The position numbers were made by a program, and so were the translations under genes. From positions 1 to 43,574 of IMG/VR virus record IMGVR_UViG_3300017598_000355: DNA of 43,574 nucleotides. One strand, 5' to 3'. This stretch comes from a virus. Positions 1 through 43,574 of the stretch are shown here, piece by piece; position 1 is the first letter of the stretch; each line of letters opens with the position of its first letter. The notes below the pieces were generated by a model. That model was given only the letters and a program-made list of their open reading frames with translations, had not been told where the DNA came from and searched no databases.

Positions 1-44
1 ATCAGCACCGAAGTTGATGATAGTGATTCTGTAAGATTCGATTG
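1..44. repeat. Inverted copy of 364-407 at window edge (likely assembly chimera)
   Basis: Bases 1-44 are a perfect 44-base reverse complement of 364-407, which lies inside the capsid gene; the match stops exactly at 45. From 45 onward the reading frame is sensible capsid coding sequence. A perfect inverted copy of coding sequence at the very edge of a contig is the usual signature of a chimeric read or amplification fold-back, so these 44 bases are probably not genomic. The apparent TTG start at 42 is created by the junction and is not a real start codon. Confidence 0.85.
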
Positions 45-629
45 ACTTATGAGATCTTAGATGAATTGTTGTTAGATTTATCTTTCGCTGCTAAGAAAGG
101 TGGAGGAGATCACAACTTCTTAGGATTAACAGGTATGATGGGTATGCGTGAGTTTGATGCAGCAATGAAAGACTACGCTCGTGGTAATAACATTACTGTT
201 GACAACAACGGAACATTCATTACTGGATCAGGTGCTGACTTAGAGTTCACTGGTTACTTCCGTCGAGTTACATTCATGAATGGTATTAAATTGACTATGA
301 AGGAGTTCCCTCCATACGATGATATCACTCGTAACCGTCAGATTCACCCAATCTCTCAAAAGCCAATCGAATCTTACAGAATCACTATCATCAACTTCGG
401 TGCTGATGGAGAAGGTGGAACTAACATCTGTAAAATGGCATTGAAAGATTCTGAAATGTCTATGTGGACTGTAGCTGGATCAACTGACTCTACTGGAGGC
501 GTTGCGAATAGCTTAGGTGTGAATAGAGCTTCAGGAGTGGATGGGTACGAAATGCACTTCTTATCTCAATCAGGGATTAGAATTAAGAATCCATTATCTT
601 GTGGAGAATTAATCTACAGAGTAGTATAA
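45..629 (+). CDS. Major capsid protein, C-terminal part (5' end missing)
   Basis: This is the last 195 codons of the protein that forms the icosahedral shell. Seen in the sequence: an open frame from the chimera junction at 45 to TAA, ending in a run of short segments typical of crAss-like capsid proteins, namely PPYDDITRNRQIHP, then MSMWTVAGS, then GVDGYEMHFLS and NPLSCGELI. From memory, crAss-like major capsid proteins share this order and end, and run to roughly 500 residues, so about 60 percent is missing upstream. It is followed by an intrinsic terminator, which would insulate this very highly expressed gene. The identification rests on remembered family patterns, not on a search. Confidence 0.82.
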   Translation, partial: TYEILDELLLDLSFAAKKGGGDHNFLGLTGMMGMREFDAAMKDYARGNNITVDNNGTFITGSGADLEFTGYFRRVTFMNGIKLTMKEFPPYDDITRNRQIHPISQKPIESYRITIINFGADGEGGTNICKMALKDSEMSMWTVAGSTDSTGGVANSLGVNRASGVDGYEMHFLSQSGIRIKNPLSCGELIYRVV

Positions 630-650
630 TCGGTTCTAAACCATATAATA

Positions 651-681
651 AAAACCTCAAGTTAACTCTTGGGGTTTTTTT
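651..681 (+). terminator. Intrinsic terminator after capsid gene
   Basis: An 11-base arm at 651-661 (AAAACCTCAAG) pairs with 668-678 (CTTGGGGTTTT, one G-U pair) across a 6-base loop, followed by a T run through 681. It lies 20 bases after the capsid stop and before the next start at 717, so it probably limits read-through from the capsid gene. Confidence 0.8.
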
Positions 682-716
682 ATTCCGTATATTTAATAGA
701 GATTAAAAAATATATT

Positions 717-1526
717 ATGGCAATTGTAGAGATTAAGAGACTAGACAAATTAACATGGGGCGCTGAGCACAAGACCTCGGGAGAAATCCTTCAGAAATTT
801 AATGATTGTAGTGATCATTGGCGAGTAGGAGTTTCTTTAAAAACAGGCTCAAAAGTTACAGGGCTAGATCCTGAAAAACAAGCATACTTCGAAGAGAAGT
901 TGTTCTTAAAGAACGGTGAGCTTGCAGTAGATTCTCCTTATTGGGATTCATTTAAAATTGTAATTCCTGAGAAAGGATTAAAGCTTGATACATCTGATAC
1001 ATTATCAGAGCTTAAGGTATCTGTTCTTACTAGCTGCCCTAAAACAGCGAACAATATCGGTGAAGGTATGAGGTCGAAGAAGAAGGAGTATGTTGTATTC
1101 GATGTAAACAACGAAGCTAGAATAGCCAACTCTGATAGAGAGTTTAAAATCAAGGCTTACATTGCTCTTGATAAGATGAGCGCTGATGAGATTTATGATA
1201 CTTTATTCATGATCGGCATGAACCCTTCAGGAATGTCTCCTGAGGTAGCTAGAGACTCTATTGGTAAAGAAGTAGATGCTGACGCTAAGAGGTTCTGTAA
1301 CATCATTGGTGACGGAAACTTCAAAGACAAGGTTCGAATCGTTAAATGGATTAGATCAGGAGTTCTTAAAAAAGTAGGTGTTGGTAACTCAATGAACATG
1401 CCGGTTAAGTTTGGTGAGATTCTATTAGGTAATAACTTAATGGAGGCTGTGAATTACCTTAACGCTAAAGAGAACGCTAACATCCTAGAGGGTATTCTAG
1501 ACATGGAGAGCACTATAGATAATTAA
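717..1526 (+). CDS. Conserved crAss-like protein encoded next to the capsid gene
   Basis: 269 residues. The ATG at 717 is chosen because the longer frame from 669 would begin inside the terminator hairpin. Recognisable features are WDSFKIVIPEKGLKLDT near residue 75, EYVVFDVNNEARIAN near 125, and a C-terminal helical part with NLMEAVNYLN and ILEGILDMES. This layout matches the roughly 240-270-residue protein that follows the major capsid gene in crAss-like phages. Its exact role is not known to me; a capsid-associated or assembly role is inferred from position. No membrane segment or enzymatic motif is visible. The next gene starts two bases after its stop, so they are translationally linked. 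Confidence 0.7.
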   Translation: MAIVEIKRLDKLTWGAEHKTSGEILQKFNDCSDHWRVGVSLKTGSKVTGLDPEKQAYFEEKLFLKNGELAVDSPYWDSFKIVIPEKGLKLDTSDTLSELKVSVLTSCPKTANNIGEGMRSKKKEYVVFDVNNEARIANSDREFKIKAYIALDKMSADEIYDTLFMIGMNPSGMSPEVARDSIGKEVDADAKRFCNIIGDGNFKDKVRIVKWIRSGVLKKVGVGNSMNMPVKFGEILLGNNLMEAVNYLNAKENANILEGILDMESTIDN

Positions 1527-1527
1527 T

Positions 1528-2184
1528 ATGACAAGAGATGAAATGATACTAGAAATGGACCAATCTTTAGACAAGGTTGGTTCATTTTTTGCTGATCTAG
1601 ATAAGCAGGATTACTACTTCTATTTAACAGAGTCTATGCATCGGTTCATTAAGCAGAGATATCAAAGGAATAACATTTACCAAAAAGGATTTGAAGAGAG
1701 CGTAAAGCGATCTGAGGATTTAAAAGGAGTTGTTAAGTCAGGATATATCCAAGGGATAGATACAGGAGGTTCTTCTCTTCATTTAGTAGATACAATCACA
1801 ACAGATGAAGCTGGATTAACTCCTTCGACTAATGAGTACATGTTTCTTGTTAAGATAGAAGGCAAGACTGACGGCTGTAAGGTTTGGAATAGTATTGATA
1901 TGGTTCAGCAAGATGATTGGTTTTCTATAAAAAAAGATCCTTTCAATGAGCCTACAGTTAACGATCCTAAAGGATTATTTGAGAGTGAAGGTATATTAAT
2001 AGAGCCTGTGACTAGCGTTGTGAAGGTGACTTATATTCAGAATCCTCCATCGATATCTGATACTCAAGATTGTATCCTTTCAGAGCATACGCACAAAGAA
2101 ATAGTTCAACTAGCTGTTTCTCTCGTAATAGAGAATATCGAGAGTCCTAGAGTGCAAACTCATGACAAATCGAATATAGAATAG
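1528..2184 (+). CDS. Ring/adaptor (head-tail connector) protein candidate
   Basis: 218 residues, starting directly after the preceding stop. The N-terminal half is helical (MILEMDQSLDKVGSFF, TESMHRFIKQRYQRN). The C-terminal half is a beta-rich fold ending in VTYIQNPPSI, then CILSEHTHKEIVQLAVSLVIEN. That last pattern (Cys, two or three residues, then a HTHxEIV helix) recurs in the crAss-like gene cluster as one of the ring or tail-adaptor proteins between portal and muzzle. The assignment is by remembered family pattern and position; which ring it forms cannot be told. The stop TAG is followed immediately in frame by TAA. Confidence 0.6.
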   Translation: MTRDEMILEMDQSLDKVGSFFADLDKQDYYFYLTESMHRFIKQRYQRNNIYQKGFEESVKRSEDLKGVVKSGYIQGIDTGGSSLHLVDTITTDEAGLTPSTNEYMFLVKIEGKTDGCKVWNSIDMVQQDDWFSIKKDPFNEPTVNDPKGLFESEGILIEPVTSVVKVTYIQNPPSISDTQDCILSEHTHKEIVQLAVSLVIENIESPRVQTHDKSNIE

Positions 2185-2208
2185 TAATTATAACCTAAAA
2201 ATTAAAAG

Positions 2209-3435
2209 ATGTCTAATTATTCAAAAGTGACGAGAGTACTGATTGGCGATGGCACTAACTCAGAAGTTTCAGTAGCAGCTCTAGCTACAATAAAAAAAGG
2301 AGACCTAGTGTTGTTAGATTCAAAAAACAACATTTTAGACGCAACCACGGCTGCTGCTGTTTCTTTACAGGATCCAGTTTTTGTAGCAATGGGTACTGGC
2401 AGCGGTAAGTTCATTAAATCATCACCTATTGTAGGGGAAACTATTGGTAGGTACGTTGGTACTTCATCTGTTGCTCCGGTACAAAAAGTACAAGCGCTAG
2501 GTTATAATGGAACTGCTGGAAGATTTGTTGTTACTGCAGGAGAAGAGTATAGATTAAGAATCTTAGTTAAAGATTTATCTAGACCAAACTGGCAGCGACC
2601 AACTATGGCTGATGCTAACTACACAGCAAAAACAGGAGAAGACGCTACTTCAGTAGCATCTAAATTAGCTGCTTTAATTACTCAAAAAGATAAGGGTCAT
2701 TCTTTTATCGAAGATAAGTTCAGAGTAGAAGTATTGACTGACGGTACGTTAGATACTGCTATCACTAGTTGTATCGTTACTTACGGGTCTAAAGAAGTGT
2801 TCAAAGCCTCTCACGGTTTAACTGCTGGAGCTGTTGTATCTATCGCTGGAGCTACATATACCGTCGCTAAAGTTTACGGTACTGATTCTTTCGTTTTAAA
2901 CATGGTTTATCAAGGTGTTTCAGGTTCTGAATCTGTATCTCCATTGACAGCTATCACTTCAGTTGGGATTAGAGTTTCTGCTATCGAGGTAGAAGGGTTC
3001 AAAGGTATCGATGGGTATGAGATCACAAACTTCTCTGCTGTGTTAAGTGGAGCGGATGATTATGACCCTTCTCAATACTTAGCTGACTCTACTACTGTGA
3101 CTGAGATGAATCCTGGACAGGGATTTTGGAAGCAAGTATTTGACGCAGAAATGACATCTAGATCTTACTTAGGTGCGCCAATGGATAGAATCTCTTACGA
3201 TTCTAAGTTGGTTGAATCTAATGTAGTTGAAGGTACTGAGTATGACTCTATCGTTATTTCTCATGCTAATGTTCATTATTCAGATTGGAGTTACCGTCAA
3301 CACTCTCCATTACAGACTGAGATTTATATTCCTAAGGATGGAGCTCAAGGAGACGACAATCCTGCTACTAGCTTCTTACATATCTTAAATGAATATGTTA
3401 CTCAAGGAGGAAGATTCCAAAGAATCACATTATAG
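2209..3435 (+). CDS. Structural protein of unknown class (capsid or tail)
   Basis: 408 residues, no recognised catalytic motif. It is beta-rich throughout. The N-terminal part (VSVAALATIKKGDLVLLD) resembles beta-sandwich surface proteins. Around residues 195-235 there is a small barrel-like stretch (SHGLTAGAVVSIAGATY, then TVAKVYGTDSFVLN), a pattern used in phage collar, tail and decoration proteins. The C-terminal part (NPGQGFWKQVFDAEMTSRSY, YIPKDGAQGDDNPATSFL) looks like a core structural domain. Its place between the ring protein and more tail genes, with its own downstream terminator, suggests an abundant virion component. The start is ATG 24 bases after the preceding stop, behind an A-rich leader. 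The stop TAG is backed by an in-frame TAA. Confidence 0.55.
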   Translation: MSNYSKVTRVLIGDGTNSEVSVAALATIKKGDLVLLDSKNNILDATTAAAVSLQDPVFVAMGTGSGKFIKSSPIVGETIGRYVGTSSVAPVQKVQALGYNGTAGRFVVTAGEEYRLRILVKDLSRPNWQRPTMADANYTAKTGEDATSVASKLAALITQKDKGHSFIEDKFRVEVLTDGTLDTAITSCIVTYGSKEVFKASHGLTAGAVVSIAGATYTVAKVYGTDSFVLNMVYQGVSGSESVSPLTAITSVGIRVSAIEVEGFKGIDGYEITNFSAVLSGADDYDPSQYLADSTTVTEMNPGQGFWKQVFDAEMTSRSYLGAPMDRISYDSKLVESNVVEGTEYDSIVISHANVHYSDWSYRQHSPLQTEIYIPKDGAQGDDNPATSFLHILNEYVTQGGRFQRITL

Positions 3436-3457
3436 TAATCTCTTACCATAATCATAT

Positions 3458-3490
3458 AAAGGGTTGGCTTGTTTAGGTCAGCCCTTTTTT
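3458..3490 (+). terminator. Intrinsic terminator inside the structural block
   Basis: The arm 3458-3468 (AAAGGGTTGGC) pairs with 3477-3487 (GTCAGCCCTTT, two G-U pairs) across an 8-base loop and is followed by a T run to 3490. It sits 22 bases after the 408-residue protein gene and overlaps the spurious TTG-initiated extension of the next frame, which supports the internal ATG start at 3509. Confidence 0.78.
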
Positions 3491-3508
3491 GTTGCCGTAA
3501 ACTATATT

Positions 3509-4123
3509 ATGAAATTATCTCAAATAGTATACAACATTAAAAACCTTTTAGAGAAAGGTCAATCTTCTGATGACTTTATATTATCTGACAGGCAATGGAG
3601 TTTTGTGGTGAATTACTACAGAGCTAAAATAATAAAGCAGAACCTTCAGAAAGGGATATTATCGGATCAATTCAAACAGAGAACAGTATTGACTTATGAC
3701 CCAATGACTGACTCTTTCTTACTGCCAGCGATGCCTGTTGAAGATGGGATCACTTATGTAGGTACTCCCGAAAAGAGGTTTGTAAAAGTCCCATTTGGTG
3801 CCACGCAATATACTCAATACGCTAGAGTAACTTCTAATATGCCTAGATGGTATTTAATTCCAAAAGGTATTAAATTGCAGAATGAGAATACTAAGATGTT
3901 AAAGAAGCTTAGGGTAGAGGGGATATTTGAAGACCCTATGGTAATAGAGGAATGCAACAATCCTAAGTGTGGATTGGATTTCGAGTACCCTATACCTATG
4001 AATTATGTAGATCTAATTGTTAAGATGATAGCTGAAACAGAATTATCTATCTTAACAGCTCTACCTGCTAACACACAAAACGATGGTTTAAATCAATTGG
4101 AACAAGTACAGGGATCTAGATGA
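3509..4123 (+). CDS. Tail/ring protein of the crAss-like connector
   Basis: 204 residues from ATG 3509; the frame is open upstream to 3464 but that part is the terminator hairpin. The N-terminus is helical with LSDRQWSFVVNYYRAKIIKQ (residues about 27-47), followed by beta-rich sequence with the long loop YTQYARVTSNMPRWYLIPKG and VEGIFEDP, then a C-terminal helix (MNYVDLIVKMIAETELSIL). This order is familiar from connector ring proteins in crAss-like genomes encoded shortly before the muzzle gene. It contains a CNNPKCG pair that could be structural. The next gene overlaps by 4 bases (ATGA), indicating coupled translation. The specific ring is not assigned. Confidence 0.6.
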   Translation: MKLSQIVYNIKNLLEKGQSSDDFILSDRQWSFVVNYYRAKIIKQNLQKGILSDQFKQRTVLTYDPMTDSFLLPAMPVEDGITYVGTPEKRFVKVPFGATQYTQYARVTSNMPRWYLIPKGIKLQNENTKMLKKLRVEGIFEDPMVIEECNNPKCGLDFEYPIPMNYVDLIVKMIAETELSILTALPANTQNDGLNQLEQVQGSR

Positions 4124-4476
4124 TAGACGCAACAAAGAAGACGGAGGATTTCTATGGCGATTATATCAATGAAGTCTCGAATCCTGTCAAGAATAAGAAG
4201 ATGTTCAAGAGAATAATCGGAGAGTATTGCCGGTTAATGGCTAGAGATTTCTTGCTGAGAGGGTTCGTTAAGTTGCCTGCTATGCTTGGTGTAGTTGACC
4301 TGTATAAATTCAAAGACAGTAAAAAGAAAAGCTGGGAGCATACGGAGAAGATGAAGCCAACATGGATAAGAGGGAGTAGCAAGAATGGTCACTCGATATT
4401 ATTCTCAAAGCAATTGTATAGAAAGATGTACAAAGATTATAATAGATTAATCTATAAAGCAAAAGAAAAGAAATGA
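4120..4476 (+). CDS. Small basic hypothetical protein in the tail gene cluster
   Basis: 118 residues, strongly basic (many Lys/Arg, especially after residue 60). It begins inside the stop of the previous gene (ATGA) and its own stop overlaps the next start by 4 bases, so it is fully embedded in the connector operon. Predicted mix: N-terminal helix, a central strand-rich stretch (FVKLPAMLGVVDLYKF), and a Lys-rich C-terminus (YRKMYKDYNRLIYKAKEKK). crAss-like genomes commonly have a protein of this size between ring genes, but I know no function. A minor virion or assembly role is inferred from position only. Confidence 0.6.
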   Translation: MIDATKKTEDFYGDYINEVSNPVKNKKMFKRIIGEYCRLMARDFLLRGFVKLPAMLGVVDLYKFKDSKKKSWEHTEKMKPTWIRGSSKNGHSILFSKQLYRKMYKDYNRLIYKAKEKK

Positions 4477-5324
4477 TTTACAAAACGGAAAGTATTTACG
4501 TCTCTATTGAGAAAATCATAAGGGATTTAGGGCTAGGCTCAGGAGAGATACCTGAGCATGACTTCATAGAATGGGCTATGGACGCGCTGGAGCATATAGG
4601 AGCTTACACGCAGTTCACAATGAAGTCTTGCAACTTAGCAGTCATAGATCACAAAGCAACGCTGCCATGCGATTTACATCAAGTCCATACATTTGTTAAG
4701 GCTGTTTCTGTTAAGCTCAATGATGATTACAGGTTCTATGCTGGCACCTACCAACAAGCTCTAGCTGATGCTGATCAAGATTGGTCAGAAATGCCGGCTT
4801 ATGAGAAGTATAAAGATTTACTTGCAGGAATTACTAGACCTAGCAACTACAATGATATCGATAAGCCTTTTAACAATCTTAGAAGGAATGCCGATATGTT
4901 TAAGACTGATGACTCATGGAGCGCTGAGGACTATGTAGTGAATCACAACACTGTGACTACTGCATTTAAAGAGGGGGTTATCTATTTAAGGTACCTAGCC
5001 TTCCCTGTTGACGAGAATGGATTACCCGAAGTTCCTGCCAATGTTTCATTTAGAGATGCAATATTTTGGAAGATATGTTATCACTTGTCATTAAGAGGTT
5101 CTGAATTGATTAAGAGTCAAAGGCTAAAAGATCCTGAATACTGTAAACAGAAATGGGATTTCTATTGTGTTCAAGCGAGAGCTGAAGCAAACATGATGGA
5201 TCTTGAAGGAACAATAAGAATAGCAAACAACATGAATCGATTGATTAAAACTCAAGACGATTGGATGAATGGATTTAGAAATTTAGGGAACCCATCAAGT
5301 TTTGTAGCAAATGGAAGAAATTAA
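4473..5324 (+). CDS. Ring/tail-hub protein preceding the muzzle gene
   Basis: 283 residues. The N-terminus YVSIEKIIRDLGL...GEIPEHDFIEWAMDALEHIG (about 9-43) is the helical opening seen in crAss-like ring proteins. It is followed by a beta domain with HKATLPCDLHQVHTFVKAV and a helical end (FRDAIFWKICYHLSLRGSEL; KQKWDFYCVQARAEANM; then NMNRLI). The gene directly before the muzzle in crAss-like phages encodes a ring protein of this general design, so position and pattern agree. It overlaps the previous gene by 4 bases and the muzzle gene by 14 bases. Confidence is good for the family role and low for which ring it forms. Confidence 0.65.
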   Translation: MIYKTESIYVSIEKIIRDLGLGSGEIPEHDFIEWAMDALEHIGAYTQFTMKSCNLAVIDHKATLPCDLHQVHTFVKAVSVKLNDDYRFYAGTYQQALADADQDWSEMPAYEKYKDLLAGITRPSNYNDIDKPFNNLRRNADMFKTDDSWSAEDYVVNHNTVTTAFKEGVIYLRYLAFPVDENGLPEVPANVSFRDAIFWKICYHLSLRGSELIKSQRLKDPEYCKQKWDFYCVQARAEANMMDLEGTIRIANNMNRLIKTQDDWMNGFRNLGNPSSFVANGRN

Positions 5325-8300
5325 TAAAGCCATGGGAGGGTTGAACTCAGATGTTCACCCTGCCTACCAACCGGCTCACACAGTAAGAGATATGAACAAC
5401 TTTGTCCCAATGTCAATAGATGGTAATTTGAATACTATTGAGAACTCAGATGGCAACATTCTTACGTCTGTCGTCTTTCCTAATGGCTTTGAAGTTATAG
5501 GGCATTATCTTTTGAATACTGATTTGATTGTTGTTTTGGTAAAATCTGACGGTAACGGAGGTTATTACTCTCAGGTCGGGGTTATTACAGAAGAAATGTC
5601 AGGATTTGAATACGAAGCCGTGGCCCCTGTGGATTCTAATGGAGATGTACCTATTAATAATAGCGAGCTTGGGTTTTCTTTGAATCACCCTGTTCAATGC
5701 GAGGCTAGAAAGCTAATAGATGGGCATAGAGTCTTGTATTACACAGATAATAACATCGAGCCGGGAAGAGTTGATCTAGATAACCCTCCATTAGTAGGAA
5801 GTGTTAAGTTTGAGTCTTCTTTAGTTCCTGATATGAAAATCCCTCAAATTAGCTTTGAGGTTGAGTATGGTAGGCCTGGGTCTAAGTTCAAACCTGGCAT
5901 GGTTCAGATAGTTACTAGGTATATAACAGATTCAGGTGGAGCAACATTCTTTGGTCTTCCTTCTAATCCTATAAAGATTTACAACGGAGACTCTGCTCAA
6001 TCTACAGAAGGAGGGTATAATGAATTTGATGAAAGCAATAATCCGGACGGGTATGTCTTAGGTAAATCCTATAATCTAATATTTAACAATGTAGACACTA
6101 ACTACAAAAACTTAGAAGTCTTTGTTATATATTACGAAGGTGATTTTAGCCCTGTACCTAGATGTACTAGGTTGGTGACATTACCAATCAGTTCTGACAA
6201 AGCAGAGTATAGCATGTCTTCTATAGATACCGAGGAAGCTTTGGATATAACTCTTGATGAAGTTAACGCTCAGGCCACCTCTTATAACAGAGCTAAATGC
6301 ATATCTCAAAAAGATAACACGCTTTTCTTAGGTAACTTAAGTTCGTCATCTACTAACGATGAGCTTCAAGAAATAGCTAATGCTGTTGAGGTGAGCTACA
6401 GGGTAAAAAGCGTTCCTTATTCAAATAGAGAATATTCTGATAGTCAAGATGAAAGTTTTACAATAAGTAATTCTTTTATAACTGGCCCTAATACAATAAA
6501 TATTGTAGCCAGCTCTCCATTTTTGACTCACGAATCGTCAGCTTCTGAATACAAATACTATATAGACAAAGCACCTGCTTCAGGTTTCGTTTTGATCAAT
6601 TCTATCCCGGCGGCTGGAGAGCAAGTAACTATAACACCAGCATCGGGTTCGGATATAGTACTTACATTTGTTTCAGGAACACCTTCTTCCGATTCAGAGA
6701 TCGAAATAGGTACTGATGAAGCGTCTTGCGCTTTGTCTTTATCAACAACTATTAACAATCTCATAGAGGCTAGTTCTTTCACTTCTTACATAGACAGCGG
6801 AGACCCAGCTAAATGCAATATATATGTTAACGATTCTAAAGATGAAGCTACGCTTACGGTAGGAGCATCTATGACTAAAGAGGATTTAGTCTTAGGTAGT
6901 AGTGAAATAAATTCATCTCCATCTTCTGTTTCTAAGAGTGGAGATACTATTGTATTAAGCTTCAATAGTATCGTATATGCAGGGGGTAAAATCTCTTCAG
7001 ATAGTAATTTTAGTGGAGAAGGAGGCGTGGTTGATGGGTTTGATTTGAATGTTATCCCTGTTATATCAAGCGACACTGATGGGGCGTCCTCTTCTATTAC
7101 TGACTATGTGAATGAAAATATAATATCTTCTAACGCTTCTTACAGAAGAGGGGAAGTTTATTCATTAGGGTTTGGGCTGCTATATAATAACGGATCAACA
7201 TCTCCTGTTTTTCATATCCCAGGAAGTTCTTCTATTGGATCTTCTTTAGGTAAGAATGATCATCCTAGTTGGTCTTCTAACAAAAACCAACAGACCGGTG
7301 AATTAGGTGCTTTTGTCTCTTCTTTAGATTATCAAAGAAATAGTATTATGCCAGGAGACCTCCCTGGAGATGATAATAGTTCAGTAGGGCAATCTGGATT
7401 AGAAAGAAATATTAGACATCACTTGATGCCTGATTTGAGCACAGAGAATCATGTTTCTTTCTCGGGTGGTTCTGCCAACATTAGAATACTTACATTAGAT
7501 TTTAATTTCGTTAAATCAATACCTTCTAGTGTTTTAGATAATGTTCAAGAGGTGTTATTCTTTAGAGAAAGCAGAAGCGAAGGGAACAGCAAATCTGTCA
7601 TTGCTCAAGGGTTATTAAATAAGATGTGCGTTACTGCGGATAAATTCAATAAAAACAACGGCAATGTTGATGGATCAGGGGTGTATCAGGTTAATGGAAA
7701 TGACGTTAACATTAATTCAAAAGTCCTACCTTCTATATTTGACGGGGTGGCATCAATAAACAGTTGGCCTGGAGAAGGATTGGCTTATCAAGGAAAATCA
7801 TCAGGAAGCAATATGCCTGACGCTGGAGATATGTTTAGAGATGACCATGCTGTATTTATATGTCCTGAATCAACTTTTAACTCAGTTATTAGAGGAGAAG
7901 ATCTATCGTCAGCTACATTAAGACCTTTAATAGCAATGGAAGATGAGAATTTCTCTATATCAGGCCCTATAATTAGCTCAACTGACCAGCCTGATCAAGG
8001 AGAATGGTCTTATGAAGAAACAAAAGGAAGAGTGTATTCAAACAAGGACGGAACAAACTCGGTTGGTCTTGAGTATTATCCGTCAATGAAATCTATATTC
8101 AACTACAATAAAATACACGATATAACTATAAATGACAAAACAGATGTTACAATAGACAAGGGAAGAACAAACGATTCAGGTAAAAATCCAAATGATCAGT
8201 TGTCAAGTGATACATACAAGTATTTAGGAAAATGGACAGAGAAGCTTATTGAGATAGTTACTACAACACCAATAAAAGAAAGGGCGAGTAATTACTCAGT

Positions 8301-10056
8301 AGAAATGAGAGGGTTTGCTTTTTCTCCTGGGTTTGATCCTGATGGCAGCCCTGACGGTAGGGATTATGCTGTGAAAATACAAGGTAACAACAAAGGTAAC
8401 GGATACCATAAATACTTGTATAATATAGAAACCGAAATACCTTCTCAATACGGGTCCATAGGAGGTAACTATCTTCTGATAGGTAGAGAACCAACAGGAA
8501 GCTCTTCGTACTATGAAATATCAGGAGGCGATACTTATATCACAAAGTATCATCACATGACAGAATCAATAGTTCCTTGGCAATGCCAAAAAAGAGTTAA
8601 TGGCAGTAGTAGCGAGTATACCCACAGACAGGTTAACGACTCAAAAAGAGCGATAATGTGCAAGGTTGACGGGAGAGATAATCTTGTCCACCCTGAAGGG
8701 TCTCTAAATGATGGATTTGTTGATGGAGCATCATTTATTACAAACTATTATTTCTTTGTAGAAAGTGATATAAACACTTATCTTCGACATTCTAGTGATA
8801 ATGGAGAATACACGGGGACATACTTCCCTAAGAATTCTTGGAAATCTGCTTATGAAGGGTTTTATGGATGGAGAGGTAACGAAAGTAATTATAACGCTCA
8901 GTACTCACTAGGTCCTATAGCGAGAACTTATAGTACTATATTTAATCAAACTGTAGTTTCTAAATTTGAGAACAGGATTATATATTCGATTCAAGCAGCA
9001 AACGACGATACTTCTGACTCTTATAGAGTCTTTTTGCAGAATGATTATTATGATCTACCAGCGCACAAAGGACCTATTTGGAATATGCCCGTTGTATTCA
9101 ATACTCTTTACGCTCATACACCTAAAAGCTTATGGAAGACATTTGCTGAACCTGCAGCTACACTTGATAGTCAATCTATTGGTGAAGTGGTTTTAGGTAC
9201 AGGAGCTCTATTCCAAAGACCATCTCAAGAGTTGATGACAACTGAAGGAGGTTACGGAGGCACTGTTTCTCAATTTGGAGGTGTTCATACTAATTTCGGG
9301 TATATGTTTGTTGATCAGCTTCAGAAGAAGATATTTGCCTTAACGCCCGGCCCGAACATGAGAGACCTAACTGAAAACACTATTTCCACATTTGTTAATA
9401 ATAACATGGAAACACTGAAGAGTGTAGACTCAGATAATAGTTCAGGAATAGATAACCCTTATCAAGGTGTTGGTTTCACAGGTGGGTATGATTATAGGTT
9501 AGGTATAGCGTATTTATCTAACCTAGGAAACAATCCATGGACATTAGGGTTCTCATCGAAAATGAATTCATTCTTTGGATTCTTTGATTACAGACCTGAT
9601 GCATTTATACAGTATAATAATAGATTGCTAGAGATTAAAGATAGTGAGATATGGGAAGCAAACAAAGGGAGCAAGAATAACTTTTACGGTGTATTAAAGG
9701 ATTCTTATTTAGAAATAGTTGCAGGAACAGCTAATCAACAAGCGAAGGTTTTTGATCAATTAGTGATAGATAGTGAAGAAGTTGATAATGAAACATTCAC
9801 AAACTTAAAGGTTGACACTAATAGCGTAACTACTGGAGATAAAACATTAGTAACGATTAGATCAAAGAGAGATAGATTGTTTGACGGGAATGCGTATGCT
9901 GTTTCTAGGAATGAGGAATTCAGAGTCTCAATACCTAAGTCTACAGACAGATCTAGAATAAAAGGTGATTTCTCTAAGATAAGGCTCTCGTACAATAAAA
10001 GTAAGAAGTTTGTACTGAAACAGATTATGACTATATTTAGAGTTAACAATGGTTAA
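5311..10056 (+). CDS. Muzzle-like distal tail protein (very large, beta-rich)
   Basis: 1581 residues. The N-terminus (MGGLNSDVHPAYQPAHTVRDMNNFVPMS...) is the hallmark opening of the crAss-like muzzle protein: a short GxNxD segment, then a description of an array of strands like a propeller or barrel. The rest is Ser/Asn/Gly/Asp-rich beta structure with no membrane segments until the end, which is basic (SYNKSKKFVLKQIMTIFRVN). In the solved crAss-like virion the muzzle closes the tail and gates ejection of DNA and cargo; that role is taken from family knowledge. It overlaps the preceding ring gene by 14 bases and the following cargo gene by 8. A second in-frame ATG seven codons downstream (5332) is an alternative start. 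Confidence 0.72.
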   Translation: MEEINKAMGGLNSDVHPAYQPAHTVRDMNNFVPMSIDGNLNTIENSDGNILTSVVFPNGFEVIGHYLLNTDLIVVLVKSDGNGGYYSQVGVITEEMSGFEYEAVAPVDSNGDVPINNSELGFSLNHPVQCEARKLIDGHRVLYYTDNNIEPGRVDLDNPPLVGSVKFESSLVPDMKIPQISFEVEYGRPGSKFKPGMVQIVTRYITDSGGATFFGLPSNPIKIYNGDSAQSTEGGYNEFDESNNPDGYVLGKSYNLIFNNVDTNYKNLEVFVIYYEGDFSPVPRCTRLVTLPISSDKAEYSMSSIDTEEALDITLDEVNAQATSYNRAKCISQKDNTLFLGNLSSSSTNDELQEIANAVEVSYRVKSVPYSNREYSDSQDESFTISNSFITGPNTINIVASSPFLTHESSASEYKYYIDKAPASGFVLINSIPAAGEQVTITPASGSDIVLTFVSGTPSSDSEIEIGTDEASCALSLSTTINNLIEASSFTSYIDSGDPAKCNIYVNDSKDEATLTVGASMTKEDLVLGSSEINSSPSSVSKSGDTIVLSFNSIVYAGGKISSDSNFSGEGGVVDGFDLNVIPVISSDTDGASSSITDYVNENIISSNASYRRGEVYSLGFGLLYNNGSTSPVFHIPGSSSIGSSLGKNDHPSWSSNKNQQTGELGAFVSSLDYQRNSIMPGDLPGDDNSSVGQSGLERNIRHHLMPDLSTENHVSFSGGSANIRILTLDFNFVKSIPSSVLDNVQEVLFFRESRSEGNSKSVIAQGLLNKMCVTADKFNKNNGNVDGSGVYQVNGNDVNINSKVLPSIFDGVASINSWPGEGLAYQGKSSGSNMPDAGDMFRDDHAVFICPESTFNSVIRGEDLSSATLRPLIAMEDENFSISGPIISSTDQPDQGEWSYEETKGRVYSNKDGTNSVGLEYYPSMKSIFNYNKIHDITINDKTDVTIDKGRTNDSGKNPNDQLSSDTYKYLGKWTEKLIEIVTTTPIKERASNYSVEMRGFAFSPGFDPDGSPDGRDYAVKIQGNNKGNGYHKYLYNIETEIPSQYGSIGGNYLLIGREPTGSSSYYEISGGDTYITKYHHMTESIVPWQCQKRVNGSSSEYTHRQVNDSKRAIMCKVDGRDNLVHPEGSLNDGFVDGASFITNYYFFVESDINTYLRHSSDNGEYTGTYFPKNSWKSAYEGFYGWRGNESNYNAQYSLGPIARTYSTIFNQTVVSKFENRIIYSIQAANDDTSDSYRVFLQNDYYDLPAHKGPIWNMPVVFNTLYAHTPKSLWKTFAEPAATLDSQSIGEVVLGTGALFQRPSQELMTTEGGYGGTVSQFGGVHTNFGYMFVDQLQKKIFALTPGPNMRDLTENTISTFVNNNMETLKSVDSDNSSGIDNPYQGVGFTGGYDYRLGIAYLSNLGNNPWTLGFSSKMNSFFGFFDYRPDAFIQYNNRLLEIKDSEIWEANKGSKNNFYGVLKDSYLEIVAGTANQQAKVFDQLVIDSEEVDNETFTNLKVDTNSVTTGDKTLVTIRSKRDRLFDGNAYAVSRNEEFRVSIPKSTDRSRIKGDFSKIRLSYNKSKKFVLKQIMTIFRVNNG

Positions 10057-11419
10057 AGATAAATACAATAAAACAAAACCAAGATATAGAAAGGCTTCGG
10101 GTGGCTATCAAAAGCTACCTGAACCTACTATACCTTCAGGGGGTGATATAGCATCTCAGGCAATGAGTAGTGCGGCTGCTGGAGCGAGCGCTGGAGCTGC
10201 ATTCGGTCCTTACGGCGCCGCTATAGGAGGGGCTGTTGGTGGTATTACCGGCGCTGTTAGTGGGTTCGCAGGGAAGAAGTCTGCTGAAAATAGATTATCT
10301 GCTGTTAGAGATAAAAATAAAGCTATCGATAAAACTATCGAGCAACAAGATAGTGCCATAAAAGACCAGCAAGAGATTAATTACATAGCTGAAGATGGTG
10401 TTCAAGGGCCTGTGGATAATTCTGCTGTTGAGTTTGAGTTAGGCGAGATTCATGGTACTCCGAAGTACAGGAGAGATGGGCAACTTATAGGTTTCGAAAT
10501 AAAAAATATTGCTCCTGATGTTTCTCATGAAGAAGCTAACGAGAATAATCCTGACAATTTAATACCAACTAGGGAAGGATTAAATACAGGTACAGCAAGA
10601 CCTGACATCACAGATAAGCCTGCAATGGAGGATGGTGATACGATTCTGCCTACTCAAGACAAAGATTATTACAACGAAGTGATGGGGCTTATAGAAAGAG
10701 CTAACAAAGGGGATTTTCAGGCCGGAAGTGAATTAAACAAGATAATAAACTCTCTACCAACTGATGAGAGTAATGATAAAGAAGATATGGGGAAAAAGAA
10801 ATACTCAAACGGAGTTGCTAAGTACGCCTCTGTTGCCAACACCTTGATGCAGTCATCAAAGGATATTGAAGGAGTTAATAGACGAAATATGAAGTCTAAG
10901 GCTCAGAAGTATGTTAGAGACACCGAGAAAGAAGAGAGAGATATACTAGAAAGTAGAAACGCTGCAGCTAGTAGAATGAGAGGAAAAGCTATGAGTGCTG
11001 GACAAGCAAACGCGTATTCTTCTAACCTGCAAAGAAACGCTGATAAAGCTAAAGAAGACGTTAATGCTAGAGAGAGAGCAGCTCAAAGAGCTATTGAGGC
11101 TCAGAATATCAATAGAGAGAATCAGGATCAAGCTACGAACCTTCAATTAGAAAATCAATACGATGATATCGAAAGAAGACAAAGAGCTGGTAAGGACGCT
11201 TATAGAGACACAGGCTTCAAAGGTATCTCTGAGCATGCAATGGTAAATGAGAGACAAAAATATCAAGAATCTTTAGATCAAAAGAAAATGGATCGAGAAG
11301 ATGAGATACTAGAACAAGGAATGTTGAATTCTACTAACTATATTTACAATAACAAAACCGGAAAGGTTGAATACAAGAAAAACAGAGATGGTGTTAGAAG
11401 TAAAAGAAAGTATAAGTAA
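10049..11419 (+). CDS. Virion cargo/ejection protein with glycine zipper
   Basis: 456 residues. After a basic N-terminus, residues 38-75 form a small-residue-rich hydrophobic stretch (AAAGASAGAAFGPYGAAIGG...) typical of glycine-zipper segments in phage ejection proteins that insert in or cross host membranes. The remainder is polar and from about residue 270 strongly helical, with Arg/Glu/Ala/Gln-rich coiled coil (ARERAAQRAIEAQNINREN). It directly follows the muzzle gene, where crAss-like phages encode the smaller cargo proteins stored in the tail. Membrane-interacting ejection function is inferred. It starts 8 bases before the muzzle stop and ends sharing one base with the next start. Confidence 0.6.
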   Translation: MVKDKYNKTKPRYRKASGGYQKLPEPTIPSGGDIASQAMSSAAAGASAGAAFGPYGAAIGGAVGGITGAVSGFAGKKSAENRLSAVRDKNKAIDKTIEQQDSAIKDQQEINYIAEDGVQGPVDNSAVEFELGEIHGTPKYRRDGQLIGFEIKNIAPDVSHEEANENNPDNLIPTREGLNTGTARPDITDKPAMEDGDTILPTQDKDYYNEVMGLIERANKGDFQAGSELNKIINSLPTDESNDKEDMGKKKYSNGVAKYASVANTLMQSSKDIEGVNRRNMKSKAQKYVRDTEKEERDILESRNAAASRMRGKAMSAGQANAYSSNLQRNADKAKEDVNARERAAQRAIEAQNINRENQDQATNLQLENQYDDIERRQRAGKDAYRDTGFKGISEHAMVNERQKYQESLDQKKMDREDEILEQGMLNSTNYIYNNKTGKVEYKKNRDGVRSKRKYK

Positions 11420-13935
11420 TGAATGAATATAACAGACCCATACAAGCGCGACCTGAGGATACTTATGTTTCTCAGTATGTTGCTAAACCATTAGATCTAA
11501 TTAAAGCTAATGTTGACGCTAAGCAGAAAGGTTACAATGACGTAGCCTCTGCTGCTGCAGCTGTTGGAGATGATATAGAATGGGATTTGGTTTCCGAGGA
11601 TACCAGTCAATTAAATACTGATTTAGCAGAATCGAAAGCTAGAATAGCAAATGCTCTAGAGCAATATGATGGAGATTACTCTAAAATAGGAGGGGTTGTA
11701 TCATCTGAAGCTAAAAGACTCAAGAACTCTACTCAAAGCGTTGGTTATAAGTTTGGTTTAGAAAACAAGAAAAGAATAGAGACAGACGAGACAAATGTAG
11801 CTAAACACAGTAACAGATATGATATAGCTGAATTACAAGACCGTAGAGGTAGATGGGGAGAAGCTGGAGGATCTTGGAAAGGTAATCGATACAATAATAT
11901 TGAAACATTAGGTGATTTCGATGTAGATAAAGTGATGACTGATGCTGTTAACAAACTTAAAGACAGCGGAAATACTGATGTCAAGACTGAATGGAGTACT
12001 GACGGATTAATGAAAACAATCACTACGGATGGGTGGACAGGAATTTTAGGGAAAACAGTTAAAGACGCAGCGGAAAGAGCATTGGATAGAAGTGATAAAT
12101 TCAAACTGCTTGTTAGTAGGATAGCTAAATTCGACAAAGGGCTTGACCTCTCTACTGAAGAAGGCCAAAAAGCATACTCTGAACTTTATAATGAAGTAAA
12201 AGAAGACGCTATGAAAGGCATAGATGTTTACGCTACTAACAAATATGTAGACAAGAGTGTAGAAAGCAAGACGGCATTAGCGAATGCATTGGCGAAGAAA
12301 AAAGTTGAAGACGGTGCTGCTAGAGTAATGACTTCTCATCAATTAAAAAACACTAACAATACCGCTTATACAGATGCGTTCTCTGAGGATGGCTTCTTTG
12401 ACCCTGCTAAAAAAGTGACAAAGGAAGAGTTTGATTTAGCAAACACACAAACCGGGAAAGGACTATTCAATGTGGCTGCTTTCGGTAAAGACTTAGCTTC
12501 AGCTAACAGCAAACTAGAAGGATTGAATAATTCTTTTGGCTCTGATTGGTCAAACAACTTAGGATCCATGTTAAAGGTAGCTAAGTATTTTTCTTCAGGG
12601 GATGCTTCAGGATTGAATAATGATCAGTTGTCTTCTCTTAAAGGTGTTCAGTTTGATAGTGCTGCTCAAAGAGAAAAGGTTTCGAATAATATGAAGGCCT
12701 ATGTTGCTCACAATAAAGACATGATGAGTGCTGAGCAAAACATTCTGAAAAAAGCTACTAAGGCAGGCATTATAACAGAAAGAACAAAAGACGTCATTAA
12801 CTCTGTCCCGGCATTGTTGTCATCTTCAGATCCGGAGATGAAGCAGTTAGGGTCGTTTATAAAAGATTCATTAACAGGTAGTGGTATTGCACACTTAGAT
12901 CCGTTGTCTCTGAAGAAAGAATTTGGTGAGAAAGCACTTAATGTAGTGCTGAAGTATTTCGACTTTAATAAAAGTGGTAAGAATCCTAAATGGGAGCTTC
13001 TTGAAGATGTAGAGCTCCCTGAATTATCAAAAGACAGTAATTATCAATATGTGTCAGACATCTTATCTAGTGAGGATTTTTCAGGATACGCATTAGATAG
13101 TAAAGGCAATATAAACGATGGCATGAGTATGAGTGATTTTCACATGAATTCATTCTCGGACAAAGTAGAAGGGTCAACTGCGGCGAATGACAATATATCA
13201 GTGGGCACAGGTACTACTAAACACTTATCTCCAGGAGGAGCTAATTGGGCAAGTGTACAGAACGGAAGTGTTTCCGTGAATGGAGATACTCAGAAGTTTA
13301 GTGATTATCAAAGTAATGAAATAGATAAAATACTCGAGGAACAGTACGACGTAAGCAGAAGTGAAGCTAACGATACTCAAATCAAAGGAGCGACAGCTGT
13401 ATTTAATGAAAACATGGGGCCGGCTAAACTGTTTGTTAATGAGAACGATGATCTAGTATTGAGTTACAACGGAGGAGCTGTTCAAAAACCGATTGGTGGA
13501 GACTTAGTTGATGCAACTGATGATACAGGTAGAGAGCTTCTTCAATCATTAGCTCCTGAAGAACTATCTCAAATGTTAACAAAAGCTGCAAAATCAAAAG
13601 CTTCAAAATCAATAAGTGGAGAAAATGAATTAAGCGAAAGTGGTTCTTTGGGTTATGTTAGAGATTTTGATAAAGATTCTAAAACTACTTCAGTTCCTTT
13701 AAGGTATAGAGATGACAATGGAGAGTGGCAAGATTTTAGACCTAGCGTTGTTGGTGCAGTTGAAAAACATGTCTCTGAAGCAAGACAGTTGCTAAAACAA
13801 AACCCACAAGGGTTTGAGAAATACATGTCAGAAAACATAGGTTTAACGAGAAAAGATAAAGAGCCTTTAAACTCATTGCTTGACAGGTTCTATGAAGCTT
13901 TAGTCAATAACGAAAAATCACAATTAAAGAAATAA
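11419..13935 (+). CDS. Virion cargo protein, 838 residues
   Basis: The start (MNEYNRPIQARPEDTYVSQYVAKPLDLIKAN) matches the recurring crAss-like opening in which a Pro/Gln-rich tail precedes a 'TYV' and 'LDLI' helix. The body is mostly helical and low in hydrophobics, with many Ala/Lys/Asp/Ser and no membrane segment. The C-terminus (QGFEKYMSENIGLTRKDKE...LKK) is charged. There are no catalytic motifs I recognise. Its place between the glycine-zipper protein and the two giant cargo genes indicates a packaged ejection protein; the function is otherwise unknown. Translation is coupled to the upstream gene through a TAATG overlap. Confidence 0.6.
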   Translation: MNEYNRPIQARPEDTYVSQYVAKPLDLIKANVDAKQKGYNDVASAAAAVGDDIEWDLVSEDTSQLNTDLAESKARIANALEQYDGDYSKIGGVVSSEAKRLKNSTQSVGYKFGLENKKRIETDETNVAKHSNRYDIAELQDRRGRWGEAGGSWKGNRYNNIETLGDFDVDKVMTDAVNKLKDSGNTDVKTEWSTDGLMKTITTDGWTGILGKTVKDAAERALDRSDKFKLLVSRIAKFDKGLDLSTEEGQKAYSELYNEVKEDAMKGIDVYATNKYVDKSVESKTALANALAKKKVEDGAARVMTSHQLKNTNNTAYTDAFSEDGFFDPAKKVTKEEFDLANTQTGKGLFNVAAFGKDLASANSKLEGLNNSFGSDWSNNLGSMLKVAKYFSSGDASGLNNDQLSSLKGVQFDSAAQREKVSNNMKAYVAHNKDMMSAEQNILKKATKAGIITERTKDVINSVPALLSSSDPEMKQLGSFIKDSLTGSGIAHLDPLSLKKEFGEKALNVVLKYFDFNKSGKNPKWELLEDVELPELSKDSNYQYVSDILSSEDFSGYALDSKGNINDGMSMSDFHMNSFSDKVEGSTAANDNISVGTGTTKHLSPGGANWASVQNGSVSVNGDTQKFSDYQSNEIDKILEEQYDVSRSEANDTQIKGATAVFNENMGPAKLFVNENDDLVLSYNGGAVQKPIGGDLVDATDDTGRELLQSLAPEELSQMLTKAAKSKASKSISGENELSESGSLGYVRDFDKDSKTTSVPLRYRDDNGEWQDFRPSVVGAVEKHVSEARQLLKQNPQGFEKYMSENIGLTRKDKEPLNSLLDRFYEALVNNEKSQLKK

Positions 13936-13937
13936 CA

Positions 13938-16900
13938 ATGCCTCAAGATACAATTAAGACACCACCTGAGAACAGCTCAGGGAATATAGAAGACTTACTT
14001 CAGTCAACTCAATCCTCTTTTGGGGATGCTTCTTATTCTCAAAGTGGAGGTAAGGTCATTACAGATAATGACAAAGCCGAAATGGACTCTTATGACTTCG
14101 ATGAGATAGAGAGGTTTGAAGCTTATCAAAACAACAACAATCTTAATGACATGCTTAATGAGCGTCAAGACGGTTTTGATAAAGTAGGTAGAGCTTTATG
14201 GACAGGTGTTGCTGGAGGTGTTAACACAGCTATTGCTGGTACCGCTGATTTGATAAACCCTAAGGCTTGGGTTGAAATGATGGAATTAACAGAGGGTCAA
14301 ATGGCTGGCATCGATGGGTTCAAAACTGGCAATGGGATTTTATGGTCGGACAGTTTAGAAGGTCTTTCTAAATGGGCTGAGGAGAATAAAGAACAGATAT
14401 ATGACCGTAACAGGATACATTCTGATGGTATAGGAGATCTCGGTTGGTTTGCCAAAGGTTTCCAAGGGCTTGCTGAATCATATATTGGGTTTATGGTTCC
14501 TGGTGGTATTGCTGGTAAGATAGCAGGGAGATCATTGCAATTATTAAAAGCAAGAGGTTTAGCTGCTGATATTGGAGCCAATATAGCTACAGCTTTCATG
14601 ATGAATAGCGTGGAGACAGCTACAATGAGAAGGCAGTTAGAAGACAATGTAAGGAAGTCTGCTATAGACAGCGGTATGACCTTAGAAGAGGCTGAGGCTC
14701 AAGCTAAAAAATCAGGTGATGATTTTGGGTGGGCCAATAAAATGAGCATGATCACAGGCTTTGTTGGACTTAGAGGCGTAACAGGCTCAGGAATGTTCGG
14801 AGGAGCTAAGAAAAGCCTTGCTAATAAAGCAGCTCTTTGGGGGAAAGAAAGTGCTTCAGAAGGTATCGAAGAACTTTGGGGAGATGGTGCTCAAGGGTAC
14901 TATGAGAACAAAGCGATGAAAGAGATGGGTTTAAAGCCTGAAGATAATAAAGGTATAGTCAAACACCTTTATGATTACACTTTCTCTAAAGAAGGATTTG
15001 AAACTTTCGCTTGGGGTGCTGCTGGTGGGCCGTTTCAACAGTTCGGTAGATCTGCTTTTCAAAAAGGATTAACAAAATGGTCTGGTGGCTCTGAGTTAAA
15101 TCAATACCAACACCCTGGGGATTTCGAGGACATTACAATAGAAAAGCCTAAAACTAATCTACCTCCGAAAAGAGAGTACGATACTCAAACAATTGTTGAT
15201 GATAGTGGCAACGAGAAGATTGTATTAATAGAAGGCAATAAAGAAACGGTTTTAACTCCTGAGCAATTCGAAGCTAAACAAGAAAAGGATGACGCTAAAT
15301 GGGAAGAAGAGAATTCTGAATTAATTACTGAATGGGAAGAGTATGATAATAGCGTAAGAGAAAACGATAAAGCAAAGAAAGAGCACACGAAACAAGTAGC
15401 TGAATGGAGTAGGTTAACTAACGCATTAGCGATTAGCAAACTAACCGGTACAAAAGGGCAAGCTGTAAAAGATGTTAGGGACTACCTAAAAGGAGAAGCT
15501 AAGCTTGAACAGGATTGGCTAAAAGCACAAGAAGATGGTGATGAGGTTGCTATTCGTGAAATAGAAGACAGAAAGCTGGAAAACCTTTTTATCAAGTATG
15601 CTAACCAAGGATTCAATGGAGATCCTACTGGCTCTACTGAGCTTCTTATAGAGCATTTCGAAGCAATGGCTAAAGATGGTAATGAAGTTGCTACTAGGGC
15701 CCTTGCAAAGATTGGAGACAGCAAAAAAGGATGGGTTAAAGAGTATGATGACTTATTCAAGAAATTCTATAGAACTGAGGATAGGAATGTAGCTAAGAAG
15801 ATGGCTAATGATGTGTTTAAAACTAAAGCACAACTTAGTTCCAACGAAGTATTACTTGTCGATATTGATTCAAAGGTATCAGCCGCCCAGTCTGCATTGG
15901 TTGCTGAAGCATCTAAACTACATCCTGGAAAATCAATTACTGCAGTAGCTAATATCAAGGCTAAAGAAGTAGAATTAAAAGCTATTGAGTCTTTACTTGC
16001 AGTGACTCCTGATAAAGCGGTTGCATCTCAATTAAGGAAAAAAGCAAACAGTTTAAAATCATCAATCAAGGAAGACAATGAATCTCTTAAAGATGAAGAT
16101 CAAATAAAGGATAGTGAATTGAATCCGGAGCTTGTTGATAAGTTGAGAAAACTATCAGTTCAAAAAGCAACGACTCAAACTGCTGTGTATCAGTTAAGGG
16201 ATAACTATGACAATTATCAAAAGCCTGATTACTTTAAGAATAGAAGAGAAAGATCTCTAGAGCGATTAAAAAGGGCTGCTGATTTATCTCAAGATCCTGC
16301 TCACATAGAAAGTTTAAGGGAAGCTGTTTTTTTAAATGATGATTATGGTTTATCTAGACAAGAGAGAAATGATTTACTAGGGCATCTAAGAAGAAGGCAA
16401 GAATCAGCTGAGAAGTATAGAAACCTTAAGCAGTCTAAATCTGAGGAATATCAAAAGCGTGTTCAACAAATTAACCATAGAAAGAAAGCAATAAGAGATG
16501 AGTTAAAAGGGCTTCGTCTTAGTCAAGCAGAGTTAGATACTAAGGAGGGTATTGCTGAAGCGAAAACTGTTCTTGTTCAAATGAACGATAGCTCAATCGA
16601 TCCTAAAAGAATATCTCACAAGAAGAAAGAGATAAAATCTCTAGAGGACGAGTTAGAATCTTTAGAAAAGAACAGAGATCGAAATTCTGCTATATCTCAG
16701 AAAGGAATTGCCTACAAGGAAAGTTTAGAGAAGCAATTAAATGACTTAAACGATGAGTTAAAAACACTTACTCAAACATCTCTGAATCCATTCTTTGATC
16801 AGATCAAGAACAACCCTGCTGCAAAAAGAGCTATAACGAAATTAATGTTAGGTGATAGCAGATTGACAGTTAAAGAGTTAGAATCTCTTGCTGACTTAAA

Positions 16901-19190
16901 GGGGTTAGATTCTGCTGCCTTACAAAAGATAAAGCTTGAATTAGAGAACCTTAAGAACCTAGAGAAGAAGCAATACGAGGAGTTCAAAAAACAACAGGAA
17001 GAAAAGAAAGAGGTCAAGAAGGATGTTGTAGAAGACACAGAAGAAGAGGATGAAAAAGTTGTAGAAACACCTAAAAAGAAAGATGATGAGTCTGATGAAG
17101 ATGCGATTGAAGCAGCAGCTAGTTTTACACCTACAGTTAGTAAAGACGCCCCGGGAAAGAAAGGGTCTGAAGTAAAAGAAGCTACTAGCTCTTTAATGGC
17201 TGAAGCTCAAGCAATGGCAGCTGAAGGCGGTACTGATCTAAATAATGATGAGACATCTCTAATTACAGGAACTAAGACTGGAGTTGAAGAATTGAATGCT
17301 GAGTTGAAATCAAATCCTCTAGAAGTAAAAGACGAAGTAAAGGGCGACCCAACAGAAGTAGCTAGTGAGGAGCAGATAAATGAAGTTGAAAAAAATCTTG
17401 ATAACTTATTCGGTAAATCTGAAGTTGTAGATGGATTCAAAGAGGAGTTCGAGGACAGTGAAGAACAAAAGAAAAAAGAAGGTGATTTAATATCGTCAGA
17501 GGAAAGTTTAAGTACTGAAGAAGCTGATAGACTTAAAAAGGAAGCAGAAGAAGCAGGGTTAGAAGTAGAAGAAAAAGAAGATGATGATCTACTTGCTCAA
17601 GCGGAAGAGTTAAAAAAAGAAGCTGTATCAGAAATAAAAACCGTTACAGAGAAACCTCAAGTAGAGACTAACGAGAAGAAGAAAGAGGAAGAGGCTGTAA
17701 AGGTTGTGGAAGAGGCTAGTGAGTTTCCTACATTTACTAAAAAGAAGAAGGTAAAGCAAAAAGGAAATATAACACCTAAAAACTCTGTATTCAATTACAA
17801 GGGGAAAGACAGGAAATCTCAAACAGGATACTCAGGAGCATTCTTTATGTCTTCAACTAGATATATGCATGATCAAAAGATCGGCATGGAGTTTGATCTA
17901 GTACTGAAAGATGGAGAGGTGTTTATGTACAATCCTACTAGAGTCATAGACAATGACGATGTTGATTTAGGACCTATTTATATCCCAGTAAGAGGGACTT
18001 ACTCTAAGAGTAAATACAACTCACTAAAGTCTGCTTTAAAGTCAGGTAAGAGATTCAAGACTTCTATTAACGATGTCATGACTCCTGATGCTAAAGCAAG
18101 GCAAAAAGGCAAGAATGGAGAGATGGGTCCTCATAATCCTTTTGTATTAAAAGGCATGGAAGATGCTAAGGTTGCTATTGTGCAAAACACTCAAGTAGCT
18201 ACAGGTACAAAAGAGGATAGGAATAGAGAGACCATAAACATAGACAATCAATCTAAATTCTCTCCAGGGCAAACTATCGTTCTAGTAAAGTCTCCTAACG
18301 GTAATGATTCAGGGATAGCGTTGACTTCTCCCAAACTAGAAATAGCTGACGCTAACGATATCGTTAATATGCTTATTGATGGTATGAAATTATCTAAAGC
18401 TAACATTAAGAAAGCTAAAGGCAAGAAAGGATCATCTCATAACACTGGTAAGTGGTTTGATAACACCCCCGTCCCATCTAGCTATGAAAGATTCAAAGGT
18501 GTCACTTATAAAGACGCTATCGATTCTATGGTAAACATCATGATACATGAAGGGACAGTACCTAATGATGGAGGAACAAGTGTAGCTCTCGAGTATAGTG
18601 ATAAAGATAAGCTAGAACCTGCAATAGTATTCAAAGGTAGAGAAGAAGGCAGTGATAAATTAGTAACCGCTAGATACACTTTAGATGATCTTGCAGGAGA
18701 ATCAAAAAAGATACTTTTAAAGGATTTACAGAGACTAGACATACCAATGCACCTCCACAGGATGAATAAGCCTATGATGGGTCAGAAAACAGGCGGAGTT
18801 GTAATTAGAGGTAAAGCAGTAGAGAAAGGGGAAAGCTATAATAACTTCATGGGTAGAACAGATTCTATTTACATGAAAGAAAGAGCCGGAGGAAAGACTA
18901 CTAGGTTCAAGAAAAAGACAGGTGAAGTGGTGACAATAGAAAACGCCGCTTACAGCATGTTTAATCCTGATACGTTACTTAGTGTAGCTACACCGGTAGA
19001 AGCCTCTCAGAAGCAAAGTTTCGCACCTTCAGAGATGAATAGTGAAGTTAAGTCTGAAATAAAGAAAGGTAAGGTTAAAGGCAAGGAGTCTAAATCTAAT
19101 GCGAAAGCGGCTTCTAACCATGTTGCTCTTAAGTTTATGGAGTTAGCTAAAGAACAAAATATCGATCTTAAAGATTGTGTTCCTTTCTAA
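13938..19190 (+). CDS. Giant virion cargo protein upstream of the RNA polymerase
   Basis: 1750 residues. Visible regions: an acidic/polar start; hydrophobic helices at about 83-105 and 165-225 (WTGVAGGVNTAIAGTADLI; IGFMVPGGIAGKIAG) suited to membrane interaction; a long coiled-coil portion (about 440-1000) rich in Lys/Glu; a very acidic low-complexity linker with EEKKEVKKDVVEDTEEEDE-type runs (about 1014-1270); and a beta-containing C-terminal domain (from about 1275, starting YSGAFFMSSTRYM) ending LKDCVPF. crAss-like phages encode one such large protein just before the RNA polymerase, and both are packaged in the virion. No HExxH or polymerase motif is visible. It starts two bases after the previous stop. 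Confidence 0.65.
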   Translation: MPQDTIKTPPENSSGNIEDLLQSTQSSFGDASYSQSGGKVITDNDKAEMDSYDFDEIERFEAYQNNNNLNDMLNERQDGFDKVGRALWTGVAGGVNTAIAGTADLINPKAWVEMMELTEGQMAGIDGFKTGNGILWSDSLEGLSKWAEENKEQIYDRNRIHSDGIGDLGWFAKGFQGLAESYIGFMVPGGIAGKIAGRSLQLLKARGLAADIGANIATAFMMNSVETATMRRQLEDNVRKSAIDSGMTLEEAEAQAKKSGDDFGWANKMSMITGFVGLRGVTGSGMFGGAKKSLANKAALWGKESASEGIEELWGDGAQGYYENKAMKEMGLKPEDNKGIVKHLYDYTFSKEGFETFAWGAAGGPFQQFGRSAFQKGLTKWSGGSELNQYQHPGDFEDITIEKPKTNLPPKREYDTQTIVDDSGNEKIVLIEGNKETVLTPEQFEAKQEKDDAKWEEENSELITEWEEYDNSVRENDKAKKEHTKQVAEWSRLTNALAISKLTGTKGQAVKDVRDYLKGEAKLEQDWLKAQEDGDEVAIREIEDRKLENLFIKYANQGFNGDPTGSTELLIEHFEAMAKDGNEVATRALAKIGDSKKGWVKEYDDLFKKFYRTEDRNVAKKMANDVFKTKAQLSSNEVLLVDIDSKVSAAQSALVAEASKLHPGKSITAVANIKAKEVELKAIESLLAVTPDKAVASQLRKKANSLKSSIKEDNESLKDEDQIKDSELNPELVDKLRKLSVQKATTQTAVYQLRDNYDNYQKPDYFKNRRERSLERLKRAADLSQDPAHIESLREAVFLNDDYGLSRQERNDLLGHLRRRQESAEKYRNLKQSKSEEYQKRVQQINHRKKAIRDELKGLRLSQAELDTKEGIAEAKTVLVQMNDSSIDPKRISHKKKEIKSLEDELESLEKNRDRNSAISQKGIAYKESLEKQLNDLNDELKTLTQTSLNPFFDQIKNNPAAKRAITKLMLGDSRLTVKELESLADLKGLDSAALQKIKLELENLKNLEKKQYEEFKKQQEEKKEVKKDVVEDTEEEDEKVVETPKKKDDESDEDAIEAAASFTPTVSKDAPGKKGSEVKEATSSLMAEAQAMAAEGGTDLNNDETSLITGTKTGVEELNAELKSNPLEVKDEVKGDPTEVASEEQINEVEKNLDNLFGKSEVVDGFKEEFEDSEEQKKKEGDLISSEESLSTEEADRLKKEAEEAGLEVEEKEDDDLLAQAEELKKEAVSEIKTVTEKPQVETNEKKKEEEAVKVVEEASEFPTFTKKKKVKQKGNITPKNSVFNYKGKDRKSQTGYSGAFFMSSTRYMHDQKIGMEFDLVLKDGEVFMYNPTRVIDNDDVDLGPIYIPVRGTYSKSKYNSLKSALKSGKRFKTSINDVMTPDAKARQKGKNGEMGPHNPFVLKGMEDAKVAIVQNTQVATGTKEDRNRETINIDNQSKFSPGQTIVLVKSPNGNDSGIALTSPKLEIADANDIVNMLIDGMKLSKANIKKAKGKKGSSHNTGKWFDNTPVPSSYERFKGVTYKDAIDSMVNIMIHEGTVPNDGGTSVALEYSDKDKLEPAIVFKGREEGSDKLVTARYTLDDLAGESKKILLKDLQRLDIPMHLHRMNKPMMGQKTGGVVIRGKAVEKGESYNNFMGRTDSIYMKERAGGKTTRFKKKTGEVVTIENAAYSMFNPDTLLSVATPVEASQKQSFAPSEMNSEVKSEIKKGKVKGKESKSNAKAASNHVALKFMELAKEQNIDLKDCVPF

Positions 19191-19203
19191 TATTAGTTAA
19201 AGT

Positions 19204-19231
19204 TATAGGGGAGTGATTAGGCTTCCCTATA
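19204..19231 (+). terminator. Hairpin after the 1750-residue cargo gene
   Basis: TATAGGGGAG (19204-19213) pairs with CTTCCCTATA (19222-19231, one G-U pair) across an 8-base loop, followed by T-rich GTCTTTATTAGTCTTTATAC. The position, 14 bases after a stop codon, fits an intrinsic terminator or attenuator before the RNA polymerase gene. The T tract is interrupted, so termination may be partial. Confidence 0.6.
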
Positions 19232-19253
19232 GTCTTTATTAGTCTTTATACTA

Positions 19254-19340
19254 TTAAGCGCTCTACGCTGGTGCTTCCTGCCGGAAGGGGGACTCAAGCG
19301 CCGTCCGGCTTCTATCTAATCCCACCCTACCCCCTCAAGT
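19254..19340. other. GC-rich, hairpin-rich non-coding island before the RNA polymerase gene
   Basis: This stretch is clearly richer in G and C than its surroundings and has no open frame of note. It offers several competing helices: CTTCC (19274-19278) with GGAAG (19283-19287) around a four-base loop; GCCGGA (19280-19285) with TCCGGC (19304-19309); and GGGGG (19287-19291) with CCCCC (19330-19334). The hexamer AAGCGC occurs twice. The remaining 80 bases to the ATG at 19424 are AT-rich. It could be a structured leader RNA or cis-regulator, or foreign DNA. I could not make a tRNA cloverleaf from either strand. Confidence 0.45.
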
Positions 19341-19423
19341 TACAACGAATTATCCGTTAATGCAAGTTTCAATTTTAAATGACTATCTTCGTAATAGAAT
19401 ATAGATTTAAAACTATTTAATAT

Positions 19424-22400
19424 ATGGGGTGCGTTGTAAAAATTGGCGGTAAGCAATTTGATATCAGTACAAACAAAGGGGCATTTAAACTTATTGAGGA
19501 ATTGACTTCTCATAAGGAAGCTACTAGAATATTTGAAACAAACGATGAGAAGAAGATTGATGAGCTTTTGGCTAAAGCTATCAAGGAAGAAGTGGGAGAG
19601 GTTAAGGAACAACCATCGTCTAGTGTTGAAGAGCAGGTAGAAGAGTTGGACTTTGCATCAATGAAAGACCTGGATTCTTGGCATTGGGATTTTGATGACT
19701 CATTTCATTTTGGTAACGTCATAGTTTACGGGAACGATTACGGGAAAAAAGGCGACATCGGCAAGAATGTCGGTGGTCAAATAATGGAGATGAGAGACGG
19801 AAGCTTTCAAAGTCAGAAGTTTACAACTCAAGAGTTAGATGAAGCTGTAGATAAGAAAGACAAGAAAGTTGTTAATGAACTTGTAAAAGAGATAAAATCC
19901 CAACAACAACCCCAAAAACAACCTTCATCTAGTGTTGAAGGTTTTAATGACAATACGGTAGAAGGCCAGGGGTTTTCGGCTTATAATTCAAACAACAAGA
20001 GCGCTCAAGATTCAGTATTGGTAAAAGATGGCTGGGCTATGGTTTCTGATGGAATGGGGAGCTATAAAAACAGTAAAGGATTAGCTGATGCACTACTAGA
20101 AGAAATATCTAAACTAGAAGTTCTAGATCCTACTTTAATAAAAAGTATAGCAGATGATGTTGCTAAAAAGTTTGATGATGCTGCAGCAACATTGGCTTTA
20201 GTTAAAAAAAATCCGGACGGATCTTTTACTTATTTATCTTTAGGAGATTCTCCTATATATGTAAAAAGAAATGATGGTTCAATAGAATCTATAGGAGTTA
20301 GCTCTTCTGCCAAAACAACAGGTGTCGTTTCTTTAAGAAAAATGAAAGGCATGCCTAGTAAAGATGTCAAAACAGGAAAGATAAACCTTAAAGATGGTGA
20401 GAAAATAATAGTTTCTAGTGATGGTCTTGGAGATGCTTTAGAATACTTCAAGCTTGCTTTAAAAGATAATAAAGACAATATCCAAAACCTTGTTTCCGAT
20501 GTTATTGAAAGCGAAAACTTAAATAGCATTAATGACATGATCAATAACTTCAAAGATTTTGAAGATTTTGAAGGAAAAGAGAAGGAATTAGCAGTACTGT
20601 TAGGTATGGAATTTGTTGAAAAAGAAGGCGTTGGAATGGATTTAGTATTAGAAATGCTAGAAAAAAAGCCTGAACTTCTTCAAGATATACTTTCTTACGG
20701 TAAAGAAGATGATTTATCTATCATTGTTGTAGATAATGATTTTGAATCTACAAAACCGAAGTCAAAAGAACCCCAACAACAACCATCATCTAGTGTTGAG
20801 GAGCAAGTAGAAGATTTAGAGTCTTTGGTTGAAGAAAGGGAAGAAGCTATAAAGAAGATAGCTGGTGTTAAATTCACTTCTAAGAAAAAAGGAGATCCTC
20901 ATCATAAACATGATACAGAATACACATATCCAGGACCTCCAATAAGAGGTATCCATATTAAAAATGGAAAAACAGAGCAAGACGTTATAGATCAAATTGA
21001 TGCTATACTTATGCCGTTAATGGATAAGGCTCTTGTTGAACAAGCATCGTCTAGTGTTGATGAGCAGATAGTATCCAACAACGATCCTCAAAGTAACAAC
21101 ACGGAATCAAGTAGTGAAAGAGATGAGATAGAATACAACGATTCTACATCTGATATTAAAGTAGATGTTTCTGATCTTGATGCAAAAAGAAATAAGGCTA
21201 TTGAGGATGCTAAAAAAGGAGACTTTAGTGATAGTGAAGACGATATAGATTTAATAGCTTTTTCTAAAAACACAGGTAAAAGATCTAAATCAAAAGTCTC
21301 TGCTGAGAAGAAAAGAATAAAAAGAATATTTAAAGACGTCCCTGTTGATGTTTTAGATAGAATTGTAGCTGATGACGGATCAATAGCGGAAGCTTATTAT
21401 GACGGAGCAATTGTATTATCTAAAGAAGATATAGAGACTGGAGTTGGTTATCATGAAGCATTCCATGCATTTGAAGATACTATATTAAGTCCTGCTGAAA
21501 GAGAAGAATTGTATAATGAAGTTAGAGAACACAATCTTTATGATGGAGGATCTGAATCAGAATTCCTTGCAGAGGCTTTTAGGGATTTTGCATTAAGAAG
21601 AGAAACTAGAAAAGGGCTTATAGGAAAGTTTTTGGATTTAGTGGATAGACTGGTAGGATTGTTTGATAAAGAAAGAGGATACTTTGATAAACTTTATAGA
21701 GGTCAGTATAAATTCAATCCATCAAGAGTGACTAAGAATAAGGTTTGGTACAGCATTAAGATACCTGCGAAAGCAAAGAAAGAAGGTATTAGAGGGTTAG
21801 CTTACATGCTGATTCAAGAGTCAGGAATGCTGACTGCTCAAGAAAAGATTTCTTCTGAAGAAATGAGTATCATCGCTAAAGATGTTTATAAGCAACTTTC
21901 AGGGGTGATGATAAAGATTGGTAAGTCAAAAAAATATGGTTTCGATAGTCAAGAGTTTATCAATTATGATACTATGCTTGACAAGAATAACTTCCAGCAT
22001 TTCTTAGATGAAGCTTCATTTGTTTTAAGACAAATGGGTGCTCAAGAGAACTCAAGGAAAGATGAGTCTCCTGAAGACATGGATGATTATGAAAATACAG
22101 AGTCAGTAGGAGAAAGGTTTGGTATAGATGCGCTTGGTTTTGATCAATCAGATAAAGCTAGTGGATTCATAAAAACTGTTGTAGCTACATTACCGGACGC
22201 TGAGTATGTAAATGGTGCAATATCTATAAAGGCTTCTGATAGCTTCCCTGGATTACCATTAATTAAACCAAAAGGTGAAACTTGGAATATATTAAAAAAA
22301 GAAACTAGCGGTCTTGTGTCTAGAGATCCTGAAGCTTTATTAAAGAGACTTAGGGAGATAGAAGCTGAACACCCTGTAGTTCATAAACTAGCGAATATGC

Positions 22401-25400
22401 TAGAGGAAGGGAGTCCGGTCTCTAATCATCACAAACAATCTCTTAAATCTGTATTGTCAGGAAGAGAGGTCCAACACAATACATCTACCATAACAGCTAC
22501 TCCTGACGGGTATATATCTACCTATGGGAATTCGGATAAGGTTTCTTTAAAGAAGTCTGTTGTAGAAAAGATTAAATCTAAGATCGAAACCACTAGCGAC
22601 GATTCATTTAAAGGAATACAAGAGCTTATTGCTGGGTTTGAAGAGTCTATATATGAAGTAGGTGAGATAAAGAAATTCGATAATACTGTAGATGATTTAG
22701 AGAACCTTAGCACATTTACCTCTATACTAAATAATAAGTACAAGTTTGATATAACAGATGGAGATATTTACCATGCTGCTATGGAGAATGGTGGTATGGA
22801 AGTAGGTGTTCCTAAAGTTATTGATGGTATCAAAGAATTTGTAGAGGCAGCAAAGAAAGCTAACAAGAGAAAGAACGACGAGAAAGACAAGAGATACACG
22901 AGTTATGAAAAAGATATAAACAAATCTCTTAAGCATATAGATTATATTTTAGATTCAGCTAAAGAGAGAGAAAACATAGAGGCTGAAAGAATGGTTTACG
23001 GAGCCGACTTTAAGCCTAGGTTTACTGAAAGCCAAAATAATTACGCTTCTAAACTAATGGGTTTATTAGAGTCTTCATACAACAATGAAGGCGATAAGCT
23101 ATTAGAGAACTTCTTAGAGTCTGACTATACCAAAAACTCTAAAGCATGGAAAGCTATTTCTGATGCAAAGAGATTAAATAGAAAGTCTCCAATAGAACTG
23201 CCTAATGAGTTAGTTACAATCATAGATGGCAACAATGGTGTTGACCCTAAGGATTTGGCTATGCTAGATGATTTAGGTCAAAGAGTAGGTATGACACTTA
23301 AAGATGTTGTTTCAGACGATGGCGGACCCGGTATCATCCCTGTAACTCAAGCAGATAAATCATCTGTTGTGGCTATAAAGGGACTTGAAAGCGGATATAT
23401 GAATGACGCTAATGGTAATATAACTGATGATGCAGTCATCTTATTCACCAACTATGCTCTTGCAGAAATGCAAAGAATGGTTAAGACTAATAACGGAGAG
23501 CTTTCTTTAAGTAGTGATAAGAGAGATGATTTCTTTCATTCAAAACTTGAAGCAGACGGCACTAGAGCTAATCTAGGTGGAGGAATGAAGTCTTATTGGT
23601 TCCCTAAATTAGGTCTTGATTCTGAGTTGGGTCGATCAATGTTTAGATCTACTAATGGAGAGAAGTTAGAATGGGACAATAACACACTTTCATTCAACGA
23701 AGATATCGAAGTGGACACTGCTAAACTTGAAGATATAAGAAGTGAGGTTAGGAGAGTATTAGAGGCTAGGGTGGATTTAGGTGTTAAGAAACTTGATGAT
23801 TCAGGCATAACATATTTAGACAGTAAAGGCAACCCATCAATCAAAGGTGTTGATGTAGGTGTTGTTCAAAAATACGCTTCTCAATATGGTTACAGTAATA
23901 AAAATGTAATCAAGAAGAACATGATTAGTGATTACATGTTGAATTCAATGATGGCCACTGTTGAATATACTATGTTATTCACTGGTGATCCAGCGTTCTT
24001 TAAAGACTTAAGAAAAAGGGTTCCGGCAGCTATTGCTAATGGTATTGATTTAGCTCCTCACAAAGATCTAAGAGAAAGTTTTGAAGTAGCTGTGCTGAAG
24101 GATTTTGAACAAGGGACTTCTTTGCATGGTTTGTCTAAAGGCGAATCTCCTTATGAAAAAATACTATCTAGCAAGAAGTATAACAAATTCGGATTAACTC
24201 CTGATTTACTTGACCCTTACAAAGGAAACAATCAAGGTGATGCTCAAGGCTACATTACTCCTGATAGATTAAAGCAAATATATCTAGGTCTAGGGAAAGT
24301 AGAGGATAGCATTGTTGAAGCTTTTGACAGAGTGATAGCTAACGAATATGAGTATGTTGAAGACATGACTGAAGACATGAAAGTTGTTTCTAAGAACATG
24401 CCAATGCAGTCATTAAAAGGAATGTACTTTGGTAAGACTAAGCAAGGAGACAACATGGTTCCTACATACCTTAAATACTCTCAAACAGTATTATGGCCGG
24501 GACTTGTTGCTGGTACAAAACTAGAGAAGCTTTACAACAAGATGATCGATAGTAAAATCGATGAGGCTGTATTTGAGTCAGGTGTAAAAGTAGGAGCTAG
24601 AGGGATAAATGATTTATCAGGGGTACTTGATGGAGAATCTCCAATGGGTGATTTGAATACAATTACTCTTGATAATATGTATTGGAAAATGCAACAAGAC
24701 TTACCCAACTCTAAGTACCTCAAGAAAGGGCATCACCAAAGAGCTTCTCAGGCACCAACAAACATCTTAGCTAATGCTATATTCAAGTCTGAAGAAGTAC
24801 AGAAGTTAGCTGATTCTTTTGAAGCTATTGAAGGCTTTATATCTAATAGAGGGTATGAGGATATGTCTTTGGAGTTCGGTATAAAGAAAGGAGCTTCAAA
24901 TGTTGATCTTGGTGATATAGCTAAAAGGATTTATGAAAAAGCTAAGACTGACGATAGAGATGAGAATACTCTATCAATGCTTAAAAGAATATGGGAGGTA
25001 GGAGATATTACATTTGATGATATACCTGGCTTATCTCAATTGGTTGAATCAGAGTTAATGTCTTCGATAACTAAGAGGACTATTAAACAAAAGGTTAATG
25101 GCGGTTCTTTTATACAGATATCTAACGTAGGGTTAACCGGAATAAAGGATGCTAAAGATGTAGGTTATGATGGATCAAATGTTATTTGGTTTAATGAAAA
25201 GAAAGAGCTAAAAGGACCTAGAGTAGAGAATGGAGAAGTAAAGCCAGGTGAAGTATTACTACCGTTCAAGTTTATAGAATCTATAAATGATGAGGCTTTA
25301 AAAGGAAAGATATTAGGAGGAGAGTTGACTACAAAACAACTACATAAAATATTAGGACCTGTCCTTGATGGTTTTGTAGGATTCCGTATTCCTAACCAAG

Positions 25401-28234
25401 CAATGTCATCCAACTCACCTCTAAAGGTTGCTGGTATACTACCTCCTAATGCAGGAGATAATGTCGTTACATACACAGAAGTTCCGGGACAAACAGGAGC
25501 CGATTTTGATATTGATAAGATGTATGTGATGTTTCCTCATATTACATACAGCAAGAAAGGGCATTTCAAAAAGATAGGTTTAGATGAAAATCCAAGTTTA
25601 GAAGCAACATCTAGAAGATACTATGCTAGAGCTCTAGGTATATCTGCAAAGATGCCTGAATTACGAGATCTTAAAGATGAGTACAAGAACCTAATAGACT
25701 CTAAATATGATGAGCTTGAAAATACTGAAGGGAAAGAAGCTGTCGATATCATTCATCAAGACATCAAAGCGTTAAAAAGAGAGAGGGATCTAAAAGTTAA
25801 TAGTAAAGCAACTGAATTAGCTCAACCATACTTCATGACATTTGAAGAATTTCAAAGTCTTGATATAATGGAACAGCAATCAACTAAAGCTTTAGAGAAC
25901 GCTAGACTTGATCATCAATACAAGATACTAACACATGACGAGTCTATTGCTGAGGTTATAACGCCTTTGGATAATGATGACTTAAGAAACGATGCCAAAT
26001 ACTTATCTGTACTTGAAGAATACAACAAAGGAGAATATCAAAAAGAAGTTCTAGGTAAAGAGTTTAAAGACATTTCGAAAGCAGAGGCTCACGAATATTT
26101 AATGAAGAAACCTAAAGAAGGTTTAGATTTCGCTGATCCATTAGAGCAACTTCATGATAAACACGCTAACCTTGCTGGTAAGATGGGTGTTGCTATTGTT
26201 GCTGATCACTTGTCTCACATATCTGCAACTCAGAGAGCTGATGTGAAGATAAAGACTAATTCTGCGTTTGTAGATGGAGAATGGGATTTAACAAAAATCA
26301 AATCTGACGAGGACGGTATTTCAGGAGTTGACAGCAAAGGTAGATTAGTAACACTGTCTGTTTCTGCTTATTTGAATGCATTCGTTGATAATGCAAAAGA
26401 CCCATATATATCACTAGCGAATGTTAATAGCACAACTACAAATGTTGTTATGTTAATGCTTAGATCCGGTATTTCACTAGAAGTAGCTAACCGATTCGTT
26501 TCTCAACCTATAATTAAACAATATGTTGAAGAGAAGTTAAAAGATGAAGCTGGATTATCTGATCTAAACAATGATAATGTACAGGTTGAACAGGTTAATA
26601 AAAAAGACGAATTCCACTACAATTACAAAGTAAGTAAAGATGGAGAAGTTTATGTAACGCCTCAATTCGACAAACCTAATGCAATGTCAAGGGTTATGGA
26701 GATGTACGGGGTCAATATGAAGATTCCTGTTGACAATGTGCCTAACGATGGTATTCTCCCTAGTGAGACTAGCGTAGAGTCTCTTGAGGACGCTATGGCT
26801 AAGAATGACGCTAAGCAGCAACTAAGAATGCTTGCTGAGTTTGTAGCTTTAGATTCTGACTCTAGAGTATTAGGAGATATTGTCTCTACTACTAAGACTG
26901 GTTCTAAGGGTGCTGGCAATAGCTTTGGGGAATACATGAAGACTAAGATCACTAAAGATAAGATGTTCACTGACAACGCTGAAAAAGTACCTAACTATGT
27001 GAACTTATTCAGAACTGGTTCTATGGTTAACTCTTTTGATAGTAATGCATTCGGAATGGTTGACGCTATGTTGTCTCCTAATCTAGAATCATTCTCTCCT
27101 GAGGTTATTAATTCTGTGAATAGATTGTTCAAAGAGTCACAGTTACCATTCAATGCAAAGACAGCGAACAAAATAGCTGAGTACATCAAGACTTACAAGA
27201 GAGCGAGTATCGCGCATAACAAGATTGACAATCCTAGAACACTATTGGTAGGGTCTAAATCTGTAGGTTCTCAGTTCTCTAGGCTTCAGAAAAACAATCC
27301 GGAGTTAGTTGAAAGTAACGAGTTCTTATCTTCATTGAGATTAAATAAAGCTTATGTAGGACAGTTTGAAACCTCTCCTATGCAATTCTTAAACCTATCA
27401 ACAGGAGGGCGAAAAATGACCTCTGAAGTTGTGGACAGGATGATAAATGGATTCAGAGATCTATTGAATGATAAAGAGACTAAAGCATTTGCTGAGGACT
27501 TGATTAAGTATTCTTTCATAACTTCTGCTAACATGAAGTCATCTAAGTCTTTCTTTCACCTAATACCTAGCGAATATCTAACTGATAAAGAAGGTAAAAA
27601 ACCTGATACAAATTATGTTTCTGATGCTGCTGTTGTTTCTTATGCTTTGCACAATCCTGAAGACATCTTTAAGAAGGTGACTAGGAAAAACATAGAAGGA
27701 GAATGGAAGGCTAAAGATGGGTACTTAATGATATCAGCTACAGCAGACGATGAGATAAAACTTGGTAGTAAAGGTTTTATATTTACTAAGAAGAAGAATG
27801 ACGATCTTTCCATTGAAGCAGGGGGACCTGAATATAGAACAAATTACTATACCCTGGTTAAAATAAATGATAAAGGTAATTATGTGTACAAGAATCATGG
27901 TGACTTTAAGTCTGAAGTTTCAGACCCTTATGGCAATGGATCATACTATGACTTCGAGTATGAGAAATCATCATTAAAACTTTCTTCTAAAACAGATGCT
28001 ATTGATGGAGGAGTGACTAATAAATTAATGTCAAAGAAAGAGTTTAAGAAAAATGTTAACTTTGAAGTAATAGGAAAAGACAAAGGTTTTGACATTGTTG
28101 TTACTCCAGAGAATGGTACATCATGGTCTCTTGCGCCAAAGGATAAGTTATTCGAAAGTGAAGAAACAGCGTTTAATACTTTATACAAGTCCTATATAGA
28201 AAATAAAGGAGAAATTTTAAAAACATCTTGCTAA
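19424..28234 (+). CDS. Virion RNA polymerase polyprotein with PP2C phosphatase and zinc-protease domains
   Basis: 2936 residues. Order seen: small N-terminal domain (1-60); unknown domain (about 75-160); PP2C-type phosphatase (about 180-438) with AQD (D196), SDGMG (D209), GDSPIYV (D275), SSDGLGD (D333) and DDLSIIVVD (D430); unknown domain (about 466-540); metalloprotease motif HEAFH (H677, E678, H681) with a likely third ligand E717 in FLAEAF; then the polymerase, with FRIPNQ...ILPPNAGD (1987-2012) and the metal-binding DFDID at 2027-2031. That motif and the preceding segment are the signature of the crAss-like virion RNA polymerase, a single-chain two-barrel enzyme related to eukaryotic RNA-dependent polymerases, injected to transcribe early genes. 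Linkers PSSSVE/ASSSVD occur at about 64, 167, 454 and 541. Characterised relatives are shorter (about 2200 residues). The next gene begins at the base after the stop. Confidence 0.88.
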   Translation: MGCVVKIGGKQFDISTNKGAFKLIEELTSHKEATRIFETNDEKKIDELLAKAIKEEVGEVKEQPSSSVEEQVEELDFASMKDLDSWHWDFDDSFHFGNVIVYGNDYGKKGDIGKNVGGQIMEMRDGSFQSQKFTTQELDEAVDKKDKKVVNELVKEIKSQQQPQKQPSSSVEGFNDNTVEGQGFSAYNSNNKSAQDSVLVKDGWAMVSDGMGSYKNSKGLADALLEEISKLEVLDPTLIKSIADDVAKKFDDAAATLALVKKNPDGSFTYLSLGDSPIYVKRNDGSIESIGVSSSAKTTGVVSLRKMKGMPSKDVKTGKINLKDGEKIIVSSDGLGDALEYFKLALKDNKDNIQNLVSDVIESENLNSINDMINNFKDFEDFEGKEKELAVLLGMEFVEKEGVGMDLVLEMLEKKPELLQDILSYGKEDDLSIIVVDNDFESTKPKSKEPQQQPSSSVEEQVEDLESLVEEREEAIKKIAGVKFTSKKKGDPHHKHDTEYTYPGPPIRGIHIKNGKTEQDVIDQIDAILMPLMDKALVEQASSSVDEQIVSNNDPQSNNTESSSERDEIEYNDSTSDIKVDVSDLDAKRNKAIEDAKKGDFSDSEDDIDLIAFSKNTGKRSKSKVSAEKKRIKRIFKDVPVDVLDRIVADDGSIAEAYYDGAIVLSKEDIETGVGYHEAFHAFEDTILSPAEREELYNEVREHNLYDGGSESEFLAEAFRDFALRRETRKGLIGKFLDLVDRLVGLFDKERGYFDKLYRGQYKFNPSRVTKNKVWYSIKIPAKAKKEGIRGLAYMLIQESGMLTAQEKISSEEMSIIAKDVYKQLSGVMIKIGKSKKYGFDSQEFINYDTMLDKNNFQHFLDEASFVLRQMGAQENSRKDESPEDMDDYENTESVGERFGIDALGFDQSDKASGFIKTVVATLPDAEYVNGAISIKASDSFPGLPLIKPKGETWNILKKETSGLVSRDPEALLKRLREIEAEHPVVHKLANMLEEGSPVSNHHKQSLKSVLSGREVQHNTSTITATPDGYISTYGNSDKVSLKKSVVEKIKSKIETTSDDSFKGIQELIAGFEESIYEVGEIKKFDNTVDDLENLSTFTSILNNKYKFDITDGDIYHAAMENGGMEVGVPKVIDGIKEFVEAAKKANKRKNDEKDKRYTSYEKDINKSLKHIDYILDSAKERENIEAERMVYGADFKPRFTESQNNYASKLMGLLESSYNNEGDKLLENFLESDYTKNSKAWKAISDAKRLNRKSPIELPNELVTIIDGNNGVDPKDLAMLDDLGQRVGMTLKDVVSDDGGPGIIPVTQADKSSVVAIKGLESGYMNDANGNITDDAVILFTNYALAEMQRMVKTNNGELSLSSDKRDDFFHSKLEADGTRANLGGGMKSYWFPKLGLDSELGRSMFRSTNGEKLEWDNNTLSFNEDIEVDTAKLEDIRSEVRRVLEARVDLGVKKLDDSGITYLDSKGNPSIKGVDVGVVQKYASQYGYSNKNVIKKNMISDYMLNSMMATVEYTMLFTGDPAFFKDLRKRVPAAIANGIDLAPHKDLRESFEVAVLKDFEQGTSLHGLSKGESPYEKILSSKKYNKFGLTPDLLDPYKGNNQGDAQGYITPDRLKQIYLGLGKVEDSIVEAFDRVIANEYEYVEDMTEDMKVVSKNMPMQSLKGMYFGKTKQGDNMVPTYLKYSQTVLWPGLVAGTKLEKLYNKMIDSKIDEAVFESGVKVGARGINDLSGVLDGESPMGDLNTITLDNMYWKMQQDLPNSKYLKKGHHQRASQAPTNILANAIFKSEEVQKLADSFEAIEGFISNRGYEDMSLEFGIKKGASNVDLGDIAKRIYEKAKTDDRDENTLSMLKRIWEVGDITFDDIPGLSQLVESELMSSITKRTIKQKVNGGSFIQISNVGLTGIKDAKDVGYDGSNVIWFNEKKELKGPRVENGEVKPGEVLLPFKFIESINDEALKGKILGGELTTKQLHKILGPVLDGFVGFRIPNQAMSSNSPLKVAGILPPNAGDNVVTYTEVPGQTGADFDIDKMYVMFPHITYSKKGHFKKIGLDENPSLEATSRRYYARALGISAKMPELRDLKDEYKNLIDSKYDELENTEGKEAVDIIHQDIKALKRERDLKVNSKATELAQPYFMTFEEFQSLDIMEQQSTKALENARLDHQYKILTHDESIAEVITPLDNDDLRNDAKYLSVLEEYNKGEYQKEVLGKEFKDISKAEAHEYLMKKPKEGLDFADPLEQLHDKHANLAGKMGVAIVADHLSHISATQRADVKIKTNSAFVDGEWDLTKIKSDEDGISGVDSKGRLVTLSVSAYLNAFVDNAKDPYISLANVNSTTTNVVMLMLRSGISLEVANRFVSQPIIKQYVEEKLKDEAGLSDLNNDNVQVEQVNKKDEFHYNYKVSKDGEVYVTPQFDKPNAMSRVMEMYGVNMKIPVDNVPNDGILPSETSVESLEDAMAKNDAKQQLRMLAEFVALDSDSRVLGDIVSTTKTGSKGAGNSFGEYMKTKITKDKMFTDNAEKVPNYVNLFRTGSMVNSFDSNAFGMVDAMLSPNLESFSPEVINSVNRLFKESQLPFNAKTANKIAEYIKTYKRASIAHNKIDNPRTLLVGSKSVGSQFSRLQKNNPELVESNEFLSSLRLNKAYVGQFETSPMQFLNLSTGGRKMTSEVVDRMINGFRDLLNDKETKAFAEDLIKYSFITSANMKSSKSFFHLIPSEYLTDKEGKKPDTNYVSDAAVVSYALHNPEDIFKKVTRKNIEGEWKAKDGYLMISATADDEIKLGSKGFIFTKKKNDDLSIEAGGPEYRTNYYTLVKINDKGNYVYKNHGDFKSEVSDPYGNGSYYDFEYEKSSLKLSSKTDAIDGGVTNKLMSKKEFKKNVNFEVIGKDKGFDIVVTPENGTSWSLAPKDKLFESEETAFNTLYKSYIENKGEILKTSC
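19610..21060 (+). repeat. Four-copy linker repeat (PSSSVE) between polyprotein domains
   Basis: Near-identical DNA of about 20-30 bases starts at 19610, 19919, 20780 and 21041. Each copy contains the core TAGTGTTGA and encodes PSSSVE or ASSSVD. Copies 1 and 3 extend into EQVE(E/D)L. The copies bracket three segments: an unknown domain, the PP2C domain and a second unknown domain. Nucleotide-level similarity across synonymous positions suggests recent duplication or recombination, not only protein-level constraint. Confidence 0.8.
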
Positions 28235-31200
28235 ATGTACTGTCCAAATACTAATTCAAAATTGTGGAAGGAATTATCAGATGAGGTGGGGGAATATAAA
28301 GCCCTCGCCTTATTCCACGCATATAAAGGAGATTATGAACACATTAACAACTCGCTAAAAAAAGGGAAGCTTAGACCGGAAGTAGATGAGTTAGAAATGA
28401 AAGGCTCTGAATTAAAGAAGATCACTAAGGCTAAAAACAAGGCTTTAGCTAATTTATCCAATCAGATATCGCAGTTGAGGGGAGCTTATATTAGAGGAGC
28501 GAAGAAAGACAATGCCGCAGTAGATTCTATGATAAAGGGGTTAACTGAAACATTTGAGAAAATTGAAAGTCAAAACTTCTTCTCTGCAATAGGCAGGAGA
28601 GCTGAAAACTCTACAAATATAATAAACAAAACAATTAAGGGCTTTAAGAGTATTTATGAAGGGGATAGCAGTCACTTCGAGAAGTCAGCTCAATTAATGA
28701 GAGCTAAGTCTAATCTAAATATTCAAAAGGATTTGATCAACAATACAAAGCTTTTCACTGAAGCAAGCCAAGCCGGTCTTATCACTGAAGAACAAGCAGA
28801 TGAATATATTAATGAGATTAGTAGGTCCACTGTTGCTTTAGATAGAGCTGATGTGGCTCTAGATTCTTATGAGAGAAAATTAGCTGTAGAAGCAATCAAT
28901 AGAAGCACAGGTGTAGCTAGGGGTAAAAGAAAGAGAGAGCTAGAAAAAGAATTCAACAGAGACAATCCTCGGAAAGGAATAAAACCTGATGAATACAAAT
29001 CTAGACGAATGAGTTATGTTCATACCAAGCTAAGAGAAGAGAGTGATGAGCTTGCTAAAATGGATGAGGTTAGGATTGATGAATTATTAACTAAACTACC
29101 TAAAGATATAAGTGGAGCTCAATCATGGTTATATGATCAGCGATCGATAAATGATAACGCTGTACAGGCGGTGGTTAAAATGCTTGATGAATCAGATCTG
29201 GACATTGACACTAAGTTCATGGAAGCTGAAGCTAAATTCAAATCTGAATTCGAGAAGTTTTTGAAGACAAAACCAAAAGAGTTTTTAAGAGACCCTATGT
29301 CTTTGTATGGTGACTATATAGAGAAGGATGATAAAGGAAATCCTACTGGATATTATCAGAGGCCTTTAAAGAAGGATTATACTGAGGCTGTAGCTAAGTA
29401 TCAAGAAGATATAAAGAATGCGGTAATAGTAGATGAAAATACTGAAGAAAGAGAGCCTGACTTCAAAAAGAGAGTAGAGATTAACCAACAGTTTATAAAG
29501 GATCACCTTACTATCCCTGTAACAAACTCGTCAAAAACTCTAACCGAGCAGCAGTTAAAGTTTGTGCAAGATAAAGAGAAGAATCCTGGATATGAGAAGC
29601 TGATGAAGAATGATAGCTTTTTTAAATCATTAATGGAGTTTAATGAAGCTTCTGATAAGCTGATACCTAAATACAAAAGGTTAGGCTACCGAATCCCTTA
29701 TCAAAGAAAAGGAGCAATGGAGGTAGTTGCTACTACAAGCTTCTCTGATAGAAAAGAAAAGGCAGGTTCTTTTTTGAAGAACTTACAAGGCCAGTTAAAG
29801 GAACTATATAAGCCTCAAGTAGATGAACTTGAGATGGGTGAAATAGAAACGAGTGAGGATGGAAAGAAGGTTAGAGTAAAAACAAACTCTGACGGGACAC
29901 CTATGAAAGGTATACCAATGCTTCTAAGAAATCAAGGTTCAATGGAAGAAATGTCTTTTGATCTTGCCGGGCTTGCTTTATCAAATAGATACGCTTCATT
30001 AAATTATGCGTCAAGGTCTAAGATAAAAAATGATATTGAGATGATCCTTAGTGTTGTCGGTAAGAGGTCTATCGGCGTAACACAGAATGGAAAAAGTGTT
30101 TATCATAGTATAAAAGATATAGCTGGATTAGGCAACCACGAGATTGCTGATATGGAGGTGGAGCTAGATACAGGGATGGGAAGTAATGTTTACAAAGTCT
30201 TGGAGTCAATTATACATGATAGATTGTATGGAGAGTCTAAAGTAGCTTCTTATATCGGTAGTGTTGACATGAATAGGTTAATAGGGACTGTATCCGGTTT
30301 AACAGCTAAATCAATGCTGTCTTTTAACTGGCTAGGATCAGGATTATCAAATGCTTTGCAAGGTAGTATAGCTAATGTTATCATGTCAGGTAACGAGACT
30401 TTCTTTAGTAAGAAGGACCACTTTGAAGGAAGGAATAAATATTTCAAAGACGGGAAAGGTATACTAGATGATCTTGGTGCTCTACATAAGAAATCAAAAA
30501 CAAATCAGTTCGTTACAAGGTTCATGCCTGAAGGAGCTAATTTTAATGGATTGAAGAACGACCTCCTAGAAGATGCTAAGTACAAAAGGATTATCGGATG
30601 GGACAACTTGCAAGTATTTAGTGATGTAGGCGAGAAGATGATTAGTGGAACTCTTATTTACTCAATGATGAATAACATGAAAGTTATGGATTCTAATGGT
30701 AAGTATGTAGATAAAGATGGTAATGTAGTTAGTGATAGGTCTAAAGCAGCTACTATCGATGAAATGTATTCTTATAATGAGAAGAAAGAGCTTTGGGAAA
30801 TGGGAAAACTTCCCAATGGAGAGCAATTAAGATTAGAAGGTCATCAAGATAAAGACTTATCATCTAAAGAAATTGAGCTCATCATGAGGAGAAAAATCCA
30901 AGAGGCTTACAAGCGTTCTCAAGGTAACTACTCGGATAGGAATAAAGCAATGTTTCAAAGATTCTGGGCTGGTAATCTAGTAGGATTAATGCGTAGATGG
31001 ATGGTTCCTTCTATTCAGAAGAGATGGAGAGGTAAAATTGGAGGAACTGGAGAAGAATTTTACAATGAGTCTATTGATGAATTCGATGAAGGTACTTATG
31101 TGACTACTCTTAGGTTTTTAAAGACTTTAACGGCCGGAGCTAGATCTGTTGAGCAAGCATTAGCTGAATGGAACACTCTCACTGAAGCAGAAAGAGGCAG

Positions 31201-31645
31201 GGTTAAAGAAACAATGCATGAATTCGCTATTGTTGTTATCGCAGCAGCCTCTACATTAGCATTGAGAGGGTTAGCTGAAGGTGCTGAAGATGATGAGGAT
31301 TCATGGATATCTAATAAAGAGCTTTACTTGACTATGCTTTACCTATCTCAAAGGATGCAGCAGGATTTATTGATGTATTCTTATGGAGCTCCTTTTGAGG
31401 TTAACAGAACATTATCTTCTCCTAGTACAGCGTTTAAAACAGTGTCGGACGCTATAACATTGATGTATCAAGTATTGTTTCCTTGGGAATGGTCTAAGTT
31501 GAATGATGAGTATAAAGCAGGAAGAAGAGCAGGTCAGAATAAGTTTGCTCATAAATTTAACAAACTCGTAAACCCTATATATAAGCAATTCTACGATAAA
31601 GATATTCGAGAGGTCCAAAAGCAAATGGACAACCTTACTAATTAA
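28235..31645 (+). CDS. Large virion cargo protein downstream of the RNA polymerase
   Basis: 1136 residues. The N-terminus (MYCPNTNSKLWKELSDEVGEYKAL) is the 'xCPNxxSxxWK' opening that recurs in crAss-like cargo proteins of the polymerase cluster. The body is helical and charged to about residue 670. It is followed by a more hydrophobic part (GLTAKSMLSFNWLGSGLSNA near 690) and a membrane-like stretch near residue 1000 (FAIVVIAAASTLALRGLA), then an acidic patch (EGAEDDED). A conserved-looking MRRWMVPSIQKRWRGK lies near 915. It abuts the polymerase stop with no gap, so co-expression and co-packaging are likely. The molecular role is unknown; partner or ejection function is inferred. Confidence 0.62.
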   Translation: MYCPNTNSKLWKELSDEVGEYKALALFHAYKGDYEHINNSLKKGKLRPEVDELEMKGSELKKITKAKNKALANLSNQISQLRGAYIRGAKKDNAAVDSMIKGLTETFEKIESQNFFSAIGRRAENSTNIINKTIKGFKSIYEGDSSHFEKSAQLMRAKSNLNIQKDLINNTKLFTEASQAGLITEEQADEYINEISRSTVALDRADVALDSYERKLAVEAINRSTGVARGKRKRELEKEFNRDNPRKGIKPDEYKSRRMSYVHTKLREESDELAKMDEVRIDELLTKLPKDISGAQSWLYDQRSINDNAVQAVVKMLDESDLDIDTKFMEAEAKFKSEFEKFLKTKPKEFLRDPMSLYGDYIEKDDKGNPTGYYQRPLKKDYTEAVAKYQEDIKNAVIVDENTEEREPDFKKRVEINQQFIKDHLTIPVTNSSKTLTEQQLKFVQDKEKNPGYEKLMKNDSFFKSLMEFNEASDKLIPKYKRLGYRIPYQRKGAMEVVATTSFSDRKEKAGSFLKNLQGQLKELYKPQVDELEMGEIETSEDGKKVRVKTNSDGTPMKGIPMLLRNQGSMEEMSFDLAGLALSNRYASLNYASRSKIKNDIEMILSVVGKRSIGVTQNGKSVYHSIKDIAGLGNHEIADMEVELDTGMGSNVYKVLESIIHDRLYGESKVASYIGSVDMNRLIGTVSGLTAKSMLSFNWLGSGLSNALQGSIANVIMSGNETFFSKKDHFEGRNKYFKDGKGILDDLGALHKKSKTNQFVTRFMPEGANFNGLKNDLLEDAKYKRIIGWDNLQVFSDVGEKMISGTLIYSMMNNMKVMDSNGKYVDKDGNVVSDRSKAATIDEMYSYNEKKELWEMGKLPNGEQLRLEGHQDKDLSSKEIELIMRRKIQEAYKRSQGNYSDRNKAMFQRFWAGNLVGLMRRWMVPSIQKRWRGKIGGTGEEFYNESIDEFDEGTYVTTLRFLKTLTAGARSVEQALAEWNTLTEAERGRVKETMHEFAIVVIAAASTLALRGLAEGAEDDEDSWISNKELYLTMLYLSQRMQQDLLMYSYGAPFEVNRTLSSPSTAFKTVSDAITLMYQVLFPWEWSKLNDEYKAGRRAGQNKFAHKFNKLVNPIYKQFYDKDIREVQKQMDNLTN

Positions 31646-31651
31646 TAAAAA

Positions 31652-33946
31652 ATGAAGTTAAACGAAATAACAAATGTAGACACTCTAAGTTATTTAGAGA
31701 ACTCTTCTGAATTAAAGAGACTACAGAGGTATAGAGACTATAATGAGGTAAAAGACAACATAGGGTTAACTCTTCAAAAAGCTAATTTTTTTGGCATCTG
31801 GAGAAACGACGATGAGTTAACCCCTGTTGACATAAGGTCTCTTGATTTTAATCAAAGTGGAGAAATAAGAATCTTTGTAGAGGGTGTTATTAACCTTCAC
31901 AAGGCTCCTGTTAATGCTGGAGGGACTATATCATATCATGGATATGGCAGGTTAGAAGTTAATGGGGCCTTTCTTTATGATGGTAGATTTGGTGATGAGG
32001 AAGGAGTCCCTGGACCACAAGGCCCTAAAGGTGATCCTGGTCAAGACGGAACTGATGGTATAGACGGAACCAACGGTTCAGACGGATTGCCAGGACAAGA
32101 TGGCGCTCAAGGACCTAAGGGAGACAAAGGAGACGACGGTGCCGATGGTCAGGACGGAAGTCAAGGCCCTAAAGGTGACCAAGGGGATCCTGGTGTTGAT
32201 GGTCAAGACGGACAAGATGGTACACCTGGTTCAAACGGTATAGACGGACAAGATGGTCAAGATGGAGCAGACGGAAAGTCAGCTTATCAGATTTGGTTAG
32301 ACTTAGGTAATACTGGAACTGAACAAGACTTTATAGATTCTAATAAGGGAGCTGACGGTCAGGATGGTGCCCCAGGTCAGGATGGAACGGATGGACAAGA
32401 TGGAGCTCCAGGCGCTCCTGGTGCCGATGGCACAAATGGAACTGATGGGGAAAATGCTTACCAAATATGGTTAGATAATGGTAATGTAGGTACTGAACAA
32501 GATTTCTTAGATTCTCTTGTTGGTGCAGACGGAGCACAAGGTCCACAAGGAGACCCAGGTAACGATGGAAACGATGGAGCCCCGGGTACTCCAGGAACAA
32601 ATGGAACAGACGGAGTAGATGGCGCTGATGGTGCTCAAGGGCCTGCGGGACCACCTACTACCATAACTCCAGGAACCCCTAATGTAACAATCGTTGATGG
32701 AGGACCTGACGAAAAGATTATATCAGTAGTTCAGACTACTGCTGGATTGTTACAAAACGTATTCTTTACTGGTCAAACCACTACTACTTCGGAGGGTACT
32801 TTTGGAGAGACACTCATAAGTGAAAAAGGAAGTGTTGCTGCAAACAACCAAACTGTTACTTTAGCTAGTAATGAGACTGAAGCTTTTGCTTTACAGTTTC
32901 TAGGGCAGCCTAGTCCTGCGGGAACTATAATAGAAGGAGACTATTTAGCTTTCCCTATTCTTCAAGTAAGCACTAATCAAAACAATCAAAGGTTTACTAT
33001 AGAAGCTTACTTATGCGACACTGATGGTGTTCCTTTAGGTGTTGGTGATGGCCCAGTGGGAACATTAGGTGTTAACACTATATTAATCGTTGATAGTGGT
33101 GTAGTTGATTTACAAGCTAACAACCCTACTGGGGTTCCTTGTAGTGGAAACGTACCTTCTCCTTTACCTATCGCTAATGGGCAAAGGTTTAGATATGTAA
33201 TTGTATCAGAAAGAGTAGGTGCTGGAGCCAACAACAAAGTAGTTACTTTCTTTTGTGGGAACAACTACAACTCTTACTTCCAAATACCAGGTAGTACGAT
33301 TATCTCAGGTTTTGACCCTAACGCTTTACACGTTAATGTAGCTGAAGAAATAAATAACCTTATAGCTAAAGTTACTCCTATCGCTACTGACTTCTTAGTC
33401 ATAGAAGATAGTGCTGATGACTTTAAGAAAAAGAAAGTAGAAGCTAGTGCATTCTTAGGAGGTGGGCCTGGTCCAGGACCTCTATCAGGTATCTTAGGTA
33501 CTTTTGCTATATCTAATATTAGTCAAAGTTTCGGTTCTCAAACCATAATGTATGCCACAAAGTTTTTGTGTGCTACAACTATTAGTGTTTCTAAAATGGG
33601 CTTCTATGTAACAGAAACACCAATAGCTCAAGACACTATAACATTGGGTGTATACGAAGATGGAAACCTTATTGCCACTACTGCTCCTACTTCATTAAGT
33701 TCTGTGGACGTTAGTGCAGGTGATCTACCAGAGATACCTCTTACTGCCCCAATAGTCCTTGACGGAGGAAAGACTTACTTGCTAGCTATTAAAGGTATGT
33801 CGGCTACTGTGAAGTTTGGGGCTTTGTTAACCTTAAACACGGGTGGTATTAGTATTCAAAAAACATTTGGTTCTGCAGGGCTACCTCCTGATTTATCAGC
33901 TTCTGCTCCTGCTGCAGTTGGACCTTACATAAACGTAGTTAGTTAA
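31652..33946 (+). CDS. Collagen-like fibre protein
   Basis: 764 residues. Residues 1-115 form an N-terminal attachment domain. Residues about 116-335 are Gly-X-Y repeats (GPQGPKGDPGQDGTDG...) rich in GQDG/GADG, forming a predicted collagen triple helix. This is interrupted twice by a 20-residue motif containing AYQIWLD(L/N)GN and GTEQDF (near 212 and 269), which is common in collagen-like proteins of Bacteroidota phages. After residue 340 come beta-rich domains, the last (from about 615) a jelly-roll-like sandwich (KMGFYVTETPIAQDTITLGV). The protein is probably a trimeric head or tail fibre contacting the host or mucus-like glycans; which site is unknown. The following gene starts 2 bases after its stop, pointing to a functional pair. 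Confidence 0.75.
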   Translation: MKLNEITNVDTLSYLENSSELKRLQRYRDYNEVKDNIGLTLQKANFFGIWRNDDELTPVDIRSLDFNQSGEIRIFVEGVINLHKAPVNAGGTISYHGYGRLEVNGAFLYDGRFGDEEGVPGPQGPKGDPGQDGTDGIDGTNGSDGLPGQDGAQGPKGDKGDDGADGQDGSQGPKGDQGDPGVDGQDGQDGTPGSNGIDGQDGQDGADGKSAYQIWLDLGNTGTEQDFIDSNKGADGQDGAPGQDGTDGQDGAPGAPGADGTNGTDGENAYQIWLDNGNVGTEQDFLDSLVGADGAQGPQGDPGNDGNDGAPGTPGTNGTDGVDGADGAQGPAGPPTTITPGTPNVTIVDGGPDEKIISVVQTTAGLLQNVFFTGQTTTTSEGTFGETLISEKGSVAANNQTVTLASNETEAFALQFLGQPSPAGTIIEGDYLAFPILQVSTNQNNQRFTIEAYLCDTDGVPLGVGDGPVGTLGVNTILIVDSGVVDLQANNPTGVPCSGNVPSPLPIANGQRFRYVIVSERVGAGANNKVVTFFCGNNYNSYFQIPGSTIISGFDPNALHVNVAEEINNLIAKVTPIATDFLVIEDSADDFKKKKVEASAFLGGGPGPGPLSGILGTFAISNISQSFGSQTIMYATKFLCATTISVSKMGFYVTETPIAQDTITLGVYEDGNLIATTAPTSLSSVDVSAGDLPEIPLTAPIVLDGGKTYLLAIKGMSATVKFGALLTLNTGGISIQKTFGSAGLPPDLSASAPAAVGPYINVVS

Positions 33947-33947
33947 T

Positions 33948-34559
33948 ATGAAATACAGAGTAAAAAACATATCAGACGAGAACATAGCTATAGACGGCTT
34001 TGTTCTTGGTAGCGAAGAACTACCATTATTGACACTAGATATTATCGGTAAAAGTAAGCAATTATCTACTCTTATGAGTTATGCTCTTAATAAGGATGTT
34101 GTTGTAACAGAATCTGGAGTAGAGCTTAGCTCAGACGATACTAACGCTTTACTTACTGACTTGTACATTTTAAGTGTAAACAAGAAGCAGCCCTTAAATA
34201 GTAAGATAGCTAAGTCATTCAATACCATGTATGGTAACGACTTGATTGAAAAGATCGATAATCTTGACATGAAGCAAAAGACGATTGCTGAGTATCGTTA
34301 TCATACTGAAAATGGAGTAAAGTTCTACGAAGACTTTCGAGCAGACTTAGCTATAGGTATTGCTACTGGTCAATCTAGTGCTGAAGCTTCTTTTCATATC
34401 GAAGCTAGACTTTCTGCTATTAAAGGAATGTTGCTAGCTGGAGATTGGAGGACTGCACAGTTCGCTTGTAGCCAGTTAGAGGCGGATGAGTTTCTTAACC
34501 AGACATTAATAGATCGAGTTCAAAACGGTTTTAACAATTATGTTTCTCAGAACTTTTAA
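33948..34559 (+). CDS. Hypothetical protein paired with the collagen-like fibre
   Basis: 203 residues, not recognised. The N-terminal third is beta-like (KYRVKNISDENIAIDGFVLG...), resembling small domains used to cap or anchor fibres. The rest is helical and ends with an alpha-helical hairpin (IEARLSAIKGMLLAGDWRTA; FNNYVSQNF). There is no signal peptide, membrane segment or catalytic motif. It starts two bases after the fibre stop and is the last gene before an intergenic region with a promoter. A fibre chaperone, anchor or head-fibre partner is the most economical guess from location; it remains inference. Confidence 0.5.
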   Translation: MKYRVKNISDENIAIDGFVLGSEELPLLTLDIIGKSKQLSTLMSYALNKDVVVTESGVELSSDDTNALLTDLYILSVNKKQPLNSKIAKSFNTMYGNDLIEKIDNLDMKQKTIAEYRYHTENGVKFYEDFRADLAIGIATGQSSAEASFHIEARLSAIKGMLLAGDWRTAQFACSQLEADEFLNQTLIDRVQNGFNNYVSQNF

Positions 34560-34561
34560 TG

Positions 34562-34578
34562 TAAGTATTTGATACTTA
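34562..34578. other. Perfect short inverted repeat after the fibre operon
   Basis: TAAGTAT (34562-34568), loop TTG, ATACTTA (34572-34578). It is a perfect 7-base stem immediately after a stop codon, but without a T run, so it could be a protein-binding site or an mRNA 3' end stem and not a classical terminator. Confidence 0.4.
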
Positions 34579-34610
34579 ACTTCATCTAAAGATTAGGTGT
34601 TTTAGCCCAA

Positions 34611-34634
34611 TAATATAGCTTGTTAGCTGTATTA
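34611..34634. promoter_or_regulatory. Hairpin overlapping the -33 region of the downstream promoter
   Basis: TAATATAGCT (34611-34620) pairs with AGCTGTATTA (34625-34634, one T-G) around a TGTT loop. The promoter -33 TTG (34620-34622) lies at the top of this stem. Being just downstream of the fibre operon and followed by TTTATAA, it could end that operon, act as an operator for the next gene, or both. Confidence 0.45.
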
Positions 34635-34650
34635 TTTATAAGTATATTTG
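34620..34650 (+). promoter_or_regulatory. Bacteroidota-type housekeeping promoter
   Basis: TTG at 34620-34622, a 20-base spacer, and TATATTTG at 34643-34650, an exact fit to TANNTTTG. The primary sigma factor of Bacteroidota recognises this pair. The -7 element ends only 4 bases before the ATG at 34655, so transcription would begin at or near the start codon, giving a leaderless or nearly leaderless mRNA. Confidence 0.75.
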
Positions 34651-34654
34651 TACT

Positions 34655-35092
34655 ATGAATAATATAATAACAAGGCATGATATATCTAACAAAACTAATA
34701 CTGAAAAGTGGATTGGAGTTATATCTAACACTGCTGAAAAACAGTCTAAGTATTTTGTTACGCTTATGTCTTTAACTGTAAAACTATCTGACGATAAAAT
34801 CGTTATTATCCCAGAAGGTTTTCAGTTCGATGGAAGTTCAGTACCTCGTTTCTTAGAGGTTGTGTTTAGACGATATGGTCCTTTCTTATTTGCGTCGTTA
34901 ATACACGATTGGATGTACGTAGCTGATTACAGAAGAGATGAGTTAGGCGCTAAGGCAGCACAGAAGTTTGCAGATGAAGAGATGTTGCTATGGAGTAATG
35001 CAACTAACTTTCACTCCAACTGGTCTTTACTAGATAACTGGTTACTTTATAAAGCGGTTAGATGGTTTGGTATAAAAGTTTATAAGAGATGA
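34655..35092 (+). CDS. DUF1353 family phage protein
   Basis: 145 residues. Family signatures are clear: IPEGFQFDGSSVPR (52-65) and SLIHDWMYVA (81-90), followed by the DELGAKAAQKFADEEML helix. DUF1353 proteins are small phage proteins often found near tail and lysis genes; their biochemical function is not established as far as I know. This gene has its own promoter and no leader, unlike the densely packed upstream genes, so it is probably expressed separately by host RNA polymerase. The conserved His-Asp pair hints at metal binding or catalysis, but that is speculation. Confidence 0.8.
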   Translation: MNNIITRHDISNKTNTEKWIGVISNTAEKQSKYFVTLMSLTVKLSDDKIVIIPEGFQFDGSSVPRFLEVVFRRYGPFLFASLIHDWMYVADYRRDELGAKAAQKFADEEMLLWSNATNFHSNWSLLDNWLLYKAVRWFGIKVYKR

Positions 35093-35249
35093 AACATTTT
35101 TGGATATTAGACGCGTGGTCATCGAGATAGTTAAAAACAAACCTATATGTTAAATCCGTATAAACCATTAACTTACAATAATATCTTTTAAAATTAATCA
35201 ACTAACTACTTTATTTTTAAAAAAGATTGAGTTTACTTTTTAAGGATAT

Positions 35250-35280
35250 ACCAGGGCCTGTAATAAAGGTCCTGGTTTAT
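35250..35280 (+). terminator. Terminator-like hairpin between DUF1353 and the small membrane protein
   Basis: ACCAGGGCCT (35250-35259) pairs with AGGTCCTGGT (35267-35276, one G-U) around a 7-base loop, followed by TTTATTAAT. It is probably an intrinsic terminator for the DUF1353 transcript or a leader hairpin for the gene at 35304. The rest of 35093-35249 is AT-rich and I see no other gene or clear site in it. Confidence 0.6.
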
Positions 35281-35303
35281 TAATCAATAATTAGCGTATT
35301 AAT

Positions 35304-35663
35304 ATGGTAGATAGCGAGTTGAAAAATGAAATTAAAATGATTAACACAGCACTTGAGAAATTAGACTTAAAAGGAGGCACTATGGCTTTTATTGTATCTG
35401 TAGTAGTAGGGCTTTTTGCTTTCTATGAAAAGGACAGTGCGACGGAGCATTCAGACATGAATGATATGCGCTTAGAAGACAAGATAGAGTCTGTAGAGTA
35501 TAAAGTCAATCTATTAGAACAGAATGGTCAGAATGTCTTAATAAATAAGACCAGGATTGAGGATAACTCTGAGGACATCAAAGAACTTAAAAAAGAAATC
35601 AGAGACGGCTTTGATAAGATCGATGATAAACTCGATAAACTAGTAAAGGTTAGTACTCCTTAA
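35304..35663 (+). CDS. Small membrane protein with coiled coil (holin/spanin-like candidate)
   Basis: 119 residues. One membrane segment at about 26-41 (TMAFIVSVVVGLFAFY) follows a short charged N-terminus. The remainder is heptad-like and highly charged (MRLEDKIESVEYKVNLLEQN; EDIKELKKEIRDGFDKIDDK), predicting a soluble coiled coil. Proteins with this layout sit in phage lysis regions as holins or holin regulators, but no family is recognised. Its 3' end overlaps the convergent RusA-like gene by 14 bases (35650-35663), so the two genes cannot be transcribed independently without read-through between strands. Confidence 0.55.
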   Translation: MVDSELKNEIKMINTALEKLDLKGGTMAFIVSVVVGLFAFYEKDSATEHSDMNDMRLEDKIESVEYKVNLLEQNGQNVLINKTRIEDNSEDIKELKKEIRDGFDKIDDKLDKLVKVSTP

Positions 35664-36060
35664 ACTCCTCTTTCATAAAAAACTCTTTATCTGCATCTTC
35701 TGTGTAATCATAGAATCTTATTATAAACGAATCACTAGGTAGATTGTAATTTTGCTCTATCGAGTATTTCGGAACAAACCTGGGGTTATCATCATGCCAA
35801 AACTCCAGTTTAGTCATTAAGTCCCATAGGTACTTAAATGCAATACCATCGAGATCATGTCTACTCCTCTTGACAATCTCTATATGAACCTTCTCAGGGA
35901 ACTTAAATCCCTCCTCAAAGTTATCTTTTATTATAGCTTCATATCTAGGCATGTGAGCCTTCTTTAGTTTTGTTTTTTGCCAAACAGCTTGCGCATTTCT
36001 TATCTGATTTACAGACAAAGCCTTCTTGTATTTGAATTTTATTTCCTTAATTAACTCCAT
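35650..36060 (-). CDS. RusA-like Holliday junction resolvase
   Basis: 136 residues. The key segment is RHDLDGIAFKYLWDLMTKL (68-85), followed by WHDDNPRFVP, which matches the RusA pattern of D-x-D...K...D then DD: candidate metal ligands D69, D71, D80 and D90/D91, plus K76. RusA enzymes cut four-way DNA junctions as dimers during phage recombination, replication or packaging. The length fits the family (about 120-140). It is the only minus-strand gene inside an otherwise plus-strand late block. It has its own promoter-like TATCTTTG, and its stop overlaps the neighbouring plus-strand gene. The family call is by motif only. Confidence 0.7.
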   Translation of the reverse strand: MELIKEIKFKYKKALSVNQIRNAQAVWQKTKLKKAHMPRYEAIIKDNFEEGFKFPEKVHIEIVKRSRHDLDGIAFKYLWDLMTKLEFWHDDNPRFVPKYSIEQNYNLPSDSFIIRFYDYTEDADKEFFMKEEFKEY

Positions 36061-36081
36061 AATCTCGTATTAGTTATTGAA

Positions 36082-36089
36082 CAAAGATA
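36082..36089 (-). promoter_or_regulatory. Possible -7 promoter element for the resolvase gene
   Basis: Read on the minus strand, the bases are TATCTTTG, an exact TANNTTTG match, 21 bases upstream of the resolvase ATG. No TTG at the expected -33 distance is visible, so this is a partial promoter. It also lies between the divergent resolvase and amidase genes. Confidence 0.45.
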
Positions 36090-36100
36090 ATGATTTTTGT

Positions 36101-36736
36101 ATGAAAATAATGATTGATACAGGGCATGGTAGAGTAGACGAGAATGGATTCTACGTTAGCTGCCCATCACCTGATAAAAACAATCCTAGGACATGGTATA
36201 AATGTTGCTGGAATGGATCTGAATGGATATATGAAGGAGAATGGAATGACATCATAGGGACTGAATTAGCTTGGGTAATACAAGAGAATCCTGATTCGGG
36301 CATTGATTTTGAAGTCGTTACTCATAAAGCCGAGGACATGCCTTTAAATGACAGGATAGCGATCTTTAATGAATCTGATTGTGATTTATTCGTTTCAATA
36401 CACTTCAATTACTTTGAGGATAGTACCGTGAAAGGCACTGAGGTTTTTGTTCATGATAACGCTTCAGAAGACTCTAAGGCAGCTGGTCAGATCTTTGCGA
36501 AAAACCTAATGTTAGACATAGATGAGCCCTTAAGGAGAGAGTCTAATGAATATCGGTACAAGACAGCTAATTATAAGGTGCTCAGAGAGACAAATGGACC
36601 TGCTGTATTGTTAGAGTTAGGTTTCTTTTCAAACCCTGACACACAAAGAAATATGAAGTATCAAAGCTACCGAGAGGAATTAGCAGAGAGTTTATTTAAG
36701 TCACTAAAAGAAATTAAGGATGAGTTTGATAAATGA
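36101..36736 (+). CDS. N-acetylmuramoyl-L-alanine amidase (endolysin)
   Basis: 211 residues from the ATG at 36101; the frame runs back to a TTG at 36077, but MKIMIDTGHG is the natural start. Amidase_3 motifs: DTGHG (H9), EGEWND (E47), VSIHFN (H101) and LLELGFFSN (E172, catalytic), giving the His-Glu-His zinc site and catalytic Glu. It cleaves the amide bond between MurNAc and L-Ala in peptidoglycan, releasing progeny. An insertion after residue 20 (CPSPDKNNPRTWYKCCWNGS) with three cysteines separates the first two ligands and is longer than in typical family members. No signal peptide is seen, so holin-dependent release is expected. It overlaps the next gene by 17 bases. Confidence 0.88.
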   Translation: MKIMIDTGHGRVDENGFYVSCPSPDKNNPRTWYKCCWNGSEWIYEGEWNDIIGTELAWVIQENPDSGIDFEVVTHKAEDMPLNDRIAIFNESDCDLFVSIHFNYFEDSTVKGTEVFVHDNASEDSKAAGQIFAKNLMLDIDEPLRRESNEYRYKTANYKVLRETNGPAVLLELGFFSNPDTQRNMKYQSYREELAESLFKSLKEIKDEFDK

Positions 36737-36914
36737 GGAAGACAATAAAATCTCATTACCTAATACTGTTATTATCATTTCGATAGTGTTAGGTTTTGTT
36801 ATGTTTGGATTCGCTCTCTATTTAGATAGAAAAGATGCGTATATTCCTTTAGGAGGAGTATTAATGGCCGCTCTTTCTGCTGTTGGTATTAAAGCTTACA
36901 AAAAAACATCATGA
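36720..36914 (+). CDS. Two-helix small membrane protein, holin candidate
   Basis: 64 residues with two predicted membrane helices, about 15-33 (TVIIISIVLGFVMFGFALY) and 42-58 (PLGGVLMAALSAVGIKA), separated by a short charged turn (LDRKDA) and ending in a basic tail (KAYKKTS). Size, topology and position directly after the amidase (17-base overlap) fit a class II-type holin. The family is not recognised by sequence, so the call rests on architecture and context. The next gene overlaps by 4 bases. Confidence 0.6.
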   Translation: MSLINEEDNKISLPNTVIIISIVLGFVMFGFALYLDRKDAYIPLGGVLMAALSAVGIKAYKKTS

Positions 36915-37231
36915 GAGAATTGTTAATATACTACACAAAGATACTGACTACAATAGCAATGATTATTGGAGTTATTTTAGTGATGTATTCCTGCTTGGAT
37001 AGAGATGATCCACAACCGGTACCGGAGATAGAGATACCTGAAGTCATCGACCATGAAGAAGAGATAGAAGAAACTAGGGACAAGATTGAAGAGATGAAAA
37101 AGAAGCTTGATCCTGATTTAATTGAGAAAGTTGATCAAATATTAATAAACGAATATGAGAACATTGAACACTGCATTGATACTATTTATGTTAATGGTGT
37201 CCCTGAATATGTTTGGAACGGATGCAAGTAA
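36911..37231 (+). CDS. Membrane-anchored acidic coiled-coil protein (spanin-like candidate)
   Basis: 106 residues. The N-terminal hydrophobic segment (about 8-26) ends in VMYSC, which could be a lipobox with Cys at about 28, or simply a membrane helix. It is followed by a Pro/Glu-rich stretch (DDPQPVPEIEIPEV) and an acidic coiled coil (EEEIEETRDKIEEMKKKLDPD). C-terminal cysteines occur in ENIEHCID and WNGCK. Position in the lysis cassette and this layout suggest a spanin or spacer protein linking the two membranes. Its 3' end is overlapped for 77 bases by the next gene in another frame. Confidence 0.55.
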   Translation: MRELLIYYTKILTTIAMIIGVILVMYSCLDRDDPQPVPEIEIPEVIDHEEEIEETRDKIEEMKKKLDPDLIEKVDQILINEYENIEHCIDTIYVNGVPEYVWNGCK

Positions 37232-37559
37232 GCCTCCTTATATAAAGATATCTATTTTTGAGCTTGATACTTTGTACAAGAACTCGAAGAGACTCTATGA
37301 CTTGAAGCCTATTCTTGATCAGTATATGATTGAGTCATCAATTAAGGATTCTATAATCTGCTCTCAAGAGGACGTCATAGCCTTAGTGAAAGAAGAGAGA
37401 GATTCAGAAAAAACAGCTTCAGAAGCAAAAGACAACAAGATAGATAATAAAGACAAAGTTATTGAATCGAAGGACGAAGAAATCAATATCCTTAAAAAGG
37501 GAAAATCAATAAGAGAGATATTAATAGTAATCCTAGCAATAGGTATAATAATAATTTAA
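37155..37559 (+). CDS. Overlapping coiled-coil protein with C-terminal membrane anchor (spanin-like candidate)
   Basis: Up to 134 residues. The sequence from ATG 37155 gives a signal-like N-terminus (MRTLNTALILFMLMVSLNMF), a charged coiled coil (about 70-115; SEKTASEAKDNKIDNKDKV), and a very hydrophobic C-terminus (ILIVILAIGIIII). With the first ATG it overlaps the preceding gene by 77 bases. A later in-frame ATG (starting MFGTDASKPP) would give a shorter protein with almost no overlap and no signal. C-terminal anchor plus coiled coil fits a one- or two-component spanin, or a coiled-coil structural protein. The start choice is unresolved. Confidence 0.5.
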   Translation: MRTLNTALILFMLMVSLNMFGTDASKPPYIKISIFELDTLYKNSKRLYDLKPILDQYMIESSIKDSIICSQEDVIALVKEERDSEKTASEAKDNKIDNKDKVIESKDEEINILKKGKSIREILIVILAIGIIII

Positions 37560-37560
37560 T

Positions 37561-38409
37561 ATGATAGATAATATAGTAACCTTTCCTAATAATTTTAGGT
37601 TTGGAGTAAGGATTGACGTTGATTACCAGCCAGCAAAAGATGATGGGTACTACATGGGTAGTGAAGTTACTATCACGACATTTATAAACAATGGCCCTAG
37701 TGATACTTCCGCATCGAATGTTCAGTTAATAGTAACTGCTAGAAGTGGTACAGAGGTGATAAACAACACTTCTGTAGCATCGTCTCCTACTGAAAACAAG
37801 TTTGTAATCACAGAAATAGGTTATCATGATTATGAGATAATCTATACTGAAGATAACGGTACTACTAAGTACAAGGTATCAGGAACAATTGACACTGATG
37901 ACAATATTCAATTAGCAGAAGATAGCTGTGGCATTTACAAGATATCCAACTTCTCTGATATTGATTATTCTTACACTTATGTAGATGCAGATGGAAATAC
38001 AGTAGTTGGGGATATTGTTTCCGACGGGTTTATATCTCCTTCATTCGTGGAGGGTATAACAGAAGTAGAGATTTGGAAAAAGATAGATGAGACCTCTGCT
38101 GATGCAAGAACTTACCTGGTGAATAATTTCTGCGCAATAGAAGAGTGTATGGCTAGGTTTATAGAGGATCTAATTTGTAAGACTAGTGATACTTGTGATA
38201 TCTGTGCTGACGACGCTGAAGCTGTTCAAATGCATTTCTATTACCATACATACTTCATGAAGGTTCATCAATTATTCTACAAAAACTCTTACTTCGAAGC
38301 AGGTGATGATTCATTCTTGCCTAAGGTTCAATCGATTGAATACATTGCTGGCAAGATCAAGGAGTTTTGTGAGTTCTTTAATGGAGAAAACTGTGATACT
38401 TGTTTCTAA
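37561..38409 (+). CDS. Hypothetical structural protein, beta N-terminus and Cys-rich helical C-terminus
   Basis: 282 residues, not recognised. Residues 1-110 look like an immunoglobulin-like sandwich (FGVRIDVDYQPAKDD, VTITTFINNGPSD, EIGYHDYEIIYTED). A second beta segment follows. The last 100 residues are helical with a cluster of cysteines (NNFCAIEECMARF, DLICKTSDTCDICADD, and CEFFNGENCDTCF at the end), in CxxC-like spacing that could bind metal or form disulfides. Proteins of this layout occur near fibre genes of Bacteroidota phages. The next gene overlaps by one base (TAATG), so they are co-translated. A fibre-linked structural role is inferred. Confidence 0.5.
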   Translation: MIDNIVTFPNNFRFGVRIDVDYQPAKDDGYYMGSEVTITTFINNGPSDTSASNVQLIVTARSGTEVINNTSVASSPTENKFVITEIGYHDYEIIYTEDNGTTKYKVSGTIDTDDNIQLAEDSCGIYKISNFSDIDYSYTYVDADGNTVVGDIVSDGFISPSFVEGITEVEIWKKIDETSADARTYLVNNFCAIEECMARFIEDLICKTSDTCDICADDAEAVQMHFYYHTYFMKVHQLFYKNSYFEAGDDSFLPKVQSIEYIAGKIKEFCEFFNGENCDTCF

Positions 38410-38846
38410 TGAGGTGGCTTGAGAATATATACCCGAATGAAGAAGAGTCTATTTACATGGACCTCTTTGCGATTGCTGAGCCTACAATAGATTGGCTACA
38501 AGCGAAATCGATTGAAGCTGCAGAGTGCGGCCGAGAAACAATGTATGAGAAGTATGTGGAGGCTGGTAACATGTTGTTACTTGCTATCCCTTATTTTTCA
38601 ATAGTAAGAAAGAAGTATAAGACACTAGATTACGATCCTTGCAATGACACTTATGATATTACCCTAGAGTGTATGCTTGACAAGATAAGATGTGTGTCGG
38701 CAGGAGTTAACAAGAATCTAGTGACTCCTTTTGAACAAATGATAGAAGCTGCTAAATTAGGTCCTCATAAAGAGAATAAATGCAGTGTCAAAGTATTGGG
38801 TGATTACGACCCTGAAGATTATAACGATAGTTTTTATAAAACATAG
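38409..38846 (+). CDS. Hypothetical helical protein paired with the upstream Cys-rich protein
   Basis: 145 residues from the ATG at 38409 (a TTG nine bases earlier is less likely). It is mostly alpha-helical with five cysteines spread along it (ECGRET, DPCNDTYD, LECMLDKIRCVSA, KCSVKV). It overlaps the upstream gene by a single base, and both have unusual cysteine content for this window, suggesting that the two proteins act together. The following fibre gene starts two bases after its stop. No family or function is recognised. Confidence 0.5.
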   Translation: MRWLENIYPNEEESIYMDLFAIAEPTIDWLQAKSIEAAECGRETMYEKYVEAGNMLLLAIPYFSIVRKKYKTLDYDPCNDTYDITLECMLDKIRCVSAGVNKNLVTPFEQMIEAAKLGPHKENKCSVKVLGDYDPEDYNDSFYKT

Positions 38847-38848
38847 AT

Positions 38849-40009
38849 ATGGCAAACGGAACTGATTATAGCGGAGACAAGGAAGGCTTGTTGAAGCATG
38901 GAATAGAAGAGAAGGTGTTTAGAAATGAAGAGCAAGCTATAGATGGTGATGATAACCAAGAAGCTCTTAAGAATTTAACTGAAACCTTTTGGGCTCCGGA
39001 AGACGGTAAGACTTACGGAAGGAAAGATGGCAGATGGGTAGAGGCTAGTGGAGGCGTATCGACACCTGAGGACTTACAAGAGACCTGTGGAATTGGATCT
39101 GATTGGGATATGACAAATAGTAATAGTCATTTCACGCTTGGTAGTCTTGTCAATAATGGTGTTCCAAACTCAGCTCAAACACGTTGGATAATGAATAATG
39201 TCGAGTCAAACCCTAGTGGTAATAAACAGATGTTTAGCCGTTCTTTTGACTCTAACGGAGACTTAGAGTTTGTAGCAACCGAACTTTTTCGGTATGCGTC
39301 ATCTGGAGCAAGTGGATACACATCAGGCAGCAGGCAATCGCATTCAACAAACCAAAGGGCTGATATACTACATAGAACAGATGGATTTGCTCAGATTGGT
39401 GTTGGTGGAATAAACAACCACCCCGATTTTGACCAAAAACAAGAGGTGTCTTTGAATTTTTCAAAACTAGCAGATGCAGATATTGGAGTTGCTTATTTTA
39501 CAAGGAACAACTCTGGTTTTGATAGCAATAATCGAAAAAAATACTTTGATGAGATGGTACGGATTGAGGGTGAACTATTCATCTCAAACTCAAGAGAATC
39601 ATTTGTCACAGAACAGTCAGGACTGAGGATTGAGTCGTTAGCTACTGATAAAAGCTACGGGTTCAACTTAGTATACGACGATGTTACTGGCGATATTAAG
39701 AAAAGACCTAGAAACGAAGTGAAAGACAAGACGTCCGGATTCAATGCTGACACTGGGTCTGGAAATAGTATCTATGTCTATAACAGTGGGTCTATCGGGA
39801 CCTGTTCTGTAGCTCCCGGAGTCATGGGGGTAGGAGACAGTTTTGAAGTGATTCAGATTAGCACTGGTTCTGTAAACATTGCTGGAGCTGGAGGAGCTAT
39901 AATTATAGGCTCTAAGACTACAATGGACATAGGTGATAGGATAAAAGTAACTAGGATCGGAGATGACACTACCTCTACCGGCGAAAACTATGTGGTTAGC
40001 GCAGGGTAA
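38849..40009 (+). CDS. Tail fibre protein A (shared N-terminal module)
   Basis: 386 residues. The first 65 residues (MANGTDYSGDKEGLLKHGIE..., QAIDGDDNQEALKNLTETFW, APEDGKTYGRKDGRWVE) are nearly the same as in the next gene. The APxDGKxYxRxxGxWVE motif is a common anchor repeat in phage fibre proteins. The rest is beta-rich and unlike the second fibre; it includes SAPG-like loops and a C-terminal all-beta tail domain (TSGFNADTGSGNSIYVYNS...) seen in many phage fibres. It is probably a receptor-binding appendage attached through the N-terminal module. Its start lies two bases after the preceding stop. Confidence 0.68.
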   Translation: MANGTDYSGDKEGLLKHGIEEKVFRNEEQAIDGDDNQEALKNLTETFWAPEDGKTYGRKDGRWVEASGGVSTPEDLQETCGIGSDWDMTNSNSHFTLGSLVNNGVPNSAQTRWIMNNVESNPSGNKQMFSRSFDSNGDLEFVATELFRYASSGASGYTSGSRQSHSTNQRADILHRTDGFAQIGVGGINNHPDFDQKQEVSLNFSKLADADIGVAYFTRNNSGFDSNNRKKYFDEMVRIEGELFISNSRESFVTEQSGLRIESLATDKSYGFNLVYDDVTGDIKKRPRNEVKDKTSGFNADTGSGNSIYVYNSGSIGTCSVAPGVMGVGDSFEVIQISTGSVNIAGAGGAIIIGSKTTMDIGDRIKVTRIGDDTTSTGENYVVSAG

Positions 40010-40020
40010 GGAATAATATT

Positions 40021-41769
40021 ATGGCACAAGGAACAGATTACAGTGGAGATAAACAAGGTTTACTCCAAGAAGGTATAGAAAACAATGTCTTTAAAAACGA
40101 ATTACAAGCCGTTGACGGTGATGATAATCAAGAAGCGCTAAAGAACCTTGCGGAGACATTTTGGGCTCCTGAGGACGGAAAGAGCTACGCTAGAATGAAC
40201 GGTCAATGGGTAGAAGTAGAAGGATTTCCTGAAGCGCCTGTTGACGGTAAAGAATATGCTAGGCAAAACGAAGGATGGGTAGAAGTAAGTGGGTTCCTTG
40301 AATGGAAGTACACCTCTGATCAAGACTCCGTTACTGTTGGGCCTAAAAAAGGATACACATACACAGGGAACTCTGATTCATCATGGTCTCTCCCTGATCC
40401 CTTAGGTAGTGAGAATGGTCAGTACATAGGTGTTAAGAATTCATCTGATTATTCTCTTGCGATAAATAAAAACAACGGGTATTTCTTCCAGAAACTAAAT
40501 CCTGGAGATTCATTTATCTTTTCTTTTGAAGGAGAAAGCAATGAATGGCAGATAGTGTCTGATTATAGAGCCCCTGAGCCGATAGATGTGTCTCAAGCTA
40601 TATTTTATGTTGACGGCAACCTAACAACAACAGGTAACGGTAGTTTTCTAGCTCCATTTATGACTCTAGAAGAGGCTAGAGACTCAGTTATAGGGACAGG
40701 TACAAATGGCGCTCCTCAATTCCTAAACTCTAGGATCGAAGTATTAGGAGGTGTGTTTAGTATATCTAGTGGCGATAATTTTTGGATAAACTATTGTCTA
40801 TATAACTTTGCTGAAGGGGTTCAAATAAATTACAGTGGCGCAGGGTACTTTATCGATACACAAATATTCGACACGGCTACAGAAGGTGATGCTGAATTTT
40901 ATATAACAGGAAGTCTTTATTTTGTTTCCGATAGCTCTAATAGTGGTTTTCTTAAGGCTTGGCAGTTCGCGGCTAATGCTCTAAAAAATAGCCACAATAT
41001 TACTATCAACTTAAGTAGACTCGAAACGACAGTTAACAGACCATCATCTCCTTTGATATACTCAGGCAATGATAACAATAATAATATTGGTAATACAGGT
41101 GGATATAACAGAGTTGCAATCAATGTCTCTGAAGCTATATGGGTTAGAGAGGACGGCTTATCTCCTTCCGTAGCAATGATTGATAATTTAGGAGCCTTGA
41201 ATTTGACTGCACCTCAGATAAGAAGCAGCTCTTATTCCTCTCACCCTAACGGTAGCTCAAGAATAAAGATTAATGGTTGCTGGGATTTCTCATTGAATGA
41301 TGCTGAGGTGAATGGAGGTAATGTAGATAGTTACATAAGGGTTGAGGGCGACTGTTATTCAGTTTTCTTCAACAATGTATCTTTTGGGGCTGCCGTGATC
41401 CTCCAAGACGGAGCTGTATCTTTAGGGTTTGATTACTCTTACAGCACTAGAGGTTACACACTAGGTCAATCTGTCGATTCAGGTGTTAGATTCAGTAATT
41501 GTAAAACAATATCAAGTACTGCAGGAGCTTTTTTTGTTCAGAACTCTACCGGTATTGATGCTAGGGTTGACTTTGTTGATTGCTCAACTACTGTAGATAT
41601 AGATCCTACTAATATTATAGAGTGTCAGTACTATAATAATGGAGTGGTTAATTTTCTTACTAGGGTTAATCTTTTTGCTGGTGTAATTACCTACACTAAC
41701 GTACCTACATCTGCTCCATCTAGGACTGGAGCTGTGTGGAATAATTCAGGAGTACTCACTTTAGTCTAA
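40021..41769 (+). CDS. Tail fibre/spike protein B with beta-helix
   Basis: 582 residues. Residues 1-65 duplicate the module of the preceding fibre, and the DGKxYxRxxGWVEV motif occurs twice here (near 55 and 78). Residues about 195-480 have the rhythm of a right-handed beta-helix (IFYVDGNLTTTGNGSFLAPF, RIEVLGGVFSIS, FITGSLYF-like rungs), as in depolymerase-type tailspikes and pectate-lyase folds. The GNGSFLAPFMTLEEA opening is typical of such folds. The likely role is host receptor or glycan binding, possibly with enzymatic activity; no catalytic residues can be assigned. It ends 30 bases before the strong two-way terminator. Confidence 0.68.
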   Translation: MAQGTDYSGDKQGLLQEGIENNVFKNELQAVDGDDNQEALKNLAETFWAPEDGKSYARMNGQWVEVEGFPEAPVDGKEYARQNEGWVEVSGFLEWKYTSDQDSVTVGPKKGYTYTGNSDSSWSLPDPLGSENGQYIGVKNSSDYSLAINKNNGYFFQKLNPGDSFIFSFEGESNEWQIVSDYRAPEPIDVSQAIFYVDGNLTTTGNGSFLAPFMTLEEARDSVIGTGTNGAPQFLNSRIEVLGGVFSISSGDNFWINYCLYNFAEGVQINYSGAGYFIDTQIFDTATEGDAEFYITGSLYFVSDSSNSGFLKAWQFAANALKNSHNITINLSRLETTVNRPSSPLIYSGNDNNNNIGNTGGYNRVAINVSEAIWVREDGLSPSVAMIDNLGALNLTAPQIRSSSYSSHPNGSSRIKINGCWDFSLNDAEVNGGNVDSYIRVEGDCYSVFFNNVSFGAAVILQDGAVSLGFDYSYSTRGYTLGQSVDSGVRFSNCKTISSTAGAFFVQNSTGIDARVDFVDCSTTVDIDPTNIIECQYYNNGVVNFLTRVNLFAGVITYTNVPTSAPSRTGAVWNNSGVLTLV

Positions 41770-41798
41770 TTTGAACGACCGAAGGGAGTGGTCAAAAA

Positions 41799-41835
41799 AA
41801 AGGGGATACAGCTCATTACGAACTGTATCCCCTTT
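41799..41835. terminator. Bidirectional terminator between convergent blocks
   Basis: A perfect 13-base stem: AAAGGGGATACAG (41799-41811) with CTGTATCCCCTTT (41823-41835), 11-base loop. An A run at 41794-41801 gives a T run for minus-strand transcripts, and CCCCTTTGTGTTT serves the plus strand. It separates the plus-strand late block from minus-strand genes beginning at 41840. Confidence 0.88.
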
Positions 41836-41839
41836 GTGT

Positions 41840-42223
41840 TTACTTAAAGCACTTCTTAGCTTTCTTTAGAACCTTATTAAGTTTCTTCTCAATCTTATCC
41901 ATGTCATAAGTTTTGATTTGAGATTGATTTTCAATGAATGTGTTCTCAAAGTAATCCATGTCTAAGTTCTCCCCATCGTTATCTCTTATCTCTTCAAGTA
42001 TAGCAGGCATGTTCTTTGCTACTTGATTCAGTCTCATAACCTCCAAGAAAACCATATCTGTTATTCTTTTATTGATTTGGTCGAGGTCTTCATTCTCTTT
42101 AGAAAAAGCTAATAGCTTGATTAGCCTAATACCAAGCATTTTTGCATTAAACTTGTAAGAAAGGAGCAAGTCTTTTTCTGTTTTTATTGCCATCTCTAGC
42201 AATTCATCTTTTGTGTATTTCAT
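41840..42223 (-). CDS. Hypothetical helical protein
   Basis: 127 residues, entirely helical and strongly charged, with a Lys-rich C-terminus (KKLNKVLKKAKKCFK). No family recognised. It is the last gene of the minus-strand block and ends right at the shared terminator. Its start overlaps the stop of the upstream gene by four bases (ATGA). The coiled-coil character (LIKLLAFSKENEDLDQINKRI) suggests a protein-protein or nucleic-acid-binding accessory role in the early or middle gene set, but this is only inferred. Confidence 0.55.
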   Translation of the reverse strand: MKYTKDELLEMAIKTEKDLLLSYKFNAKMLGIRLIKLLAFSKENEDLDQINKRITDMVFLEVMRLNQVAKNMPAILEEIRDNDGENLDMDYFENTFIENQSQIKTYDMDKIEKKLNKVLKKAKKCFK

Positions 42224-42504
42224 ATTAATGTTTTAAAGAACTCTAGTTCTCGTTTGAATTTAATAGGCCCTTTGAATAACCTTTGATATCCTGCTTTCCC
42301 TATTTCCCAAACTTCGAAATAACCACCGAAATCCTTGAGAAGCAAGGAGTTAAAGCCACAATCTTTATTCCATTTGTACACGTCACAATCTTCAATAACT
42401 TCTTCAAAGTTACCTATGTAATGATACTTACAAGATTTGATTGTGGCTTTAGATACCTTTTCCGGCCTGAACCTATGCCCTGGTGAATTATGATTTTCTT
42501 TCAC
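42220..42504 (-). CDS. Small hypothetical protein
   Basis: 94 residues, basic N-terminus (MKENHNSPGHRFRPEKVSKA) and a compact alpha/beta middle (CKYHYIGNFEEVIEDCDVY, SLLLKDFGGYFEVWEIGK). Not recognised. It is overlapped by 17 bases at its start and 4 bases at its end by its neighbours, consistent with a single minus-strand transcript. Its small size and position among short unknown genes fit a phage accessory or host-takeover protein, without further evidence. Confidence 0.5.
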   Translation of the reverse strand: MKENHNSPGHRFRPEKVSKATIKSCKYHYIGNFEEVIEDCDVYKWNKDCGFNSLLLKDFGGYFEVWEIGKAGYQRLFKGPIKFKRELEFFKTLI

Positions 42505-42721
42505 GTCCTTCAGGTACTTCCCATCCAGTTATTTCATAATCCGCTTGAAGGAATTTAAGCATTCCTGTTGACTCTATCTCAGGACCTATGTATTCCGAAT
42601 CCTCCTCGAACTCCTCTAGATCCTCCAAAGAAGGGAATACATGATTCATTTGCACTCCCTTTGTAATAACATAGTGAGTCGGTTCACTTTCATAGTGATT
42701 GACAAATTTTAACTTACTCAT
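42488..42721 (-). CDS. Small acidic hypothetical protein
   Basis: 77 residues, acidic (LEDLEEFEEDSEYIGPEIE), with a beta-like start (KLKFVNHYESEPTHYVITKG). Not recognised. It lies 5 bases downstream of the metallophosphoesterase gene on the same strand and overlaps the next small gene by 17 bases. A DNA-mimic or inhibitor role is possible for such acidic proteins, but there is no specific evidence. Confidence 0.5.
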   Translation of the reverse strand: MSKLKFVNHYESEPTHYVITKGVQMNHVFPSLEDLEEFEEDSEYIGPEIESTGMLKFLQADYEITGWEVPEGRERKS

Positions 42722-42726
42722 ATCTT

Positions 42727-43574
42727 TTATTTAATTGTGAAATCTGAAACCATTACTCCTCCTTCGTATGGTTCAAAAACCATGAATCCTGACGTGGATG
42801 TAAACCCAAGATTTGAGGAATAGGTGTTACCTGTAAACACACTAGGGGCTGTATAACATCTAACATCAGCGCTATCTGTTTCTTGAAAGGCTTTTGTTGA
42901 TTTTACTGCTCTAGAGTGGAAATGACCACTTATCATTATGTTTTGCCTTCCTTGCTTACCAAAACGTAATACCATCTCCGCAGGTTTAGCTGATTTAAAA
43001 TGATCTCCATGGTGAGTGATAAAGCATATATCACCAATATCAAAAGAGTTGATATGATTACCATGATGTACATTGTAGCCTTTGCAGGTAAGCCCATAAG
43101 ATATTAATTTTCCAACTCCGTAATCCGGATCATCGTTTTTGTCAGGTGATAAACAGTCATGGTTCCCTGATATAGTTCTAACTTCTTGAAGATTATCAAT
43201 CCTTTCTAAAAGACACTTAGATAATATTTCTATTGCAGTTATAATTATATCAGCCCCAAATAGACCGTTCTCCATTCCTTGCCAAGAATTCTTGTGCTTC
43301 GAAAACACTCCTTCTACATAGTCACCAAGGAAGCTAACGATAACATTATCATACTTCATTGCATTTACCCTATCGGCAATATCAATGAGCTTGTTAGTAA
43401 GAATTCCCAAATCAAAGTCAGGGCATCCATCGATATTTTTAACCCAAGAACCCATATGGATATCAGAAATAACAACCAACCCAGTCCTACCCGTGTTTGG
43501 TAGACGCGTCGTGAACTGAACTCTCTCAAGAGCTTCGTGAATCTTCGTGTGAATTTCATCAAAATTTATTTCAT
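42727..43574 (-). CDS. Calcineurin-like metallophosphoesterase, 5' end beyond the window
   Basis: The frame is open to the window edge, so this is a 5'-truncated gene; the TTG at 43479 that can be read as a start is internal, because in-frame coding (EALERVQFTTRLPNTGRTGL) continues upstream of the core motif. Dimetal phosphoesterase motifs in order: SDIHMG, GDYVEG, GNHD, THHGDH and GHFHSR, complete for the family. Members hydrolyse phosphodiesters or phosphomonoesters; phage versions include nucleases of the SbcD/Mre11 type, DNA-end or nucleotide-processing enzymes. Being first in the minus-strand block next to what should be the replication region supports a DNA-metabolism role, but substrate is unknown. 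Confidence 0.82.
   Translation of the reverse strand, partial: EINFDEIHTKIHEALERVQFTTRLPNTGRTGLVVISDIHMGSWVKNIDGCPDFDLGILTNKLIDIADRVNAMKYDNVIVSFLGDYVEGVFSKHKNSWQGMENGLFGADIIITAIEILSKCLLERIDNLQEVRTISGNHDCLSPDKNDDPDYGVGKLISYGLTCKGYNVHHGNHINSFDIGDICFITHHGDHFKSAKPAEMVLRFGKQGRQNIMISGHFHSRAVKSTKAFQETDSADVRCYTAPSVFTGNTYSSNLGFTSTSGFMVFEPYEGGVMVSDFTIK

Follow-up and report, generated by a model that had tools for sequence, protein, structure and literature searches.

Introduction

Does the virion RNA polymerase of a crAss-like phage carry a protein phosphatase and, if so, on which proteins would the enzyme act? The human gut virome is dominated by crAss-like phages, which inject protein on the scale of megadaltons; to our knowledge, the roles of these injected proteins beyond transcription are largely unknown. 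The question is raised by IMG/VR record IMGVR_UViG_3300017598_000355, whose 43,574 nucleotides were analyzed in full (the window). A first-pass annotation made from the sequence alone had proposed that a PP2C-type phosphatase domain is fused in frame to a Crassvirales virion polymerase, that the protein may be packaged as in characterized relatives, and that no such fusion was known to have been reported.

The open literature (subscription papers and preprints lay outside its scope) gave no report joining a crAss-like phage with PP2C or a protein phosphatase, which agrees with the last proposal. Virion polymerases of the polyvalent kind, fused to zincin and ADP-ribosyltransferase (ART) domains, are already known (Iyer et al., 2017, PMC5512222); a crAss-type polyvalent virion polymerase with a phosphatase cargo is apparently unreported.

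Results

The PP2C-bearing reading frame encodes a predicted crAss-like virion RNA polymerase

Homology identifies the 43.6-kb window as part of a crAss-like phage genome. The major head protein (up to 45% identity to those of crAss-like phages), phrog_11589 and an RNAP-associated protein are crAss-like structural genes in the same genome as the polymerase, and a muzzle-like structural protein was recognized by phrog matches and weak tblastn. The genes run in the order muzzle-like protein, two cargo-sized proteins, 1750-aa giant, 2936-aa giant and 1136-aa RNAP-associated protein, which we read, by position, as the crAss001 order muzzle, C1, C2 and RNAP block (Table 1). The 1750-aa protein had no match among phage records.

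The 2936-aa protein matched gp66 of Cellulophaga phage phi14:2 (tblastn, 29.7% identity, E=7e-74) and has the DxDxD motif as DFDID; homology and motif together place it among the Crassvirales virion RNA polymerases. The PP2C domain (19961–20737, plus strand) is in frame with this ORF (19424–28234) and, because the ORF that bears it is itself a crAss-like virion RNA polymerase, the fusion is taken as real, as had been proposed. We rejected the possibility that the assembly is chimeric: the frame is single and open, its G+C content (0.31–0.39) is like that of the flanks, and a linker is shared with the related locus L002 at the same gene junction.

The phi14:2 and crAss001 systems resemble the window in gene block and, as predicted for the window, in virion cargo, and phi14:2 gp66 is a homologous DFDID polymerase. 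The phi14:2 protein differs in that it has no PP2C domain, and its alignment starts at residue 1252 of the window polymerase, leaving both the N-terminal extension and the zincin motif uncovered. Among related loci that were fetched, the zincin profile was found in 104 non-redundant ORFs, 83 of them with HExxH, at a median distance of 1439 aa before DFDID. This domain is a probable processing protease. PP2C, an HExxH zincin-type domain and a polymerase are thus joined in one multidomain protein, the architecture of a polyvalent protein.

Table 1. Features of the polymerase locus in window coordinates
Feature	Position	Strand	Basis
1750-aa giant protein upstream of polymerase	13938..19190	+	∼25% to corresponding L002, L006 and L011 proteins
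Strong terminator-like hairpin in gap between upstream giant gene and polymerase gene	19204..19239	+	RNA fold of 19188–19423, whole-stretch z=-1.9
2936-aa ORF of virion RNA polymerase, cargo region at N-terminus	19424..28234	+	phi14:2 gp66 homology, DFDID motif
Small module A	19424..19609	+	Pfam, none within cut-off
Linker repeat 1 (QPSSSVE)	19610..19629	+	Repeat pattern
Small module B	19630..19918	+	Pfam, none within cut-off
Linker repeat 2, N-terminal PP2C border	19919..19938	+	Repeat pattern; 22 nt identical to L002 from 6558
PP2C (PPM) phosphatase domain, residues 180–438	19961..20737	+	Pfam, Foldseek, profile to tPphA
Predicted metal ligand D196 (tPphA D18)	20009..20011	+	Profile alignment; invariant in five-sequence alignment
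Predicted metal ligand D209 (tPphA D34)	20048..20050	+	Profile and five-sequence alignments
D275 of GDS motif (tPphA D119)	20246..20248	+	Profile alignment; conserved in three phage domains
Predicted metal ligand D333 (tPphA D193)	20420..20422	+	Profile and five-sequence alignments
Predicted metal ligand pair D429/D430 (expected tPphA D231 equivalent)	20708..20713	+	Invariant in five-sequence alignment
Linker repeat 3, C-terminal PP2C border	20780..20799	+	Repeat pattern
Small module C	20800..21040	+	Pfam, none within cut-off
Linker repeat 4 (QASSSVD)	21041..21060	+	Repeat pattern
Zincin-type metallopeptidase domain, HEAFH at residues 677–681	21272..21760	+	Profile
DFDID catalytic motif of RNA polymerase, residues 2027–2031	25502..25516	+	Motif read in translation
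1136-aa RNA-polymerase-associated protein	28235..31645	+	tblastn phi14:2 g065 E=3e-54; crAss001 RNAP subunit E=1e-18

The domain is predicted to have a complete PP2C fold

Pfam PF13672 (PP2C_2) matched the domain with 43.6 bits (E=3.2e-11; E=4.6e-9 on the whole ORF) against a cut-off of 24 bits, as expected of a PP2C/PPM family member, and PF07228 (SpoIIE) matched with 31.4 bits. Every motif quoted in the first-pass annotation was read in the translation: D196, SDGMG (residues 208–212), GDSPIY (274–279), SSDGLGD (331–337) and DDLS (429–432). The domain boundaries are better put at residues ∼175–445.

A profile built from the window domain and four relatives matched tPphA in the PDB (E=1e-8) and placed D196, D209, D275 and D333 on tPphA positions 18, 34, 119 and 193, the last counted by hand from the alignment. 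The PDB alignment ends before D429/D430, and this pair was assigned by position and invariance only. The Asp ligands are therefore in register with tPphA D18, D34, D119, D193 and D231, four by alignment and the last by position and invariance. In the five-sequence alignment the only invariant columns were D196, D209, D333, D429/D430 and one Leu.

An AlphaFold model built from a two-sequence alignment had a mean pLDDT of 59.7, with parts of the core at 80–88. When this model was searched with Foldseek, the top PDB matches were all PP2C structures (E 7e-8, probability 1.00), tPphA being the best, which points, at modest model confidence, to the two-sheet beta sandwich flanked by helices. Residues 341–425 form a lineage-specific, low-confidence helical stretch that precedes the last DD strand. 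Since Pfam, Foldseek, the tPphA profile and the ligand alignment agree, the PP2C assignment is confirmed, and both checks suggested for it, profile search and fold prediction, came out in its favor. At the level of sequence and model, the match is far beyond chance, and the domain is predicted to adopt a complete PP2C fold, with every Asp of the set in place.

Bacterial PP2C (PPM) enzymes such as tPphA, PstP, Stp1 and RsbX/SpoIIE share the fold, the motif order and the Asp ligands with the window domain. They differ from it at ∼15% structure-aligned identity and, unlike them, the window domain has a phage-specific helical stretch between SDG and the last DD and is fused to a virion polymerase. 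A PP2C fold may also serve another chemistry, such as the removal of AMP or phosphocholine, or partner switching on anti-sigma antagonists. Foldseek also lists SidD (a de-AMPylase), Lem3 (a phosphocholine hydrolase), RsbX and SpoIIE, and the best plasmid match lies in a STAS/ATP-binding partner-switching operon. The best sequence and fold matches, however, are ordinary Ser/Thr phosphatases, with tPphA first, and we regard such a departure from phosphatase activity as unlikely.

Linker repeats divide an N-terminal extension

The closest polymerases (L002, L011 and L008) align to the window protein only from residue 609–619 on, and the first ∼600 residues are therefore extra. Four copies of a linker, [PA]SSSV[ED], split this extension at residues 64, 167, 454 and 541; PP2C lies between copies 2 and 3, and the zincin domain comes after the fourth. 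The four copies share one DNA core, TCTAGTGTTGA, without a mismatch, against 0.02 matches expected in shuffled sequence. The 22 nt of copy 2 found also in L002 lie toward the C-terminal end of the protein that precedes the L002 polymerase. Across all viral contigs, the linker DNA pattern occurred, besides the window, only in L002 and L245; the L245 match falls in an unrelated tail-fibre-like gene and was taken as chance. We take the linker repeats to be joints copied along with the modules. A Pfam scan of modules A, B and C gave nothing over the cut-off, and the relatives sought for them included none that was credible.

PP2C domains recur in the polymerase block of divergent phages

When whole records were scanned with PF13672, the window apart, 2 of 189 polymerase-bearing viral records (a sample not all proven Crassvirales) scored over the cut-off, namely L076 and the record of L102, the latter with a stand-alone gene. 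This count is a lower bound, because the scan missed L103.

The L076 domain (32% identity to that of the window, E=2e-32) occupies residues 1686–1945 of a 2154-aa protein directly upstream of the L076 polymerase; as it sits in the neighboring protein, it may or may not share the slot. In L103, a local profile located a PP2C-like domain within the polymerase ORF itself, at residues 651–916, directly before the zincin domain. Its Pfam score (22.5 bits, E=9e-5) is just under the cut-off of 24, and its AlphaFold model retrieved PP2C structures first (E=7e-7), the window and L103 models both being of modest confidence (mean pLDDT 60–62). A search of relatives, as the annotation had advised, gave further PP2C copies. 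By these comparisons, L076 and L103 are divergent phages in which PP2C recurs in the polymerase block, and the window domain is not a one-off.

The same copies bear on whether the domain could be a non-catalytic remnant, decayed or structural, that fills a disordered linker region. In the L103 copy the SDG motif lacks its Gly and the Pfam score is under the cut-off, as might be seen in a decaying domain. The window and L076 copies, by contrast, keep every Asp ligand and motif though about two thirds of positions differ between them, and, when distant PP2Cs are included, hardly any column other than the four metal Asp sites stays invariant. A remnant is thus very improbable.

No relatives were returned by single-sequence searches (P0001 in viral contigs; P0001 and P0003 in phage records) or by an alignment search (A1) of 84,980 prokaryote genomes; no close cellular relative emerged from the searches. 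A weak PP2C match in the L167 record lies in an unrelated long ORF beside a structural protein and was rejected. The stand-alone gene of the polymerase-bearing L102 record (L162, 1309–2723) encodes a 243-aa PP2C protein (Pfam E=2e-8) and adjoins a gene whose product looks like a von Willebrand factor A-type protein; the two resemble TerY-like vWA-phosphatase pairs.

The pre-zincin region behaves as a variable cargo slot

L103 and L164 are 85% identical over a 149-aa region around DFDID. The ∼466 residues (about 454–928) that hold the L103 PP2C are absent from L164, L093, L167 and L168, in which the flanks align unbroken. L175 has a different insert of ∼150 residues (∼430–600) at the same pre-zincin place, and the near-identical L093 is without it. 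In a Pfam scan over 90 pre-zincin stretches, ART-PolyVal was found in two (L112, E=1e-9; L218, E=1e-8) and PP2C in L103; a few of the stretches matched other families, more weakly. Because the L103 and L175 inserts and ART-PolyVal all occur there, the region behaves as a variable cargo slot, and PP2C and ART-PolyVal appear as interchangeable effector domains before the zincin, as in polyvalent proteins.

Of 94 records, 11 contain ART-PolyVal, for the most part within giant ORFs. The L087 record (G075) has four ART-PolyVal stretches over three giant ORFs, including a 4343-aa polymerase ORF. One YkuD L,D-transpeptidase domain match (E=8e-6) was seen among the 90 stretches.

From these alignments, we read PP2C as a mobile, rare cargo in a variable pre-zincin slot of a polyvalent virion polymerase. 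Weighing against a cargo role are the rarity of PP2C (2 of 189 records plus the window) and the position of the L076 copy outside the polymerase itself. The enzyme might act on the phage's own proteins instead, dephosphorylating polymerase-block or capsid proteins or regulating the virion polymerase rather than host pathways. That PP2C is covalently part of the polymerase and near the probable processing protease domain would suit such a role. Nearly all related polymerases, however, are without PP2C, and an ADP-ribosyltransferase may occupy the same region instead, which argues that the polymerase does not need PP2C; we hold an action on phage proteins to be improbable. In our preferred reading (probability ∼0.6), PP2C is a phosphatase carried as a cargo module of the polyvalent virion RNA polymerase and ejected to act on host proteins.

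A broader proposal is more tentative, and we put it at somewhat below even odds: crAss-like phages may share a general slot in which injected effectors (PP2C, ADP-ribosyltransferase and unrecognized others) are swapped between phages, with linkers of the TCTAGTGTTGA type, common to the window and its nearest relative L002, as joints. With effectors swapped in this way, each phage would deliver its own set of host-modifying enzymes with the polymerase.

Proposed delivery and action of the PP2C cargo

The premise that characterized relatives package their RNAP-block proteins has support. In crAss001, gp47, gp49 and gp50 of the RNAP block were detected in virions by mass spectrometry, and the RNAP-block proteins were modelled to exit before the DNA (PMC10172136); gp66 and another homologue of phi14:2 are annotated as structural proteins. 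The window polymerase would likewise travel in the virion and be ejected into the host ahead of the DNA or together with it. The PP2C domain would then refold in the host, perhaps freed by the adjacent zincin, and, as infection begins, act on host proteins by removing phosphate or a related phosphoester. As an outcome, phage transcription may be favored or a phosphorylation-dependent response blunted.

PP2C probably enters the cell along with the polymerase to modify host proteins at this stage, because the spot holds other protein-modifying enzymes in related phages; since an ADP-ribosyltransferase fills the slot elsewhere, a structural role is less likely than the modification of host proteins. 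The slot evidence does not single out kinase-based defence as the target.

Among known systems, the N4-like polyvalent polymerases (Iyer et al., 2017, PMC5512222) are alike in combining a giant virion polymerase with a zincin and host-modifying domains, in predicted packaging and injection, and in module exchange. For these proteins it is proposed that the zincin processes the polypeptide either inside the head or once it has been injected, and that the fused ART modifies host proteins. The window polymerase differs in being of the Crassvirales type (DFDID, cellular-like) and in its PP2C cargo; PP2C, phosphatase and crAss are not mentioned in that paper. T4 Alt, a packaged and injected ADP-ribosyltransferase, is likewise a virion enzyme that modifies host proteins at the onset of infection, as would be the case here; it differs in being non-homologous, a separate protein and of other chemistry. 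If the injected polymerase holds a phosphatase, the phage would be targeting host phosphorylation during the first minutes after infection, and further injected effectors could be sought in the pre-zincin slot across the order.

Other features of the gene block

The 233-bp gap before the polymerase gene is unusually long within the gene block of the window, and T-rich sequence follows the hairpin in it (19204–19239). Given the length of the gap, the polymerase gene may have its own promoter. Rfam gave zero matches within the window. A RusA-like Holliday junction resolvase gene (35650–36060, minus strand) lies on the opposite strand inside the late gene block.
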